A model generated the notes under the pieces. That model was not told the DNA's origin, searched no databases, and saw only the letters and a list, made by a program, of their open reading frames with translations. Below, piece by piece: positions 1 to 64,000 of a stretch of 64,000 nt of DNA. Origin of the DNA: Bradyrhizobium sp. CCBAU 53421 (GTDB taxonomy: Bacteria; Pseudomonadota; Alphaproteobacteria; Rhizobiales; Xanthobacteraceae); contig NZ_CP030047.1 in the NCBI RefSeq assembly GCF_015291625.1, forward strand, positions 1,054,001 to 1,118,000, in the 5' to 3' direction. Position 1 is the stretch's first letter. Each line of letters begins with the position of its first letter. The position numbers and the translations under genes were made by a program.

Positions 1-36
1 GCGACCTGCGGGAATTGGAACCGGCGCGCCGGTCAG

Positions 37-58
37 TTAACCAGACGTTAGGGTTAAC
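37..58 (+). promoter_or_regulatory. Candidate CtrA-like site upstream of tadD
   Basis: The bases at 37-51 read TTAA, seven bases, then TTAG, one mismatch from the alphaproteobacterial CtrA consensus TTAA-N7-TTAA. A further GGTTAAC follows at 52-58. The site lies 45-65 bases ahead of the tadD start. Assigning it to CtrA is an inference from the motif, and short AT-rich motifs can occur by chance. Confidence 0.3.
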
Positions 59-102
59 AGTCTATTGCTGGCGCGCTCGGCTCGATCCATTCGCCCGATT
101 TC

Positions 103-915
103 GTGAGTCACAGTGCCATGCGTCGACAGTCCATTTTGACCCGGCATCTTGCTTCCGCAGCCCTCGTGGCGGTCCTCGCCGCCGGGCTTGGCGGCTGCCA
201 GACCATGTCCGACGTCACCGGATCGATCGCGTCCCGGTCCGATCCGGTGCCCGACGATCCGCGCCGCAATATCGAGGTGTATGGCGAGCGCTATCGCAAG
301 AATCCCAAGGACGTCGACGCCGCGATCGCATACGGCCAGGCGTTGCGCGTGAGCGGACAGCGTTCCCAGGCCTGCGCCGTGTTGGAGCAGGCCACGCTCG
401 CCACCCCCGGCAACAAGCTGCTGCTCGCCGCCTATGGCCGCGCGCTCGCTGACAACGGCAATTCGCAGGCCGCATTCGACGTGCTGAGCCGCGCGCACAG
501 CCCGGACAATCCGGACTGGCGGATATTGTCGGTGCAGGGCACCACGCTCGACAAGCTGAACCGGCACGAGGAAGCGCGGCGCTATTACGCCAGCGCGCTT
601 CGACTGGCTCCGGACGAGCCGTCCGTGCTGTCCAATCTCGGCCTGTCCTACATGCTGACCAAGGAATTGCCGAAGGCGGAGGAGACGCTGCGCCAGGCCT
701 ATGCCAGCGCCCGCGCCGACACCCGCATCCGGCAGAACCTGGCGCTGGTCGTCGGCCTGCAGGGCCGCTTCGCGGAGGCGGAGACTATCGTCAAGGCCGA
801 CCTGCCGGCCGATGAGGCGGCGGCGAACGTCGCCTATCTCCGCGACATGCTGAGCCGCAAGGACGGTCCGCGGATTTCCTCGCGCGCCGCGCCTGTTGTC
901 GCCAAGGACGATTAG
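103..915 (+). CDS. tadD: TadD-like tetratricopeptide-repeat lipoprotein of the Tad pilus
   Basis: A 270-residue protein with a lipoprotein signal peptide: a basic start, a hydrophobic run and a lipobox ending in Leu-Gly-Gly-Cys, with the lipidated Cys at residue 32. The mature part is mostly tetratricopeptide repeats, with the typical alternation of small residues and Tyr/Pro at 34-residue spacing (for example around LGLSYMLTKELPKAEETLRQ). TadD proteins are outer-membrane lipoproteins that support secretin assembly in Tad/Flp pilus machines. The gene converges with the minus-strand cpa/tad block, which supports this role over a generic TPR protein. The start is GTG at 103; an in-frame ATG at 118 is an alternative and keeps the signal peptide. 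Confidence 0.88.
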   Translation: MSHSAMRRQSILTRHLASAALVAVLAAGLGGCQTMSDVTGSIASRSDPVPDDPRRNIEVYGERYRKNPKDVDAAIAYGQALRVSGQRSQACAVLEQATLATPGNKLLLAAYGRALADNGNSQAAFDVLSRAHSPDNPDWRILSVQGTTLDKLNRHEEARRYYASALRLAPDEPSVLSNLGLSYMLTKELPKAEETLRQAYASARADTRIRQNLALVVGLQGRFAEAETIVKADLPADEAAANVAYLRDMLSRKDGPRISSRAAPVVAKDD

Positions 916-932
916 CCGACATGGCGACTTGC

Positions 933-1060
933 CAACTTCCCCTTGAAAAGGGGAGGTTGCTTTGCTCGCGAGAGAAAAGGCGGTGGGGATCTGCTCTCAC
1001 CGCTTGCAGCGGCGTCCGCCGCTGACCCCCATCCCGACCTTCCCCCTTTCAGGGGGAAGG
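933..1060. repeat. Dispersed intergenic repeat, copy 1 of 2
   Basis: Begins with the hairpin CCCCTTGAAAAGGGG, followed by a TTGCTTTGCTCGCGAGAG segment, and ends with a CATCCCGAC plus CCTTCCCCCTTTCAGGGGGAAGG hairpin-like end. The same order of segments recurs at 1162-1292. It is a non-coding, REP/RIME-like element between the tadD and tadC stop codons. Confidence 0.8.
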
Positions 1061-1068
1061 AGCAGAAC

Positions 1069-1157
1069 CGTAGCCCGGATGAAACGCAGCGCAATCCGGG
1101 GCGCTGTAACCGCGGATGGTCCTCTTCCGGATTTCGCTTCGCTTCATCCGGGCTACG
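1069..1157. repeat. Inverted-repeat element with GTAGCCCGGATGAA ends
   Basis: The left end reads CGTAGCCCGGATGAA and the right end TTCATCCGGGCTACG, its exact reverse complement, so the about 89-base element can fold into a long hairpin. A second internal pairing (CGCAATCCGG with CCGGATTTCG, imperfect) extends the stem. It sits between the two copies of the CCCCTTGAAAAGGGG repeat. Confidence 0.8.
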
Positions 1158-1161
1158 CAGT

Positions 1162-1292
1162 CCAACCTCCCCTTGAAAAGGGGAGGTCGCTTTGCTCGCG
1201 AGAGCAAAGCGGGTGGGGATCCGATCTCTCCGCAAACTCCGTCGTTTGCCGCTGACCCTCATCCCGACTTTCCCCTTTCCGGGGAAAGGGAA
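1162..1292. repeat. Dispersed intergenic repeat, copy 2 of 2
   Basis: Second copy of the 933-1060 element in the same orientation, starting with CCTCCCCTTGAAAAGGGGAG and ending with the CCCCTTTCCGGGG hairpin. The two copies differ in the internal region around 1235-1250. It lies immediately before the tadC stop codon. Confidence 0.8.
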
Positions 1293-1315
1293 GGCCGCCG
1301 GCGCAGTGCGCGGGC

Positions 1316-2290
1316 TCAATGCATCGTGGCGATCTTGATGTAGGACGGCCCGAGGATCACGATGAACAGGCAGGGCAGGAAGAACAGGATCATCGGCACG
1401 GTCAGCTTGGGCGGCAGTGCCGCCGCCTTCTTCTCGGCCTCGTTCATCCGCATATCGCGATTTTCCTGCGCCATCACGCGCAGGCTCTGGCCGAGCGGGG
1501 TGCCGTAGCGTTCGGATTGCTGCAAGGCCATGCAGACCGATTTCACGCCTTCGAGCCCGGTGCGGCGCGCCAGGTTCTCGTAGGCGGACTTGCGGTCCTG
1601 CAAATAGGACAGCTCGGCGGTCGTCAGGGCGAACTCTTCCGACAGCGCGATCGACTGGCCGGCGATCTCGTTGGCCACCTTCCGGAACGCGACCTCGACC
1701 GACATGCCCGACTCGATGCAGATCAGCAGCAGGTCGAGCGAATCAGGGAAGGCGCGCTTGATCTGGAGTTGGCGCTTGGAGATCGCGTTCTTCAGGAACA
1801 GCATCGGCGCCTGGAGGCCGGCATAGGCCGCACCGACGCAAATGCCGATCTTGAGCGTGAGCGACCAGTTCGCGCCGGCGATGAAGAACGTATAGATGAT
1901 GGCGCCGAGCAGCAGCACGATCGGTGTCACGGCGCGGGCGAACAGGAAGGTGACGTAGGGCGCGTGGCCGCGATAGCCCGCCATCACGAGCTTCTCGAGC
2001 GCCGCTTCCTGGGCGAGCCATTTCGTGAGGTTGAGATCGTCCACCACCCTGGAGACGACCTGCTTCGGGGTCTGCCGCAGCGCCACCTTCTCGGTCTTGG
2101 AGAGACGTTCGCGCTCGCGCTGCCGGAGGCGCTCGCGCTCGCTGGCGACGGCCTTCATGCGCTTGTTGAGGTCGCCGCCGGCGAGCAGCGGCATCACCAG
2201 CGTGTAGACCGTCGCGCTTGCCGCGAAAAAGGCAAGCAGCATGGTCATGAACCTGACGTCGTGGAGCTTGGCGATCAGAATATCAATCAT
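1316..2290 (-). CDS. tadC: TadC inner-membrane pilus assembly protein (type II secretion F family)
   Basis: A 324-residue protein with hydrophobic segments near the N terminus (about residues 14-35), in the middle (about 115-165) and at the C terminus (about 295-320), flanking a cytoplasmic four-helix T2SSF domain with the family core around FPDSLDLLLICIESGMS. TadC works with TadB as the inner-membrane platform energised by the CpaF/TadA ATPase. The gene is the last of the minus-strand cpa block, ten bases after tadB. The N-terminal cytosolic linker (about residues 40-80) is rich in Arg, Glu and Lys. Confidence 0.93.
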   Translation of the reverse strand: MIDILIAKLHDVRFMTMLLAFFAASATVYTLVMPLLAGGDLNKRMKAVASERERLRQRERERLSKTEKVALRQTPKQVVSRVVDDLNLTKWLAQEAALEKLVMAGYRGHAPYVTFLFARAVTPIVLLLGAIIYTFFIAGANWSLTLKIGICVGAAYAGLQAPMLFLKNAISKRQLQIKRAFPDSLDLLLICIESGMSVEVAFRKVANEIAGQSIALSEEFALTTAELSYLQDRKSAYENLARRTGLEGVKSVCMALQQSERYGTPLGQSLRVMAQENRDMRMNEAEKKAAALPPKLTVPMILFFLPCLFIVILGPSYIKIATMH

Positions 2291-2299
2291 GCTGCACCG

Positions 2300-3277
2300 T
2301 CAGAAATCGAAGTTGATCATCTTCTTCATCACCAGCACGCCGCAGGTCATCCAGAGGGCGCAGCCAACCAGCATGAGCTGGCCCATCGAGTTGGTCCACA
2401 GCAGGGCGATGTAGTCCGGCGTCGTGAGGAACACGAGGATCATCACGATCGGCGGCAGCGAGCCGATGATCGCGGCGGAAGCCTTCGCTTCCATCGACAT
2501 CGCCTGGATCTTCTCGGCCATCTTCTTGCGGTCGCGCAGCACCCGCGACAGGTTGCCGAGCGCTTCCGACAGATTGCCGCCGGACTTCTGCTGGATCGCG
2601 ATCACGATGCCGAAGAAATTCGCCTCCGGCAGCGGCATGCGTTCGTAGAGCCGCGCGCAGGCCTCGCCGAGCGGCATGCCGATCGCCTGGGTCTCGATGA
2701 TCGCAAGAAACTCGCTGCGCAGCGGCTCGGGTGCGTCGTTGACGACCGCCTTGAGCGATTCGAACAGCGGCAGGCCGGCCTTGATGCCGCGCACGATGAC
2801 GTCGACGGCGTCGGGCAGCGACTTCAGGAAGGCCTTTTCCCGCCGCTTCTTCAGGAAGCCGAGCAGCCAGCGCGGCAGGCCGAGACCCATGGCAAAGCCG
2901 ATGCCGGCGGCACCGAGCAGGCCTCCGCCGACCATGAACGCCACGGCGAACCCGAACAGGCCGAGCCCGCCGGAGATCATCCAGAATTTCTGCTCGGACC
3001 ACTCCAGTCCGGCCTGCGAGATGCGCAGGCCGAGCGGGACTTTCTTGTCCTTCTGCCGCCGTGCCTCGAGCTCCTTCAGCGATCCTTCGACCTGCTCGCG
3101 GCGGGAGCGCTGGGTGCGGTCGGTGCTTCGCGTCGTCGACGGTTCGCTGCGCGCCACCGATGCGCGGCGCGACTCGGCCTTCTTCTCTCCCGAGAGGTAG
3201 GGATAGAGGAAGACCCAGGCGATGCCGCCCACGGTGGTGGCGGCGAGGAAGGCCAGGGCGAGGGTTTGCGTCTGCAT
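2300..3277 (-). CDS. tadB: TadB inner-membrane pilus assembly protein (type II secretion F family)
   Basis: A 325-residue protein with an N-terminal membrane segment (about residues 5-25), a central hydrophobic pair (about 105-150), a T2SSF domain with the hallmark stretch LPDAVDVIVRGIKAGLPLFE, and C-terminal membrane helices. The conserved GGNLSEALGNLSRVLRDR helix is typical of the family. TadB pairs with TadC in the Tad pilus platform. The gene lies between cpaF (11-base gap) and tadC (9-base gap) on the same strand, so co-translation in one operon is likely. Confidence 0.93.
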   Translation of the reverse strand: MQTQTLALAFLAATTVGGIAWVFLYPYLSGEKKAESRRASVARSEPSTTRSTDRTQRSRREQVEGSLKELEARRQKDKKVPLGLRISQAGLEWSEQKFWMISGGLGLFGFAVAFMVGGGLLGAAGIGFAMGLGLPRWLLGFLKKRREKAFLKSLPDAVDVIVRGIKAGLPLFESLKAVVNDAPEPLRSEFLAIIETQAIGMPLGEACARLYERMPLPEANFFGIVIAIQQKSGGNLSEALGNLSRVLRDRKKMAEKIQAMSMEAKASAAIIGSLPPIVMILVFLTTPDYIALLWTNSMGQLMLVGCALWMTCGVLVMKKMINFDF

Positions 3278-3288
3278 CCTGCGTTCCC

Positions 3289-4752
3289 CTAGACCGGCGC
3301 CGGCGAGTCGGAGGCGTCCAGCGCCGCCGCAAGCCGCTTCTCTTCATTGTAGTAGCGCGCACGCTCCCAGAAGCGCGGCCGGCCGATGCCGGTCGAGCGG
3401 TGCTTGCCGATGATCTTGCCGTTGGCGTCTTCCCCGACCACGTCGTAGAGGAAGATGTCCTGCGTGATGATGGTGTCGCCTTCCATGCCCATCACCTCGG
3501 TGATGTGGGTGATGCGGCGCGAACCGTCGCGCAGGCGCGCGGCCTGCACGATGATGTCGACGGAGGCGCAGATCATCTCGCGAATGGTGCGCGAGGGAAG
3601 CGAGAAGCCGCCCATGGTGATCATGGATTCGCAGCGCGACAGCGCTTCGCGGGGATTGTTGGCGTGCAGTGTGCCCATCGAACCGTCATGGCCGGTGTTC
3701 ATCGCCTGCAACAGGTCGAACGCCTCGGGTCCGCGGACTTCGCCGACGATGATCCGCTCGGGACGCATACGCAGGCAGTTGCGGACCAGTTCGCGCATCG
3801 TGACCTGGCCTTCGCCCTCGATGTTCGGCGGCCGGGTTTCCAGCCGCACCACATGCGGCTGCTGCAGCTGAAGTTCGGCGGCGTCTTCGCAGGTGATGAT
3901 GCGTTCGTCGTGCTCGATATAGTTGGTCAGGCAGTTCAGCAGCGTGGTCTTGCCCGAACCGGTGCCGCCCGAGATGATCACGTTGCAGCGGACACGGCCG
4001 ATGATCTGCAGGATGGTCGCTCCTTCCGGCGTGATCGCACCGAACTTGACGAGCTGCTCCAGCGTCAGCTTGTCCTTCTTGAATTTGCGGATGGTGAGCG
4101 CGGGCCCGTCGATCGCCAGCGGCGGCACGATGGCGTTGACGCGCGAGCCGTCGGCGAGGCGGGCGTCGCAGATCGGCGAGGATTCGTCGACGCGCCGGCC
4201 GACCTGGCTGACGATGCGCTGGCAGATGTTGAGCAGCTGCTGGTTGTCGCGAAAGCGGATGCCGGTGCGCTGGATCTTGCCGGCGACTTCGATGAACACG
4301 GTGCCCGCGCCATTGACCATGATGTCGGCGATGTCGTCGCGCGACAATAGCGGCTCCAGCGGGCCGTAGCCGAGCACGTCGTTGCAGATGTCGTCGAGCA
4401 GCTCTTCCTGCTCGGCGATCGACATCACGATGTTCTTGATCGCGATGATCTCGTTGACGATGTCGCGGATTTCCTCGCGCGCCGACTCGCTGTCCAGCTT
4501 GGCGAGCTGGGCAAGGTCGATCGCCTCAATCAGGGCGCCGAAGATCGTCGCCTTGACCTGGTAGTAGTTGTCGGAGCGGCGTGCCTCGACGGCGGGAGCA
4601 GGCGGCGGCTTGGCCGGGGCCAGCGGCGGCGATGATATCGTCGGGGCGGCGGACTCGCGCACCATCGGCGACGAGCCGGCAGGCTCCGGCGTCTGAAAGG
4701 CGGGCTTGGGTGCCCGCAGATCCCCATCGTTTCCGCTACGCTTACCAAACAC
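3289..4752 (-). CDS. cpaF: CpaF/TadA pilus assembly ATPase
   Basis: A 487-residue secretion ATPase of the VirB11/GspE superfamily that powers Flp pilus assembly on the cytoplasmic face. A proline-rich, probably disordered N-terminal stretch (about residues 15-57) precedes the helical N-terminal domain. The Walker A motif GGTGSGKT is at residues 262-269. An Asp/Glu box, the Walker B region ([16 protein letters not shown]) and the His box ([18 protein letters not shown]) follow in the order expected for TadA. The gene is in the cpa operon, 24 bases downstream of cpaE and 11 bases ahead of tadB. Confidence 0.96.
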
Positions 4753-4776
4753 GACGTCTTGACTCCACGCGGACCA

Positions 4777-6045
4777 CTATTTGGACCGCAGCTTTTCGAG
4801 CAGGGGCGACAGGAAGGACCCCCTCGGCTTCTTGGTCTCGCCGCGGCCTGTCAGCCGTTGCGCCATCTGCAGAAACATCTCGACCGCGCGGTGATTGGCG
4901 GAGATCTCCGCGATCATCTGGCCGTTGTTGGCGGCTGAACCGAAGATCTGCGGATCGAACGGAATGGCGGCGATCGGCTGGCTTTCGATCGCCTTGGCGA
5001 ATTCGCCTGCCGCGATCTCCGGACGCTTCGGCACGCCGACCTGGTTCAGGCAGTACAGCGGCGCGCGGTCGTTCGGCCGCGACGCCTTCAGGAGGTCGAA
5101 CATGTTCTTGGCGTTGCGCAAATTGGCGAGGTCGGGCGCCGCCACGATCAGGATGTCGTCGGCCGCGATGAGCGCGCGCTTGGTCCAGCCGGACCATTGG
5201 TGCGGCACGTCGAGCACGATGCAGGGCATCGTGGTGCGCAGCGTGTCGAAGATCGCATCGAACGCCTCGGCGCCGAAATCGTAGACCTTGTCGAGCGTCG
5301 CCGGCGCCGCCAGCAGGCTCAGATGGTCGGTGCATTTCGACAGCAGGCGGTCGACGAAGGCGGTATCGACGCGGTCCGGCGAGAACACGGCATCCGCGAT
5401 GCCCTGCGCCGGATCCTGGTTGTAGTTGAGGCCGGCGGTGCCGAACGCAAGGTCGAGATCGGCGACCACGGAATCGAGCGCCAGATCGCGGGCGATCGCC
5501 CAGGCGACATTGTGGGCGATCGTCGAAGCGCCGACGCCGCCCTTCGCGCCGACCACGGCGACGACGCGGCCGACTGCCTTGGCTTCCGGCGCCGAGAACA
5601 GGTTGCAGACCGCGCGCACCACGTCGATCGCATGTGCCGGCGCGATCACGTAGTCGCTGACGCCGCGGCGTACCAGCTCGCGATACAGCGTGACGTCGTT
5701 GACCCGGCCGATCACGACCACTCGGGTGCCCGCGTCGCATACCGTGGCGAGCTGGTCGAGCCCGGCCAGAATGTCGCTGCGGCCCTCGGTCTCGAGGATG
5801 ATGACGTTGGGCGTCGGCGCCGAGCGATAGGCCTCGATGGCCGCCGCCATGCCGCCCATCTGGATCTTGAGGTGGGCCTTGGCGAGCCGGCGATCCTCGC
5901 CCGCCGACTGCACGGCAGCGGCGGTCTCGACCGTTTCGCAGAACGCCTGGACCGAAACCCGTGGCGCCGGAGCAATATGGTCGTCCACGCCCTGCGGCGG
6001 GGCGTCCGTCTGCTCTTCGGAGTTTTGCTGCGCGTAGGTGATCAT
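4777..6045 (-). CDS. cpaE: CpaE/TadZ pilus localisation protein, MinD/ParA-like
   Basis: A 422-residue protein with an N-terminal receiver-like atypical domain (about residues 30-145) and a C-terminal MinD/ParA-like P-loop domain. The deviant Walker A reads AKGGVGAST: the signature Lys of the ParA family is kept, but the usual P-loop Lys is Ala. This is known in CpaE/TadZ proteins and suggests weak or no ATP hydrolysis. CpaE places the Tad machine at a cell pole. The start ATG overlaps the cpaD stop by four bases (ATGA), showing translational coupling. Confidence 0.93.
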   Translation of the reverse strand: MITYAQQNSEEQTDAPPQGVDDHIAPAPRVSVQAFCETVETAAAVQSAGEDRRLAKAHLKIQMGGMAAAIEAYRSAPTPNVIILETEGRSDILAGLDQLATVCDAGTRVVVIGRVNDVTLYRELVRRGVSDYVIAPAHAIDVVRAVCNLFSAPEAKAVGRVVAVVGAKGGVGASTIAHNVAWAIARDLALDSVVADLDLAFGTAGLNYNQDPAQGIADAVFSPDRVDTAFVDRLLSKCTDHLSLLAAPATLDKVYDFGAEAFDAIFDTLRTTMPCIVLDVPHQWSGWTKRALIAADDILIVAAPDLANLRNAKNMFDLLKASRPNDRAPLYCLNQVGVPKRPEIAAGEFAKAIESQPIAAIPFDPQIFGSAANNGQMIAEISANHRAVEMFLQMAQRLTGRGETKKPRGSFLSPLLEKLRSK

Positions 6046-6794
6046 TTTCCTGTGTCGCTTAGCTTGGCCCTGTCGGCCTCGGGATACGTTGTCGCTGTCG
6101 TGGTGCCCTTGCGATACTTGTCGAAGGCGATATTGCGGCGCGACGTGTAGGCGGGGGTCTCCGCGCGCGGCTGCACGAGGTCAGTCGGGTCTTCGACCAT
6201 GGCTGCAAGGTTGCGCTGATTGGCGCAGCCGAAATTGTAGTATTGCTTGTTCTGGATGTAGGACCCGTTGTGGATCGACGGGCCGAGATCTTCGGGCCAC
6301 AGACCGCACGGCCCGGCCTGCGCCTTCATCTTCGGATAGTTGACGCGGATCGCGGGCATCAGGCGCGGATTCTCGGGATGGTATTTGCGCACGAGGATTC
6401 CGCGCGGCGGCACGCCGGCGGCGGCGAAGGTCGCCTGGATCTCGCGCAGCGATTCCTGGGCCGGCCGGGCGTTCGGCGTGTCGGCGGGAACGTCGATGGT
6501 GACGGCGCCGGTGCCCTCGCGCATCCAGTCCTGCGCCATTCCCATCACCTCGGCGCGCTGCTCCGCGGTCAGGCCGCCGCGGCTGCGGCCGACGAAGACC
6601 ACGATCGAGCGATCCGCCTCGGTCACCGCGATCGGGTGACGCAGGCGATAGTCGGCCGGCGCGTCGACCATCGCGAAACTGTTGTCGGCGGCGTGCTGGC
6701 AGGCGCCGAGCGTCAGGGCAAGGCCGACGAGCGCTCCCGCGAGACCGGCGGTGCGCTTGTAATCGGCGGATGTTCTGGGTGTGGTCTGTGTCAT
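6042..6794 (-). CDS. cpaD: CpaD pilus assembly lipoprotein
   Basis: A 250-residue predicted lipoprotein with lipobox Leu-Gly-Ala-Cys (Cys at residue 32). It matches the CpaD family by its DYRLRHPIAV stretch near the mature N terminus and its C-terminal NFGCANQRNLAAMVEDPTDL segment. CpaD is an outer-membrane-associated partner of the CpaC secretin. It sits between cpaC (8-base gap) and cpaE (4-base overlap), the standard alphaproteobacterial order. Confidence 0.92.
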   Translation of the reverse strand: MTQTTPRTSADYKRTAGLAGALVGLALTLGACQHAADNSFAMVDAPADYRLRHPIAVTEADRSIVVFVGRSRGGLTAEQRAEVMGMAQDWMREGTGAVTIDVPADTPNARPAQESLREIQATFAAAGVPPRGILVRKYHPENPRLMPAIRVNYPKMKAQAGPCGLWPEDLGPSIHNGSYIQNKQYYNFGCANQRNLAAMVEDPTDLVQPRAETPAYTSRRNIAFDKYRKGTTTATTYPEADRAKLSDTGK

Positions 6795-6802
6795 CGTCCG
6801 CC

Positions 6803-8293
6803 TCAGTCGGTAATGAAGCCGTAGGTGCCGCGGTAATTCCGCGCCGGCTCGGTGCGGCCGGGCACGCCGTAGATGCGATTGAGGCTGCCGAGCAGGTCGG
6901 CCTGCGGATCGGAGGCGTTGGCGAAGCCGTCATCGGGGCGCGACAGGTCCTTCTGCGCCACGGCGCGAACCACATAGGGCGTCACCAGGACCATCAGTTC
7001 GGTCTGGTTGTTGACGAAGTCGCGGCTGCGGAACAGCGTGCCGAGCACCGGGAGCGACGCCAGCCCGGGAAGGCCGTTGATCGCCTGCTTGGTCTGGTCC
7101 TGGATCAGGCCGGCCATCGCCATCGAGCCGCCCGAGGGAATTTCCAGCGTGGTCTCGGCGCGGCGGGTCTTGATCGACGGGATCGTCGTGCCGCCCGCGC
7201 CGCCGGTCAGCGCGTTCTCGGTCGAGACTTCCGACACTTCCGTCATCACGCGCAGGCTGATCCGTCCTTCGGTCAACACCACCGGCGTGAAGTTGAGCGA
7301 AATGCCGAATTTCTTGAAGCTGACGGTCTGCACGCAATTCCCGATCGTGCCCGTCGACGAGGTCTGACAGGTCACGCCGGTCGGAATTGGAAACTCGCCG
7401 CCGGAGATGAAGGTTGCCGATTCGCCCGAGATCGCGGTCAGGTTCGGTTCGGCGAGCGTCCGCACCACACCGGCGCTTTCCATCGCGCGGATCGTCGCCG
7501 ACACCGACGATCCGAACGACGTGGTGAGCGCGTTGCCGGCCACCAGCGGCGAGCTGTTCGCGGTGAACGGGTTGCTGTTGGCGAATTTCACCACGGTCGT
7601 GCCGTAGTTGAGGTTGGCGGTGAGGTCGATGCCGAGCTGCTTGATCAAGCTGCGCGCGACTTCGGCCACCGTGACTTTCAGCATCACCTGGTCGCGGCCG
7701 CGGACCGCGATGGAGTTCACGACCTTGTCGGGGCCGCCGACCAGCCGCTGGGCGATCTCGCCGGCCTGCTGCGCCTCGACCGGGGTCGCCGCGCTGCCGG
7801 TCAGCACGACGCCGTCGGCAACACCTTCGATCTGGATATCGGAATTCGGCAGTGCCGCACGCAGCGCGGCGCGCACGCCGTTGAGATCGCGCTTGACCGC
7901 GATGTCATAGGCCGCGATCTGCTGACCGGCGGCGTCGAAGAATACGATATTGGTCTGGCCGACCGTCGCGCCGATGATATAGGCGCGTTGCGCCGAGCGG
8001 ACCACGGCATTGGCGATCTTGGGATCGGCGACCAGCACGTCCTTGATGTCCCTCGGCAGATCGATCACGATCGATTTGCCGACGCCGAGCGAGAGAAAAC
8101 GGGCGTTCATCTGGCCGCCATCAGACGATGCCGCAGGGGCGGGCGCCGCGCGATAATCGCTCGCCAGCACCGGCGTCAGCGCCGGGTTGAGCGAGAGCGC
8201 CGTGACGGCCGAGAACGACAATGCGCGGACCATGAAGGCCCGTATCGTCCGTTGAGTTGCCCCGCCCTTCATCACGTGTGTCCTCATGGTCAC
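6803..8293 (-). CDS. cpaC: CpaC/RcpA outer-membrane secretin of the Tad pilus
   Basis: A 496-residue secretin with an N-terminal signal peptide (cleavage probably near the Ala-Ser at about residue 44). An N0-type pilus-formation domain follows (about 60-130, including the KSIVIDLPRDIKDVLVADP stretch), then a BON-like segment (about 130-200). The C-terminal secretin domain ends with the conserved VPVLGTLFRS-type motif (here LPVLGTLFRSRDF) and a ELMVLVTPYVV strand. It forms the outer-membrane pilus channel. The GTG start at 8293 overlaps the cpaB stop by four bases; an in-frame ATG at 8287 is possible. Confidence 0.95.
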   Translation of the reverse strand: MTMRTHVMKGGATQRTIRAFMVRALSFSAVTALSLNPALTPVLASDYRAAPAPAASSDGGQMNARFLSLGVGKSIVIDLPRDIKDVLVADPKIANAVVRSAQRAYIIGATVGQTNIVFFDAAGQQIAAYDIAVKRDLNGVRAALRAALPNSDIQIEGVADGVVLTGSAATPVEAQQAGEIAQRLVGGPDKVVNSIAVRGRDQVMLKVTVAEVARSLIKQLGIDLTANLNYGTTVVKFANSNPFTANSSPLVAGNALTTSFGSSVSATIRAMESAGVVRTLAEPNLTAISGESATFISGGEFPIPTGVTCQTSSTGTIGNCVQTVSFKKFGISLNFTPVVLTEGRISLRVMTEVSEVSTENALTGGAGGTTIPSIKTRRAETTLEIPSGGSMAMAGLIQDQTKQAINGLPGLASLPVLGTLFRSRDFVNNQTELMVLVTPYVVRAVAQKDLSRPDDGFANASDPQADLLGSLNRIYGVPGRTEPARNYRGTYGFITD

Positions 8294-9087
8294 TTCTGCA
8301 TCGTTGCCTGGTTGGCAACGCCAAAGCGGATGACGTTGATCGTCTCACCGCGCTTCTGCCGGTTGTAGTCGTCGGTCCTGGTTTCGGGCGCGTTGTTGTC
8401 GGCGATGCTGCGCAGCGCCAGCGACAGGACGCCGCTCTGGCGCGCGCGCGCCAGCGTCTCGGTCTGTTCGGGCTTCAGCTCCAGCGTCACCGTCTTGCCG
8501 ATCAGTGCGTTGGTGCCGTCCTTTTCCTTCGGAGCCTGGTCGATCGCGAGCACGCGGACGTTGGTCAGGATCACCTCGGAGTTGACGATGTCGGCGCCGT
8601 TGCGGTCCGGATTCTTGTCCCGCTTCGACAGCAGGACGTCGACGCGGTCATTCGGCAGGATGAAGCCGCCGGCGCCGGTCTCGGGTGAGATTTCGGTCGA
8701 TACCGCCCGCATGCCGGTCGGCAGGATCGCGGCCATGAAGCCGCTGCCGTCGGCCTTGACGAGCTTCTGCTCGCGAATCGGTTCGCCCTGGATGAACGGG
8801 GCGCGCGCGATCGAGCCGGTGACGTCCTTGATCGCGTCGGCGTTGCTGTCCCTGCGCATGAAGCTGGCGCTGGCGGTTGCCGCCGGCCAGGTCTGCCATT
8901 GCAGGTCTTGGGGTTTTACGGCCTGGCCGAGGCCGATGTCGGATTTCGCGACCAGGATGTCGACGGTTGGCAGTTGCGCGACCGGCGGAGGCGGCGCCGG
9001 CTTGTCGTCGCTTCCGCTTGCCAAATAGAGCGCCGCAAGGCCGGCGCAGCCTGCAATTGCCAGGACCAGAATGCGGGCCTTATCCAT
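8290..9087 (-). CDS. cpaB: CpaB/RcpC periplasmic pilus assembly protein
   Basis: A 265-residue protein with one N-terminal membrane segment (about residues 6-23), followed by an SAF domain (about 45-110, with VAKSDIGLGQAVKPQDLQW) and a CpaB C-terminal domain carrying LPNDRVDVLLS-like residues (ILPNDRVDVLLSKRD). RcpC/CpaB proteins act in the periplasm, beside the secretin. The stop overlaps the cpaC start. The 127 bases upstream, before the cpaA stop, hold a possible internal promoter. Confidence 0.93.
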   Translation of the reverse strand: MDKARILVLAIAGCAGLAALYLASGSDDKPAPPPPVAQLPTVDILVAKSDIGLGQAVKPQDLQWQTWPAATASASFMRRDSNADAIKDVTGSIARAPFIQGEPIREQKLVKADGSGFMAAILPTGMRAVSTEISPETGAGGFILPNDRVDVLLSKRDKNPDRNGADIVNSEVILTNVRVLAIDQAPKEKDGTNALIGKTVTLELKPEQTETLARARQSGVLSLALRSIADNNAPETRTDDYNRQKRGETINVIRFGVANQATMQK

Positions 9088-9154
9088 TACGCTTCACTTT
9101 CCACATGACGCCGCGACGCTGCCGCCGCCGTGATGGGAGTTGACCAGCTATTCG

Positions 9155-9169
9155 TCAAAGCATGGTTAA
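9155..9169 (-). promoter_or_regulatory. Candidate CtrA-like site upstream of cpaB
   Basis: Read on the minus strand this is TTAACCATGCTTTGA, that is TTAA-N7-TTGA, one mismatch from TTAA-N7-TTAA, and it includes TTAACCAT, a frequent form of the CtrA half-site. It lies 68-82 bases upstream of the cpaB start in the cpaA-cpaB gap, which also contains two further TTAAC/GTTAC-like words. The regulator assignment is an inference. Confidence 0.3.
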
Positions 9170-9214
9170 TGAGGCGTATCTAAATCGCCTTAACGAGCGG
9201 TTACCGCTGCTTTC

Positions 9215-9739
9215 TCAGCGCATGGCGAAGTGCGCGAGATCAATCGTCTTGATCCAATCGGTCTCGGGATAGATCAGCAGGGCGCCGAGCGCGAGTGCGA
9301 TGCCGTAGGGAATTCCGGTCTGCTTGTCGTGCAGGCGACTGAGCCAGGCCTGGTTCGCGAGCGGATAGGGCAGCGGCCATTGCCGGAGCTGCAGCAACAG
9401 CACCGTCAGCGCGCCGCCGAACAGCGAGGCGAAGACCAGATAGGGGAGCAGATGCTCGAACCCGAACCACAGTCCGGCCGCGGCCGCGACCTTGGCGTCT
9501 CCGCCACCGACCCAGCCCATCGCAAACATGCCGAACGCCGCCACCAGGACCACGGCGCCCGCGCCGGCATGGCTGAGGATCTCTTGCACGCCCATCCCGG
9601 TCAGCGGTGCCAGGACGAAGAAGCCGGCGGCCAGTGCCAGCGAGATCCGGTTCGGGATCGTCATGGTCAGGAGATCGCTCGCCGCCGCAAACGCCATCAG
9701 GGCGGGAAACAGCATCAAGCGTGCGATGTCGAGGATCAT
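9215..9739 (-). CDS. cpaA: CpaA prepilin peptidase (type IV leader peptidase, A24 family)
   Basis: A 174-residue polytopic membrane aspartyl protease, the short form without the methylase domain that is usual in Tad systems. The two catalytic Asp sites are visible: the first in ASDLLTMTIPNR and the second in GGGDAK (the GxGD motif). About five hydrophobic segments are present. It should cleave the leader of the Flp pilin and the TadE-like pseudopilins in this locus. It is first of the cpa genes after flp and is separated from cpaB by 127 bases. Confidence 0.93.
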   Translation of the reverse strand: MILDIARLMLFPALMAFAAASDLLTMTIPNRISLALAAGFFVLAPLTGMGVQEILSHAGAGAVVLVAAFGMFAMGWVGGGDAKVAAAAGLWFGFEHLLPYLVFASLFGGALTVLLLQLRQWPLPYPLANQAWLSRLHDKQTGIPYGIALALGALLIYPETDWIKTIDLAHFAMR

Positions 9740-9859
9740 GGATTTATGCCGTCAAGCTGGAGCTGCGGTCGAGACCCGACGCTAGCGGCCAATGGTGAAC
9801 AATCGGGAAAGGCGGCGGTGGCCGCCATCAAGGCGCCGACGGCCTGCCCGCCAAATAGC

Positions 9860-9886
9860 AAAGGTCCCGGGGTTGCCGGGACCTTT
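9860..9886 (-). terminator. Hairpin terminator after the flp pilin gene
   Basis: Perfect 11-bp inverted repeat AAAGGTCCCGG / CCGGGACCTTT with a five-base loop, 24 bases after the flp stop codon. On the minus strand the stem is followed by a T-rich TTTGCTATTTGG. It probably ends or attenuates flp transcription before cpaA, which would explain high pilin and lower machinery expression. Confidence 0.7.
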
Positions 9887-9909
9887 GATGCGAGTTCGTT
9901 GGAACCGGC

Positions 9910-10074
9910 TTACTTCAGCGAACCGGCGATCGTGCTGAAGGTGCCCGACAGCTTGGTGCCGACGCCGTTGACTGCAGCGATGATCGCGATGGCGATACCG
10001 GTGGCGATCAGGCCGTATTCGATGGCGGTCGCGCCCGACTCGTCCTTCACGAAGCGCGAAACGAGGTTCTTCAT
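9910..10074 (-). CDS. flp: Flp/PilA major pilin
   Basis: A 54-residue type IVb pilin precursor. A short basic leader ends in Ser-Gly, the expected CpaA cleavage site, followed by ATAIEYGLIATGIAIAIIAA, the Flp signature with Glu at +5 and Tyr at +6 and the hydrophobic polymerisation helix. The ATG at 10074 is chosen because an AGGAG lies six bases upstream; the longer upstream reading frame has no ribosome site and would spoil the leader. The mature pilin forms the Tad pilus filament. A strong hairpin follows the gene. Confidence 0.95.
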   Translation of the reverse strand: MKNLVSRFVKDESGATAIEYGLIATGIAIAIIAAVNGVGTKLSGTFSTIAGSLK

Positions 10075-10229
10075 AAGTAACTCCTGTGTACACGTGGCTG
10101 GTCGAACTTGGTTTGGTCTCGCCGGCGTTCTCAGCACCGTGACCATTGCGGCACCCTACGGTTCGACAATTTCGGTGCAGTTAATTTGATTGCATAAACA
10201 CAGCGGGAACCCGCTGTTGTTGGGCACAG

Positions 10230-10244
10230 TAAATTTGAGATTAA
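10230..10244 (-). promoter_or_regulatory. Candidate CtrA-like site upstream of flp
   Basis: On the minus strand this reads TTAA-N7-TTTA followed by C, one mismatch from TTAA-N7-TTAA. It lies about 155-170 bases upstream of the flp start, the side where pilA promoters carry CtrA sites in Caulobacter. The 10075-10352 gap also holds a perfect 9-bp hairpin CAGGGGCCG/CGGCCCCTG at 10272-10294, with no T tract. Confidence 0.3.
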
Positions 10245-10352
10245 GCGGCCCGCTAAGATTGCAGACTATTGCAGGGGCCGGCTATCGGCCCCTGTTCACG
10301 GCTCCTTAAGCGCACATCTGTACCCATGGGGCTTCCGTGAAATGAGGCGGTC

Positions 10353-11183
10353 ATGCCCAGCCTTCCCCTTGAAGTCATCGAGATGATCGGCCAGACGATG
10401 ATGAAGGTGGTGCCGATCACCATCGCGCTGGCGCTGTTCTTCACGGTGCTCACGCATTTCTGGGCCTGCAATCCCGGCAAGCCGTGGTGGCAGAAGCGTG
10501 AGCTCGTCACCGACATCTGCTACTGGTTCTTCGTGCCGGTGTTCGCCCGCGTGCTGCGTATCGGGCTTCTGGTCGTGGGCGCAGCCGTGGTGTTCAACGT
10601 TCACGGCGCCGACGATCTGATCGCCTTCTACGAGAACGGGCATGGCCCTCTGGCGCAGCTTCCGCTCTGGCTGCAGTCCATTATCTTCCTCGTCGGCTCC
10701 GATTTCATGCTGTACTGGCTGCATCGGATGTTCCACCGCGGCGACTTCTGGAAGTACCACGCCATTCATCACTCCTCCGAGGATCTCGAATGGATCTCGG
10801 CGGCACGCTTCCATCCGGTCAATCTCCTGATCGGCACCATCACCGTCGATGTTATCCTGCTGATGGCGGGCATCTCGCCGAACATCATGCTGTGGGTCGG
10901 ACCGTTCACCACATTCCACTCGGCGTTCGTGCACGCCAACCTGAACTGGACGCTCGGTCCGTTCAAATACGTGATCGCGACGCCGGTGTTTCATCGCTGG
11001 CATCACACCGGGCTCGAGGATGGCGGCGACACCAATTTCGCGGGCACGTTTCCGCTCTGGGATATTCTGTTCGGGACGTTCCGGATGCCCGAAGGCAAGC
11101 TTCCGGAAGATTACGGGGTCGATGCCGAGCAGGGCGTGCCGTCCGAGATCGGCGGGCAGTTGGCCTATCCGTTCCGGCAATGA
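10353..11183 (+). CDS. Fatty acid hydroxylase / sterol desaturase family membrane protein
   Basis: A 276-residue integral membrane di-iron hydroxylase-like protein. The histidine clusters that bind the metal pair are visible in order: HRMFHR (about residues 127-132), HAIHH (about 138-142) and HRWHH (about 214-218). Hydrophobic segments surround them (about 12-35, 55-80, 105-125, 155-180). The family hydroxylates or desaturates lipids such as fatty acids, carotenoids or hopanoid/sterol precursors; the substrate cannot be told from sequence. The start ATG has a GAGGCGG site upstream. It is followed after 24 bases by a GT-C-like membrane protein gene, but no functional link is evident. Confidence 0.85.
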   Translation: MPSLPLEVIEMIGQTMMKVVPITIALALFFTVLTHFWACNPGKPWWQKRELVTDICYWFFVPVFARVLRIGLLVVGAAVVFNVHGADDLIAFYENGHGPLAQLPLWLQSIIFLVGSDFMLYWLHRMFHRGDFWKYHAIHHSSEDLEWISAARFHPVNLLIGTITVDVILLMAGISPNIMLWVGPFTTFHSAFVHANLNWTLGPFKYVIATPVFHRWHHTGLEDGGDTNFAGTFPLWDILFGTFRMPEGKLPEDYGVDAEQGVPSEIGGQLAYPFRQ

Positions 11184-11207
11184 CGCCGCTGGCCGGCCGG
11201 TGCCGTC

Positions 11208-12653
11208 ATGAGCGCTGAGACCGCGACGTTCCCCCGGGCGAAAGCCTCCGTGTTCGCCGAGCTGCCGGCCTGGTTCTGGATGGCGTGCGGCGTCTATGCG
11301 CTGCTGCTGTTCGTCGGCGACAGGCTGCTCGCCGATTCCGACACCTATTGGCAGATTGCCGTCGGGCGCTGGATCCTCGACCATCGCACGCTGCCGGCGG
11401 TCGACATCTATTCGTTCACCAAGGCCGGCGCACCGTGGGTGTCGTCGTCCTGGCTGGCGCAGGTCCTGTTCGCGAAGGCCTATGATCTTGCCGGGTGGAC
11501 AGGCCCGGTGGCGCTCGCCGCGGCCTGTGCCGCTGCCAGCTTCGCGCTGCTCACCGCCATCCTCAGCCGCGCATTGCCGACGATCTATGCGAGCCTGATC
11601 GCGCTTGCGGCGCTGGTTCTGACCTGCGGGCACCTGCTGGCCCGTCCGCATGTGCTGGTGATGCCCATCATGATCATCTGGGCGAACGGCCTGATGACCG
11701 CCAGCGAACGCCGCGAGGCACCCTCGTTCTGGCTGCTGCCGCTGATCGCGCTGTGGGCCAATCTGCACGGCGGCTTCCTGTTTGGGCTGGTGCTGGCCGG
11801 CGCATTTGCGCTCGATGCGATGTGGAATGCCCTGCCGGCCCAGAGGCTGGCGCTGGCGCTGCGCTGGGGCGTGTTCGGCATCGGCGCGCTGGCTGCGTGC
11901 TGCGTGACGCCCTATGGATGGGGCTCGATCGTTGCCTCGCTGAAGATTCTCGGCCTCGGCGAATTGCTGCATCTGATCGCGGAGTGGCGGCCGGCGACAT
12001 TCGGCGAGATCGACCCGTTCGGGCTATCCATCCTCGGCCTGCTCGGCGCTGCGCTCTATTGCGGGGCGAGGTTGCCGCTGCCGCGAATCCTGCTGGTGCT
12101 GGGCTTGCTGCACATGGCGCTGTCCCATGTCAGAAATCTCGAGCTGCTCGCCCTGCTGATGCCGCTCGCCGTGCTGACGCCGGTCGCAACCCAGTTCGGA
12201 CTGCGCGCAACGAGCACCGTCCGCCCGAGGGCCGCGCCGGCCGCAATCCTGATCGTCGGGCTTTGCGCCTGGACCTCGGTCGTTGCGGCGCGCCAGGCCA
12301 TATCGCCACCGCCGAACTATTCGCCGGCCGCCGCCGTCGACGCGATGAAGGCGCGCGGCGTCAAGCGGGTGCTCAACGATCTGCAGTTCGGCGGCTATTT
12401 GATCTGGCGTCAGATGCCGGTTTTCATCGACGGGCGTGCCGAGCTCTACGGTGAGACGTTCGGGATGAGCCTGGCCCGCGCGCTTCAGCTGAAGGACGTC
12501 AACGGTTTCCTCGATCTGCTCAAGACCCATGACATCGATGCGGTGATGCTCGATCCGACCACACCGGCCTCCAAATTGCTGGATCACATCGGAGGATGGC
12601 AGCGCCTCTACGCCGATGACCGCGTGGTCGTTCACGTCCGCGACGCCAGTTGA
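11208..12653 (+). CDS. Polytopic membrane protein, possible GT-C type glycosyltransferase
   Basis: A 481-residue protein with about ten to twelve predicted membrane helices and a short soluble C-terminal part (about residues 375-481). After the first helix comes ADSDTYWQIAVGRWI, an acidic loop resembling the first periplasmic loop of GT-C glycosyltransferases that use polyprenyl-linked sugars. The C-terminal part has alternating Ala/Leu strands and a conserved-looking NDLQFGGYLIWR-Q-PVFIDGRAELYG stretch seen in related uncharacterised proteins. The product is best described as a hypothetical membrane protein; GT-C is an inference from topology and the acidic loop. It is in the same direction as the hydroxylase gene, 24 bases downstream. 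Confidence 0.7.
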   Translation: MSAETATFPRAKASVFAELPAWFWMACGVYALLLFVGDRLLADSDTYWQIAVGRWILDHRTLPAVDIYSFTKAGAPWVSSSWLAQVLFAKAYDLAGWTGPVALAAACAAASFALLTAILSRALPTIYASLIALAALVLTCGHLLARPHVLVMPIMIIWANGLMTASERREAPSFWLLPLIALWANLHGGFLFGLVLAGAFALDAMWNALPAQRLALALRWGVFGIGALAACCVTPYGWGSIVASLKILGLGELLHLIAEWRPATFGEIDPFGLSILGLLGAALYCGARLPLPRILLVLGLLHMALSHVRNLELLALLMPLAVLTPVATQFGLRATSTVRPRAAPAAILIVGLCAWTSVVAARQAISPPPNYSPAAAVDAMKARGVKRVLNDLQFGGYLIWRQMPVFIDGRAELYGETFGMSLARALQLKDVNGFLDLLKTHDIDAVMLDPTTPASKLLDHIGGWQRLYADDRVVVHVRDAS

Positions 12654-12678
12654 AGCCGCTGCGCTGCGCGGGCGGCGC

Positions 12679-13752
12679 TCAAGTCCTGCTGACGGACGGC
12701 CTTGCCGAGCGACGAGCCACCAGGATGGCGGCCGTCGTCAGGCCGCCGCCGGCGAGGACGTCAGCGAGGTGATGCCCGCCAACGGGCATCGTCGCGACAA
12801 TCATCGTCGCATTCACGATGAATACGGGAACGACCAGCCAGCGCGTGTCACGCGCAGCATAAATCGTCATGACGCCGAGCATGGTGTGAAACGACGGAAA
12901 GCTGACGATGCCGTCGACCCCCGCCATGTCAACGACCGAGAGCGATCCGTCCCGCAACATCGAGAAGGTTCGTCCGAACGTCCACATGTCGCCGAGCGCC
13001 GCAAAGTGCGCGTAGGTGTGTGGGGCGGGATGGAAATAGGCGAACGCGCCCGCAGCCAGGATCAGCCGCATGCCGATGCACAGCGCGACCGCGCTCAGAC
13101 TGAGCACGGCGATGAATTCCGCGAGCCTGTCGCCGCGCCGTTGCAGGATGAGCCACGCCAGGACCAGCTGGGACATTAGACCGGTGCTTTGGTAGGCCGT
13201 CGTCAGCAGCGTCGCGATGAACGAATTCGAATTTGTCGCGGCCACGAAGCTCGGCCAGTCGAAGCCCAGCAGATGATCGACGTTTGCCAGCACGTCGTCC
13301 CTGAGCGGCAGCTTCGCCGCTGCGATCAGATAGCTGAGCGTGCTGCCCGCGGTCAGGAGCGCGCTGATCGGCAGCAGCGCGCGCCAGAACAGCTCGGTCA
13401 TGAACAGGCCGCGCCGCAACAGGACGGCCGGGCGCCGCAGGTCGGCGCCGAGCCGGCTCGAGGCGATGGCGATGAACGCTGCGGCAATCCCGCAATATGC
13501 GATGCCTTTCAGGATCGCGATCCAATTCCCGGACGCAAACGAAAGGCCGGAGTTTGGCAGCCAGATCGCGTCGGCAAGCGTGCATGCGAAAATACAGGAC
13601 CAGGCGATCGCCATGTGACGCTGCGCAGCGTCGCCGAAGTCGCTGAACATGAACCAGCGCGCCGCAGCGTCACGAATCCGGATCGGGTCGACAAGCAGGC
13701 CGCGAGCGCCGGAATTGCCGGCGCGCTTTTCGATTCTTGATATCGACGACAC
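12679..13752 (-). CDS. PAP2 superfamily membrane phosphatase
   Basis: About 357 residues from the GTG at 13752, or 323 from an ATG at 13650; the reading frame remains open further upstream, but that part looks non-coding. Several membrane helices precede a PAP2 core whose second and third motifs are visible: PSFHT (Ser and catalytic His) and GGHHLADVLAGG (His and Asp). The first motif (KX6RP) is not obvious; a related basic stretch may lie near the FGRTFSM region. The family removes phosphate from lipid phosphates such as undecaprenyl pyrophosphate or phosphatidate. It converges on the GT-C-like gene. The start is uncertain because neither candidate has a clear ribosome site. Confidence 0.75.
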   Translation of the reverse strand: MSSISRIEKRAGNSGARGLLVDPIRIRDAAARWFMFSDFGDAAQRHMAIAWSCIFACTLADAIWLPNSGLSFASGNWIAILKGIAYCGIAAAFIAIASSRLGADLRRPAVLLRRGLFMTELFWRALLPISALLTAGSTLSYLIAAAKLPLRDDVLANVDHLLGFDWPSFVAATNSNSFIATLLTTAYQSTGLMSQLVLAWLILQRRGDRLAEFIAVLSLSAVALCIGMRLILAAGAFAYFHPAPHTYAHFAALGDMWTFGRTFSMLRDGSLSVVDMAGVDGIVSFPSFHTMLGVMTIYAARDTRWLVVPVFIVNATMIVATMPVGGHHLADVLAGGGLTTAAILVARRSARPSVSRT

Positions 13753-14028
13753 GTGCTGTCCCGCGGTTGTGGCCGGCGCAGAACCTGCTTTGGAGACTCT
13801 TAAGATTGCTATAAGCGCGCCGCCTTTGCCGACCGGCTGGCCGACGGAATCGAGGGCCGGATGGTCCCGCGCCACGGCTGGCTGATCCGCTCGGGAAGTC
13901 GTGACATCCGCGCAATTCGGCGGTCGATCTTTGCTCTTCCTAAATGAATTGCCGTCAGATTTGCCAGCGTCGGGCGCCGGTCCGCAGCGTATCGCCTTTG
14001 CCGGCCTGTTAACGTCCCGGGGTAGAGT

Positions 14029-14535
14029 ATGTCGTTTCAGTTCCCGCGTATTTGCGCCGTCACGCGCATTGGATTCATCTCGCTGGCCGCAGCCTTGCTG
14101 CTGGGGCCCGCACTGGCAACGGCAGCGCCGGATCCCGACCGGATCGCGGTCAATGTCGATCAAGCCAAGCTCGTCAAGCTGCCCGGCGGCATTGCCACGA
14201 TCGTGGTCGGCAATCCCCTGATCGCCGACGTCACCCTGCAGAATGGCGGGGTTGTCGTGGTGACCGGCAAGGGGTATGGCGCGACCAATTTCATCGCTCT
14301 CGACCGCTCCGGCCAGGTGCTGGTGGATCGCCAGATCCAGGTCGAAGGTCCGACCGATCAGCTCGTCACCGTCTATCGCGGCATCGATCGCGAGACCTAT
14401 AGCTGCATGCCGGTTTGCCAGCGCCGCATCACCCTCGGCGACGGTGACACCTATTTCAGGGCGACCATGGAACAGGCCGGCACGCTCAACAACCAGGCCA
14501 CTGGCTCGGGTGGGGCCGCGAAGCCGCAGAACTGA
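14029..14535 (+). CDS. Stand-alone CpaC N-terminal-like (pilus formation N0 domain) secreted protein
   Basis: A 168-residue protein with a cleavable signal peptide (hydrophobic residues about 13-33, cleavage after Ala-Thr-Ala-Ala). The mature part is an N0-type domain: IAVNVDQAKLVKLPGGIATIVVGNPLIADV matches the pattern in the CpaC secretin of this locus (KSIVIDLP...VLVADPKIANAVV). The secretin channel domain itself is absent. A C-terminal extension has two Cys residues (Cys-Met-Pro-Val-Cys) that could form a disulfide. It lies 192 bases ahead of the TadE-like genes on the same strand, so a role as a periplasmic accessory of the Tad pilus is a reasonable inference. Confidence 0.78.
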   Translation: MSFQFPRICAVTRIGFISLAAALLLGPALATAAPDPDRIAVNVDQAKLVKLPGGIATIVVGNPLIADVTLQNGGVVVVTGKGYGATNFIALDRSGQVLVDRQIQVEGPTDQLVTVYRGIDRETYSCMPVCQRRITLGDGDTYFRATMEQAGTLNNQATGSGGAAKPQN

Positions 14536-14623
14536 CGCGTGTCGCTCCGGCGCTTCACGGGCCGGAGCCTTGCCTGAATGTTGCCTGAGTCTTGGCCGAT
14601 CGCAGGCCGTTCGTCCGACATGC

Positions 14624-14639
14624 TTAACAAGGGGCTAAC
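14624..14639 (+). promoter_or_regulatory. Candidate CtrA-like site upstream of the tadE-like pair
   Basis: TTAA, seven bases (CAAGGGG), then CTAAC: one mismatch from TTAA-N7-TTAAC. It lies about 90-105 bases ahead of the first tadE-like start, in a gap with no gene. It is the fourth such near-match placed in front of a Tad gene in this window. Confidence 0.3.
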
Positions 14640-14727
14640 GGATCGGGTCGCTCTGTCTCGATCCGGCGAAATACTTCGACAATGACTCTTGGGTAGTTGT
14701 TGCCGCCATGTTGATCCGGGGTCGTTG

Positions 14728-15285
14728 ATGCCGTTGACCGCTCATTCCTTCGCGCGCCTCCTCCGTCGCTTTCGCCGGGACCGCCGCGGTGTAACCGTGG
14801 TGGAATTCGCGATGGTCGCGCCGCTGTTCTTCGGATTGCTTTTTGCGATCATCGAAGTGGCAATGATCTTCTTCGCCAGCCAGGTGCTCGAGACGGCGAC
14901 GCAGGATTCGTCGCGCTTCATCATGACCGGTCAGGCCCAGGGGTTGAGCTATACCCAGGCGCAGTTCAAGGCCTATGTCTGCGGCCGGGTCAACAATACG
15001 CTGTTCGACTGCACCAACGGCATCTACGTCGACGTCCGCAGCTATGCGTCTTCGACAGGCTTCAGCAGCGTCAACATCACGCCGATCACCGATCCCACCC
15101 AGGTGAAATGGTGTCCCGGCAAGGACGGCGACGTCGTGGTGGTGCGCCTGTTCTACCAATGGCAGCTGTTTGTCACCCAGCTCGGCTTCAACGCCTCGAA
15201 CCTCCCCAATGGCAAGCGGCTCCTGATCGCGACCGCGACATTCAAGAACGAGCCGTCCGGAACCGCCGGAGCCACCTGTTCATGA
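14728..15285 (+). CDS. tadE: TadE-type minor pilin (pseudopilin)
   Basis: A 185-residue protein with a basic leader, then RRGVTVVEFAMVAPLFFGLL, the TadE signature: a Gly cleavage site, Glu at +5 and a hydrophobic helix to about residue 55. The C-terminal part is soluble and periplasmic with four Cys residues (two near CGRVNNTLFDC and two later), which may pair. It should be processed by CpaA and act in pilus assembly. The ATG at 14728 is preferred because the leader is then of normal length; an upstream in-frame ATG at 14689 would add 13 residues. The stop overlaps the next start. Confidence 0.88.
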   Translation: MPLTAHSFARLLRRFRRDRRGVTVVEFAMVAPLFFGLLFAIIEVAMIFFASQVLETATQDSSRFIMTGQAQGLSYTQAQFKAYVCGRVNNTLFDCTNGIYVDVRSYASSTGFSSVNITPITDPTQVKWCPGKDGDVVVVRLFYQWQLFVTQLGFNASNLPNGKRLLIATATFKNEPSGTAGATCS

Positions 15286-15923
15286 GTAAGGTCATGAAAA
15301 CCCTGCCCGCGGCCTTGCTGCGCTCAGTTGCCGCTCTCGCGCGTGACCGCCGCGGCCTCGCCGCCGTCGAATTTGCCTTCATCATGCCGCTGATGCTGGT
15401 GACGTTCTTCGGCACCGTCGAATTTTCATCCGGTGTCGCGGTCGACCGCAAGGTCACGCTGATGGCGCGCGCCGCGTCGGATCTCACCTCGCAGGCGACG
15501 CAGGTGGTGGATGCCGACCTGCAGAACTTCTTCAGCGCCAGCGTCGGCATCATGACGCCCTACGATGCGTCGCCGACCAAGGTCACGTTGTCGGAGATCT
15601 ACGTCGATAATTCCAACATCGCGCACATTCAGTGGAGCAAGGCCGGGACGATCGCCTCGGGGGCGACGCAGGCCACGGTGACGGCCTCGACCCGCAATCA
15701 GGGTGACATCGTGACAAGCATCGTTCCGTCGGCGCTGCTGGTTGCGGGCACCTACCTGATCTTCAGCGAGGTGAGCTACAAATACGTTCCGTCGGTCGGT
15801 TATGTGATGGCCAAGGCCGGCATCACCCTCAGCGACGTTGCCTTTACGCGGCCGCGGCAGTCGGTTTGCGTGTTTTATGCCCCGACGTCCGCCACCATGC
15901 CGACGACCTGCTCGACCTACTAG
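15282..15923 (+). CDS. tadG: Second TadE/TadG-type minor pilin
   Basis: A 213-residue protein starting at an ATG that overlaps the preceding stop (ATGA), so it is translationally coupled. After a basic leader the sequence RRGLAAVEFAFIMPLMLVTF gives the TadE-like cleavage and helix signature (about residues 25-50). The soluble rest is rich in Ser/Thr/Val, as in pseudopilins, and has two Cys near the C terminus. At 213 residues it lacks the von Willebrand A domain of full TadG proteins, so it is better called TadE-like; the tadG symbol is given only by position. Confidence 0.8.
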   Translation: MSKVMKTLPAALLRSVAALARDRRGLAAVEFAFIMPLMLVTFFGTVEFSSGVAVDRKVTLMARAASDLTSQATQVVDADLQNFFSASVGIMTPYDASPTKVTLSEIYVDNSNIAHIQWSKAGTIASGATQATVTASTRNQGDIVTSIVPSALLVAGTYLIFSEVSYKYVPSVGYVMAKAGITLSDVAFTRPRQSVCVFYAPTSATMPTTCSTY

Positions 15924-16030
15924 GGCCGTTTTCGAGCGAAGTGGTTCGCGTGAAGAAAACGCGTCAAAGCAAGAATTCAAAGCTTTGGTTCTGATTCAAT
16001 CAGAACCAAAAATGCTCGAAGCCGCGCCGG
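15924..16030. repeat. Dispersed repeat with TTCGCGTGA-GAAAACGCGTC core, copy 1
   Basis: Contains TTCGAGCGAAGTGGTTCGCG, then GAAGAAAACGCGTC, and ends with the inverted repeat GGTTCTGATTCAATCAGAACC. The same order (TTCGAGCGAA, TTCGCGTGAGGAAAACGCGTC, then GTTCCGATTCAATCGGAAC) recurs at 53625-53712. It sits downstream of the second TadE-like gene. Confidence 0.75.
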
Positions 16031-16051
16031 CAGAGGCGCGATCAAGACAAA

Positions 16052-16079
16052 AAGGGCCGCACCCGAAGGTGCGGCCCTT
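16052..16079 (-). terminator. Intrinsic terminator of the cold-shock gene
   Basis: A perfect 12-bp stem AAGGGCCGCACC / GGTGCGGCCCTT with a four-base CGAA loop. On the minus strand it is followed by TTTTTG. It lies 50 bases after the stop codon of the csp gene and faces the right way to end its transcript. Confidence 0.85.
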
Positions 16080-16128
16080 GATGCTTTGACGACAATTTCC
16101 TGGAGCTGCGCGCTCCCTGGAAATCGGC

Positions 16129-16341
16129 TTATCCGGCGGCGCGCAGATTGTCGGCCGAGGATTTGCCGGAACGGCGGTCAGCCACGATCTCGTAGGAGAT
16201 CTTCTGGCCTTCACGCAGAGTGCCAAGGCCGGCGCGCTCGACTGCACTGATGTGCACGAACACGTCGTTCCCGCCTTCATCCGGCTGGATGAAGCCGTAG
16301 CCCTTGGTCGCGTTAAACCACTTCACGGTTCCCATGCTCAC
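16129..16341 (-). CDS. cspA: Cold-shock domain protein (CspA family)
   Basis: A 70-residue single OB-fold protein with both RNA-binding motifs: KGYGFIQPD (RNP1) and DVFVHISAV (RNP2). It begins [12 protein letters not shown], the family start. Csp proteins act as RNA chaperones that melt secondary structure. The gene is followed by an intrinsic terminator and preceded by a 267-base leader/promoter region with no gene, compatible with the long 5' leaders of csp mRNAs. It lies next to infA and an RhlE helicase on the same strand. Confidence 0.95.
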
Positions 16342-16534
16342 GTGGGTAGTCCCTTCTCAGATATACAAGTTCAAGACCCGCCGGTTGGCGGGGTGGTGAG
16401 ATCGAATTTTTGGAAGGGTCGTCAGCGTCTGAACCGGCTGTACCGGTATTGGCTAATGTCGTCCGGCCGAAAATCGATGGGTAGGATATTATTCGATAGA
16501 AGGCTTCAAAACAATCCTGACGTGCGCGATTTTT

Positions 16535-16556
16535 TGGCCGGCGCAGCCGCCGGCCA
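16535..16556. other. GC-rich hairpin between csp and infA
   Basis: TGGCCGGCG, CAGC, CGCCGGCCA: a perfect 9-bp stem with a four-base loop, 53 bases after the infA stop. It is flanked by a T run on the left and TTTG on the right, so it is not a classical terminator on either strand. The rest of the 267-base csp-infA gap holds no gene I can support. Confidence 0.5.
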
Positions 16557-16608
16557 TTTGTTGCGCAGGACATCAGGACGTCATGCGCGCAACGGTTGCA
16601 ATTCCGAT

Positions 16609-16902
16609 CTATCGGCGACGGAACTGGCCGCCGCGCTGCGCGCCGCCCCGCGGCGGACCGCCGGGCGCGCCGCTCGGACGCTCGTCCTTGTGCCGGAAAA
16701 TCAGGCGGCCCTTTTCGAGATCGTAGGGTGACATTTCGATCGTAACGCGGTCGCCGGCCAGCGTCTTGATGCGGTTTTTCTTCATCTTGCCGGCGGTGTA
16801 AGCGACGATCTCGTGTCCGGCATCGAGTTGCACCCGGTAACGAGCGTCGGGGAGGATTTCGGTCACCAGTCCTTCGAACTGGATCAGCTCTTCCTTAGCC
16901 AT
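16609..16902 (-). CDS. infA: Translation initiation factor IF-1 with a C-terminal RG-rich tail
   Basis: A 97-residue protein. Residues 1-71 are a normal IF-1 S1/OB fold ([55 protein letters not shown]). IF-1 binds the ribosomal A site region and helps initiator tRNA selection. Ordinary IF-1 is about 72 residues; here some 25 more follow, rich in Gly, Arg and Pro ([17 protein letters not shown]), resembling RNA-binding RGG tails. The gene follows the rhlE stop by 24 bases in the same direction, so the two are probably co-transcribed. It may be a second IF-1 copy used in the cold. Confidence 0.93.
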
Positions 16903-16926
16903 ATGGTTCTCCAGATCGAGCGACGG

Positions 16927-18351
16927 CTAGTGCTTCGGTCGGTTGTTGCGGTTGTGTTGCGGATTCGGCCGGCTCTCGCGATGCAAGAAGGCGACGCCCT
17001 GGATGCCTTCGCTGCTGCCGGCCTGCGACGGACGCGGCGACTCGCCCCGGCTCGTCTGCGGCGCGCCATTATTACCACCCCGACGGCGGCGGCGGCGAGG
17101 GCCTTTTGCGCCCGGAGCGGCCTCGTTCCCACGGACATTATGCGCGCGCGGTGCAGAGCGGCCGCCACGGTGGGGGTGGGTAGCCTGCGCGGTCGCAGCC
17201 GCGGCCTCGCGGCTGCCCTGTTGAGTACGGCGGTCTTCCCGGGGCACGGTGATCCGGATCAGCCGCTCGATATCGCGCAAATAGCCCATCTCCTCGGCGC
17301 CTGATATCAGCGAGATCGCGACCCCGTCGGCGCCGGCACGCGCGGTGCGGCCGATGCGGTGGACGTAGGTTTCGGGGATGTTGGGCAGGTCGAAGTTCAC
17401 GACATGGCTGACGCCGTCGACGTCGATGCCGCGGGCGGCGATATCGGTCGCCACCAGGGTGCGGATCTCGCCGGAACGGAACGCCGCCAGGGTGCGCTCG
17501 CGGTGGTTCTGCGACTTGTTGCCATGGATCGCATTGGCCTCGATGCCGGCCTTGGCGAGGCTCTTCACCACCTTGTCGGCGCCGTGCTTGGTGCGGGTGA
17601 ACACCAGGGCACGATTGACCGGCTCCTGCTTCAGCAGCTGGGCGAGCACGGCCGGCTTGGCCGCAAAATCGACCTGAATCGCGCGCTGGGCGATGCGATC
17701 CACCGTCGAGGCCACCGGGGTCACCGCCACGCGGGCCGGGTCGCGCAGCATCGCCTCGGCGAGCTCGGCGATGTCCTTGGGCATGGTGGCCGAGAAGAAC
17801 AGCGTCTGGCGCCGGATCGGCAGTTTGGCGACGATTTTTCGGATGTCGTTGATGAAGCCCATGTCGAGCATGCGGTCGGCTTCATCGAGCACCAGGAACT
17901 CGACCTGGTTGAGCTTCAGTCCGTTGCTCTGCACGAGATCGAGCAGGCGGCCGGGGGTGGCGACCAGCACCTCGACGCCCTGCATCACGGCGCGGACCTG
18001 GCGGCCCATCGGTACGCCGCCGATGGCGAGCGCCGAGGACAGCCGGATGTGGCGGCCATAGGTGTTGAAGCTGTCGAGGATCTGCCCGGACAGTTCGCGG
18101 GTGGGCGAGAGCACCAGCACGCGGCAGCTCTTGGGCTGCGGGCGGACGCGGTTCTCGAGCAGCCGGTGCAGGATCGGCAGCGCGAAGGACGCGGTCTTGC
18201 CGGTTCCGGTCTGGGCGATGCCGACGACGTCGCGGCCGGCGAGTGCGAGCGGGATGGTCTGGGCCTGGATGGGGGTCGGCGTGAGATAATTTTCTTCTCG
18301 AAGCGCGCGGGCGATGGGATCGGCGAGGCCGAAATCCTGAAAGGAGGTCAA
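16927..18351 (-). CDS. rhlE: RhlE-type DEAD-box RNA helicase
   Basis: A 474-residue ATP-dependent RNA helicase from a TTG start at 18351, chosen because the protein then begins TSFQDFGL, the normal RhlE start. An ATG at 18393 would add 14 residues unlike the family. Motifs run in order: Q motif ([11 protein letters not shown]), Walker [23 protein letters not shown] ([13 protein letters not shown]), SAT, ARGIDV and HRIGRTAR. The C-terminal about 100 residues are basic and rich in Arg/Gly ([11 protein letters not shown]), typical for RNA binding. It likely helps ribosome assembly or mRNA unwinding in the cold, given the csp and infA neighbours. Confidence 0.93.
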
Positions 18352-18393
18352 AAGGTGGTTCTTTCCATAAAAGCCGTCATCGTCCCGGCCCAT

Positions 18394-18778
18394 ATCGGCC
18401 GGAATCGCATGAAGGCATTCGGGGACACCCGCGTGTCTGGGGCGTCAAGCTGGGTTAGCTGAAAGGCGAGCCAGAAGCCGCTTGGGGCAGCTTGAACACG
18501 CAGCTCGCGAAGGCACCGCGATGTCGCGGGCATGGCGAGGATATGGACCAGGAACTGGGCGGATTCAAGATGATATCGCCGGGATTGGTGCCCGGAATGC
18601 GCCGAACCATCGCGCAGACTGTCACAAATCTGTGCCGGAAATTTAGCCAAGAAGGCAATTTTGCCTACAAAATAGACTGATTGCTCTTTCAGCAGTCAAG
18701 TTTGCGGCTCAATGATTGGGCAGTCGTCTTCCGTATTTGCCCGGAACTCGTGAAATTATCCAGTCGGTTCATCGGCTT
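18394..18778. other. Non-coding region between rhlE and the urt promoter
   Basis: No coding sequence with a plausible start and composition was found. It must hold the rhlE promoter (leftward) and any enhancer sites for the urtA sigma-54 promoter (rightward). I saw no convincing NtrC palindrome of the GCACC-N5-GGTGC type here. Confidence 0.5.
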
Positions 18779-18796
18779 ACGGTGCCCACGCACCGT
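18779..18796. promoter_or_regulatory. Perfect inverted repeat abutting the urtA sigma-54 promoter
   Basis: ACGGTGC, CCAC, GCACCGT: two perfect 7-bp arms with a four-base spacer. The right arm ends on the first base of the -24 element. Arm polarity (GGTGC then GCACC) is opposite to the usual NtrC site, so this may be an operator for another protein or a supercoil-extruded hairpin. Confidence 0.6.
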
Positions 18797-18810
18797 GGCA
18801 CAGTTCTTGC
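18796..18810 (+). promoter_or_regulatory. Sigma-54 (RpoN) promoter of urtA
   Basis: TGGCAC, five bases, TTGC: an exact match to the -24/-12 consensus TGGCAC-N5-TTGC, with invariant GG at 18797-18798 and GC at 18809-18810. It lies 72 bases before the urtA start, on the right strand. Sigma-54 control of urea uptake fits NtrC-dependent nitrogen regulation, which is known for urt genes in other bacteria. Confidence 0.85.
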
Positions 18811-18882
18811 GATTCCCTTAACCGCAGGCGGCCAAGCGGCCGTTCGCAAGCGTTCACGCCTGCGTCAGGGAGACGACATTTC

Positions 18883-20211
18883 ATGCTTACTCAGCTTACT
18901 CACAAGATAACGACGATGACCCGCCGCCGCGCGCTCGCGGCGACGGCCGGCCTGGTTTTGGGCCTGGCTGCGTCCTCGCCGTTCGCGCCCGCCCAAGCGG
19001 CCGACGACACCATCAAGGTTGGCATCCTGCACTCGCTGTCGGGCACCATGGCCATCAGCGAAACCACGCTGAAGGACACGATCCTTTTCCTGATCGACGA
19101 GCAGAACAAGAAGGGCGGCGTACTCGGCAAGAAGCTCGAGGCCGTCGTGGTCGACCCCGCCTCGAACTGGCCGCTGTTCGCCGAGAAGGCGCGCGAGCTG
19201 ATCACCAAGGACAAGGTTGCGGTCGTGTTCGGCTGCTGGACCTCGGTGTCGCGCAAGTCCGTGCTCCCGGTGTTCAAGGAGCTCAACAACATCCTGTTCT
19301 ACCCGGTGCAGTATGAGGGCGAGGAGTCCGAGCGCAACGTGTTCTACACGGGCGCTGCGCCGAACCAGCAGGCGATCCCCGCCGTCGACTATCTGATGAA
19401 GGAAGAGAAGGTGAAGCGCTGGGTGCTGGCCGGCACCGACTACGTCTATCCGCGCACCACCAACAAGATCCTGGAAGCCTATCTGAAGTCGAAGGGCGTC
19501 GCCCAGGACGACATCATGATCAACTACACGCCGTTCGGTCACTCCGATTGGCAGACGATCGTGGCCGACATCAAGAAGTTCGGCTCGGCCGGCAAGAAGA
19601 CCGCCGTGGTCTCCACCATCAACGGCGACGCCAACGTTCCGTTCTACAAGGAGCTCGGCAACCAGGGCATCAAGGCGACCGACATTCCGGTGGTCGCGTT
19701 CTCGGTCGGCGAAGAAGAGCTCGCCGGCATCGACACCAAGCCGCTGCTCGGCCATCTCGCCGCCTGGAACTACTTCGAGTCGATCAAGACCCCGGCGAAC
19801 GAGAAGTTCATCAAGGAGTGGCAGGCCTACACCAAGAATCCGAAGCGCGTGACCAACGACCCGATGGAAGCGCACTACATCGGCTTCAACATGTGGGTGA
19901 AGGCGGTCGAGAAGGTGAAGTCGACCGATCCGGACAAGGTGATCGACGCGCTTCCCGGCACCGAGGCGCCGAACCTGACCGGCGGCACCTCGAAGATGCT
20001 GCCGAACCACCACATCACCAAGCCGGTGTTCATCGGCGAGATCAAGGGCAACGGACAGTTCGACGTGGTCTGGAAGACCCCGGGCCTGGTGGCCGGCGAC
20101 GCCTGGTCGAAGGAGCTCGAGGGCTCCAAGGACCTGATCGGCGATTGGGTCGGCAAGAAGTGCGGCAACTACAACACCAAGACCAACAAGTGCGGTGGCC
20201 AGGGCTCCTGA
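18883..20211 (+). CDS. urtA: UrtA urea ABC transporter substrate-binding protein
   Basis: A 442-residue periplasmic binding protein of the Leu/Ile/Val-type family. The signal peptide contains a twin-arginine-like RRR at about residue 11 and a hydrophobic run, with cleavage after AQA at about residue 43. The mature part begins DDTIKVGILHSLSGTMAISE, as in UrtA/FmdD proteins, and includes FGCWTSVSRKSVLPVFKELN. It captures urea or short amides and delivers it to UrtBC. It is first of urtABCDE and follows a sigma-54 promoter. The urtA-urtB gap is about 100 bases. Confidence 0.95.
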   Translation: MLTQLTHKITTMTRRRALAATAGLVLGLAASSPFAPAQAADDTIKVGILHSLSGTMAISETTLKDTILFLIDEQNKKGGVLGKKLEAVVVDPASNWPLFAEKARELITKDKVAVVFGCWTSVSRKSVLPVFKELNNILFYPVQYEGEESERNVFYTGAAPNQQAIPAVDYLMKEEKVKRWVLAGTDYVYPRTTNKILEAYLKSKGVAQDDIMINYTPFGHSDWQTIVADIKKFGSAGKKTAVVSTINGDANVPFYKELGNQGIKATDIPVVAFSVGEEELAGIDTKPLLGHLAAWNYFESIKTPANEKFIKEWQAYTKNPKRVTNDPMEAHYIGFNMWVKAVEKVKSTDPDKVIDALPGTEAPNLTGGTSKMLPNHHITKPVFIGEIKGNGQFDVVWKTPGLVAGDAWSKELEGSKDLIGDWVGKKCGNYNTKTNKCGGQGS

Positions 20212-20310
20212 TCGGGCACTCCTGACCTAACGACACAACACAACCATCCAAGAACCTGGAGAAGGCGGCATGCTCGTCGCCTTCTCCTCCACTCCTGCCG
20301 GGGTACTGAC

Positions 20311-21921
20311 GTGTTTGCCAATTGTATTGATCGCTTTCGCGCGCTTTGTCTCTCGATCCTGCTGCTGAGCTGCCTTGCTGTGCCGGCGCTGGCCGGCCCG
20401 TTCGAGGATTCGGTCGCCAAATTCGCCAATGACGAGTTCTCCGACACTGAAGCTGCGATCGGCGAGGTTGCCGCATCGGGCAACGCGCTGGCATCGCCGA
20501 TCATCAGCGCGCTGCAGGACGGCCGGCTTTCGGCGGATCCCGACAGCAAGAAGGTCTTCATCACGCAGGCCGACGGCAAGATCGTCGACGCCACCACCGG
20601 CGCTGCCGTCGACAAGCTGCCTGACAACGCCGCCGCCGTTCGCCTCAACAACCGCCTGCGCCGCACCGTAGAGGCCGCGCTCGGCGGCCTGACGCTGCTG
20701 TCGCCGGATCCGGCCAAGCGGCTGGCGGCTGCGCAATCGGTGTTCAAGAGCCACGAGGAGAACCTGCTGCCGACGGTCGAGGGCGCGCTCGCCAAGGAGA
20801 GCGTCAAGTCGATCAAGCAGGCGTTCGCCGAGGCGCGCGCCGCCATCATCCTGTTCAAGTCGGATGCATCCGACGTCGACAAGCTCGACGCCGTCGCCGT
20901 GGTCAAGGCGCGTGGCGACCAGGAGGCGCTGGCGCTGCTCACCGGCCTTGGCGACCAGCCGCCGCTGGTCACCAAGGCGGCGGCGGCCGCGGTGACCTCG
21001 ATCCAGAGCAATCTTGCGATGTGGTCGATGGTGCAGAACGCCTGGTACGGCTTGTCGCTCGGCTCGGTGCTGCTGCTCGCGGCGATCGGGCTTGCCATCA
21101 CCTTCGGCGTGATGGGCGTCATCAATATGGCGCACGGCGAGATGGTGATGCTCGGGGCCTACACCACCTTCGTGGTGCAGGAGGTGATCCGCACCCGCTA
21201 TCCCGCGTTGTTCGACTATTCGCTGCTGATCGCGGTGCCGCTCGCCTTCCTGGTTGCCGGCTTCATCGGCGTCCTGATCGAGCGCACCATCATCCGCTTC
21301 CTCTACGGCCGTCCGCTGGAAACGCTGCTCGCGACCTGGGGCCTGTCGCTGGTGCTGCAGCAGGCGGTGCGCACCGCATTCGGCCCGACCAACCGCGAGG
21401 TCGGCAACCCCTCGTGGATGAGCGGCGCCTTCGAGCTCGGCCAGATCACTATCACCTATAACCGGCTCTGGATCCTCTGCTTCACGCTCGCGGTGTTCGC
21501 CATCCTGCTCGCGATGCTGCGCTACACCGCGCTCGGGCTCGAGATGCGCGCGGTGACGCAGAACCGCCGCATGGCGGCCTCGATGGGGATCGCCACCTCG
21601 CGCGTCGACGCGTTGACCTTCGGGCTCGGCTCGGGGATCGCCGGCATCGCCGGCGTGGCGCTGTCGCAGATCGACAATGTCAGCCCGAATCTTGGCCAGA
21701 GCTACATCATCGACAGCTTCATGGTCGTGGTGTTCGGCGGCGTCGGCAATCTGTGGGGCACGCTGGTCGGCGCCTTCACGCTCGGCATCGCCAACAAGTT
21801 CCTCGAGCCGGTGGCAGGTGCCGTGCTCGGCAAGATCGCGATCCTGGTGCTGATCATCCTGTTCATCCAGAAGCGGCCGCGCGGCCTGTTCGCGCTCAAG
21901 GGCCGGGCGGTGGAAGCATGA
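20311..21921 (+). CDS. urtB: UrtB urea ABC transporter permease with N-terminal periplasmic domain
   Basis: A 536-residue protein. A signal-like helix (about residues 8-28) precedes an about 200-residue periplasmic region, and the branched-chain-type permease domain (about 235-530, beginning near SLGSVLLLAAIGLAITFGVM) has eight or so membrane helices. UrtB proteins are longer than LivH because of this extra N-terminal region. The start is GTG at 20311, just after GGGGTACTGAC. It pairs with UrtC, whose ATG overlaps the urtB stop. Confidence 0.93.
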   Translation: MFANCIDRFRALCLSILLLSCLAVPALAGPFEDSVAKFANDEFSDTEAAIGEVAASGNALASPIISALQDGRLSADPDSKKVFITQADGKIVDATTGAAVDKLPDNAAAVRLNNRLRRTVEAALGGLTLLSPDPAKRLAAAQSVFKSHEENLLPTVEGALAKESVKSIKQAFAEARAAIILFKSDASDVDKLDAVAVVKARGDQEALALLTGLGDQPPLVTKAAAAAVTSIQSNLAMWSMVQNAWYGLSLGSVLLLAAIGLAITFGVMGVINMAHGEMVMLGAYTTFVVQEVIRTRYPALFDYSLLIAVPLAFLVAGFIGVLIERTIIRFLYGRPLETLLATWGLSLVLQQAVRTAFGPTNREVGNPSWMSGAFELGQITITYNRLWILCFTLAVFAILLAMLRYTALGLEMRAVTQNRRMAASMGIATSRVDALTFGLGSGIAGIAGVALSQIDNVSPNLGQSYIIDSFMVVVFGGVGNLWGTLVGAFTLGIANKFLEPVAGAVLGKIAILVLIILFIQKRPRGLFALKGRAVEA

Positions 21922-23087
21922 CGCCGCACATCCTCACCCGTTCGCTCGACCGCGCGGCGACCGCGTTCGTCCTGATCGTCGCCGCGGTCGGGGTGCTGAT
22001 CCCATTGTCGAACCTGCTGCTGCCGCAGGGCTCGATGTTCCAGGTGCCGACCTATCTGGTGGCGCTGTGGGGCAAATATGTCTGCTACGCCATCCTCGCG
22101 CTCTCGATCGACCTGATCTGGGGTTATTGCGGCATCCTTTCGCTCGGCCACGGCGCGTTCTTCGCGCTCGGCGGCTACGCGATGGGCATGTACCTGATGC
22201 GGCAGATCGGCAGCCGCGGAGTTTACGGCAACCCCGTTCTGCCCGACTTCATGGTGTTCCTGAACTGGGACAAGCTGCCCTGGTACTGGTACGGCTTCGA
22301 TAAATTCGCCTTCGCGGCGCTCATGGTGCTGCTGGTGCCCGGCCTGCTCGCTTTTTGCTTCGGCTGGCTCGCCTTCCGCTCGCGCGTCACCGGCGTGTAC
22401 CTGTCGATCATCACGCAGGCGATGACCTATGCGCTGCTGCTCGGCTTCTTCCGCAACGATTTCGGCTTCGGCGGCAACAACGGCCTGACCGACTTCAAGG
22501 ACATCCTCGGCTTCAACGTGCAGGCCGAGGGCACCCGTGCCGTGCTGTTCCTGCTGAGTTGCCTCGCGCTGATCATCGCCTTCCTGATCTGCCGCGCGAT
22601 CGTGACCTCGAAGCTCGGCAAGGTCCTGATCGCGGTGCGCGACGCCGAGAGCCGCACCCGCTTCCTCGGGTACCGCGTCGAATCCTACAAGCTGTTCGTG
22701 TTCACGCTGTCGGCCTGCATGGCCGGTGTCGCCGGCGCGCTCTACGTGCCGCAGGTCGGCATCATCAATCCGAGCGAGTTCGCGCCCGGCAATTCGATCG
22801 AGGCGGTGATCTGGGTCGCGGTCGGCGGCCGCGGCACGCTGGTCGGCGCCGCGCTCGGCGCCGTCGTGGTCAACTACGCCAAGACGTTCTTCACGTCGGG
22901 ACCGCTCGCGCCGTACTGGCTGTTCATGCTGGGCGCACTGTTCATCCTGGTCACGCTGCTGTTGCCGAAGGGCATTGTCGGCACCTTCAACAGCTGGTGG
23001 GAGCCGATCAGGGCGGGGCGCAACTCGCCTGACGCGGAGAGTGCCGCGCGCGAAGACGGTGTCGGCGCACCGAACCTGGCGGAGTAG
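21918..23087 (+). CDS. urtC: UrtC urea ABC transporter permease
   Basis: A 389-residue LivM-type permease with about ten membrane segments and the family loop GRVLIAVRDAESR (here GKVLIAVRDAESRTRFLGY) that contacts the ATPase. It starts at the ATG overlapping the urtB stop (ATGA), which marks translational coupling; longer reading frames upstream lie inside urtB. The C-terminal about 30 residues are soluble and acidic. It forms the inner-membrane channel with UrtB. Confidence 0.94.
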   Translation: MTPHILTRSLDRAATAFVLIVAAVGVLIPLSNLLLPQGSMFQVPTYLVALWGKYVCYAILALSIDLIWGYCGILSLGHGAFFALGGYAMGMYLMRQIGSRGVYGNPVLPDFMVFLNWDKLPWYWYGFDKFAFAALMVLLVPGLLAFCFGWLAFRSRVTGVYLSIITQAMTYALLLGFFRNDFGFGGNNGLTDFKDILGFNVQAEGTRAVLFLLSCLALIIAFLICRAIVTSKLGKVLIAVRDAESRTRFLGYRVESYKLFVFTLSACMAGVAGALYVPQVGIINPSEFAPGNSIEAVIWVAVGGRGTLVGAALGAVVVNYAKTFFTSGPLAPYWLFMLGALFILVTLLLPKGIVGTFNSWWEPIRAGRNSPDAESAAREDGVGAPNLAE

Positions 23088-23091
23088 GCAG

Positions 23092-23853
23092 ATGAACGTC
23101 ATGGATACCCGTGCCACCTCGGCCATGCTCTATCTCGACGGCGTGCACGTCTCGTTCGACGGCTTTCACGCCATCAACAATCTGTCGCTGACGCTCGCGC
23201 CCGGCGAGATGCGCGCCATCATCGGGCCGAACGGGGCCGGCAAGACCACGATGATGGACATCATCACCGGCAAGACCAAGCCGGACGAGGGCACCGTGCT
23301 GTTCGACGGCACCGTCGACCTGACCCGGCTCGACGAGACCCGCATCGCCGAGCTCGGCATTGGTCGCAAATTCCAGAAGCCGACGGTGTTCGAGAGCCAG
23401 ACCGTGCAGGACAATCTGCTGCTCGCGCTCAATGTCGACCATTCCGTGCGCGGCACGCTGTTCTGGCGCGGCAGCAAGGCGGAGTCCGAACGCATCGACA
23501 AGGTGCTGGAGACCATCCGCCTGACCGATGCGCGCAACCGCCTCGCCGGCAGCCTGTCGCACGGCCAGAAGCAGTGGCTCGAGATCGGCATGCTGCTGGC
23601 GCAGGACCCCAAGGTGCTGCTGGTCGACGAGCCGGTCGCCGGGATGACCGATGTCGAGACCCATCTGACCGCGGAGCTTTTGAAAGAGATCAACAGGAAC
23701 CACACCATCATGGTGGTCGAGCACGACATGACCTTTGTGCGCGAGCTCGGGGTCAAGGTGACCTGCCTGCACGAAGGCACGGTGCTCGCCGAAGGTTCGA
23801 TCGACCAGGTGTCGTCGAACGAGCGGGTGGTCGAAGTGTATCTGGGACGCTAG
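23092..23853 (+). CDS. urtD: UrtD urea ABC transporter ATPase
   Basis: A 253-residue ATPase of the LivG type. Walker A is GPNGAGKTT (about residues 45-53), the ABC signature is LSHGQKQWLEIGM and Walker B is VLLVDEPVAGM with the switch His in VVEHD. The ATG at 23092 follows a GGAGTAGGCAG site and lies four bases after the urtC stop. It hydrolyses ATP to drive urea import together with UrtE. Confidence 0.95.
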   Translation: MNVMDTRATSAMLYLDGVHVSFDGFHAINNLSLTLAPGEMRAIIGPNGAGKTTMMDIITGKTKPDEGTVLFDGTVDLTRLDETRIAELGIGRKFQKPTVFESQTVQDNLLLALNVDHSVRGTLFWRGSKAESERIDKVLETIRLTDARNRLAGSLSHGQKQWLEIGMLLAQDPKVLLVDEPVAGMTDVETHLTAELLKEINRNHTIMVVEHDMTFVRELGVKVTCLHEGTVLAEGSIDQVSSNERVVEVYLGR

Positions 23854-23856
23854 GCG

Positions 23857-24552
23857 ATGCTGAAGATCGACAACATCAATCTCTACTACGGCGCTGCGCA
23901 GGCGCTGCGTGGGGTGTCGCTGACCGCGGAGCCCGGCAAGGTCACCTGCGTGCTCGGCCGCAACGGCGTCGGCAAGACCTCGCTGCTGCGCGCCATGGTC
24001 GGCCAGTATCCGATCGCCTCCGGCGCGATCAATTTCGACGGCAAGGACATCACCGCGCTAAAGCCCTATGAGCGGGCGCGGCGCGGCATCGGCTTCGTGC
24101 CGCAGGGCCGCGAGATCTTCCCGCTGCTGACGGTGGAGGAAAACCTCAAGACCGGCTTCGGCCCGCTGAAGCGCGAGGACCGCAACATCCCCGATGACGT
24201 GTTCTCGCTGTTCCCGGTGCTGCAGACCATGCTGGGCCGCCGCGGCGGCGACCTCTCCGGCGGCCAGCAGCAGCAGCTCGCGATCGGCCGCGCGCTGGTG
24301 ATGCGGCCGAAGCTCCTGCTGCTCGACGAGCCGACCGAAGGCATCCAGCCCTCGATCATCAAGGACATCGGCCGCGCCATCTCCTATCTGCGCAACCTCG
24401 GCAACATCGCAATCGTGCTGGTCGAACAATATCTCGACTTTGCCTGCGAACTCGGCGACAGTTTTGCCGTGATGGACCGGGGCGCGGTGAAATATGCTTG
24501 TGACCGCGCGAACCTCGATCCCGCCGAGATCAGCCGCCAGATGGCGCTGTGA
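23857..24552 (+). CDS. urtE: UrtE urea ABC transporter ATPase
   Basis: A 231-residue ATPase of the LivF type with Walker A GRNGVGKTS (about residues 36-44), signature LSGGQQQQLAIGRAL, and Walker B LLLLDEPTEGIQP. The phrase EPTEGIQPSII is typical of UrtE. It begins four bases after urtD. The next gene, ureD, starts 50 bases downstream, so uptake and urease genes are probably one transcription unit. Confidence 0.95.
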   Translation: MLKIDNINLYYGAAQALRGVSLTAEPGKVTCVLGRNGVGKTSLLRAMVGQYPIASGAINFDGKDITALKPYERARRGIGFVPQGREIFPLLTVEENLKTGFGPLKREDRNIPDDVFSLFPVLQTMLGRRGGDLSGGQQQQLAIGRALVMRPKLLLLDEPTEGIQPSIIKDIGRAISYLRNLGNIAIVLVEQYLDFACELGDSFAVMDRGAVKYACDRANLDPAEISRQMAL

Positions 24553-24602
24553 AGATGATGTGACGCCGCCTTTCGCGGCGCGCGCAAGGGAGCATTGGGG
24601 GA

Positions 24603-25439
24603 ATGCGGACCGGGATCGCAAGCGCGGCAGCGGCGACGTTTGCGGCAAACCGTGCCCAGGGTGCGGTCCGGTTCGGCGTGCATCGCAAGGATGGCGCGAC
24701 CCGCCGCGGCGATCTCCATGAATCCGGCTCCCTGCGCGTGCGCTTCCCTTCACCAGAGGATGAGGGCCTGTCGGCGATGTTCGTCAACACCGCCGGCGGC
24801 ATTGCCGGTGGGGACCGCTTCGAGATCGCGATCGCAGCCGGCGAGGGCGCCCGCCTGACGCTGACCACGGCGGCGGCAGAAAAGGTCTATCGCGCGCCGG
24901 CAGCGGCGGCGCGGATCGATATCGCGCTCAAGGTCGCTGATGGCGCGCATCTGTCCTGGTTGCCGCAGGAGACCATCCTGTTCGACCGCGCCCGGATTCA
25001 TCGCAGCTTCGACATCGACCTCGCCGAGGGGGCCTCGCTCTTGCTCTGCGAGATCGTGGTGTTCGGCCGCGCCGCGATGGGCGAGACCATGCGCCATGGC
25101 GAATTCGTCGACCGCTGGCGGATGCGCCGTGGCGGCCGGCTGGTGTTTGCCGAGACCATCAGGCTCGACGGCGAGATCGGCGAGAAGCTGGCACGTCCTG
25201 CGATCGCAAATGGCGGCTGTGCGATCGGCACGGCGCTGATCGTGCCGGGCGACGAGGCGCTCGTCGAACGCATCCGCGAAGCGTCGGACAGCTTTGGCGG
25301 TGAGGTCGGCCTCTCCGCCTGGAATGGCTTTGCAACGGCGCGCTTCTGTGCCCAAGATGCGGCCCGGTTGCGCGCCGACATGATGGCGGTGCTCGGCCGC
25401 GCGTCCATCGTCCCGCTGCCGCGGTTATGGCTCAACTAA
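24603..25439 (+). CDS. ureD: UreD urease accessory protein
   Basis: A 278-residue protein of the UreD/UreH family, the scaffold that binds apo-urease and, with UreF and UreG, directs nickel to the active site. Family-typical stretches are visible: FVNTAGGIAGGDRFEIAI, LTTAAAEKVYRA, LSWLPQETILFDRARIHR and GRAAMGE. The protein is cytoplasmic with no signal peptide. It is first of the urease block, 28 bases before ureA. Confidence 0.93.
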   Translation: MRTGIASAAAATFAANRAQGAVRFGVHRKDGATRRGDLHESGSLRVRFPSPEDEGLSAMFVNTAGGIAGGDRFEIAIAAGEGARLTLTTAAAEKVYRAPAAAARIDIALKVADGAHLSWLPQETILFDRARIHRSFDIDLAEGASLLLCEIVVFGRAAMGETMRHGEFVDRWRMRRGGRLVFAETIRLDGEIGEKLARPAIANGGCAIGTALIVPGDEALVERIREASDSFGGEVGLSAWNGFATARFCAQDAARLRADMMAVLGRASIVPLPRLWLN

Positions 25440-25466
25440 TCCTTTCAGAACGATCAGAGTGCTCGC

Positions 25467-25769
25467 ATGAATTTGTCTCCCCGCGAAAAGGACAAGCTCC
25501 TGGTTTCGATGGCGGCCATGGTGGCCCGCCGCCGGCTCGAGCGTGGCGTCAAGCTGAACCATCCCGAAGCGGTGGCGCTGATCACCGATTTCATCGTCGA
25601 GGGCGCACGCGACGGCCGCACCGTCGCCGAGTTGATGCAGGCCGGCGCCAAGGTCCTGACCCGCGCGCAGGTGATGGATGGCATCCCGGAGATGATCCAT
25701 GACATCCAGGTCGAGGCGACATTCCCCGACGGCACCAAGCTCGTCACCGTGCACGAGCCGATCCGATAG
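25467..25769 (+). CDS. ureA: Urease gamma subunit UreA
   Basis: A 100-residue subunit of full family length starting [20 protein letters not shown] and ending near [18 protein letters not shown]. With UreB and UreC it forms the (alpha-beta-gamma)3 urease that splits urea to ammonia and carbamate. It is followed nine bases later by ureB, with an AGGAG-like site between them. Confidence 0.97.
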
Positions 25770-25778
25770 GAGCCTGAC

Positions 25779-26084
25779 ATGATCCCCGGCGAACTCTTCA
25801 TCAAGGACGGCGAGATCGAGCTCAATGCCGGCCGCAAGACCGTGACGCTCTCGGTCGCGAACACCGGTGACCGCCCGATCCAGGTCGGCTCGCACTACCA
25901 CTTCTTCGAGACCAACCCGGCGCTGAAATTCGACCGCAAGAAAGCCCGCGGCATGCGCCTCGACATCGCTGCCGGCACCGCCGTCCGCTTCGAGCCCGGC
26001 CAGACCCGCGACGTCCAGCTCGTCGCACTCGCCGGCAAGCGCGTGATCCACGGCTTCCGCGCCGAGGTAAAGGGGAAGCTTTAG
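25779..26084 (+). CDS. ureB: Urease beta subunit UreB
   Basis: A 101-residue subunit starting [20 protein letters not shown], with the conserved [16 protein letters not shown] core. It covers the active-site flap region of the alpha subunit. In most urease operons ureC follows directly; here a 555-base alarmone-hydrolase-like gene is inserted first, starting five bases after the ureB stop. Confidence 0.97.
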
Positions 26085-26089
26085 ATCCG

Positions 26090-26644
26090 ATGCTCCCCGC
26101 GCTCCGCATGGTTTCCGAAGCTGCCGAGCTTGCCGCGCGTCGCCACAACGGGATGGCGCGCAAGGGGCGGGGAAACGAGCCGTACATCAACCATCTCGCC
26201 GAGGTTGCCAACCTGCTTGCGCAGGTCACCGATGGCACCGATGCCGAACTGGTGGCGGCCGGCTGGCTGCACGACACGATCGAGGACACCGAGACGACGC
26301 GCGAGGAGCTCGCCGGGAAATTCAGCGAACGCGTTGCCTCCCTGGTGGTCGAATGCACTGACGACATGAGCCTGCCGAAGGCCGTGCGCCGGCAGAAGCA
26401 GATCGAGGACGCTCCGCACAAATCGCCCGATGCAAAACTGATCAAGACCGCCGACAAGGTCAGCAATATCGGCGCGCGGATTGTGCCGCATCCAGACAAG
26501 GACGAGCGCGACGACCTCGCCGACTATGCCGCCTGGGCCGACAAGGTCGTTGCCGGGTGCCGGGGCATCAATCCGCGGCTCGACCGCATTTTCGACGACA
26601 CCATTGCGCGCGCCAGGGCCGCGCTGGCTGAAACTGGGGGCTGA
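26090..26644 (+). CDS. MESH1-like HD-domain protein, predicted (p)ppGpp hydrolase
   Basis: A 184-residue single-domain HD protein. The hydrolase motifs of the RelA/SpoT family appear in order: [10 protein letters not shown] with PYINH (first His, at about residue 40), [10 protein letters not shown] (the HD pair, about residue 61), then [10 protein letters not shown] and [13 protein letters not shown] (last metal Asp). The closest match I recall is the metazoan/bacterial MESH1 small alarmone hydrolase (LHDTVEDT, EEVTDDKTLPK, KLVKLADKLYNL). No synthetase, TGS or ACT domain is present. It fills the space between ureB and ureC with a one-base gap before ureC, so it is co-transcribed with urease. 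Loss of alarmone during urea use is an inference. Confidence 0.85.
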
Positions 26645-26645
26645 C

Positions 26646-28361
<1,716 letters not shown>

Positions 28362-28409
28362 AACCCTTCCCGGTATCTCACTCAGAAAAGAAAACCGGGA
28401 GGAATTTCC

Positions 28410-28709
28410 GTGATTTACGTCGTTGCTACGCTGACCATCAAGCCCGAGACCCGCGCCGAATTCATCGCTGCGGCGACGGCATGCATCAAGGAAACCCGCA
28501 AGGAGCCCGGCAACATCGCCTACGATCTGCACGAGAGCGTCACCGACCACAGCAAGATGGTGTTCGTCGAGCAGTGGGAGAACGCCGACGCGCTGGTGCC
28601 GCATCGCACCGCCGAGCACATGAAGACGTTCGGCCGGGTCGCCGTGAAGTGCATGGCCGCGCCGCCGAAGATCGAGGTGATCACGCCCGAGAAGGTCGAC
28701 GTCCGCTAA
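28410..28709 (+). CDS. ABM-fold putative quinol monooxygenase, first of a tandem pair
   Basis: A 99-residue dimeric ferredoxin-like (antibiotic biosynthesis monooxygenase, YgiN-like) protein. It starts at GTG 28410 after a strong GGGAGG site. The family pattern is seen in [33 protein letters not shown] and [12 protein letters not shown]. Members oxidise quinols or serve as small-molecule oxygenases without cofactors, but many have unknown roles. It lies 48 bases after ureC and 24 before its paralogue, inside the urease operon. Confidence 0.82.
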
Positions 28710-28733
28710 TAAAAACAAGATCGGAGCAACACC

Positions 28734-29033
28734 ATGATCTATGTGATCGCCACCACGCCGATGAAGCCGGAGAACAAGGACGACTTCATCAGGGGACACA
28801 AGGCGTGCATCGCCGAGACCCACAAGGAGAAGGGCTGCCTCTCCTACGAGGGCCATGTCAGCGTCAACGATCCCAATCTGTATGTGGTGGTCGAGCGCTG
28901 GGAAACCCGCGACGATTTGACCGCGCACAGCAAGGCGCCGCATATGAAGGTGTGGCGCGAATATTCCGCCGAGATGAAGACCGGCCCGACGGTGATCGAG
29001 ATCATCAGCGACGCCAAGGTTCAGAAGCTCTGA
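28734..29033 (+). CDS. ABM-fold putative quinol monooxygenase, second of a tandem pair
   Basis: A 99-residue paralogue of the upstream protein, sharing the start ([18 protein letters not shown]), the [14 protein letters not shown] core and [12 protein letters not shown]. The two are of equal length and clearly the product of tandem duplication followed by divergence. It ends eight bases before the ureE start, so translation is probably coupled. Its substrate is unknown; location suggests a role linked to nitrogen or urea metabolism but this is not shown by sequence. Confidence 0.82.
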
Positions 29034-29041
29034 GGCAATCG

Positions 29042-29668
29042 ATGATCCGCGCAACCAAGGTCCTTGGACAGCATCGCTGGACGGAAGCGGCAGCCGACAC
29101 CGTCGTGCTCGATTTCGACGACCGGCACCGGCGGCGGATGGCGATGACGGGGACGCGCGGGCTCGAATTCCTGCTCGATCTCGAAAACGCCATCGCCTTG
29201 CGCGGCGGCGACGCGCTGGTGCTGGAGGACGGCCGCCTCGTCGAGGTGGTCGCAGCTCCGGAGCCGCTCGCGGAAATCCGCGGCAGCGACCCGCATCATC
29301 TGATCCGGGTCGCCTGGCATCTCGGCAACCGCCATCTGCCGACGCAGATCATGCCGAAGGGCCTGCGCATTCGCAGGGACCACGTGATCGAGGCGATGGT
29401 GAAGGGGTTAGGAGCCCGTATCATCGAGATCGAAGCGCCGTTCGATCCCGAGGGCGGTGCCTATGCCGAGCACGCGCACGCCGAGGCGCACGCGCATGCC
29501 CATACCGGGCACGATCATGCCCATAGCCATGCGCACGATCACGGTCACCACCACGATCATGGCCATAATCATGATCACGGGCATGACCACGACCATCACC
29601 ATCATGATGAGCATTGCGAGCATGCTCATCATCACCACGACCACTCCCATGCTCATGACCACAAATGA
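29042..29668 (+). CDS. ureE: UreE urease nickel metallochaperone with long His-rich tail
   Basis: A 208-residue protein from the ATG at 29042. An N-terminal peptide-binding domain (about residues 1-70) and a metal-binding C-terminal domain (about 71-140, with [11 protein letters not shown] carrying the dimer His) are followed by a tail from about residue 144 containing some 30 His residues interleaved with Ala, Asp, Gly and Glu and one Cys. Such tails store or buffer nickel. UreE passes nickel to UreG. Its 3' end overlaps the ureF start by 14 bases. Confidence 0.94.
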
Positions 29669-30386
29669 GCCGGATCCCGCTGCGGTGCGCGGCGGGATGG
29701 CGGAGGACGAGGCGGCCGCGCTGTACCGGTTGATGACGTGGCTGTCGCCGTCCTTCCCGGTCGGGGCGTTCGCCTATTCCAGCGGTATCGAATGGGCGGT
29801 CGAGGCCGGCGACATCACCGATGCAGCGTCGCTGCGCGACTGGCTCGCGGCGATGCTCACCGACGGCAGCGGATTTTGCGACGCCGTGTTTCTCGCGCAC
29901 AGCCATCGCGCGGCGTCGGAGCCCGGCCATGCCGGGCTGAAGGAGATTGCTGAACTGGCCGCGGCCTTCGTGCCGTCGCGCGAGCGGCAGCTCGAGACCA
30001 CGACGCAGGGGCGCGCCTTCATCGAGATCGCCCGTGCGGCCTGGAATTCGCCCGATCTCGACGCGATGATCGCAGCCTGCGACGGTCCGATCGTCTATCC
30101 GGTCGCGGTCGGCATCGTCAGCGCCGCGCACGGCATCCGGCTTGCGCCGTCGCTGCATGCCTTCCTGCATGCCGTGCTCTCCAACTGGATTTCCGCGGGC
30201 GCCCGGCTGATCCCGCTCGGGCAGACCGACAGCCAGCGCGTGCTGGCCGATCTCGAGCCGGTCGTTGCCGCGACCGCGGCGCGGGCCGACACGGCTTCGC
30301 TCGACGATCTCGGCAGCGCGACCTTTCGGGCCGACCTCGCCAGCCTGCGTCACGAGACGCAATACACGAGGCTGTTCCGGTCATGA
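29655..30386 (+). CDS. ureF: UreF urease accessory protein
   Basis: A 243-residue all-helical protein with family motifs [24 protein letters not shown] (split here around SFPVGAF), SHRAASEPG, and [13 protein letters not shown] near the C terminus. UreF binds UreD and gates UreG during nickel loading. The ATG at 29655 lies within the last codons of ureE, a 14-base overlap; a later ATG at 29697 (MAEDEAA) is possible. Confidence 0.93.
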
Positions 30387-30542
30387 TGCGCCCTCCGCTG
30401 TCGTCCCCGCGAAAGCGGGGACCCATAACCACCGGCTTTGGTGGTTGCGCGAGGCTGGGGCCCCAGATGGTTGCAGCAATTGAATTCGGTGGTTATGGGT
30501 CCCGGCTTTCGCCGGGACGACGATAGCGGAGGCACTCTACAT
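30387..30542. repeat. Large inverted repeat between ureF and ureG
   Basis: The left half reads GTCCCCGCGAAAGCGGGGAC, then CCATAACCACCG. The right half reads CGGTGGTTATGG, then GTCCCGGCTTTCGCCGGGAC. The halves are reverse complements apart from a few bases, so the region can fold into a cruciform of about 110 bases with two smaller GC hairpins at its ends. It is a dispersed-repeat type element that separates ureF from ureG by 156 bases. Confidence 0.8.
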
Positions 30543-31193
30543 ATGCCCACTTCTCATGGCCCGTTGCGCGTCGGCGTCGGCGGTCCGGTCGGCTCCGGCA
30601 AGACCGCGCTGATGGATCTGCTCTGCAAGTCGATGCGCGAGCGCTACGACATCGCCGCGATCACCAACGACATCTACACCAAATGGGATGCCGAATTCCT
30701 GGTGCGCTCCGGCTCGCTGACACCGGACCGCATCGCCGGCGTCGAGACCGGCGGCTGCCCGCACACCGCGATCCGCGAGGACGCCTCGATGAATCTCGCC
30801 GCGGTCGCCGACATGCGGGCGAAATTCCCCGATCTCGATCTGGTGCTGATCGAGTCCGGCGGCGACAATCTGGCGGCGACCTTCTCGCCGGAATTGGCCG
30901 ATCTCACGATCTACGTCATCGACGTCGCCGCCGGCGACAAGATCCCCTCCAAGGGAGGCCCTGGCATCACGCGATCCGACCTTCTGGTGATCAACAAGAT
31001 CGACCTCGCGCCCCATGTCGGTGCGTCGCTCGAGAAGATGGACACCGACGCAAGGCGGATGCGCGGCGAGCGGCCCTTCGTGATGACCAATCTCAAGAAG
31101 AGCGACGGCCTCGACCGCATCATCAGCTTCATCGAGACCAAGGGCGGCCTTCGGTCGCAGGGCCCGGGCAAGGCGGGTACGAAGGCGGGCTAG
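30543..31193 (+). CDS. ureG: UreG urease GTPase
   Basis: A 216-residue SIMIBI GTPase that powers nickel delivery. P-loop [11 protein letters not shown] (about residues 13-23), the metal-binding Cys-Pro-His in [30 protein letters not shown] and the base motif NKIDLAP are visible. The ATG at 30543 follows GAGGCACTCTACAT, a GGAGG-like site generated next to the repeat end. It is the last urease gene; the following 40 bases lead into another repeat element. Confidence 0.95.
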
Positions 31194-31234
31194 TCGTTAA
31201 TCATTGTGGCAGACCACTAGTACGATCGCTCTCC

Positions 31235-31335
31235 CGTCATCCTGAGGAGCCGCGAAGCGGCGTCTCGAAGGATCGACGGCCACCAGCCGGGCCGTTCACC
31301 CTTCGAGACGCGCTTCGCGCTCCTCAGGGTGACGG
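31235..31335. repeat. Dispersed inverted repeat with CGTCATCCTGAGGAG ends, copy 1
   Basis: Starts CGTCATCCTGAGGAGC and ends GCTCCTCAGGGTGACGG, nearly reverse complements, with an inner CGTCTCGAAGGAT / CCCTTCGAGACG pairing. A second copy lies at 46371-46500. The 31336-31590 stretch that follows holds no gene I can support and must contain the promoter of the sensor kinase gene. Confidence 0.8.
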
Positions 31336-31590
31336 TGAATGAGAGGGGGCGCGCACCCGCCGCAAAAAAGCTGCGCAATCGCCGGAACAATTTCCAACTT
31401 TGACGATTAGCAACCTTTGGCGCCGCCAAAGACCGCCGGGTGGCGTCGTCGTTAATGTTGCCGACCGGCTCCTGTTGCGTACCGATGATCGCTATTCCAT
31501 ATTCCGTTGCGGCTGGCGTTCATCACACCCTGATTTGTCGCCGCCCCCGCAGAAGCCAGATGCCTACAGTCCCCTTTCGCCACCCCCTGA

Positions 31591-33267
31591 TTGCCGAGTA
31601 AGCGTGTGGTTCGACTGGGCTTCATCGTTGCATTGATTGCGCTGATCGGAGTTCTGCTCTCCGGTCTTGCCGCCTATCGGGTGCATGATCAGGAGCTCGC
31701 GATCGACGGTATCGCGCTGGCGCGGGCGATCGACGTCCATGCCAGCCTGGTGCAGGACCGCCTGACCGAGCGCGAGCTGCTGGCGCGGGTGGCCTCGGGG
31801 CTGTTCCGGACACCGTCGATGGTGAAGGCCAACATGCTGCAGCCGCTGCGCTCGGCGATCTACGCCTTCAAGACCGACTTCGTCGTCGCTGCCTGGATCG
31901 CGCGGCTCAAGCCGAACGAGCTGACCGCGGCCGAGGCGGAGCTGAAGGCCGCCGGCTTCACCAATCCCTCGATCCGCGATTTCGACGACCAGGCGCTCGA
32001 CATCAAGGCGCTCGACAAGCCGATCAACGTGCTGATGGACGTCGAGCCGCGCAATCCGGAGACCCTGAGCATCCCGGGCCGCGCCTTCGACCGCCACTCG
32101 GTGGTCGGTCCGATGCTGGCGCGGGCGATGGCCAACGCCAAGCCCGTGGCCTCGGACCCAGTGCCGCTGCTGCGGCAGAACGGTCCGGTCGGGGTCGTGC
32201 TCGCCGCGCCGGTGTTCCAGGAGGGCGCGTCCGAGCCGGCCGGCTTCATCACGTTCTCGTATGAACTGTCGTCGCTCATGCTGACCAACGACGATTCCTC
32301 TCTGTTCGCGGTGGCGTTGAAGGACCCGCGGGATTCCAACGACGAGTTCACCGCCAACGAGCAGGGCATCGTCACCTCGCGCGCGGTGCGCCAGGACGGC
32401 CCGCTGCCGTCGATGGTCCGCACCGTGACGTTCGGCGGCCGCGACTGGTCGCTCGACTATTACGCCAAGAGCAATGCCACGGTGCGTGCGCAGCAGACCG
32501 CGACCATCGTCGCCGCGATCGGCCTCGCGCTGACCGGCATTGTCTGCGGCCTGTTCGGCTACGTCGCCTACAACAACCTTCGCCTCAGCCGCGAGATCGA
32601 GGTCCGGATCGGCTTCGAGCGCCGGCTCACCGCTGTCATCGACGAGCTCAACCATCGGGTCAAGAACATCCTCGCGGTGATCCAGTCGATCGTGACGCGC
32701 ACGCTGCGGCACGGTGCGGACATCGACGTCGCGCGCGAATTGTTGATCGGGCGCATTCACGCGATGTCGAACGTCGTCACGCTGCTCAGCGAGAGCCAGT
32801 GGCAGGGCGTCAAGCTGAAGGGCCTGTTCGAATCGCGCGCGATTCCGCATGCTGACCGGATTGCCGTGAACGGTCCCGATATCACCGTCAGCGCCCGCGC
32901 CGCGCAATCGCTGTCGCTGTTGTTCTTCGAGCTCGCCTCGCATTCCGACGAAGGGCTGTCGCTGGTCGGCAAGCATCCGCACATCGTCGCGAACTGGGAG
33001 GTCGCCGGCGAAGATGCGGACGCGGTCTTCCATTTCCGCTGGGAGGAGTTCAACACCAGCCAGGCGACGCGGCGCGCCGATAGCGACTTCGGCCTGATCC
33101 TGCTCGACCGCGTCGCGCCGGAGGCGCTCGGCGGCACCGCCAAGCGCTACTTCACCGACGTCTCCTATGTCTACGAGCTCACCGCGCCGATGGACACCGT
33201 CGTCGACATGACCGAGCGCGACCGCACCGAGCAGTTCTCCGCGCCGGTCCGTCCCGCGAAGAAGTAG
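31591..33267 (+). CDS. HWE/HisKA_2-type membrane sensor histidine kinase, ATP domain degenerate
   Basis: A 558-residue protein from TTG 31591 (GTG at 31606 is an alternative). Two membrane helices (about residues 8-30 and 300-330) enclose a periplasmic sensor region resembling CHASE domains. The dimerisation/phosphoacceptor part has the family motif LNHRVKN with His 355. The catalytic domain is unusual: where HWE kinases have an N-box like HELATNA, this protein has FFELASHSDEGLSL, losing the Mg-binding Asn, and the glycine-rich region reads DFGLILLDR. So it may bind ATP poorly or act as a phosphatase or pseudokinase. Isolated gene with no adjacent response regulator. Confidence 0.8.
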   Translation: MPSKRVVRLGFIVALIALIGVLLSGLAAYRVHDQELAIDGIALARAIDVHASLVQDRLTERELLARVASGLFRTPSMVKANMLQPLRSAIYAFKTDFVVAAWIARLKPNELTAAEAELKAAGFTNPSIRDFDDQALDIKALDKPINVLMDVEPRNPETLSIPGRAFDRHSVVGPMLARAMANAKPVASDPVPLLRQNGPVGVVLAAPVFQEGASEPAGFITFSYELSSLMLTNDDSSLFAVALKDPRDSNDEFTANEQGIVTSRAVRQDGPLPSMVRTVTFGGRDWSLDYYAKSNATVRAQQTATIVAAIGLALTGIVCGLFGYVAYNNLRLSREIEVRIGFERRLTAVIDELNHRVKNILAVIQSIVTRTLRHGADIDVARELLIGRIHAMSNVVTLLSESQWQGVKLKGLFESRAIPHADRIAVNGPDITVSARAAQSLSLLFFELASHSDEGLSLVGKHPHIVANWEVAGEDADAVFHFRWEEFNTSQATRRADSDFGLILLDRVAPEALGGTAKRYFTDVSYVYELTAPMDTVVDMTERDRTEQFSAPVRPAKK

Positions 33268-33348
33268 GGCGGTCGCAGCCGCCTCTGGTTGTGTCGCTCT
33301 GTCGCTGCGCGGATTGATCGAAATCAGGCACGCCGGACGACGCTCGTG

Positions 33349-33368
33349 TCATCTGTGATCATCTGTGA
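33349..33368. repeat. Tandem 10-bp direct repeat upstream of the peroxidase gene
   Basis: TCATCTGTGA occurs twice in a row, a period close to one helical turn. It lies about 97 bases ahead of the cytochrome c peroxidase start in a 197-base gap with no gene. It could bind a regulator as a tandem dimer; no known motif was recognised. Confidence 0.4.
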
Positions 33369-33464
33369 CGAAATCCGGCACCCGTAATACCTCGCAACCG
33401 ACCGTTAAAACTTCGTTGAACATGCTTAGGCATATACCGAGCAGGATACCGTCTGAGGACCCCG

Positions 33465-34493
33465 ATGAGGCTTTGGGTCAGCCTGACCTTGCTCGCGGCA
33501 GTTTTGCCGGTAGGGCTGTCGCTTGCCTTGACCCCGGCGACGGTGCCGAGCGCCCCTGCGACAATCCGTGCCAGCTATCGCCGTCCGGACGTCATCCCCT
33601 TCCCGAGCAGCAATCCCTATTCGGAGGCGAAATCCGCGCTCGGGCAGATGCTGTTCTTCGATCCCTTGCTGTCGCGGTCAAAGACGCACGCCTGCGCGAG
33701 CTGCCACAAGCCGAGCCTGTCATGGGCCGACGGCCTGCCGCGCGCCATCGGTGAGGATCCGAAGGGCCTGCCGATCCGCTCGCCGACATTGATCGACGTG
33801 GCGTTCTTCGAGCCGCTGGGATGGGACGGCAAGTTCAAGGATCTCGAATCCGTTGCGTTCGGGCCGATCCTGAGCCCGATGAACCTGAACATGACCGAAC
33901 CGGAATTGATCGCACGTCTTGCGGCGATCCCCGGCTATGTCGACGCATTCACCCACGCGTTCGGAGACGGCGCCATCACGCGGCCGCGGATCGAGCAGTC
34001 GCTGGCGACCTTCGAGCGCTCCATCGTTGCGGGCGAGGCGCCGTTCGACCGCTGGATCAAGGGCGACGAGAGCGCGATCAGCGCATCAGCCAAGCAGGGC
34101 TTTGAGCTCTTCAACGGCAAGGGACGCTGTTCGTCCTGCCACAGCGGCCCGTCCTTCTCCGACGGATCCTTCCAGGATATCGGCACCGCCAAGGGCCACG
34201 ACATCGGGCGCGGCCGGTTCTTTCCGACCTCGGCGAAGCTGAAATATGCGTTCAAGACCCCGACATTGCGCGACGTCGCGCGCCGCGCGCCCTACATGCA
34301 CGACGGATCGGTCGCAACGCTGGAAGATGTCATCGAGCTCTACAACAAAGGCGGGATCGAGCGGCCGAGCCGGTCGCCCGACATCAAGCCGTTGTCTCTG
34401 ACTTCTGGCGAGAAGAAGGACCTGATCGCCTTCCTGCAAACTTTGACCGCAACGGCTCCGCCGGTGGCGGGGGTCCCCAAATTGCCGCGCTGA
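33465..34493 (+). CDS. Di-heme cytochrome c peroxidase / MauG family protein
   Basis: A 342-residue secreted protein with a signal peptide (hydrophobic about residues 3-24). Two CxxCH haem-attachment sites are present: CASCH with Cys77, Cys80 and His81, and CSSCH with Cys222, Cys225 and His226. Domain order matches bacterial CCP/MauG proteins: a peroxidatic high-spin haem first, an electron-transfer haem second, and a C-terminal FKTPTLRDVARRAPYMHDGS segment typical of the family. It would reduce peroxide or oxidise a protein substrate in the periplasm. No methylamine dehydrogenase genes are nearby, so CCP-like is preferred over MauG proper. Confidence 0.9.
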   Translation: MRLWVSLTLLAAVLPVGLSLALTPATVPSAPATIRASYRRPDVIPFPSSNPYSEAKSALGQMLFFDPLLSRSKTHACASCHKPSLSWADGLPRAIGEDPKGLPIRSPTLIDVAFFEPLGWDGKFKDLESVAFGPILSPMNLNMTEPELIARLAAIPGYVDAFTHAFGDGAITRPRIEQSLATFERSIVAGEAPFDRWIKGDESAISASAKQGFELFNGKGRCSSCHSGPSFSDGSFQDIGTAKGHDIGRGRFFPTSAKLKYAFKTPTLRDVARRAPYMHDGSVATLEDVIELYNKGGIERPSRSPDIKPLSLTSGEKKDLIAFLQTLTATAPPVAGVPKLPR

Positions 34494-34523
34494 TCGCAGC
34501 ACAGGGATGAGAAGGGGCGTTCG

Positions 34524-34685
34524 TCAGACGAGGTGCGGCAGTGCGGCCCCAAGCAGGCCGAGACCGACCACCAGGAACGCGCCCGCGCACGTCTCGAGCG
34601 CCGCCGTGCGTGACGGGGACGATTTCGTCACATAGGCGAGGGCCGACCCCACCCCGATACTCACGACACTCAACATTCCGAACAT
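34524..34685 (-). CDS. Small membrane protein (53 residues), unrecognised
   Basis: A 53-residue reading frame with two hydrophobic stretches: MLSVVSIGVGSALAYVT near the N terminus and GAFLVVGLGLLGAALPHLV at the C terminus, joined by a short polar link. An excellent ribosome site (GGGAGG, eight bases before the ATG at 34685) supports translation. It has no recognised family. It lies converging with the peroxidase gene. Too short for routine gene finders; the evidence is composition, the ribosome site and the absence of any other gene in the gap. Confidence 0.6.
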   Translation of the reverse strand: MFGMLSVVSIGVGSALAYVTKSSPSRTAALETCAGAFLVVGLGLLGAALPHLV

Positions 34686-34890
34686 CTAACCGGCCTCCCG
34701 ATCCGATCTGTTCGGCTTCACTACGACAGTTGAATTGAGCTCCCGTGCCGGAATTAGCTAAAATTCGATGGAACTGGCCGGAAAACGCCGCACCGAGGGG
34801 CGGGCCGGGGCCCACCCGCCGCGATTAACCACAATGCAACCAGCGGATGTCTTGGGCAGGCGCAAACCATAAAATTTGATATAAGTTAAA

Positions 34891-34918
34891 CAAGTCCTTA
34901 AGCGTGCAAGTCCTTAAG
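34891..34918. repeat. Two 12-bp direct repeats upstream of the polytopic membrane protein gene
   Basis: CAAGTCCTTAAG occurs at 34891-34902 and again at 34907-34918, four bases apart, ending 23 bases before the next start codon. The spacing suggests a regulator site near the promoter or leader. No other feature was seen in 34686-34890 apart from AT-rich sequence at 34870-34890. Confidence 0.4.
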
Positions 34919-34941
34919 TCTGTGTGTGGGCGGTTGGTTCG

Positions 34942-35997
34942 ATGTTTAGTGGGCGGGAGCGAGAAGCCGGCTCGGCTGTGCGCTCCTTTTTCGCCACGTG
35001 CTTTGCAGCGGTTTTGTTTTGCGTCACAGCCGCGCGCAGTGCCGAGGCACATGTCAAATGGTTTTGCGCGTACGATGTCGCCGGTCAGCCCCGCGGACTC
35101 GAGAATGTCCTTTGCCTCGACTTTGAACTGCTGCTCGGTGTTGCCGTCTTCTGGCTGTTTGCGGGCTGCCTGATCGAGCCGACATCGCTCGGCGATGCGA
35201 CCATTCGCGTGCTGGACCGCATCACCGAGCAGCTGCGGCTGCACACCGAGACGATGATGCGCGCGGTCTGCGCGTTCTTCTTCATCTCGATCTGGGCCGT
35301 GGGCGGGATCCTGCTGACGCCCGAATTGAAGACGTCGTCACCGCTGGTGGGCGCGCTGCAGCTCGGCATCGCCGCCGGCATGCTGTCGCGGCGCACGCTG
35401 CCGCTGTCGGCGGTGGGGATGGCGATCCTGTTCGGCATCGGCGTTCGCGACTACGGTGTCTTCCATCTTGCCGATTACCCGATTTTTCTCGGTGTTGCCG
35501 CCTATTTTGCGCTTATCGGGCTGAACAAGGATCTGTTCGGAATCCGCCCGATCGACGTGATGCGGTACGCCGCCTCGGTCACGCTGATGTGGGCCTCGAT
35601 CGAAAAATGGGCCTATCCGGAATGGAGCTACCCGCTCCTGATCGAGCATGCCGGGATGACCCTCGGCTTCGACAACGAGTTCTACATGCGCGCCGCGGGC
35701 ATGGTGGAATTCACGCTCGCCTTTGCCCTGATCTGGACGCCGTTGATCCGGCGCTGCGCCGCCACCGTGCTGACGGGGATGTTCATCAGCGCTTGCTTTG
35801 AATTCGGCAAGATCGACACCATCGGCCACTCGGCGATCATTGCCGTGCTGTTTGCGATCCTCGCCGACAACAAGGTGCTGCCGCGCGATCGTCGCGCGCC
35901 ATGGCTCGCCCCGGTCGCGCTCTGTGCCGCGCTGTCGCTGACGTTGTTCGTCTACTATTTCGGCCATGCCGCGATCTTCAAGACCTCGGTCCTTTAG
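34942..35997 (+). CDS. Polytopic membrane protein of unknown function
   Basis: A 351-residue protein with a signal-like first helix, then AEAHVKWFCAYDVAGQPRGLENVL before the second helix (the short Ala-Glu-Ala-His-Val-Lys-Trp start of a periplasmic loop). Nine or so further membrane segments follow. The protein resembles DoxX/thiosulfate-oxidation-type membrane proteins only loosely, through the ASIEKWAYPEW loop and the FEFGKIDTIGHSAI segment. Its function is unknown. It converges with a cupredoxin gene (20-base gap). The ATG at 34942 is preferred over GTG at 34924, which has no ribosome site. Confidence 0.75.
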   Translation: MFSGREREAGSAVRSFFATCFAAVLFCVTAARSAEAHVKWFCAYDVAGQPRGLENVLCLDFELLLGVAVFWLFAGCLIEPTSLGDATIRVLDRITEQLRLHTETMMRAVCAFFFISIWAVGGILLTPELKTSSPLVGALQLGIAAGMLSRRTLPLSAVGMAILFGIGVRDYGVFHLADYPIFLGVAAYFALIGLNKDLFGIRPIDVMRYAASVTLMWASIEKWAYPEWSYPLLIEHAGMTLGFDNEFYMRAAGMVEFTLAFALIWTPLIRRCAATVLTGMFISACFEFGKIDTIGHSAIIAVLFAILADNKVLPRDRRAPWLAPVALCAALSLTLFVYYFGHAAIFKTSVL

Positions 35998-36017
35998 ATC
36001 GTCGATGCCTGGGGGGA

Positions 36018-36383
36018 CTATTTGGCGACGTGGACCGCCAGCTTCATCTTCGGATGAATGCCGCACAACACGGTGTAATCGCCGGGCACCGAAAAGGTGA
36101 CGTCGAACTTGCTGCCCGGCTGCTGGTCGCCCGAGTCGAAACTGAACGTATCGGTGCTCAAATAAGCGTGATGAAGCAGCTCGCCGTCATCGTTAATGAA
36201 TCGTAAAGCCTCGCCGCGCTTGATCGAGATCTCGGCGGGCTTGAATTCACGATCCTTCTGCGAAATGACATAGGGAGCCGCACCCAAAGCGGCGCCGGCT
36301 AGCGCTCCCGTGACAATCGCGGCCAATAAAGGCACGCGGCCGGACCGGCCGAGGCGCAGGATGCGCAACAAGCCTGACTTCAT
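36018..36383 (-). CDS. Cupredoxin (plastocyanin-like) secreted copper protein
   Basis: A 121-residue protein from the ATG at 36383, with a GGGGGT ribosome site upstream; an upstream in-frame start would add 15 odd residues. A signal peptide or anchor (about residues 14-38) is followed by a single cupredoxin domain. The copper ligands can be assigned: His in DGELLHHAYLS and Cys-Gly-Ile-His-Pro-Lys-Met near the C terminus (Cys, His, Met). It is a periplasmic electron carrier or copper-handling protein. It may donate electrons in the same respiratory context as the di-haem peroxidase nearby, but this is only positional. Confidence 0.85.
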   Translation of the reverse strand: MKSGLLRILRLGRSGRVPLLAAIVTGALAGAALGAAPYVISQKDREFKPAEISIKRGEALRFINDDGELLHHAYLSTDTFSFDSGDQQPGSKFDVTFSVPGDYTVLCGIHPKMKLAVHVAK

Positions 36384-36597
36384 GAGACCCCCGCTTGGAA
36401 TTTCAACACCGGCTACTCTAGGGTGCAAATGATGCGTCCCGGGTTACCTGCAAGGGTGATTATCGCCAGCTGATCTTAACGATTTCAGCATGAGTTGCAG
36501 TCACTACTAAAGCAATTTTGAGCAGACAGTCATTTTTCCGCAAGCGCTGCGCGTTTCTGCGTAGCTTGAACATCGAGCACTACGGCGAAACGCGGGT

Positions 36598-39507
36598 ATG
36601 GATAGCCTATTAGGCAACCTCAAGGTCAAGGGCGGTGCGGCCTTTCGGTTCGCAACCGGCGGCCTGTCGCGTCTTGCCCTGACCACGGGTTCGATCCGCA
36701 CCCAGATTCTGATTTTTTGCCTCGCGATGAGCGCGATTGCCGTCGCGCTCGGCGGATACTCGATCCTTGGTATCCGCCATGCCGGCGATCTGGTGGCCAA
36801 GACGTTCGACGAATCCCTGATGTCGATCAATTACGCCCGCGCGGCCGGTGCTGACTTCGCCTCGATGCGGGTCACCTCGTCGCAGCGTCTTTTGACCACG
36901 GATCCGGAAATTCGGGCCAGCCTCGACAGCCAGATCGAAAAGCTCGCCAAGACGCTTTCGGAAGATCTGACGATCGCGGCCGACCGGTCGCAGTCCTCGC
37001 GGGCCGCGCAAGCCGCGGCAAAGGTTCAGGAGGCCGCCGACGCCTGGATGGCGCTGCATCGCCGCGCGATCGGTGCGTCGCTCGAGGGAAGTCCGGCGGC
37101 CGATCCGCGCGCATCGGAGACGACGGTCGGCGATCTCGATCGCTATTCCAAGATCGTCAGCCAGCAGGTCGAGCTCCTGGTCAACTATACCGCCGGCGAC
37201 GGCTTTCTGTTCCGGCAGAAGGCGCTCTCGACGATCAAGCGGGATTTGCAGCTCAACATCGCCGGGCTAACCGTCGCGCTGATCCTGTCGGCGCTGTTCT
37301 CGTGGTTGCTGGCGCGCCGGATCATCGGGCCCGTGGCCATCGCATCGCGGGCTGCGCGCAGCATCGCCGGCGGCGACCTCGACGCGACCGTGCCCAAGGG
37401 CGGCACCGACGAGCTCGGCACGCTGCTGACCGCCATGGAAACCATGCGCGACAACATCAGGCGGATGGTCGATCAGGAGGTGTCGCAACGCCGCTCGGCG
37501 CAGGCGCGGCTCTCCGATGCGCTCGAAACGTCGCGCGAAGGCGTCGTGCTGCTCGATTCGGATGGCCAGATCGCGCTGGCCAACTCGCGCGCCAGCGAAT
37601 TCATTCGTTTGTCGCCGCAGCTTCTGCAGTCGGATCGGCTCGATGCCCCCAGCCTCGCGCCGGCCGACGGCGGGCTCGATGGCTTCGCGAGCGAGGCGCA
37701 GCTTTCCGACGGACGCTGGCTGCGCGTCAGCCGCAGCGAGACGCAGGAGGGCGGCGTCGTCCTCGTCTACAGCGACATCTCCGCGTTGAAGCAGCAGAAG
37801 GCCGAGCTGCATGAAACCAATCTGCGGCTCGATGCGGCGCTCACGCACATGTCGCAAGGGCTGTGCCTCTACAACAGCGAGGCGCGGCTGCAGGTCGCCA
37901 ACCGCAGGTTCTGCGAGATCTTCGACATTTCGCCGGAGCTCGTCGTTCCCGCAATGACCATGGAGGACGTGCTCGGGCTGAGCGTCGCCGCCGGCAATCA
38001 TGGTGAACGGACCGTTGCCGACCTGCTGGCGGAACGCGAGCGATCGATGGCCCAGCACGAGGGCAACTATCTGCAGCATCTGGCCGATGGACGGATCATT
38101 GCGATCGCGCAGCGGCCGACAACCGACGGCGGCTGGCTCGTCACCTGCGAGGACGTCACCGAGCAGCAGCGCGCCGAGTCGCAGATCGCGTTCATGGCCC
38201 GGCACGACGCCTTGACCAAGCTGCCGAACCGGACGTTGCTGGCGGAACGGATCGAGCTCGCGGTCGCTCAGGTCGGACGCGGTTCCGGCTTCGCGGTGTT
38301 CTGCCTCGATCTCGACAATTTCAAGCAGGTCAACGACACGCTCGGCCATCCGGTCGGTGACGAACTGCTGTGTGCGGTCGCGGACCGGCTCAACGCCTGC
38401 GTCCGCGAGATCGATACCGTCGCGCGTCTTGGCGGCGACGAGTTCGCAGTCATCCAGTGCGGCGTGCAGGGCGGCGAGGAGGCCGAACGCCTCGCCCGCC
38501 GCATCGTGGAATGCGTCGGCGCCCCCTACGAGCTGAACGGACATCGCGTCGTGGTCGGGTGCAGCGTCGGCATCTCGATGTCGCCGGGCGACGGCACCAC
38601 CGGCGAGAAGCTGCTGAAGAACGCCGACGTCGCGCTGTACCGCGCCAAGATGGAAGGCCGGGGCACCTGGCGTTTCTTCGAGCCCGCGATGGACGCCAGC
38701 CTGCAGCGTCGCCGCGCGATCGAGCTCGACCTTCGCGAGGCGATGGCCAAGGACGAGTTCTCGCTGTACTACCAGCCGCTTTACGATCTCCATCTCGACC
38801 GCATCTGCGGCTTCGAGGCGCTGCTGCGCTGGCACCATCCGAAACGGGGATTGGTGTCGCCGGACCAGTTCATCCCGATCGCCGAAGAGATCGGCCTGAT
38901 CGGTCCGCTGGGAGAATGGGTGCTCAATCGCGCCTGCGAGCAGGCCGTTACCTGGCCCAGCGAGATGAAGCTCGCGGTCAACGTCTCGGCGGTCCAGTTT
39001 CGTGATCCCGACTTCATCGACGTCGTCGTCAACGCGCTGGCGGCGTCGAAATTGTCGCCGCGCCGGCTCGAGCTCGAAATCACCGAGTCCGTCTTCCTCG
39101 CCAACAGCAGCGAGACGCTTGCGACGCTGCACAAGCTGAAGGCGCAGGGGCTGCGCATTGCGCTGGACGATTTCGGCACCGGCTATTCGTCGCTGAGCTA
39201 TCTGCGCAGTTTTCCGTTCGACAAGCTCAAGATCGACAAATCCTTCGTGCGCGACGCGACGGCGACGCATGGCTCGAAGTCGATCGTGCGCGCCGTCATC
39301 AGCCTTGGCAGAAGCCTCGGCATGACCACGATCGCCGAAGGCATCGAGACCGTCGAGCAGCTGGACCACATGCGGGCCGAGGGCTGCAACGAGGCCCAGG
39401 GCTTCCTGTTCAGTCATCCGGTGCCGGTGACCGAGATCGCGGCCAAGATCCTCGAATTGAGAAGCGGCTTCAAGCCGGCCGCCGTCAGGCAGGCGATGGC
39501 GGGCTGA
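36598..39507 (+). CDS. Membrane GGDEF-EAL cyclic-di-GMP enzyme with HAMP and PAS domains
   Basis: A 969-residue protein. Two membrane helices (about residues 32-58 and 220-240) flank a periplasmic helical sensor region, followed by a HAMP domain, two PAS domains (about 300-400 and 405-520), a diguanylate cyclase domain with the active-site GGDEF at 612-616, and a phosphodiesterase domain with EAL at 740-742 and the loop DDFGTGYSS. Both catalytic motifs are intact, so it could make or break c-di-GMP and one activity may be regulatory. The ATG start at 36598 follows a region without a gene. Confidence 0.93.
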   Translation: MDSLLGNLKVKGGAAFRFATGGLSRLALTTGSIRTQILIFCLAMSAIAVALGGYSILGIRHAGDLVAKTFDESLMSINYARAAGADFASMRVTSSQRLLTTDPEIRASLDSQIEKLAKTLSEDLTIAADRSQSSRAAQAAAKVQEAADAWMALHRRAIGASLEGSPAADPRASETTVGDLDRYSKIVSQQVELLVNYTAGDGFLFRQKALSTIKRDLQLNIAGLTVALILSALFSWLLARRIIGPVAIASRAARSIAGGDLDATVPKGGTDELGTLLTAMETMRDNIRRMVDQEVSQRRSAQARLSDALETSREGVVLLDSDGQIALANSRASEFIRLSPQLLQSDRLDAPSLAPADGGLDGFASEAQLSDGRWLRVSRSETQEGGVVLVYSDISALKQQKAELHETNLRLDAALTHMSQGLCLYNSEARLQVANRRFCEIFDISPELVVPAMTMEDVLGLSVAAGNHGERTVADLLAERERSMAQHEGNYLQHLADGRIIAIAQRPTTDGGWLVTCEDVTEQQRAESQIAFMARHDALTKLPNRTLLAERIELAVAQVGRGSGFAVFCLDLDNFKQVNDTLGHPVGDELLCAVADRLNACVREIDTVARLGGDEFAVIQCGVQGGEEAERLARRIVECVGAPYELNGHRVVVGCSVGISMSPGDGTTGEKLLKNADVALYRAKMEGRGTWRFFEPAMDASLQRRRAIELDLREAMAKDEFSLYYQPLYDLHLDRICGFEALLRWHHPKRGLVSPDQFIPIAEEIGLIGPLGEWVLNRACEQAVTWPSEMKLAVNVSAVQFRDPDFIDVVVNALAASKLSPRRLELEITESVFLANSSETLATLHKLKAQGLRIALDDFGTGYSSLSYLRSFPFDKLKIDKSFVRDATATHGSKSIVRAVISLGRSLGMTTIAEGIETVEQLDHMRAEGCNEAQGFLFSHPVPVTEIAAKILELRSGFKPAAVRQAMAG

Positions 39508-39580
39508 TGGCGCGGCCGTCGCGCAACGCGCCAGGACAACACTCCAGGCTCACGACGACCGATTGAGATCGCCGAACGAA

Positions 39581-39607
39581 AAAGGCGGCCCGATGGGGGC
39601 CGCCTTT
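39581..39607 (-). terminator. Terminator between the GGDEF-EAL gene and ecfG
   Basis: AAAGGCGGCC / GGCCGCCTTT, a perfect 10-bp stem with a seven-base loop. On the minus strand it is followed by TTTCG after TTT, and it lies 22 bases past the ecfG stop. It could also slow readthrough from the GGDEF-EAL gene. Confidence 0.75.
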
Positions 39608-39628
39608 CGAATCTGGCATCGCGCCTGG

Positions 39629-40177
39629 CTATCCGCCATTGCCGCCGATCACGGCGCGCACGGTGTTGTCGGGACCGAAATCCTCGGCGCTGTCGACATA
39701 GAGCAGCGCGGAGAGCTTCGAACGCGCGCGGTTGACGCGGCTCTTGATGGTGCCGACCGCGCAGCCGCAGATCGCCGCGGCATCCTCGTAGGAGAAGCCG
39801 GAGGCACCAACCAGGATCAACGCCTCGCGCTGGTCCTGCGGCAACTTTTCGAGCGCCGCGCGGAATTCCTCGAACTCCAGATGCGCAGCCTGCGACGGCT
39901 GGCTCTTCAGCGTCTTGGCATAATTGCCCTCGGCGTCTTCCACCTCGCGCCGTCGCTTCCGGTAGTCGGAGCGAAACAGGTTGCGCAGGATTGTGAACAA
40001 CCACGCGGGCAGGTTGGAGCCGGGCTGGAACGAGTCGATGTTGGCGATCGCGCGCAGCAGGGTCTCCTGCACCAGATCGTCGGCGCGGTCACCATTACCG
40101 GACAACGAGATCGCGAACGCGCGCAGGCTCGGGACCGACGCAAGGATATCGTCGCGAAGTTCATTCGTGAGAGGCAT
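39629..40177 (-). CDS. ecfG: EcfG general stress response sigma factor
   Basis: A 182-residue ECF sigma factor with region 2 (about residues 10-75, including ADDLVQETLLRAIANIDSFQ) and region 4 (about 110-160, including LILVGASGFSYEDAAAICGC and GTIKSRVNRARSKL). The sequence matches the EcfG family that controls the alphaproteobacterial general stress response. Its stop-proximal context, the nepR gene just upstream with a one-base overlap, and divergent phyR confirm this. NepR sequesters EcfG until PhyR is phosphorylated. Confidence 0.94.
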   Translation of the reverse strand: MPLTNELRDDILASVPSLRAFAISLSGNGDRADDLVQETLLRAIANIDSFQPGSNLPAWLFTILRNLFRSDYRKRRREVEDAEGNYAKTLKSQPSQAAHLEFEEFRAALEKLPQDQREALILVGASGFSYEDAAAICGCAVGTIKSRVNRARSKLSALLYVDSAEDFGPDNTVRAVIGGNGG

Positions 40178-40392
40178 TAGTCCCCTCCATTGTTCTTGTC
40201 GGTATCGCCCCCGGCCACGGCTGCCGCGGCAGCCTCGGGTCCGTCGAGTTTGCGGATCAGCTCCGCAAAGCGGTCGGGCACCCCCTGCCGCACCACATCG
40301 TCGTACATGGCGCGCAACTGGTGGCCGATTCTCGATTGAATCTCGGCGTTGAGACCGCCCTGCTTCTTTACTTCCTTCATGATCTGATCCAC
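40177..40392 (-). CDS. nepR: NepR anti-sigma factor
   Basis: A 71-residue protein with two predicted helices (about residues 13-30 and 35-55) and polar, probably disordered ends, as in NepR. The stretch IQSRIGHQLRAMYDDVVRQGVP and PDRFAELIRKLD fit the family. NepR binds EcfG in unstressed cells and PhyR in stressed cells. The stop overlaps the ecfG start, so the pair are made in a linked ratio. Confidence 0.93.
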   Translation of the reverse strand: MDQIMKEVKKQGGLNAEIQSRIGHQLRAMYDDVVRQGVPDRFAELIRKLDGPEAAAAAVAGGDTDKNNGGD

Positions 40393-40522
40393 GCTTCCCC
40401 GGGAGTTAAGTCTCTGATTTCCAAGATGTTTCCTCGAAAAAAGAGGCTGGCCGCGTTGCCTCGTCGGTCAGGAGCTAATGCAAAGTTGCGCATAAAGTTC
40501 CGGAAGACTGGAACTATTTCGC

Positions 40523-40547
40523 GGAACTTTTCCGGCTTTCGCGCGTA
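40523..40547 (+). promoter_or_regulatory. Candidate EcfG-type promoter of phyR
   Basis: GGAAC, 16 bases, CGTA, close to the EcfG consensus GGAAC-N16/17-CGTT and 100 bases ahead of phyR. The 254-base gap has further GGAAC words on both strands (for example 40512 and 40561 on plus), so the exact promoter is uncertain. Autoregulation of the module is known in other alphaproteobacteria. Confidence 0.35.
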
Positions 40548-40646
40548 GTCGGGCATGCAGGGGAACCGGGGTTGCCCCAAATTGGTACGCCGCCCCAGAT
40601 TACGGGTTTCAGGCCGGTTGGCCTCACGAACAAGGATGGAGTGGGA

Positions 40647-41459
40647 ATGTCCCGATCGCAGATCGTTGCCGAACACCTTCCGCTGTTGCGCCGTTATGCT
40701 CGCGCACTGACCGGAAACCAGGCGTCCGGGGACGCCTATGTCGGGGCCATGCTCGAGGCCCTGCTGCAGGACGGGTCGTTGCTGGACCAGACGCATGGTC
40801 CGCGCGCCGGCCTGTTCCGGCTGTTCACCCAGATCTGGAATTCAGTGTCGGTGAACAACAACGACAATGCCGACGTGGCGACGCTCTCGCTGCCGCCAGA
40901 GCGCCGGCTCTCCAACATCACGCCGCTGCCTCGCCAGGCCTTCCTGCTGCTGTCGCTGGAAGGCTTCTCGGAGGAGGAGGTCGGCTACATCCTCGGCACC
41001 GATATCGCCGAGACGCGCAAGCTGACCGATGCCGCCGGCCGCGAGATGGCCGCCGAGATCGCCACCGATGTGCTGATCATCGAGGACGAGACCTTCATCG
41101 CCATGGACCTCGAGAGCCTGGTGAAGAATCTCGGCCACAACGTCATCGGCGTTGCGCGCACGCATTCCGATGCGGTGGCGCTCGCCAAGAACAAGAAGCC
41201 CGGCCTGATCCTCGCCGACATCCAGCTCGCCGACGGTTCGTCCGGTCTCGACGCGGTCAACGAGCTGCTACGCACCTTCGAGGTGCCGGTGGTGTTCATC
41301 ACGGCCTATCCCGAACGCTTCCTGACCGGCGAACGGCCTGAGCCGGCGTTCCTGATCTCGAAGCCGTTCCAGCCGGCGATGGTGTCGGCGGTGGCGAGCC
41401 AGGCGCTGTTCTTCCAGCGCAACTCGCGCAACCGCACGCCGCGCGCGGCGTCGGCATGA
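40647..41459 (+). CDS. phyR: PhyR anti-anti-sigma response regulator
   Basis: A 270-residue protein with an EcfG-like sigma domain (about residues 1-125) fused to a C-terminal receiver domain (about 140-260). The receiver has the acidic pocket in LIIEDETFIAMD, the phosphorylation Asp 191 in ILADIQLADGSSG, the Thr/Lys switch residues in VFITAYPE and SKPFQ. When phosphorylated it exposes its sigma-like domain and draws NepR off EcfG. The ATG at 40647 has a GGAGTGGG site. The cognate HWE kinase (PhyK type) is not adjacent here. Confidence 0.95.
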   Translation: MSRSQIVAEHLPLLRRYARALTGNQASGDAYVGAMLEALLQDGSLLDQTHGPRAGLFRLFTQIWNSVSVNNNDNADVATLSLPPERRLSNITPLPRQAFLLLSLEGFSEEEVGYILGTDIAETRKLTDAAGREMAAEIATDVLIIEDETFIAMDLESLVKNLGHNVIGVARTHSDAVALAKNKKPGLILADIQLADGSSGLDAVNELLRTFEVPVVFITAYPERFLTGERPEPAFLISKPFQPAMVSAVASQALFFQRNSRNRTPRAASA

Positions 41460-41488
41460 CCTGAGTTTACGCAAGAGGGCAAAGTGCA

Positions 41489-41520
41489 AGCCGGCGTATC
41501 GAAAGGTACGCCGGCTTTTT
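41489..41520 (+). terminator. Intrinsic terminator of phyR
   Basis: AGCCGGCGTA / TACGCCGGCT, a perfect 10-bp stem with an eight-base loop, followed directly by TTTTT on the plus strand. It lies 30 bases after the phyR stop and also faces the convergent P450 gene. Confidence 0.9.
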
Positions 41521-41537
41521 CTTGAGGGATCTCGAAG

Positions 41538-42749
41538 CTACTTCGGTGTGACGTTGACCGGCAGCGTGCTGAGCGCCCGCAGCCCCGAGCTGTCGCGGAA
41601 GGCTGTGGGGCCTGCAATGTCGAATTGCTTGACGCGGCCGGCGAGCGCTGCGATCACGGCCTCCGCCTCCAGCCGCGCCACCATCTGTCCGACACAGCCG
41701 TGGATGCCGACGCCGAAGCCCATGTGTCCGGACAGCCGCCGCCTGATGTCGAACTGGTCGGCGTGCTCCCAGCGCGCGTCGTCGCGGTTGGCGGAGGCGA
41801 GCAGCAGCAGCACCTTCTCGTGCTTGCCGATCCTGACGCCGGCGATCTCGGTGTCGTGCGGCGTGGTGCGGAATACGAACGGTGCCGGTGAATCGAAGCG
41901 CAGCGTCTCGTCGAACGCCGCGCGCGCCAGCGACGGGTCGGCTGCGAGCAATGCCCATTGCTCCGGATGGCGCGCGAGCGTGTACAGCGCCATGCCGATC
42001 GCGCTGATCGTGGTGTCGAGCCCGGCCGAGAGCAGCGAGCGCACCAGGAGCGGAGCTTCCTCGGCGCCGATCTCGCCGGTGTCGGCCGCTTCATAGACCT
42101 GCGCGCCAAAGCTGCCCGGCCGCAGCGCCTCGCGCTGGCAGCGCGCCGCGACCCACGGCAGTACGCGCGGCGCCTCGTTCATCAGGTTGCGGAAATAGTC
42201 GTTCTCGGGCCCGAAGCCGGCGAACACCATCGCGCCATAGGTCAGGAAATTCTCGCGGCCCTCCTGGTCGATGCCGAGCGCGTCGGGAAACACGCTGACC
42301 GGAAGCACCTCCGCGATGTCCTTGATGGCGTCGAACGATCCGCGTTCGACCAGCCCGTCGATCAGCCGCGCAGCCGTTGCCTTGAAATCATCGGCGAGCC
42401 GCCGCATCGCGCCGGGCGAGAGGATCCGCGCCAGCACCGCGCGGGTCCGCGTATGCAGCGGCGGATCGGCTTCCAGCACGATGCTCGGCGGCCGCCACGG
42501 CTTCTCCTTGAAGTGGTTGGCAAGCCCGGCGCCGCCGGCGTTGCTGAAATTGACGTGGTCACCGAAGATCGTCTTGACCTCGGCAAAGCGCGGCACTGCC
42601 CAGATGTCATACCTGGTCAGGCGGACGACCGGCGCCGCGGCGCGCAGCTCCGCATAGGTGCCGTAGGGATCGGCCCGCGTCGCCGCGCTGAACGGATCGA
42701 AATCGCTGCGGACAATCTCGCCGGCGAGGGGGCTCGCAGGGGCGCTCAT
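41538..42749 (-). CDS. Cytochrome P450
   Basis: A 403-residue soluble bacterial P450 monooxygenase. The I-helix oxygen motif is LSAGLDTTISA (AGxDTT), the K-helix ExxR is DETLRF, and the haem-binding loop is FGVGIHGCVGQ with Cys 352 as the iron ligand. Length and motifs are complete, so it is likely active. Partner ferredoxin and reductase genes are not adjacent. The start has a GGGAGGATGC ribosome site. It is divergent from a TetR gene across a 28-bp palindrome, so it is probably repressed by that protein and induced by its substrate. Confidence 0.94.
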   Translation of the reverse strand: MSAPASPLAGEIVRSDFDPFSAATRADPYGTYAELRAAAPVVRLTRYDIWAVPRFAEVKTIFGDHVNFSNAGGAGLANHFKEKPWRPPSIVLEADPPLHTRTRAVLARILSPGAMRRLADDFKATAARLIDGLVERGSFDAIKDIAEVLPVSVFPDALGIDQEGRENFLTYGAMVFAGFGPENDYFRNLMNEAPRVLPWVAARCQREALRPGSFGAQVYEAADTGEIGAEEAPLLVRSLLSAGLDTTISAIGMALYTLARHPEQWALLAADPSLARAAFDETLRFDSPAPFVFRTTPHDTEIAGVRIGKHEKVLLLLASANRDDARWEHADQFDIRRRLSGHMGFGVGIHGCVGQMVARLEAEAVIAALAGRVKQFDIAGPTAFRDSSGLRALSTLPVNVTPK

Positions 42750-42770
42750 TGCATCCTCCCGTCTTGTGAT

Positions 42771-42798
42771 CAGTTAATTGACCATAGTCAATTAACTG
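42771..42798. promoter_or_regulatory. Perfect palindromic operator between P450 and TetR genes
   Basis: CAGTTAATTGAC, CATA, GTCAATTAACTG: two perfect 12-bp arms and a 4-bp spacer. It lies 22 bases upstream of the P450 start and 86 upstream of the TetR start. Length and symmetry fit a TetR-family operator, covering both promoters. Confidence 0.85.
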
Positions 42799-42883
42799 CG
42801 GTATGGCAAGAGGAGCCTCGTTTCGATTCCATCGGACCGGAAAACCCTCTAGGACACGGCCAGGAGACGGCCAAGAGAAGGCG

Positions 42884-43609
42884 ATGTCGATCGAGGAGCG
42901 ATCCAGCAAGGGAGCGCGGCGCTTTCAGCGCAGGGCGCGCCAGGAGGCCGACAAGGAGGCGCTGAAGGCGCTGATCCTCGAGACCGCGCGGAAGGAGTTC
43001 GCCGCCGGTACGCTCGAGACCGTCTCGATCCAGAAGATCGCCGACGCGATCGGCTATTCGAAGGGCACCGTCCTCAAATATTATCCGACCAAGCTGCTGC
43101 TGCTGCTCGCGGTGAAGCAGCAGAACCTCGAAGCGGTCGCCGAGCAGCTCGAGCGGGTCCGTGCCCAGACGGCCGACAGCGATCTGCGGCTGCGCCGGGT
43201 GATGGAAACCTATCTCGACTATTGGGCCGACAATCCCGATCACTTCCGTTCGCTGTTCTCGATGTCCGGCACGCTCGAGGACCGCCGGTTTCCCGACGGC
43301 GTCTATTTCGGCGAGACCGAGATCGCGCGCCGCAGCTACGAATTGTTCGTGATGTCGGTGCGGGAATATCTTGCCGCGCATGGCGCCGAGCCGGCATCCG
43401 GCCTGCCGCCGCGGCTGGCGACTGCGCTGCTTGCGGCCACCCACGGCGTGGTCGCGCTGACGCTCGGCACGCCCACCATGAAGCTGCCCGACATGCGCGG
43501 CACCGGCCGCCTCCTGATCGCGAGCTTGATCGATGCCTGGACGAGCAGGCTTGCCGCCGCGCGGAAGAGCGAGGGCTGGCCGCGGGTCGGGGTCGCCACC
43601 TTTGCCTGA
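42884..43609 (+). CDS. TetR family transcriptional regulator
   Basis: A 241-residue protein from the ATG at 42884 (GAGAAGG site); an ATG at 42803 is in frame but would begin 4 bases after the palindrome. The helix-turn-helix is about residues 45-66: VSIQKIADAIGYSKGTVLKYYPTK. The ligand-binding C-terminal half is typical in length. It is divergent from the P450 gene and probably represses both genes from the palindrome at 42771-42798. The ligand is unknown. Confidence 0.92.
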   Translation: MSIEERSSKGARRFQRRARQEADKEALKALILETARKEFAAGTLETVSIQKIADAIGYSKGTVLKYYPTKLLLLLAVKQQNLEAVAEQLERVRAQTADSDLRLRRVMETYLDYWADNPDHFRSLFSMSGTLEDRRFPDGVYFGETEIARRSYELFVMSVREYLAAHGAEPASGLPPRLATALLAATHGVVALTLGTPTMKLPDMRGTGRLLIASLIDAWTSRLAAARKSEGWPRVGVATFA

Positions 43610-43730
43610 CGGCGCTATCCGAAGACACAGCCGGCCATTCGCGCCTGCCGCGCGCCGCTGCATGCGCAACGCGGTGCGGCATGCGTGCCGCGAAGTGGAA
43701 TCGCCTGGCTCCGCCTGCTAAGCGCGGCCC

Positions 43731-44612
43731 ATGGATACGACGCAACGCGACCGAACGATCGGCTTCCTCTGCCTGGTGGTGACGGCCTTCGGCTGGGCCC
43801 TGAACTGGCCGCTGATGAAGCTGCTGCTGCAGCAATGGCCGCCGCTGTTCGCCCGCGGGCTCGCCGGGACCTGCGCGGCGGTGATCCTGGGCACGCTGGC
43901 GCTGGCCCGCGGCCAGTCGCTCGCGGTGCCGCGCGAGGCGGTCCCAAGGCTGCTATTCGCCTCGTTCACCAATGTCTTCGCCTGGATGGGTTTTGGCACC
44001 ATCGCGATGAAATTCGTCACGGTCGGCGAGGGCGCGCTGCTCGCCTACACCATGCCGATCTGGGCGATGCTGTTCGCCTGGCCGGTGCTGCACAGCCGCC
44101 CGACGCTGCGGGATCTGGCGGCGCTGGTGCTCGGCGTCGCCGGCGTTGCGATGCTGCTCGGCGGCAATGGCTTTTCGTTCAGCACCGGCAAGCTCACCGG
44201 CATCGCGCTCGCGCTGGCCTGCGCCATCCTGTTCGCGCTCGGCAACGTGCTGAACCGCAAGCCGCTGCCGATGCCGCCGCTTGCGGTGGTCGCCTGGCAG
44301 GTCGGCATCGGCTGTCTGGTGATGCTGCTGCTCGGCATTCTGTTCGAGCAGCCGAACTATGCCGCCATCACGCCGTTCGGCCTCGGCTGCTTCGCCTACA
44401 TGACGCTGATGCCGATGGGCATCTGCTATCTCACCTGGTTCGAGACGCTGCGCCGCCTGCCGCCGACATCGGCGTCGACAGGCATGCTGCTGGTGCCGGT
44501 GATCGGCGTGATTTCGGCGGCGATCATCCTCGGCGAGCCGCTGGGCCTGCGCGAGATCGGCGCCATGGCGCTGACGCTCGGCGGCGTGACCCTGGCGCTG
44601 CAGCGGGCCTGA
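43731..44612 (+). CDS. EamA/DMT family transporter (YdcZ/RhaT-like)
   Basis: A 293-residue protein with ten predicted membrane helices in two EamA repeats (about residues 9-135 and 150-290). The family exports or imports small molecules such as amino acids or nucleotide-sugars; the substrate cannot be told. It follows the TetR gene by 121 bases in the same direction. A connection with the P450 or TetR is possible but unproved. Confidence 0.88.
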   Translation: MDTTQRDRTIGFLCLVVTAFGWALNWPLMKLLLQQWPPLFARGLAGTCAAVILGTLALARGQSLAVPREAVPRLLFASFTNVFAWMGFGTIAMKFVTVGEGALLAYTMPIWAMLFAWPVLHSRPTLRDLAALVLGVAGVAMLLGGNGFSFSTGKLTGIALALACAILFALGNVLNRKPLPMPPLAVVAWQVGIGCLVMLLLGILFEQPNYAAITPFGLGCFAYMTLMPMGICYLTWFETLRRLPPTSASTGMLLVPVIGVISAAIILGEPLGLREIGAMALTLGGVTLALQRA

Positions 44613-44676
44613 GCGCGCGCGCGTCGGACGGAACCGGTGTTCGCGGCACGCGTTCTCCTGAAAAGGGAGCTTGGCC

Positions 44677-44817
44677 ATGCGCAAGGCGATCGCGCGGCTT
44701 GATGCGGAGCAGAAGGCGCAGCTGCTTTATCTCGCAGATCTCGGCACGGCGATGTTCACGTCGGCGCTCGTGGTCTGCACCCTGAAGGCGGTCGTGGACC
44801 TCTTCGTCGGCGGCTGA
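44677..44817 (+). CDS. Small protein (46 residues) with one membrane helix
   Basis: A 46-residue frame: MRKAIARLDAEQKAQLLYLA, then one hydrophobic stretch LGTAMFTSALVVCTLKAVV and a short acidic end. A GGGAG site lies seven bases before the ATG at 44677. No family is recognised. The neighbouring genes are a DMT transporter upstream and a convergent ribbon-helix-helix gene downstream. The call rests on the ribosome site, composition and clean placement between genes. Confidence 0.5.
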   Translation: MRKAIARLDAEQKAQLLYLADLGTAMFTSALVVCTLKAVVDLFVGG

Positions 44818-44843
44818 ACCGTTACATCAGCGCCAGCCCGCCG

Positions 44844-45086
44844 TTACTTGTCTTCCGGCGCGTCCGTCTGCGTGTGCCCTTCGGGCCCTCGATTGAACAC
44901 CCCGTAATCGCTGGATTTCACTCCCGCCGCCCCGTCGATGCCGACGCCGGACAGGCCCAGCTTGAGCAGCTCGCGGACCGCCGCGGCGCGGGTCGGCATA
45001 CGATGCTTGAATCGGAAATCGTCGAGGGCAGCCAGTTCCTCAGGGGAAAGCATGACTTGAAGACGTTCAGCGCGAAGCTCATTCAT
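44844..45086 (-). CDS. Ribbon-helix-helix DNA-binding protein
   Basis: An 80-residue protein whose first 50 residues fit a ribbon-helix-helix (Arc/MetJ-type) domain: RLQVMLSPEELAALDDFRFKHRMPTRAAAVRELLKLGL. The C-terminal about 25 residues are polar. Such proteins act as dimeric repressors or antitoxins. No toxin-like partner gene is adjacent on the same strand, so an orphan regulator is more likely. The AT-rich region upstream (45087-45264) may hold its operator. Confidence 0.78.
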   Translation of the reverse strand: MNELRAERLQVMLSPEELAALDDFRFKHRMPTRAAAVRELLKLGLSGVGIDGAAGVKSSDYGVFNRGPEGHTQTDAPEDK

Positions 45087-45264
45087 CGCAAATCGCCCAG
45101 AATTAGTTAGTTGAGTAGTTTGCTAAACGAACCAATTTGCGTGGGGTTCCACAGACTCAGATAAAAACGTTGATTGAGTATATTTACCAAGCAAAATCAA
45201 TAACTTAATTGGAAAATTGCGGAACGATCCGGCTGCCCCTCCGTTGTCTGGCGGGAGTACCGCC
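45087..45264. other. AT-rich intergenic region
   Basis: This 178-base stretch is markedly richer in A/T than the surrounding DNA and contains repeated TTAGTT/AGTTG words near 45105-45120 and a TTGATT / AATCAA inverted pair at about 45171-45203. No gene is seen. It separates the ribbon-helix-helix gene from the next gene and probably holds both promoters. Confidence 0.5.
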
Positions 45265-45441
45265 ATGACCAACGACATCAAGCTGCCCCGCAAGCTGTCC
45301 GAGGAACCGGAAGCCCCGAAGCCGCAGCGTCCGAGCCACGCGCAGGTCATCGATCAACTGGACCGCTGGGCCAACAGTCCCGGTCTGCAACCGCCAAGGA
45401 TGAGTGATGGAGAGGATAATTCGGAAGCGGAAGCGATCTGA
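45265..45441 (+). CDS. Small hypothetical protein (58 residues)
   Basis: A 58-residue hydrophilic protein: MTNDIKLPRKLSEEPEAPKP near the start and AQVIDQLDRWANSPGLQPPR in the middle, with a short predicted helix. GCGGGAG lies just upstream of the ATG at 45265. It overlaps the next gene by 35 bases. It has no recognised domain. Confidence 0.6.
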   Translation: MTNDIKLPRKLSEEPEAPKPQRPSHAQVIDQLDRWANSPGLQPPRMSDGEDNSEAEAI

Positions 45442-45601
45442 GCCCCACACGTTCGAGCAGCGCCTTGAGGAGCATCGCGTGCGGCTCGAGAGCCAGCTCG
45501 CGGAATTGCCGCGCGGCGCCAAGCGCGAACAGATCGTCGCTCGGATCGAGCAGTTGCGCACCGCCGTCGAGCTGAACGCGATGCTGTCGATGCACGAGTG
45601 A
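45407..45601 (+). CDS. Small basic helical protein (64 residues)
   Basis: A 64-residue protein made almost wholly of a predicted helix: RIIRKRKRSEPHTFEQRLEE, then LESQLAELPRGAKREQIVAR and IEQLRTAVELN. The N terminus is basic. An AAGGA site precedes the ATG at 45407. It overlaps the previous gene by 35 bases and probably shares its transcript. No function is known; related short proteins are common in rhizobia. Confidence 0.65.
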   Translation: MERIIRKRKRSEPHTFEQRLEEHRVRLESQLAELPRGAKREQIVARIEQLRTAVELNAMLSMHE

Positions 45602-45666
45602 ACCGACACCGGCGCGGGACGCCCACTTGCTCCCGTCGCTGCGCTCGCCTACCATCCCTCCGTTGA

Positions 45667-45737
45667 TGGGGATGGAGTCCCCCGATAACCGCCGCAAGGC
45701 TGATGACTCCTACCGGGCGCGACAGCGTCGGTAGGAG
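45667..45737 (+). promoter_or_regulatory. Fluoride riboswitch (crcB motif)
   Basis: The core reads GGGGATGGAGTCCCCCGATA, then ACCGCCGCAAGGC and TGATGACTCCTACCG. This matches the fluoride aptamer layout: a GGGG/CCCC stem, a GCC..GGC hairpin, the TGATG bulge, and the GGAGTC (45674-45679) to GACTCC (45705-45710) pairing. The 3' part CTCCTACCG (45707-45715) can instead pair perfectly with CGGTAGGAG (45729-45737), giving an alternative hairpin as the expression platform. It stands before a small membrane protein gene and crcB. Confidence 0.9.
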
Positions 45738-45789
45738 CATGCGCCACCGCCGACCCGCAGTGCGCCCCGCGAACGAGAAGGGGCAGAGC

Positions 45790-45963
45790 ATGACGGGTCT
45801 TCCTGATTCACTCTCAATCGCATTGTCGCTGGTCGGGTCGATCTGGCTCGTCGGTGTCGTCGCTCTGCTGGTCGACGCCCCGGGCGAGCTGGTCGCCGCG
45901 ACTTTTGTCGTTGGGACGCTGGTCGGCATCGCCGAGTGGCGGGCAGGAAGGGTGAGAAGTTGA
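45790..45963 (+). CDS. Small membrane protein (57 residues) under the fluoride riboswitch
   Basis: A 57-residue protein with two hydrophobic segments: SIALSLVGSIWLVGVVALLV and ELVAATFVVGTLVGIAEW, joined by VDAPG, with a basic C-terminal end. The ATG at 45790 has a GAAGGGG site; an upstream in-frame ATG at 45739 is too close to the riboswitch hairpin. The stop overlaps the TTG start of crcB by three bases, so the two are translationally coupled. No family is recognised. Position suggests a role in fluoride resistance. Confidence 0.75.
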   Translation: MTGLPDSLSIALSLVGSIWLVGVVALLVDAPGELVAATFVVGTLVGIAEWRAGRVRS

Positions 45964-46346
45964 ACGTTCAATTGTTGGCGGCGGTCGCGATCGGCGGTTC
46001 GCTGGGATCGGTCGCGCGCTATCTGGTGGCGATCGGCGCGGGGCGCCTGGTCGGCGCCGAATTTCCCTGGGGCACGCTGGTGATCAATATCGTGGGCTCG
46101 TTCCTGATCGGCGTGTTTGCGGAGTCCTTCGCGCTGACCTGGAATGTCAGCCAGGCAATGCGGGTGTTTCTCACCGTCGGCATTTGCGGCGGCTTCACCA
46201 CCTTCTCGACCTTTTCGCTCGACGCGATCGTGCTGATGCAGCGCGGCGAGCTATGGCCGGCTGCCGCCTACATCGCGGCCTCCGTCGTGCTCTCGATCCT
46301 GGCGCTGTTCGGCGGCCTGCTGCTGGTGCGCGCGTTCGCGAGCTAA
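45960..46346 (+). CDS. crcB: CrcB/FluC fluoride channel
   Basis: A 128-residue fluoride-selective channel subunit from a TTG start at 45960, coupled to the previous stop. It has four membrane helices, and the family signatures are GGSLGSVARYLVA near the start, EFPWGTLVINIVGSFLIG and GGFTTFSTFSLD. The dimer expels fluoride down its electrochemical gradient. The fluoride riboswitch upstream is consistent with this function. Confidence 0.95.
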   Translation: MNVQLLAAVAIGGSLGSVARYLVAIGAGRLVGAEFPWGTLVINIVGSFLIGVFAESFALTWNVSQAMRVFLTVGICGGFTTFSTFSLDAIVLMQRGELWPAAAYIAASVVLSILALFGGLLLVRAFAS

Positions 46347-46370
46347 TGGTCAGCTACGCGTTCCCCCTTC

Positions 46371-46500
46371 CGTCATCCTGAGGAGCGCGGAACGCGCGTC
46401 TCGAAGGATGCACGGCCCGGCCGGTGGCCGTCGACCCTTCGAGGCTCGCTTTGCTCGCACCTCCAGCGACAAAGGCGAAGCGTTTGCGCGGGGGTGACGG
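46371..46500. repeat. Dispersed inverted repeat with CGTCATCCTGAGGAG ends, copy 2
   Basis: Starts CGTCATCCTGAGGAGCGCGG and ends GGGGGTGACGG; it shares the left 40 bases and the CCCTTCGAG-C-TCG core with copy 1 at 31235-31335 but has extra bases near its right end (around 46460-46490). It begins 24 bases after the crcB stop. Confidence 0.75.
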
Positions 46501-46517
46501 GTCAATCTCTCCAGACG

Positions 46518-46772
46518 CTAATCGGTCGGATGGCGGCCGGTGCGCGGATTGATCGGCGACGTCGGCCGCCGCCGTAGCGCTTCGGGCAGGAACGCCTCGT
46601 CGCTCCTCGGTGAGGGGTCCGCGCGGACGTCGGCGGCCCATTGCGCGCGCTCATGGGGCGTCTGGTTGTCGTGGAAGGTCCGTTTCACGTCGACCCCGCC
46701 GACCGGGTCGTTGACGCCATTCCGGCTGGCGGGATGGTCGACGCCGTTGTGGATGTCACTGGAGTTGCCCAT
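46518..46772 (-). CDS. Small hypothetical protein (84 residues), hydrophilic
   Basis: An 84-residue polar protein from the ATG at 46772, preceded by GGAGG six bases away. It begins MGNSSDIHNGVDHPASRNGV and has a mid segment DVKRTFHDNQTPHERAQWAADVR. Many short conserved proteins of this kind occur in rhizobia. Its function is unknown. It is divergent from the next gene. Longer upstream readings are less plausible because the ribosome site fits here. Confidence 0.6.
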   Translation of the reverse strand: MGNSSDIHNGVDHPASRNGVNDPVGGVDVKRTFHDNQTPHERAQWAADVRADPSPRSDEAFLPEALRRRPTSPINPRTGRHPTD

Positions 46773-46967
46773 CGCGGCCTCCGCGTTCGGTTGATCCGGA
46801 TCGTCCCGGACCAACGTGGCCCGCGCGAGCGCCGTTCCAAACAAGGCCCGTTCCAAAAAAGTGAAGGGCCCGAGGTATCGCTTGCCGCCGGAATCCTTGG
46901 CGCGCCGGGGACCAGCCGGTAGGATGGAACCCGGATCGAGGCCAGGGACCAAGGAAAGACTGAGGGA

Positions 46968-47189
46968 ATGAAGCATGTCGACGTCGCGGTGATTGCTGCC
47001 ACGCTGTGGCTGCTGGCGTCGATGGTGCTGGACATCCTGACGCCGAAATCGATCACCGCGCTGATGATCGCCGCCGCGCTCGCCCCGCCGTTCCTGATCG
47101 GGATCGGCATCCATTTCGCGCGCGAATATTTCAAGGCGAAGCGGCGCAGCTACCCACCGCCGCAACTGGATGAACACTTCAAGAACTGA
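46968..47189 (+). CDS. Small membrane protein (73 residues)
   Basis: A 73-residue protein with two hydrophobic helices (about residues 6-24 and 30-50) and a basic, Tyr/Pro-rich C-terminal end (REYFKAKRRSYPPPQLDEHF). The ATG at 46968 follows GAGGGA. It has no recognised family. It lies between the hydrophilic small protein gene (divergent) and the transglutaminase gene. Confidence 0.65.
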   Translation: MKHVDVAVIAATLWLLASMVLDILTPKSITALMIAAALAPPFLIGIGIHFAREYFKAKRRSYPPPQLDEHFKN

Positions 47190-47271
47190 ACGGCGAGAAC
47201 CGAACGGCAGCTCTGCAATGCGGCTGCACGCGCTGCATTGAACTGCGCAGATGGCTTGCTAAGCTTGCACC

Positions 47272-47952
47272 ATGACCGAGCATCTCCCCAAGACGATCAG
47301 CCGCCTCTACACCGACCCCGGCGAATATGTCGACAGCGATCATCCCGCTGTCGAGGCGTTCGCCCGCGCCGCTGTCCCATCCGACGCCGGCGCCCGCGAC
47401 ATTGCGAGCCGGCTCTACACCGCGGTGCGCGACGGCATCCGCTACAACCCCTATGTCAGCATGCGCTCGGCGGAGAGCTACCGGGCTTCCAGCGTGCTCG
47501 CCGCCGGCAACGGCTACTGCGTCGGCAAGGCGGCGCTCTATGCCGCGGCCTGCCGGGTCCACGGCATCCCGGCCCGGGTCGGCTTCGCCGATGTCCGCAA
47601 TCATCTCACCACCGAGAAGCTGCGCCAGAGCATGGGCTCGGATCTGTTCACCTGGCACGGCTTCACCGAAGTGTTCGTCGACGGCGCCTGGCGCAAGGCG
47701 ACCCCGACCTTCAACGACACGCTGTGCGCCAAGCTTGGCGTCAAGCCGCTCGATTTCGACGGTCATTCGGACGCGCTGCTGCACCCCTTCGACGGCGCGG
47801 GGCGCGCCTACATGCAGTACGTCAACGACCACGGCACCTATCACGACGTCCCCGCCAAATTCCTGATGCGCGAGATGGCGCGCGAATATGCCAACATGCA
47901 GGGCGAGGACATGACCGGCCGCGACATGGAGCGCGAGGCGGCGGAGCAGTAG
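47272..47952 (+). CDS. Transglutaminase-like cysteine protease domain protein
   Basis: A 226-residue cytoplasmic protein with the papain-like transglutaminase core: catalytic Cys 83 in NGYCVGKAAL, His 129 in WHGFTEVFVDG and a probable Asp in LDFDGHSDAL. Such proteins hydrolyse or transfer peptide bonds, often without known substrates. No signal peptide or membrane helix. It is followed by a DMT transporter gene 38 bases downstream in the same direction; no link is known. Confidence 0.85.
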   Translation: MTEHLPKTISRLYTDPGEYVDSDHPAVEAFARAAVPSDAGARDIASRLYTAVRDGIRYNPYVSMRSAESYRASSVLAAGNGYCVGKAALYAAACRVHGIPARVGFADVRNHLTTEKLRQSMGSDLFTWHGFTEVFVDGAWRKATPTFNDTLCAKLGVKPLDFDGHSDALLHPFDGAGRAYMQYVNDHGTYHDVPAKFLMREMAREYANMQGEDMTGRDMEREAAEQ

Positions 47953-47990
47953 CGGGGGCGTGCCTGCGCACCGGCTGAGGGGGCGGTGTC

Positions 47991-48917
47991 ATGGATGCGG
48001 AGCTGCCGAAAGGCCAGGCCGGCCGCCCGGCCACGGGCTGGGAAGACACGATCGCACTGACCGGCTTCATCCTGGTCGCGGTCGGACAGGCCTCCAACCA
48101 GGTGCTGGCGCGCGGCCTTGCCGGCTCGGTGCCGCCGTTCTCGCTGGCCTTCTTCCGCTGGAGCATTATCGCCATTGGTCTCGCGCCGTTCGCGATCGCG
48201 GCTGTCCGGGACGGCAAGATCCCGCTGGCGCAGAATTTTTGGCCGATCCTCGCCGCGGGCTTCCTCGGCATGTTCCTGTGCGGCGGTCCGGTCTACATCG
48301 CCGGCATCACGACAACGGCGATCCATATCGCGCTGATCTTCGCGCTGTCGCCGATCATGGTGCTCTTGATCTCGGCCGCGCTCGGCATCGAGCATATCGG
48401 TCCGCTGCAATGGCTCGGCACGGCGCTGGCGCTCGCCGGCGCGCTTTTGATCGTCTCGGGCGGCCATCTCGACACGCTGACGCAGTCGAGCGCGGCCTGG
48501 GGTGATCTCCTGGTGGTCTGCGCGATGCTCGGCTGGTCCGGCTACACGCTGGTGCAGTCGCGCGTCGCGCCGCGCGCCTCGCTGCTGGCGCGGGTCAGCC
48601 TGTTCTCGGCGGCCGGCGCGCTGTGCTCGTTGCCGCCCGCGCTGCAGGAAATGTGGACGACGCCGGCCGCGGTGTTCAACGCCAGGGCGTTCGAGGCCTA
48701 TGTCTTCGCCGGCCTCGTGCCCGGCCTGATCGCCTATGCCGGCTTCGCCTGGCTCGGCGCACGGTTCGGCTCGGTGCGGACGTCGCTGGTGCTCTACGTC
48801 GCGCCGATCGCGAGCGCCTTACTGTCCTGGATCATCCTCGGCGAGCCGCCGAAGCTGATCCATCTGGTCGGCGGCCTTTTGATCCTCGGCGGCGTCTGGG
48901 CGAGCCTGCGCAAATAG
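47991..48917 (+). CDS. EamA/DMT family transporter
   Basis: A 308-residue protein with ten predicted membrane helices, in two EamA repeats (about residues 20-150 and 165-300), and a polar N-terminal end of about 18 residues. It is a second DMT-type carrier in the window besides 43731-44612. The substrate is unknown. It is in the same direction as the transglutaminase-like gene, 38 bases downstream. Confidence 0.87.
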   Translation: MDAELPKGQAGRPATGWEDTIALTGFILVAVGQASNQVLARGLAGSVPPFSLAFFRWSIIAIGLAPFAIAAVRDGKIPLAQNFWPILAAGFLGMFLCGGPVYIAGITTTAIHIALIFALSPIMVLLISAALGIEHIGPLQWLGTALALAGALLIVSGGHLDTLTQSSAAWGDLLVVCAMLGWSGYTLVQSRVAPRASLLARVSLFSAAGALCSLPPALQEMWTTPAAVFNARAFEAYVFAGLVPGLIAYAGFAWLGARFGSVRTSLVLYVAPIASALLSWIILGEPPKLIHLVGGLLILGGVWASLRK

Positions 48918-49001
48918 ATCCGGTTCCTTCCCAGGGTGCAACCTTTTCCGGCCTCGTGCGTTGAATCCATCGTCGATTCAAGAGCTTAATTGGAGTGTCG
49001 G

Positions 49002-49184
49002 ATGAATTTGACTCCCCAGCAGCGCAAGGACCGTGATGCGCAGCGTCAGCAAGACGCATCGCAGGCGATGAAGGAGCATCGCGCCAACGAGAAGGCGTTC
49101 TACGACAACTTCCAGCGCCTCAAGGCCGAGCGGCAGGCGCGCGAAGCCGCGGAGTCACGGAAGGCGCAATCCGCTTCGAAATAA
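49002..49184 (+). CDS. Small charged helical protein (60 residues)
   Basis: A 60-residue protein of high charge, nearly one continuous predicted helix: MNLTPQQRKDRDAQRQQDAS followed by alternating Lys/Glu/Ala. The ATG at 49002 has GGAG upstream; an earlier in-frame ATG at 48990 is possible. Function unknown. A weak 7-bp inverted pair (TTGAATC/GATTCAA) lies 20-40 bases upstream of the start. Confidence 0.6.
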   Translation: MNLTPQQRKDRDAQRQQDASQAMKEHRANEKAFYDNFQRLKAERQAREAAESRKAQSASK

Positions 49185-49321
49185 GCGCCGGGAGCCATAC
49201 CCACCATCCGGATTGCCCGGATCTGACAGATCGAGAAGGAGCGGAGCTAAGGGGCGAGCACGGCGCAAGCGGGCTCGCCCCGATGACGAGATGAGATCTC
49301 CAGGCTTATGGAGGACGTCAG

Positions 49322-49495
49322 ATGCATTTTGCCGATCAGAAAACGGTCACCTGCAAATGCGGTGAGCCCTTGAGCGAATTGATGCTCGTCGACGACCGGA
49401 CAACCGGGATCAAGTTTCATGTCGGTCGTTGCCCGTCTTGCCGTGAAGTGACGGTTGTTCGATCCCAGGACATGCCATCGAACGACAATGCCTGA
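49322..49495 (+). CDS. Small zinc-ribbon-like protein (57 residues)
   Basis: A 57-residue protein with four Cys in two pairs: TCKCGEPLSEL and GRCPSCREVTVV, a CxC and CxxC arrangement typical of a zinc ribbon. A strong GGAGG lies seven bases before the ATG at 49322. It is missed by length-based gene finding. No function can be assigned beyond probable zinc binding; it may bind nucleic acid or serve in ribosome or transcription contexts. Confidence 0.7.
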   Translation: MHFADQKTVTCKCGEPLSELMLVDDRTTGIKFHVGRCPSCREVTVVRSQDMPSNDNA

Positions 49496-49627
49496 AGCAG
49501 GCGGTCCTCTCGCTGGCATGGAGGACCGTCCCTTTGGCTTCGGGCTTTCAATCGCGATCAGTGAGTCACAGGGCCGCCTGACGCATGGTCGCGGCACATC
49601 AAAGTTCGCGGCACATCAAAAAAGAGC

Positions 49628-49660
49628 AGGGCGCGACCGGCATCACCACGGTCGCGCCCT
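49628..49660. other. Long GC hairpin in a gene-free stretch
   Basis: AGGGCGCGACCG / CGGTCGCGCCCT, a perfect 12-bp stem with a nine-base loop. On the minus strand it is followed by GCTCTTTTTTG, so it could terminate leftward transcription. The 49496-49853 stretch holds no gene I can support; reading frames there look non-coding. Confidence 0.6.
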
Positions 49661-49853
49661 ACGTCGCCGGTCAATGGGGCAGGGGGAATATCCGGCTCTT
49701 GCAATGACTCGCAGACCCCCGGACTCGTTCCGCGCGAATCAAAATATTTTCGTACACGGTTAAGTGATGTCCGGGCGCGAGAACCCCACAGGTTTCGTTC
49801 GCGTTGTGTCCGTGATCGCCAACGGGAATTTCCATGGGGCGAGGGACATCACC

Positions 49854-50246
49854 ATGTCAAAGATTCAAAAGGGAATTTTCGCTGCGTTGGCGGTTGGACT
49901 GACGCTCGGCGCGGTCCAGTTGGCATCCGGCCACGATCTCATTGGCGGGCAGCAGATCACCACCGCATTGGCGCCGGAGAGCGCCGTCAATCGCGCCGCC
50001 AAGACCGACCGTGCCACGGTTCCGGCAAGCGGCCTGGCGAGCCGGACCGTCGCGCTGAAGGTCGACCGGCTGCCCGATACGTCGGTCCTGGTCCGCGTTC
50101 CCGTGGCGCGGGAAGAGGCCCGCAATCACCCCGCAGCGCCCGCCCGCGCGCGGCCCGGCGACACCCGCAAGGTGGCCTGCGAGCCCGTGGTCAGCGTCCT
50201 GACCGAAGTCGCCAAGCTGCTGCAACCCGGCCGCTGCGTGACCTGA
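49854..50246 (+). CDS. Secreted hypothetical protein (130 residues)
   Basis: A 130-residue protein from the ATG at 49854, preceded by GCGAGGGAC. It has a signal peptide (GIFAALAVGLTLGAVQLASG) and a mature part rich in Ala, Arg and Thr with two Cys (near KVACEPVVSVL and the C terminus) that may form a disulfide. No family is recognised. It is followed by a repeat element. Confidence 0.7.
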   Translation: MSKIQKGIFAALAVGLTLGAVQLASGHDLIGGQQITTALAPESAVNRAAKTDRATVPASGLASRTVALKVDRLPDTSVLVRVPVAREEARNHPAAPARARPGDTRKVACEPVVSVLTEVAKLLQPGRCVT

Positions 50247-50281
50247 GAACGGGCCCGCTCCGCGATCTCAACAAGCACCGC

Positions 50282-50387
50282 TGTCATCGCCCGGCTCGAC
50301 CGGGCGATCCAGTACGCCGCGGCCCATCGGCTCAATCACAATCGTCTCTGGAATACTGGATCGCCCGGTCAAGCCGGGCGATGACGA
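50282..50387. repeat. Dispersed palindromic repeat with CATCCAGTACGCCGCGG-type core, copy A
   Basis: Starts TGTCATCGCCCGGCTCGACC and ends GGTCAAGCCGGGCGATGAC. The core reads CGATCCAGTACGCCGCGGCC then CGTCTCTGGAATACTGGAT. Similar copies are at 54681-54790 and 59767-59870; the core is kept while the terminal stems differ in sequence but stay paired. Confidence 0.85.
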
Positions 50388-50427
50388 CGGTTGGGCGGTG
50401 CTGGCTTCGCGTCCCGAGGGAGAACAA

Positions 50428-50877
50428 CTATTCCTCTTCCTCCGGCTCGCTACTGCCGGCGGCACTGCGGCTGGCCATCAGGCCGAGCGCGAGGCCGCCG
50501 ACCGCCAGGATCGGGATCAGCCGCTTCACGCCGATGGCGCGGACGATCTGCAAGCCGGTGGCGATCAGAGCGGGGTCGGCGAGCATCGTCGCCGCGGCGG
50601 ATTTCGCGGCCTTTGCCGCCTTCTCGGCGCGCCTCTGCATCTCGCGCTTGCGTGCCGTGTAGACGGCGACGGCGATCAGCGTGACGACCAGGAATACCGC
50701 GGCGCCGGACAGGCATGCCTCCACCGGACCGTAGTGCTGCAGCACGTAGACGAAGGCGGCCGCGCACAGGAAGGCGATGGTGATGAACAGCGCGATCGCG
50801 GCAGCGGCCGCAAGCGACGTCAGCCGCAGCGCGCTGCCGGTGGATTGCTTGACGTCATCGATCAGCCGCTGAAGCAT
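50428..50877 (-). CDS. Phage holin superfamily (holin-X-like) membrane protein
   Basis: A 149-residue protein from the ATG at 50877. Two adjacent hydrophobic segments (about residues 24-48 and 55-78) are followed by a basic linker (ARKREMQRRAEKAAKAAKS) and a third hydrophobic segment (about 118-135), with an acidic end (SSEPEEEE). This is the pattern of the Actino_Holin-X-like / YqjD-associated membrane proteins found next to DUF883 genes. Likely an inner-membrane protein of unknown function, not a phage holin. Confidence 0.7.
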   Translation of the reverse strand: MLQRLIDDVKQSTGSALRLTSLAAAAAIALFITIAFLCAAAFVYVLQHYGPVEACLSGAAVFLVVTLIAVAVYTARKREMQRRAEKAAKAAKSAAATMLADPALIATGLQIVRAIGVKRLIPILAVGGLALGLMASRSAAGSSEPEEEE

Positions 50878-51018
50878 TGCCAAACCTTGTCCTGAGCCTT
50901 GCCTTGAAAAGCGCATCGACAAACGAGGTGGTGGCGCGCCAGCGCTGCCATCGCGTCCAGAACAGTGGTTTGCGCGTGACCGTCATCGCGGGCCTGCTCC
51001 GCCGTAGCTGGTCGGTGC

Positions 51019-51390
51019 CTAGCGCCGCCAGGTGACGCCGATCAAAAAGCCGAGGCCGAGCGCCAGGCCGACGGTTGCCAGCGGCCGCTGCGTGATCACC
51101 TCTTCGAGCGATTCCTCGATCGAGGATGCCGCCTCCTGCGCCGCGCCCATCATCGCGCTGCCGCGCTCCGTCACGTCGTCGAGCGCGTCTTCCGCGTTGG
51201 CGCGCGCATCCTTGTAGCGGCGGCGGGCCTGCTTGCTTGCGTTGTTGGCAAACGAGTTGAGCGCGTCGGTGATCTGTTCGGTGAGGGCGGCGATATCGTT
51301 CTTCACGGCAGTGACATCCTTTTCGAGGCGTTCGTAGGTCGCTTTGTCCGTCATGTTCTTGATCCCAAATGCGCTGTCCGTGCTCGACAT
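51019..51390 (-). CDS. DUF883 family (ElaB/YqjD/YgaM) membrane-anchored protein
   Basis: A 123-residue protein with a long amphipathic coiled-coil-like helix (about residues 18-85, ATYERLEKDVTAVKNDIAAL) and a C-terminal membrane helix (RPLATVGLALGLGFLIGVTW) ending in Arg-Arg, the DUF883 pattern. Members such as YqjD bind ribosomes at the membrane in stationary phase. The ATG at 51390 has GGGAG; an ATG at 51354 is a shorter option. It lies next to the holin-X-like gene on the same strand, an arrangement seen in stress-induced sets. Confidence 0.85.
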   Translation of the reverse strand: MSSTDSAFGIKNMTDKATYERLEKDVTAVKNDIAALTEQITDALNSFANNASKQARRRYKDARANAEDALDDVTERGSAMMGAAQEAASSIEESLEEVITQRPLATVGLALGLGFLIGVTWRR

Positions 51391-51464
51391 CGAAAGCTCC
51401 CGGATAATTCGCGTTGCAGGAAAAACGCCTCCGATCAGGCAAAGTTCCAGATGCGAAACCGAGG

Positions 51465-52553
51465 TTAACCCTCCGGCAACTGCGGCGAATTGACCGGCAT
51501 CAAATGCTCCTTCACGATCAACGCCACGATCAGCAGCGGCGACGACAGGAAGGCGCCCATCGGGCCCCACAGCCAGGTCCAGAATGCCAGCGCGAGGAAG
51601 ACCGCGAGCGCATTCAGCGACAGCCGGCGGCCTACGATCGTCGGCGTCACGAAGTGTCCTTCCATGAAGGTCACGACCGCAAAGCAGGCCGGCGCGATCA
51701 GCCCCGCGCCGATGCTCGGCGAGGAGATGATGCCGACCACAACCAGCACCGCGAACATCGCGACCGGGCCGATGATCGGAATGAAGTTCAGCGTCGCGGC
51801 GAGCGCGCCGAGCCCGGCCGGATTGGGCATGCCGGTCGCCGCGCAGATCGCCCCGGTGATGGTGCCGACGCCGACATTGATCAGCGTCACGGTCAGCAGA
51901 TAATTGCCGAGATGGACCTCGATCTCGTTGATGATGCGCAGCGTGCGCAGCCGCGCCTCGCGATCGCTGAAGGTCATCACCAGGGCGCGGCGCAGATCCT
52001 TCCAGCTCGCGATGAACAGGATCAGGGTGGCGATGAACAGCAGGAATTCGGCGAAGGTCGGCGACAGGAATTCCAGGGTCGGCTGCACCCATTCGAATTT
52101 CGGCATCTGCAGCGTCGCCAGCGTGTCGGAGCCGCCGACCATGCTCTGCAGTTCCTGCCACAGCGCGAGCGGCCGGTCGAACACATGCAGCTTCTCCTTG
52201 AGGATCACGCCGAGCTCGGGCAGCCGCGAGCTCCATTCCATCACCGGCGAGGCGATCAGCCCGACCATGAAGCTGACGGCGGTACTGACCGCGATCACGA
52301 TCAGCACCGCGCCGAGCGCGCGCGGTATCCGGTAGCGCTCGAGCCGGCTCGCCGCCGGCGACAGCATGGTGCCGACGATGAAGGCCATGGTGATCGGCAG
52401 GAAGACGGCACGCGCCAGGTAGAGCACCGCCACCACGGCGATCACCAGCAGCGCGACCAGCGCGAAGGCGACGACCTCGGCGCGGCTGATCACCGGCGGC
52501 AGTTCGGCTTTGCTGTCGGGGAGCGGCGTGCCTTCGGGGGCGTTGCCAAGCAT
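51465..52553 (-). CDS. AI-2E family transporter (PerM/TqsA-like)
   Basis: A 362-residue protein with eight or so membrane helices, including an N-terminal pair (about residues 30-75) and C-terminal group (about 215-345). The typical PerM pattern is seen in NFIPIIGPVAM and GHFVTPTIVGRRL near the end. The family includes sodium/proton-coupled permeases and TqsA. The ATG at 52553 (MLGNAPEG) is chosen because the upstream TTG at 52601 has no ribosome site. Substrate unknown. Confidence 0.88.
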   Translation of the reverse strand: MLGNAPEGTPLPDSKAELPPVISRAEVVAFALVALLVIAVVAVLYLARAVFLPITMAFIVGTMLSPAASRLERYRIPRALGAVLIVIAVSTAVSFMVGLIASPVMEWSSRLPELGVILKEKLHVFDRPLALWQELQSMVGGSDTLATLQMPKFEWVQPTLEFLSPTFAEFLLFIATLILFIASWKDLRRALVMTFSDREARLRTLRIINEIEVHLGNYLLTVTLINVGVGTITGAICAATGMPNPAGLGALAATLNFIPIIGPVAMFAVLVVVGIISSPSIGAGLIAPACFAVVTFMEGHFVTPTIVGRRLSLNALAVFLALAFWTWLWGPMGAFLSSPLLIVALIVKEHLMPVNSPQLPEG

Positions 52554-52787
52554 ACGTTCACCCGGAAAGGCGCGCACCAGCTTCCTCCCGTGCGAGGACA
52601 AATGAATTTCGCATCAAATTGTGCGTGACAACGGCGGTACCTCGGCGAAGGTTCCATCGCGGCTTCGTGAGACGGAGCGGGTTGACAATCGCGGCTTCGC
52701 GACGATTCGCGGCGGAACTCTCCGGCGGTCATGCGCGTTGGCCTGGCATCGCATCACCACGATGCGCATCCCGTCCAGGGGCAGCAC

Positions 52788-53618
52788 ATGACACAGCAGT
52801 CTCTCTCCAGCCGCCGGCTTGCGTCGCGCGCCGCGCACACCCTTGCCTGCAATTTTGCCTTCGCCGGCGTCCTGTTTGCGATGCCATTCATTGTCGCCAC
52901 TTCGGCGAGCGCTCAGGTCCGCTCGCCGGCGCTCGGCTATGCGTCGACTCAAGCACGCGCATTCCCCTCCGACGAGGTGATGAACGATCCTTCGACCGGG
53001 GCCACGGAAGACGGCGCGCTGCCGGAGCGGCTGCGCCGCACCACCGTCGCGCTCAACACATCGGAGGCGCCCGGCACCATCATCATCGATACCGGCAACA
53101 CCGCGCTCTACTACGTGCTCGGCGGCGGCCGCGCGATCCGCTACGGCGTCGGCGTCGGCCGCGAGGGCTTCACCTGGGCCGGCACCCAGACCATCAGCAA
53201 CAAGGCGGAATGGCCGGACTGGCATCCGCCGGCCGAGATGATCAAGCGTCAGCCCTATCTGCCGCGTTTCATGGCCGGCGGCCCGGGCAACCCGCTCGGT
53301 GCGCGCGCGATGTATCTCGGCTCCAGCGAGTATCGTATCCACGGCACCAACGATCCGTCGACGATCGGCAAGTTCGTCTCGTCGGGCTGCATCCGCCTGA
53401 CCAATGAGGACGTCACCGACCTGTTCAACCGGGTCAATGTCGGCACCAAGGTCGTGGTGCTGCGGAAGAATGCGCCGCATCTCGCCGCCCGCGAGCTCGG
53501 TCCGACCACGACACAGATCTCGGTCCGGCCGGCGCCGTTGCAGCCGCGCCCCGCCGTGATGACGCTGCCGTCCGGCCGTCAGGCGATGAACGTTCCCGTG
53601 ACTTCCCCGTTGTACTGA
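52788..53618 (+). CDS. L,D-transpeptidase (YkuD family)
   Basis: A 276-residue secreted enzyme. The signal peptide (about residues 15-45, cleavage after SASA) is followed by a YkuD domain (about 85-220). The catalytic motif is HGTNDP, then SSGCIRL with Cys 201 and Arg 203. Such enzymes make 3-3 peptidoglycan cross-links or attach proteins to peptidoglycan. The ATG at 52788 follows AGGGGCAGC. The C-terminal about 55 residues are Pro/Ala-rich. Confidence 0.93.
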   Translation: MTQQSLSSRRLASRAAHTLACNFAFAGVLFAMPFIVATSASAQVRSPALGYASTQARAFPSDEVMNDPSTGATEDGALPERLRRTTVALNTSEAPGTIIIDTGNTALYYVLGGGRAIRYGVGVGREGFTWAGTQTISNKAEWPDWHPPAEMIKRQPYLPRFMAGGPGNPLGARAMYLGSSEYRIHGTNDPSTIGKFVSSGCIRLTNEDVTDLFNRVNVGTKVVVLRKNAPHLAARELGPTTTQISVRPAPLQPRPAVMTLPSGRQAMNVPVTSPLY

Positions 53619-53624
53619 GCAGCT

Positions 53625-53712
53625 TCGAGCGAACTCGATATCGGTTCGCGTGAGGAAAACGCGTCGGAACAACGATCTGGAGCCGCGTTCCGATTCAATC
53701 GGAACGGAGCTC
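53625..53712. repeat. Dispersed repeat with TTCGCGTGA-GAAAACGCGTC core, copy 2
   Basis: Second copy of the element at 15924-16030: TTCGAGCGAACTCGATATCG, TTCGCGTGAGGAAAACGCGTC-like core, and the inverted repeat GTTCCGATTCAATCGGAAC. The end stem keeps pairing while both arms differ from copy 1 (TTCTGATT versus TTCCGATT), a compensatory change. Confidence 0.75.
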
Positions 53713-53742
53713 TGGGGATCTGCATCGTACTGAGGGTCGGTG

Positions 53743-54372
53743 ATGGCAAGGCGGCACGTGAGGCAATGGGTGTTCGGGGCGGCGGCATTGTTCGGTCTGT
53801 CCCTTGCGCCCGCGGCGCAAGCCCAGGATTTCTTCTCGCAACTGTTCGGCGGCTTCATGCACGGGCGTCCGCCCCTGATCCGGGTGCCGTTCGACGACGG
53901 CCCGGCGCCTGTGCCGCGGGCCGAGCGCCGTGCACGCTACGACGGCGGCCAGGCCTATTGCGTGCGCACCTGCGACGGCCGCTATTTCCCGCTGGCTGCG
54001 ACCGGCAACCAGAGCAAGGCGGAGAGCTGCAACAGCTTCTGTCCGGCGAGTGCGACCGAAGTGGTCTATGGCGGCAACATCGACACCGCCGCGACCGACG
54101 ACGGCAAGCCCTATTCCGAGCTGCCGAACGCATTCCGTTATCGCGACGAGATCGTCTCGGGCTGCACCTGCAACGGCAAGGACCCGGTCGGGCTCGCCGC
54201 GGTGAAGATCGAGGATGATCCGACCTTGCGCAAGGGCGACATCGTCGCCGGCAAGGATGGGCTGATGTCGGTCGGCCGCCCGGACCGGCGCGGCGCATCG
54301 CTCAACTTCACGCCGGCACCGGATCGCATCCGCGCCAAATATGGCCAGCCGCCGGTGGTGGCGCGCGAGTAG
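53743..54372 (+). CDS. DUF2865 domain-containing secreted protein
   Basis: A 209-residue protein with a signal peptide (about residues 8-28, cleavage near AQA). The mature part has the DUF2865 pattern: YCVRTCDGRYFPL, ESCNSFCPASATEVVYGGNID, LPNAFRYRDEIVSGCTCNG and DDPTLRKGDIVAG. Six Cys are present and probably form disulfides. The family is common in Rhizobiales and its function is unknown. The ATG at 53743 has GAGGG. Confidence 0.9.
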   Translation: MARRHVRQWVFGAAALFGLSLAPAAQAQDFFSQLFGGFMHGRPPLIRVPFDDGPAPVPRAERRARYDGGQAYCVRTCDGRYFPLAATGNQSKAESCNSFCPASATEVVYGGNIDTAATDDGKPYSELPNAFRYRDEIVSGCTCNGKDPVGLAAVKIEDDPTLRKGDIVAGKDGLMSVGRPDRRGASLNFTPAPDRIRAKYGQPPVVARE

Positions 54373-54483
54373 GGTCGCATTGCGAGGCGGCTCACTTTCG
54401 GTTCCTGGCTCGGAACCGACCTTCCCTCTGCACGTTAGCAAAGCGCGAACAGCACATTCACCGATGCCATCAGGGGGCTTCGC

Positions 54484-54639
54484 ATGCTCGTCGGCGTACT
54501 CGTCACTTTCCTTGTCATTATCCTCGTTCTTTATCTCATCAACATGCTGCCGCTCGACGGCCGCGCCAAGCAGATCGCGCGCGTCGTCGTCATCATCATC
54601 GGCATCGTCTCGCTGCTGAAGTATCTGGCGGTGTTCTAG
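54484..54639 (+). CDS. Small hydrophobic protein (51 residues), Thivi_2564-like
   Basis: A 51-residue protein with two membrane helices: VTFLVIILVLYLINML and ARVVVIIIGIVSLLKYL, joined by PLDGRAKQI. The pattern matches the Thivi_2564 family of small membrane proteins. GGGGG lies about ten bases before the ATG at 54484. Function unknown. Confidence 0.75.
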   Translation: MLVGVLVTFLVIILVLYLINMLPLDGRAKQIARVVVIIIGIVSLLKYLAVF

Positions 54640-54680
54640 CTTCGTCGCTTCGCTGCTCGCAATGACGTGGCTGCACCGGC

Positions 54681-54790
54681 GTCATCGCCCGGCCTCGACC
54701 GGGCGATCCAGTACGCCGCGGCTTCTCGATTCAAGCACAGACGTCTCTGGAATACTGGATCACCCGCCTGCGCCTGCGCGGGTGATGACA
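54681..54790. repeat. Dispersed palindromic repeat, copy B
   Basis: Second copy of the 50282-50387 element: GTCATCGCCCGGCCTCGACC at the left and CGCCTGCGCCTGCGCGGGTG at the right, with the shared core GATCCAGTACGCCGCGGCTT and CGTCTCTGGAATACTGGATC. The right terminal stem differs from copy A and no longer pairs well with the left. It lies after the small hydrophobic protein gene. The 54791-55006 remainder shows no gene. Confidence 0.85.
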
Positions 54791-55006
54791 CTGCGTGGTG
54801 TAACGCCTTGTATCGGGAGCCATCCTCATCGTCGTCGGAGCCGCGGACTCACATCACGATTTCGGAATAATGGAAAAGTACCGCTGAGTTGCCCGACATG
54901 TCAAGTTGCCGTGTCAGCCGGCCGCCGCCGGCTACTGTGCATGGGGTTGTTTTCGATATTTTGGTGGTACGCCCCCGCGACGGCGGGCTCGCGGGCGCCA
55001 ACAAAA

Positions 55007-55031
55007 AAGCCCCGGCTCGTCGCCGGGGCTT
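55007..55031 (-). terminator. Terminator of the malate synthase gene
   Basis: AAGCCCCGGC / GCCGGGGCTT, a perfect 10-bp stem with a five-base loop, followed on the minus strand by TTTTTG. It lies 24 bases after the glcB stop. Confidence 0.9.
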
Positions 55032-55055
55032 TTGGTGTGATCGCGGTTGAGAAGA

Positions 55056-57233
55056 TCAGCCGGCAGCCTTGGCCTCGCGGCGGCGCGCGGTGAGGATGTA
55101 TTCGGTGTAGCCGTTCGGCTGCGTGCGGCCCTCGAACACGAGGTCGCACGCCGCCTTGAAGGCGACGCCGTCGAACGCCGGCGCCATCGGCTTGTAGAGC
55201 GCATCGCCGGCATTCTGCTTGTCGACGACGACGGCCATGCGCTTCAGCGATTCCATCACCTGATCCCTGGTGATGACGCCCTGATGCAGCCAGTTCGCCA
55301 GATGCTGGCTCGAGATGCGCAGCGTGGCGCGGTCTTCCATCAGGCCGACATCGTGGATGTCGGGCACCTTGGAGCAGCCGACGCCCTGGTCGATCCAGCG
55401 CACGACGTAGCCGAGGATGCCCTGGCAGTTGTTGTCGATCTCCTGCTTCACATCGTCCGGCGCCCAATTCGACTGCGACACCGGAATGGTGAGGATGTCG
55501 GAGAGTTTTGCGCGCGGCCCGCCCTTGGCGAGCTCCTGCTGGCGGGCGATCACGTTGACCTGGTGATAGTGCAGGGCGTGCAGCGTCGCCGCGGTCGGCG
55601 ACGGCACCCAGGCGGTGGTGGCGCCGGCCTGCGGATGTCCGATCTTCTGCGTCAGCATGTCGGCCATCTTGTCGGGCGCCGCCCACATGCCCTTACCGAT
55701 CTGGGCATGGCCGGGCAGGCCACAGGTCAGGCCGTTGTCGACGTTCCAGTCCTCATAGGCCTTGATCCATGGCTGCGCCTTCATGTCGTTCTTGCGGATC
55801 ATTGGACCTGCTTCCATCGAGGTATGGATCTCGTCGCCGGTGCGGTCGAGGAAGCCGGTGTTGATGAACATGATGCGCTTGGAGGCGCGCTGGATGCAGG
55901 CCTTGAGGTTGACCGTGGTGCGGCGCTCCTCGTCCATGATGCCGACCTTCAACGTGTTCTCCGGCAGAGAGAGCATCTTCTCGACCTCGGCGAACAGGTC
56001 GCAGGTCAGCGTCACCTCGTCGGGGCCGTGCATCTTCGGCTTGACGATATAGGCCGAGCCGGTGCGGCTGTTCTTGACCTTGGAATTGCCCTTGAGGTCG
56101 TGGATCGCGAGCAGGCCGGCGACCGCGGCGTCCAGCAGGCCCTCGGGGATCTCCTCGCCCTTGGCGTCGAGCACGGCGTCGGTGAACATGTGGTGGCCGA
56201 CATTGCGCATCAACAGCAGGCTGCGGCCGTGCAGCTTCAGCTCGCTGCCGTCCGCCTTCTTGTAGACGCGGTCGGCATTGAGCGAGCGGGTCAGCGTCTT
56301 GCCGCCCTTCTCGAAATCGGCTGACAGCGTGCCGTTCATCAGGCCGAGGGTGTTGCGATAGACCAGCACCTTGTCCTCGGCGTCGACGGCGGCGACCGAG
56401 TCTTCCATGTCGAGAATGGTCGAGACCGCCGATTCCAGGATCATGTCGGCGACGCCGGCCGGATCGTCCTTGCCGATCACGTTGCTGCGGTCGATCTTGA
56501 CCTCGACATGCATGCCGTTGTTGACGAGCAGGATCGCGGAAGGCTGCGCGGCGTCGCCCAGATAGCCGGCGAACTGGGCGCCGTTCTTCAGCGCGGTCGA
56601 ATTGCCGCTCTTCAGCTTGACCGAGAGCTGGCCCGCGATCACGGCGTAGGAGGTGACGTCGGTGTGGCTTCCGGTCGCGAGCGGCACGGCGGCGTCGAGG
56701 AACGCCTTGGCCTTCGCGATCACCTTGTCGCCGCGGGCCTTGTTGTAGCCCTTTCCGCTCTCGCTCGGATCATGCGGGATCGCGTCGGTGCCGTAGAACG
56801 CGTCGTACAGCGAACCCCAGCGCGCGTTGGCCGCGTTCAGCGCGTAGCGGGCGTTGGTCAGCGGCACCACCAGCTGCGGGCCGCAGATCTTGCCGATCTC
56901 CTCATCGACATTTGATGTCTCGACCTTGTGGGTCGCGGGCTCGGGCAGCAGGTAGCCGATGTCCTTGAGGAACGCGGTGTAGGCATTGATGTCGAACGCC
57001 TTGCCCTTGTTGGCACGATGCCAGTCGTCGATCTTGGCCTGCAGCGTGTCGCGGACCGCGAGCAGCTCGCGATTCTTCGGGCCGAGCTTCTGGATGATGG
57101 CGGCGAGTCCTGCCCAGAACGCGTCCGGCGCGATCCCGGTTTTCGGTGTCGCCTCCTTGGCGATGAAATCGAACAGGACAGGGGCGATCTTCAATCCATG
57201 GGCATCGACACGAGTCATGATGGGCTTTCTCAA
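55056..57233 (-). CDS. glcB: Malate synthase G
   Basis: A 725-residue enzyme of normal length for the G isoform (E. coli 723). It condenses glyoxylate and acetyl-CoA to malate in the glyoxylate bypass. Family residues are visible, including the substrate-binding [13 protein letters not shown] region, a [15 protein letters not shown] stretch and [21 protein letters not shown]. It is cytoplasmic. The isocitrate lyase partner is not in this window. It stands alone, with a terminator after it and a 180-base gap before the MFS gene that shows no other gene. Confidence 0.97.
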
Positions 57234-57413
57234 AGAAATGGGGCGTTTAGGGGCTGTTTTCAGAAGAAATCAGCAAAAAACGCGCCAAAGGGCCGCGTTC
57301 ACGGCTCTTTTAGCCCTAAAGCCACGGTTCTGAGAAGGCCCCCTTTTCCCCAGCGCCGCACCGGCAGCCGCGCTGAATTCTCAAAGGCGGATCCCGTCTC
57401 GGAAGGGCGCGGG

Positions 57414-58661
57414 TCATGACGTCCTGGTTCGCACCTTGGTGGCGATCAGCAGTGCAGCGAGCACCAGCGGAACAGCGCCCGCCACGAATACGGCTGGCGC
57501 GCCCATCAGATCGAGCACAACCCCGCCGCCCGCCGCGCCCATGGTGATGCCGAGGAAGATCGAGGCCACGGTCAATCCGGTGCCGCTTTCGGTCTCGTCG
57601 GGCACCATGCGGGTGATCCAGGTCGTCGTCGCGACCGGTACGCCGCTAAAGGCGAATCCCCAGAGTGCGACCAGCGCCAGTGCGGGAATGACGTCCTTGC
57701 CATAGACCGAGAGCAACAGGCCGAGCACGCTGATCGCCAGCGGCATCGCGATCAGCGTGAGCTTCAGTTTGCGCTCGGCCATCAGCCCACTGGCGAAGGA
57801 GCCGATATAGTTGGCGACGCCGAAGGCAAGCAAGGTCGCCGCCACGCCGGCAGCGCCGAGTCCGGTCACGCTTTCGAGGAAGGGACGGATGTAGCCGAAA
57901 TAGCCGAAATGTCCGGTGAAGACCAAGGTTGCCGCCAGGATGCCGGCACCGATCCCCGGTCGTGTCAGGATGTCGATCAGGGTGTCGAGCCCGGCTTCTC
58001 CCTTCGGGGCCAAACGCGGCAGCGCGAGCGCCTGGACGACGAACACCGCTGCGCCCAATGCCGTCGCCAGCAGGAACACGATGCGCCAGCTCGCCACCTC
58101 GCCGAGATAGCTGCCGAGCGGAACGGCAATGATCATCGCGGCGGGAATACCACTCATCACGATCGACAACGCCCGTGCAACCAGCGACGGCGGCACCAGC
58201 CTGATCGTCGTCGCTGCCGCCATCGCCCAGAAGCCGCCGATGGCGAGGCCGAGCACGATCCGTGCCGCGAGGAGGAACGTGATGCTCGGCGCCAGCGCCA
58301 CCAGCAGGTTGGAGATCACCAGCAGAATCGAGAAACTGAGCAGCACCGGCTTGCGATTGAAGCTGCGCGTCAGTCTCGGCGTGAACAGCGCGCCGACCAG
58401 GCCGGCCAGCGAGGTCGCCGTCACCGCCTGACCGGCGAGGCCCGGACTGACACCGAGGTCGCGTGCCATCGGCGTCAGCACGCCCGACGGCAGGAACTCC
58501 GCCGTCAGCAGTGCGGTGACGCCCAGCATCATGGCAACGACGGCGCCCCAGGCGGGCTTTTCCGGTGAGGCCGGCGTGTCACCAACCCTAAGAGCGATGT
58601 CGCCTGGCACCAGCGCAACGGCATCGGCCTGCGCCAGGGCGGGGTCCAGTTCTTGATCCAT
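57414..58661 (-). CDS. Major facilitator superfamily transporter (DHA1, AraJ-like)
   Basis: A 415-residue protein with twelve predicted membrane helices. The N-terminal about 40 residues are cytoplasmic and polar. Signature MFS loops are visible, including LTRSFNRKPVLLSF after helix two and ARIVLGLAIGGFWAM. Such carriers export drugs or sugars. The ATG at 58661 is chosen over an upstream ATG at 58700, which adds 13 unlikely residues. It is divergent from an AraC-type gene, a common regulator-transporter pairing. Confidence 0.88.
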   Translation of the reverse strand: MDQELDPALAQADAVALVPGDIALRVGDTPASPEKPAWGAVVAMMLGVTALLTAEFLPSGVLTPMARDLGVSPGLAGQAVTATSLAGLVGALFTPRLTRSFNRKPVLLSFSILLVISNLLVALAPSITFLLAARIVLGLAIGGFWAMAAATTIRLVPPSLVARALSIVMSGIPAAMIIAVPLGSYLGEVASWRIVFLLATALGAAVFVVQALALPRLAPKGEAGLDTLIDILTRPGIGAGILAATLVFTGHFGYFGYIRPFLESVTGLGAAGVAATLLAFGVANYIGSFASGLMAERKLKLTLIAMPLAISVLGLLLSVYGKDVIPALALVALWGFAFSGVPVATTTWITRMVPDETESGTGLTVASIFLGITMGAAGGGVVLDLMGAPAVFVAGAVPLVLAALLIATKVRTRTS

Positions 58662-58740
58662 GGGCCGAAACTTCCATCTATGTTGCACCGCCGTAGACAT
58701 AGGCTGGAGGTTTTGGACAATCTATGCCATAAACACTCCA

Positions 58741-59742
58741 ATGTTTGATCGTTCGTCCAGATCATCCGCCGCCGATACGCCCGACGCCGCCGTCGATCTG
58801 GTGAGCGAGTTGCTGCTCGGCATGCGCCTCGAGGGCGTTCACTACCGTCGGGTCGAGACGCGGGCGCCGTTCGGGTTTCGCTTCGAAACGCCGTACGGGC
58901 GCGCGCAATTCCACTTCGTTGCCCATGGCACGGCACTGCTGCGCTACGCCGATGCAACGCTGCTTCCGCTTGGATGCGGTGACGCGATTTTCCTGCCGCG
59001 CGGCGGTGCGCATGATCTCGTCTCGGCGGCGGACGAGCCGAGTTGCGACGTCGAGAATTTCAAGACCGAGACGCTGTGCGGCAACGTCGACGTGACGTCG
59101 GCCTGCCCTGAAGGATGCCCGCAGGACGATCAGGTCCTGGTCTTCAGCGCCTGCATGAATTTCGATCTTGGCGGCATGCGCCCGCTGATCGCCCTGATGC
59201 CGGAGGTGATGCGGGTCGACACGTTGCTGGCGCGCCAGCCGGAAATCGAACCGATGCTGAAGGCGATGGAGCGGGAGACCTGCACGCCCCGGGCCGGCTC
59301 CGTCGGCGTGATGGCGCGGCTCGCCGATGTGCTCGCCGCGTCGATCGTGCGTGGCTGGGTCGAATGCGGCGGCGACAACGCCATGGGCTGGTTCGAGGCC
59401 TTGCGCGATCCGCGTCTTGGCCGCGCGATCGGCGCGCTGCATCGCGCGCCCGGCCGCAACTGGACGGTCGCCGAATTGGCGGCGGAGGCGGGTTGCTCGC
59501 GCTCGCTGTTCGCCGAGCGCTTCCAGTCGATGACCGGGCAATCGCCGCTGCGCTACCTTGCCGAACTGCGCATGCGGCTCGCGACACAGTGGATCGAGCA
59601 TGAGCGCCAGCCGATCGATGTGATCGCCCAACGGCTCGGCTATGCATCGCAGGCGGCGTTCAGCCGCGCGTTCAAGCGCATCACCGGGCAATCGCCGGGG
59701 ATGGTGCGGCATGCCGGCGGAAGCCGCCGCGCGGCGGAATAG
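58741..59742 (+). CDS. AraC family regulator with cupin sensor domain
   Basis: A 333-residue protein with an N-terminal cupin-type ligand domain (about residues 15-190, Cupin_6 pattern, starting LVSELLLGMRLEGVHYRR) and a C-terminal double helix-turn-helix (about 235-330, with LAAEAGCSRSLFAERFQSM and VIAQRLGYASQAAFSRAFKR). It likely controls the divergent MFS gene; the gap of 79 bases must hold both promoters. The ligand is unknown. Confidence 0.92.
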   Translation: MFDRSSRSSAADTPDAAVDLVSELLLGMRLEGVHYRRVETRAPFGFRFETPYGRAQFHFVAHGTALLRYADATLLPLGCGDAIFLPRGGAHDLVSAADEPSCDVENFKTETLCGNVDVTSACPEGCPQDDQVLVFSACMNFDLGGMRPLIALMPEVMRVDTLLARQPEIEPMLKAMERETCTPRAGSVGVMARLADVLAASIVRGWVECGGDNAMGWFEALRDPRLGRAIGALHRAPGRNWTVAELAAEAGCSRSLFAERFQSMTGQSPLRYLAELRMRLATQWIEHERQPIDVIAQRLGYASQAAFSRAFKRITGQSPGMVRHAGGSRRAAE

Positions 59743-59766
59743 CGATCGAACCGATTTGTGCACGGC

Positions 59767-59870
59767 TGTCATGCCACGCTTCAGGCGGGGCATCCAGTAC
59801 GCCGCGGCCTCTCCGCTCAAGCGCTGACGTCTCTGGAATACTGGGTCGTCCGGTCAAGCCGGACGACGAC
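59767..59870. repeat. Dispersed palindromic repeat, copy C
   Basis: Third copy: left CTGTCATGCCACGCTTCAGG, core GCATCCAGTACGCCGCGGCC and CGTCTCTGGAATACTGGGTC, right GTCCGGTCAAGCCGGACGAC. The right stem pairs internally but not with the left, as in copy B. It sits between the AraC gene and cysNC. Confidence 0.85.
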
Positions 59871-59884
59871 AGATCGGGTTAGCC

Positions 59885-61816
59885 TCAGATATTCGCCGCG
59901 AGGTCGGTCAGTTCGTCGAACAGGATACCGGTGGTGGCCAGCATCCGCTCGATCTCGTCGGTGGCATCGCTGACCGAGCGGTTCGAGGTGTCGATGGTCA
60001 GTTCGTTGCCGGTCGGCGGCTGGTAGTCATTGGTGATGCCGGTAAATGACGGCAATCCGCCGGAGCGCGCCTTGGCGTAGTGGCCCTTGGGGTCGCGGGT
60101 CTCGCAGACCTCGGCAGGCGTCGCGACATAGATCTCGCGGAACGCGCTGTCGGCGATGCGGCGCGCCGCCGCGCGGTCGGCGGTCGACGGCGAGACCGCG
60201 GCGACGATCGCGATATGGCCGTTGCGCGCCAGATGGGTCGCGACCTCGGCGAGGCGGCGGATGTTCTCGGATCGATCCTGCGGCGAGAAGCCGAGATCAC
60301 TGTTCAGTCCGGCGCGGAAGGTGTCGCCATCGAGCAGGATCGGCGAGCCGCCATTGCCGAACAGGCGCCGCTCCAGCGCCCGCGCCAAGGTCGACTTGCC
60401 CGAGCCGGGCAGGCCGGTCAGCCAGACCACCGCGCCATTATGATGGTAGCGCGCCGAACGCTCGTCCGGCCGCAGCGCGGATTCCACCGGCACGATGTCG
60501 ATCGGCACCGCAGGCCGGCCGGCGTCGACCGACAGCACGAGGCCGCCGCCGGCGATGCGCCCGTTGACCTCGATCACCAGGCGGCCGGTGCGCGGATTTT
60601 CGGTGTAGGGATCGGTCGCAACCGGCTGCGCCAGCGAGATGTCGATCTCGCCGACATGGTTGCGCGCGATCGCGGTGTTCTCTTCGTTGGACAGCGCGCC
60701 GGGATCGATCGCCTTTTCGATCGCGACCACGGTGGCGCGGCTTTCCTTGGTGCCGAGCCGGATCAGGATCTGCTCGCCCTTGGTCAGCGGCTTGTCGTGC
60801 AGCCAGAAGATCCGCGCGCGGATGCGGCGGGTGTCGCGCGGGCTCTGCCCGGAATGTCCGATGATGTCGCCGCGTTCGAGGAACAGCTCGCGGTCGAGCG
60901 TGATGCCGACCGAGCGCCCGGCGCCCTGCGGGCCGTTGACCGGCGTTACCGGCCAGCTCTCGACCGTCTTGATCTTGGCGATCTTGCCCGTCGGCATGAT
61001 GACGATCTCGTCGCCGGCCTTCAGGCTGCCGGACTCGATGCGGCCCGCGATGATGCGGCGGTCGTCGAACTTGTAGATCGCCTGCACCGGCAGCCGCAGC
61101 GGCAGCTCCGCCAGCGGCCGTGCCGGTTCGAGCGCATCGAGCGCCTCGACCACGGTCGGCCCCTTGTACCATCCGATCCGCGGCGTGTGTTCGGCAACGC
61201 CGTCACCGTCGCGCGCGGAGATCGGGACCACGGCGGTCGGCGTCACGCCGAGACCGATCAGATGCGCCGAAATCTCCTCGCTGATCTCCTTGAAACGGTC
61301 GGCACTGAAATCCACCCGGTCCATCTTGTTGACGACGACCGCGACCTGCTTCACGCCGAGCAGATGCAGCAGATAGCCGTGCCGCCGCGTCTGCGAGCGG
61401 ACGCCTTCGAGCGCGTCGATGATCAGCACCGCGCCGTCGGCCTGCGAGGCGCCGGTGATCATGTTGCGCAAGAACTCGGCGTGGCCGGGCGCGTCGATCA
61501 GCACGACGTCGCGCGAGCGGGTGCGGAAGCGGATCTGGGTGGTGTCGATGGTGATGCCCTGGTCGCGCTCGGTCTGCAGCGCGTCGAGCAGGAACGACCA
61601 TTCGAACGGCATGCCGCGCCGCGCGCTGACCGCCTTCAGCATTTCCAGCTTGCCGTCCGGCAGGCTGCCGGTCTCATGCAGCAGGCGGCCCACCAAGGTG
61701 GATTTGCCGTGGTCGACATGGCCGACGATGACGATGCGCACCTGGGGACGCGTGGTGCCGTTGGGGGTCGCCGAGATCGAGGCGGTCGGAAGGATCATGT
61801 TCATCAGAGCACTCAC
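59885..61816 (-). CDS. cysNC: CysNC fused sulfate adenylyltransferase large subunit and APS kinase
   Basis: A 643-residue fusion. The N-terminal GTPase part (about residues 25-450) has the P-loop GHVDHGKS at 32-39, [12 protein letters not shown] and NKMDRVDFS; it energises ATP sulfurylase. The C-terminal APS kinase part (about 460-643) has GLPGSGKS at about 469-476 and makes PAPS. The NodQ/CysNC fusion is common in rhizobia. It is coupled to cysD, starting 12 bases after its stop; both feed sulfate assimilation and sulfation. Confidence 0.95.
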
Positions 61817-61828
61817 GCCAGACTGGGA

Positions 61829-62728
61829 TCAGAGATAGCCGGCGACACGCAGTCGCTCGAACGCATCCTCGGTTTCGTGATCGAGCGCGCGGCCGGCGCG
61901 CTCCGGGATCCTGGTGTTCTCGAGTTCAGCCAGGATTTCATCGATGCTGGATGCGGTCGACGCCACCGGGTTGGTGATGTCCTGATCCCCCAGCGAGCGA
62001 TAGCGCTTGCCGTCCTTGGCGAGATAGAGCGGGATGATCGGAATGCCTTCGCGCTTGGTGTAGGCCCAGATGTCGGCCTCGGTCCAATGCAGGATCGGAT
62101 GGATGCGAAGATGCGCGCCTTGCGGCGGCGAGGCGTTGAAGTGGTCCCAGAATTCCGGCGGCTGGTCGCGCACGTCCCATTCGCCTTCGAGGCCGCGCGG
62201 CGAGAACACGCGCTCCTTGGCGCGGGTTGCCTCCTCGTCGCGGCGGATGCCGGCGATCAAGCCGTCAAAGCCGTATTTGTTGAGCGCGAGCTTCAGCCCC
62301 TCGGTCTTGCGCGCGGCGGAACGGGCGGCCGGCGGCAGGGTCGGGTCGACGCTGTCGATCGGCGGGCAGGGGTCTACGCGCAGGTCGAGATCCCATTCCT
62401 TTCCGAAGCGATCGCGGAACGCATACATCTCCGGAAACTTCTTGCCGGTGTCGACGTGCAGGGCCGGGAACGGGACCCGGCCAAAGAACGCCTTGCGCGC
62501 CAGCCAGATCATCACGTTGGAGTCTTTGCCGAGCGACCACAGCAGCGCGAGCTTCTTCAGCCGGGCGAACGCTTCGCGCAAAATGTAGATGCTCTGGGCC
62601 TCCAGCTCATCGAGATGATCCATGGTCGGGGGGGCCTGTTGGGCCGAAATTCCCGGCACGGAAGATGCTTTACCAAGGGCTGCGGCACGCGTTCCGGCAG
62701 CGGCGGATTCGTTGTCGAGAAGATGCAT
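61829..62728 (-). CDS. cysD: Sulfate adenylyltransferase small subunit CysD
   Basis: A 299-residue subunit from the ATG at 62728, with AAGG seven bases upstream. The family length is about 300. A later ATG at 62623 (MDHLDELE) has no ribosome site. The PP-loop motif is LWSLGKDSNVM (SLGKDS variant), with the following region ALHVDTGKKFPEMYAFRDRFG and the basic IRRDEEATRAKERVFSPRG. With CysN it makes adenylyl sulfate. It heads the cysD-cysNC pair and is divergent from cysG. Confidence 0.93.
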   Translation of the reverse strand: MHLLDNESAAAGTRAAALGKASSVPGISAQQAPPTMDHLDELEAQSIYILREAFARLKKLALLWSLGKDSNVMIWLARKAFFGRVPFPALHVDTGKKFPEMYAFRDRFGKEWDLDLRVDPCPPIDSVDPTLPPAARSAARKTEGLKLALNKYGFDGLIAGIRRDEEATRAKERVFSPRGLEGEWDVRDQPPEFWDHFNASPPQGAHLRIHPILHWTEADIWAYTKREGIPIIPLYLAKDGKRYRSLGDQDITNPVASTASSIDEILAELENTRIPERAGRALDHETEDAFERLRVAGYL

Positions 62729-62777
62729 CTCTTGGCCTTGGCCTGTGGAGTTGAAAATTCTAAAGTTGCGCTGCAAT

Positions 62778-62837
62778 AGAGAAGAAATAATTTTCTCTTT
62801 GCTGGGCTTGATCGAGAGATAAATAGAAAATAATTTC
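62778..62837. promoter_or_regulatory. AT-rich repeats between cysD and cysG
   Basis: Two 12-base words GAAATAATTTTC (62784-62795) and GAAAATAATTTC (62826-62837) start 42 bases apart, four helical turns. The first is framed by AGAGAA (62778-62783) and TTCTCT (62793-62798), an inverted repeat. They lie in the 142-base gap between the divergent cysD and cysG, so a shared regulator of sulfur genes is likely. Confidence 0.45.
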
Positions 62838-62870
62838 AGTCAACCCCCAAATTGGGGAAGCGAGTGTCTG

Positions 62871-64000
62871 ATGCGATATCTGCCGGTGTTTCTGGATCTG
62901 CAAAGCGGCAAGGTGCTGCTCGTTGGAGCGGGCGAGCTCGTGCGCGCCAAGTTGCGGCTGCTCGCAGCCGCCGGCGCCGCAGTGCGCTGGTACGCGACCG
63001 ACGGCGATCATGAGCTCGCGGGTATCGCGGCGGAGGACGCCGCGCGCATCGAGCGCGCCGAAGGCGATCCGCTCGCTGCCGATCTCTCGGACGTCATTGC
63101 CGTGCTCTGCGCCGGCGCAGGTGACATTGGTGTTGCGATGTCGGTGCGCGCCAAGGCGATTGGCCTGCCGGTCAACGTGATGGACGACCTCGTGCACTCC
63201 ACCTTCATCATGCCGGCGATCGTCGATCGCGGCGATGTCGTGGTCGCGGTCGGAACCGGCGGCACGTCGCCGGTGGTGGCGCGGCGCATCCGCGAGAAGA
63301 TCGAGGCGGTGCTGCCGGCGCGGATCGGCGATCTCGCCGGCTTCATCGGCCGCGTCCGCAAATCAATGCATGCCCGCATCGAAGAGTTTCCGCTGCGCCG
63401 CCGCTTCTGGGAACGCATCGTCGATGGTCCGATCGGTGCGCTGGTGCTGGCCGGCCGCCACGACGAGGCCGAGCACGCGCTGAACGCGATCAGCGATCCC
63501 GCCGCATTCGCCGGCGCTGATCGTGAAGGCAAGGCTGTTGGTCATGTGACGCTGGTCGGCGCCGGTCCCGGCGATCCGGATCTGCTCACCGTGAAAGCGC
63601 TGCGCGCGCTGCAGGATGCCGACGTCGTGTTCTATGACGAATTGGTGTCGCCTGAAATTCTCGACCGCATCCGGCGCGATGCCGCGCGGGTTCCGGTCGG
63701 CCGCCGCGTCGGCAGGCCCGGCATCGGGCAGGACGCCATCAACCGCCTGATGATCGAGGCTGCGCAGGCGGGCCAGCGCGCGGTGCGGCTGAAGGGTGGC
63801 GATCCCTTCATCTTCGGCCGCGGTGGCGAGGAAATCGAGGCGCTGCGCGACGCCGGCGTCGCTTACTCCATCATTCCTGGTGTCTCCGCCGGTCTCGGCG
63901 CGGCGGCGCAATTCGAGGTGCCGCTGACCTTCCGGCACGAAGCGCTGCGCATCACCTTCCTCACCGCGCACAAGGCGCGCGATGCCGAGGTGGTCGACTG
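62871..64000 (+). CDS. cysG: Siroheme synthase CysG (partial, runs off the right edge)
   Basis: At least 376 residues with no stop in the window. The N-terminal part (about residues 1-205) is the precorrin-2 dehydrogenase/sirohydrochlorin ferrochelatase module, with the NAD-binding LLVGAGELVRAKLRLLAAAG. The C-terminal part (from about 224) is the uroporphyrinogen-III methyltransferase module, with VTLVGAGPGDPDLLTVKALR and GGDPFIFGRGGEE. It makes siroheme for sulfite and nitrite reductases. Divergent from cysD across AT-rich repeats. Confidence 0.95.
   Translation, partial: MRYLPVFLDLQSGKVLLVGAGELVRAKLRLLAAAGAAVRWYATDGDHELAGIAAEDAARIERAEGDPLAADLSDVIAVLCAGAGDIGVAMSVRAKAIGLPVNVMDDLVHSTFIMPAIVDRGDVVVAVGTGGTSPVVARRIREKIEAVLPARIGDLAGFIGRVRKSMHARIEEFPLRRRFWERIVDGPIGALVLAGRHDEAEHALNAISDPAAFAGADREGKAVGHVTLVGAGPGDPDLLTVKALRALQDADVVFYDELVSPEILDRIRRDAARVPVGRRVGRPGIGQDAINRLMIEAAQAGQRAVRLKGGDPFIFGRGGEEIEALRDAGVAYSIIPGVSAGLGAAAQFEVPLTFRHEALRITFLTAHKARDAEVVD

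Follow-up and report, generated by a model that had tools for sequence, protein, structure and literature searches.

The fluoride channel FluC (CrcB) is generally regarded as sufficient alone. AcrZ, KdpF and MgtS are examples of small accessory membrane proteins of transporters.

As described in PMC13273304, a fluoride riboswitch without fluoride rearranges into an intrinsic terminator, and the fluoride riboswitches of Pseudomonas syringae and Burkholderia pseudomallei are used there as translational controls. In Enterobacter cloacae FRM, a multi-gene fluoride operon is under a fluoride riboswitch (PMC5533749).

We analyzed a stretch of 64,000 nucleotides from Bradyrhizobium sp. CCBAU 53421 (contig NZ_CP030047.1, positions 1,054,001 to 1,118,000; here called the window). 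Its fluoride locus is like known crcB (RF01734) riboswitches in having an aptamer, a pseudoknot, a competing hairpin on the 3' strand of the aptamer, and FluC as target. It differs from them in that the hairpin has no U-tract and lies 52 nt from the first start, and in an extra gene before fluC with a second conserved hairpin at the start of that gene. Competition by a hairpin for the aptamer 3' strand is the established mode of action of such riboswitches, and a rearrangement of this kind is described in PMC13273304. The translational switches of P. syringae and B. pseudomallei also have no intrinsic terminator. However, the first hairpin of the window (H1) is not on the ribosome site of the first gene, whereas in four related leaders (L006, L010, L018 and L074; see below) the hairpin is on that of fluC. 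The E. cloacae FRM operon also places further genes besides crcB under the riboswitch. Its extra genes are ppaC, uspA, eno, gpmA and orf5249 (PMC5533749).

The riboswitch and FluC are ordinary, and the small protein encoded between them is the new part. Our preferred reading, to which we assign a probability of roughly 0.5, is that the riboswitch operon makes FluC and, in step with it, a fluoride-induced accessory membrane protein.

The riboswitch leader and two overlapping genes

We found a fluoride riboswitch aptamer (crcB motif) at positions 45659-45719 of the window, on the forward strand like the other parts of the leader and both genes. When the whole window was scanned with cmscan at gathering thresholds, RF01734 matched here with 58.2 bits (cut-off 34, E 1.5e-13). 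The match covered model positions 1-64 of 64 and contained no pair marked as non-standard. This bears out the aptamer named in an earlier reading of the same DNA (the original prediction). Judged from its sequence, the leader would be expected to respond to fluoride. The pseudoknot of the aptamer, in which the first loop pairs with the 3' strand (GGAGU/ACUCC), had 99.4% of alignment cells paired across 32 leaders, with one pair changed on both sides; a single row breaks a pair.

The window's aptamer was the only one above the cut-off in the genome (9.26 Mb, single contig). A candidate for a second riboswitch (L002) was rejected at 24.6 bits, below the cut-off, with no clear aptamer or small gene there. 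Such aptamers are common in the genus, with matches at E <= 0.001 in 145 of 195 genomes and above the cut-off in 143. A possible promoter, TTGCTC and TACCAT separated by 17 nt (45627-45655), was seen by eye and ends just before the aptamer. Similar boxes are present upstream in L041 (spacing 17 nt) and L053 (16 nt). A consensus scan of 45500-46500 flagged no promoter-like site, this one included.

The 3' strand of the aptamer is also taken by hairpin H1 (45707-45737), in which CTCCTACCG (45707-45715) pairs with CGGTAGGAG (45729-45737). The nine-base pairing is perfect and sits exactly where it had been predicted, with a loop of 13 nt, and H1 is included in the MFE fold of the leader. On the 32 leaders of small genes, 97.9% of cells were paired, and two pairs had changes on both sides. 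When the partner was moved by 1-3 columns as a slide control, 34-58% of cells were paired. In one leader (L052) the aptamer loop (GAAG), the common strand (CTTC) and the H1 partner (GAAG) are all altered jointly, which is evidence for one strand pairing both ways. Because variation is low and the slide controls favor structure that is visible in the consensus, we treat the pairing of H1 and of the pseudoknot as support and not as proof.

H1 ends 52 bases before the ATG of the small gene at 45790. No T-tract follows it, either in the sequence or by a consensus terminator scan, so H1 lacks the U-tract of an intrinsic terminator. Both properties had been stated correctly beforehand. The only terminator-like site that the scan flagged within 45500-46500 is internal to the small gene (45891-45903), compared with 0.6 expected by shuffling.

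The small gene (45790-45963) encodes a 57-residue two-helix membrane protein, as indicated by the open reading frame, homologues, selection and a structural model. Two in-frame ATG starts, at 45703 and 45739, would give a longer protein and were rejected, the frame not being kept among relatives. We use 57 residues as the supported length because leader length varies in relatives without conservation of the frame. The next gene, fluC (crcB; 45960-46346, TTG start), encodes a protein that matched PF02537 (102.1 bits, cut-off 32.9), NF010791 (171 bits, cut-off 129) and solved FluC structures (E 1.7e-14). From its family, we assume that it exports fluoride as a dual-topology dimer.

The two genes share TTGA, the stop of the small gene running into the TTG at 45960. 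This is the predicted 4-base overlap, and it was found in 26 of 39 loci examined (24 found by motif, with L108 and L131 added by sequence), with TTG, ATG or GTG as the fluC start. An overlap so exact and so often repeated points to a partner produced in step with FluC, and we infer that fluC is translationally coupled to the small gene. In L043, L046, L047 and L048 a palindromic repeat (ATGATCCGGAAAAGTGG...CCGGTTTTCC) is inserted at the 3' end of the small gene, before fluC. In the three of these loci where fluC could be placed (all except L043), the small frame reads through the repeat to the fluC start, with a 4-base overlap in L047 and an end 4 bases before the start in L046 and L048.

The small protein, its conservation and its relatives

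At E <= 1 the small protein matched nothing in Pfam or NCBIfam. Its relatives gave weak Pfam matches only (best E 0.0049), and 9 of 29 relatives had a weak match to the NCBIfam FxsA model (best E 3.3e-5). An AlphaFold2 model has helices at residues 6-27 and 32-56 (mean pLDDT 81, pTM 0.44). The original prediction of a two-helix membrane protein of no recognized family thus agrees with both results. The basic C-terminus and acidic loop suggest, by the positive-inside rule, that both ends are inside. Comparison of the model with PDB folds gave one match, at E 9.9 and of no use, and a profile search of PDB sequences found no solved relative (best E 0.66). The idea that the protein is a half or relic of FluC was rejected at an hhalign probability of 0.1%, with FluC entered as a single sequence. 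No description of the protein was found in searches of open-access literature. Like AcrZ, KdpF and MgtS, it is a tiny membrane protein that accompanies a transporter, a likeness in kind; unlike them, it is modelled with two helices.

The small gene is conserved in relatives; a lack of such conservation would have refuted the original prediction. A search with the protein gave 37 matches including itself, 25 of them exactly 57 residues long, and every source name among the 37 that bears an organism is Bradyrhizobium. Within the genus, 22 of 195 genomes matched, and RF01734 was directly upstream of the small gene in all 22 loci (L034-L053, L054 and L055, the last a fragment next to masked bases). 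Across an alignment of 17 sequences, pN was below pS in 136 of 136 pairs. Median dN/dS was 0.32, compared to 0.14 for fluC (16 sequences). The result in all pairs indicates that the amino acid sequence of the small protein is selected, less strictly than that of FluC. Residues P5, S7, W19, G42, E49 and W50 are conserved. Some copies look degenerate (L055, L123, L127, L132 and L133).

Further out, a profile of the small protein matched 32 of 296 genomes of the taxonomic family, in 7 of 47 genera. Among 297 genomes of the order, it found only the window's own protein and one weak case without an aptamer. A single peptide pattern run on GTDB species genomes gave 14 loci, 13 in Bradyrhizobium and one in Ancylobacter dichloromethanicus (L200). 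All 14 have an aptamer directly upstream, although they are not independent of the loci above, at least 10 being, by their length, contigs already among them. The aptamer scores of L200 are the same four as those of L114.

In A. dichloromethanicus the four fluoride riboswitches lie within 3.2 kb. Other genomes of the taxonomic family are also rich in these riboswitches, with 20 matches in G215, 13 in G418, 11 in G041 (L059-L061) and 9 in G411. Such genomes look like they hold fluoride-response islands.

Possible modes of control by the leader

A second hairpin, H2 (45764-45784), is formed by GCCCC (45764-45768) and GGGGC (45780-45784). It spans the probable ribosome site of the small gene, AGAAGGGG (45776-45783), which is in its 3' arm. 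Since MAFFT did not align H2 across clades, we looked for it leader by leader. Of 32 leaders, 28 had a compact H2 hairpin 2-6 nt ahead of the start, and its stem varies between them (for example GCGCCC/GGGCGC, GTTGCC/GGCAAC, GTCCC/GGGAC). That H1 itself masks the ribosome site of the small gene was ruled out by position, given the 52 nt between H1 and the ATG.

The arrangement is simpler in the four leaders that have no small gene (L006, L010, L018 and L074). There fluC directly follows H1, and the H1 arm GGTAGGAG is the fluC ribosome site. Folding in the shortest context predicted this site to be unpaired with a probability of 0.01 without the aptamer and 0.44-0.94 with the aptamer formed. 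The opening was smaller with more coding sequence, and was reversed for L074 in the longest context.

For leaders with a small gene, one tentative possibility, somewhat short of even odds, is a relay between the two hairpins. Fluoride would free the H1 strand GGGCGC, which would pair with the H2 arm GCGCCC, opening H2 and freeing the ribosome site. In the window the hypothetical partner is GGGCGC at 45715-45720, which pairing statistics and folding would match with 45762-45767 when H1 is open. Across the 32 leaders, H1 and H2 segments of the same leader paired at -18.0 kcal/mol compared to -16.3 when swapped, a difference reached in 0 of 1000 permutations. For 18 representatives that we picked ourselves, own pairing was stronger in all but 1 of 5000 permutations. 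However, the longest Watson-Crick run was no longer in own than in swapped pairs (5.9 and 5.7), and H2 taken singly beat shuffles in only 8 of 32 leaders. Of the 32 leaders, folding with the aptamer formed predicted more H1/H2 pairing in 18 and a lost H2 in 17, but in L035, L037 and L131 the H1/H2 pairing was predicted in both states. We measured accessibility first over positions -16 to +3 and later on the ribosome sites themselves. The earlier measure showed no difference between states; it also changed little at the four direct loci, where a response was expected. On the sites themselves, 17 of 31 opened and 0 of 31 closed when coding sequence was omitted, but with 12, 25 and 40 coding bases the site opened in 4, 2 and 7 of 31 and closed in 0, 4 and 0. 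The relay has statistical support, and the folding predictions are equivocal.

We give about equal weight, and the same less than even chance, to transcriptional control, in which H1, having no U-tract, would work by pausing or by Rho loading at 45738-45770. That stretch is C-rich by eye, the distance of H1 from the start fits such a mechanism, and folding gives no robust opening of the small gene's ribosome site. On the other side, the terminator scan flagged nothing at H1, and other fluoride riboswitches of the genus (L027, L070 and L073) carry an obvious terminator with a T-tract. A two-hairpin leader without a terminator would offer a clean case for riboswitch action at a distance from the start codon.

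Proposed role and wider distribution of the small protein

The small protein is probably a real and uncharacterized part of the fluoride response. According to our preferred reading, the riboswitch operon would yield two membrane proteins, FluC and the 57-residue protein with two helices. In the absence of fluoride, H1 would take the 3' strand of the aptamer and expression would be low. With fluoride, the aptamer would hold that strand, H1 could not form, and the operon would be expressed. Ribosomes ending the small gene would restart at the overlapping fluC start, so that both proteins would be made in step. The small protein would most likely assist or stabilize export proteins, FluC here and an antiporter in a relative. 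We would describe it, at about even odds, as an accessory membrane protein that serves export systems. A small membrane protein repeatedly found under the riboswitch, overlapping fluC by exactly four bases and also occurring with another transporter or alone, would extend the fluoride response by one component and is a simple candidate to test.

Some copies of the small gene are not attached to fluC. The copy in L053 shares eight bases with a gene for a CPA2-type antiporter (TIGR00932, E 8e-31, below the curated cut-off of that model). Five other copies (L054, L061, L105, L114 and L116) follow an aptamer, with no fluC found on the same strand of the locus; in L054 the next aptamer directly follows the small gene. 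These two kinds of copy, antiporter-linked and without fluC, suggest that FluC is not the only possible partner.

These copies also bear on the alternative that the small gene is a leader cistron, kept chiefly for translational coupling to fluC and with a product that itself does little in the fluoride response. The exact 4-base overlap in 26 of 39 loci, the near preservation of coupling despite the repeat insertions, and the moderate selection on the protein all fit such a role. Against it stand the copies behind aptamers where no fluC was found, the copy on an antiporter gene, amino acid selection in every pair, and the six conserved residues, and we consider it improbable, the least likely of the readings given here. 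Slightly less improbable, though still doubtful, is a bolder form of the preferred reading, in which Bradyrhizobium and its relatives would have an undescribed family of fluoride-induced two-helix proteins, made alone or in step with FluC or an antiporter, that raise fluoride tolerance through membrane export proteins. The riboswitch of these operons would then work by the two-hairpin relay and not through a terminator or a competing hairpin that masks the ribosome site.

The small-protein family is wider than fluoride. We examined 30 loci of the taxonomic family (L105-L134; one of them, L107, is the window itself, and five further profile-match rows were not made loci). RF01734 was upstream in 19, and 11 had none in the locus. 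In addition, a second type of small two-helix protein (type B) precedes fluC behind terminator-bearing riboswitches in L070, L073, L136, L137 and L139, with an additional frame between the two genes in L073. The terminator of these riboswitches is evident, CCCGCC...GGCGGGTTTTTT. Type A and type B are related by profile comparison (96%, E 4.7e-9). A similar protein precedes an antiporter-like gene in L009 and L134, the likeness to the L053 antiporter being judged by eye. The type-B profile matched 20 of 248 genomes of the taxonomic family, some at type-A loci. No aptamer was found by cmscan at type-B loci L141-L144, L146 and L157, or by pattern only at L145, L147, L148 and L156. Two of these loci are in the window's own genome, away from aptamers: L146 (2846385-2846552) and L157 (5410174-5410353), the latter with an internal stop.

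The distribution could mean that this is a general two-helix membrane family, with fluoride operons as one of several uses and a role, for example in membrane or proton homeostasis, that is not specific to fluoride. The 11 of 30 loci without an aptamer and the profile-related type-B proteins away from aptamers, in this genome and others, point that way. Against this, all genus loci are behind an aptamer, and several of the 11 loci form distinct sequence groups by eye. We consider a general family unlikely, more probable than a mere coupling frame and less so than the preferred reading of an accessory protein made in step with FluC. The original proposal of a new fluoride-response component survives in part: the protein is conserved, selected and behind fluoride riboswitches, sometimes without fluC. 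A role specific to fluoride fares less well, given the loci and type-B proteins away from aptamers and the rarity of the small gene at fluC loci.

That rarity was seen in 29 fluC loci of the taxonomic family, taken by score order (L158-L186). A pattern search of the 420 bases upstream found a riboswitch in 18 of them, and the small gene is present in one, L175. The second fluC of the window's genome (L075) has neither. We built a fluC tree of 45 rows, dropping hits with fewer than 95 aligned residues; 19 of 20 small-gene rows remained. Eight rows were left ungrouped (NORSW), though three of them (L164, L165 and L171) have a riboswitch by pattern. On this tree the small gene must have been gained or lost at least five times. 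On a first tree, of 46 rows, a single loss of the small gene seemed to explain the direct riboswitch-fluC layout. We dropped this claim because 5 changes are required once more loci are included. Together, the fluC loci without the small gene and the changes on the tree indicate that FluC does not need the small protein.

Other layouts were seen in passing. In L064, L066, L067, L068 and L072, a Bradyrhizobium fluoride riboswitch is followed by a transporter-like gene (MFS-like by eye) and then one or two fluC genes. In L003/L071 two fluoride aptamers lie back to back on opposite strands, and frames on one side resemble Nudix hydrolase and enolase by eye. Elsewhere in the window, RF02514 (5' ureB sRNA) matched with 99 bits on the reverse strand at 26796-27086, a position within and antisense to the urease alpha frame (26481-28361). 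This match may merely reflect conserved coding sequence of the opposite strand.
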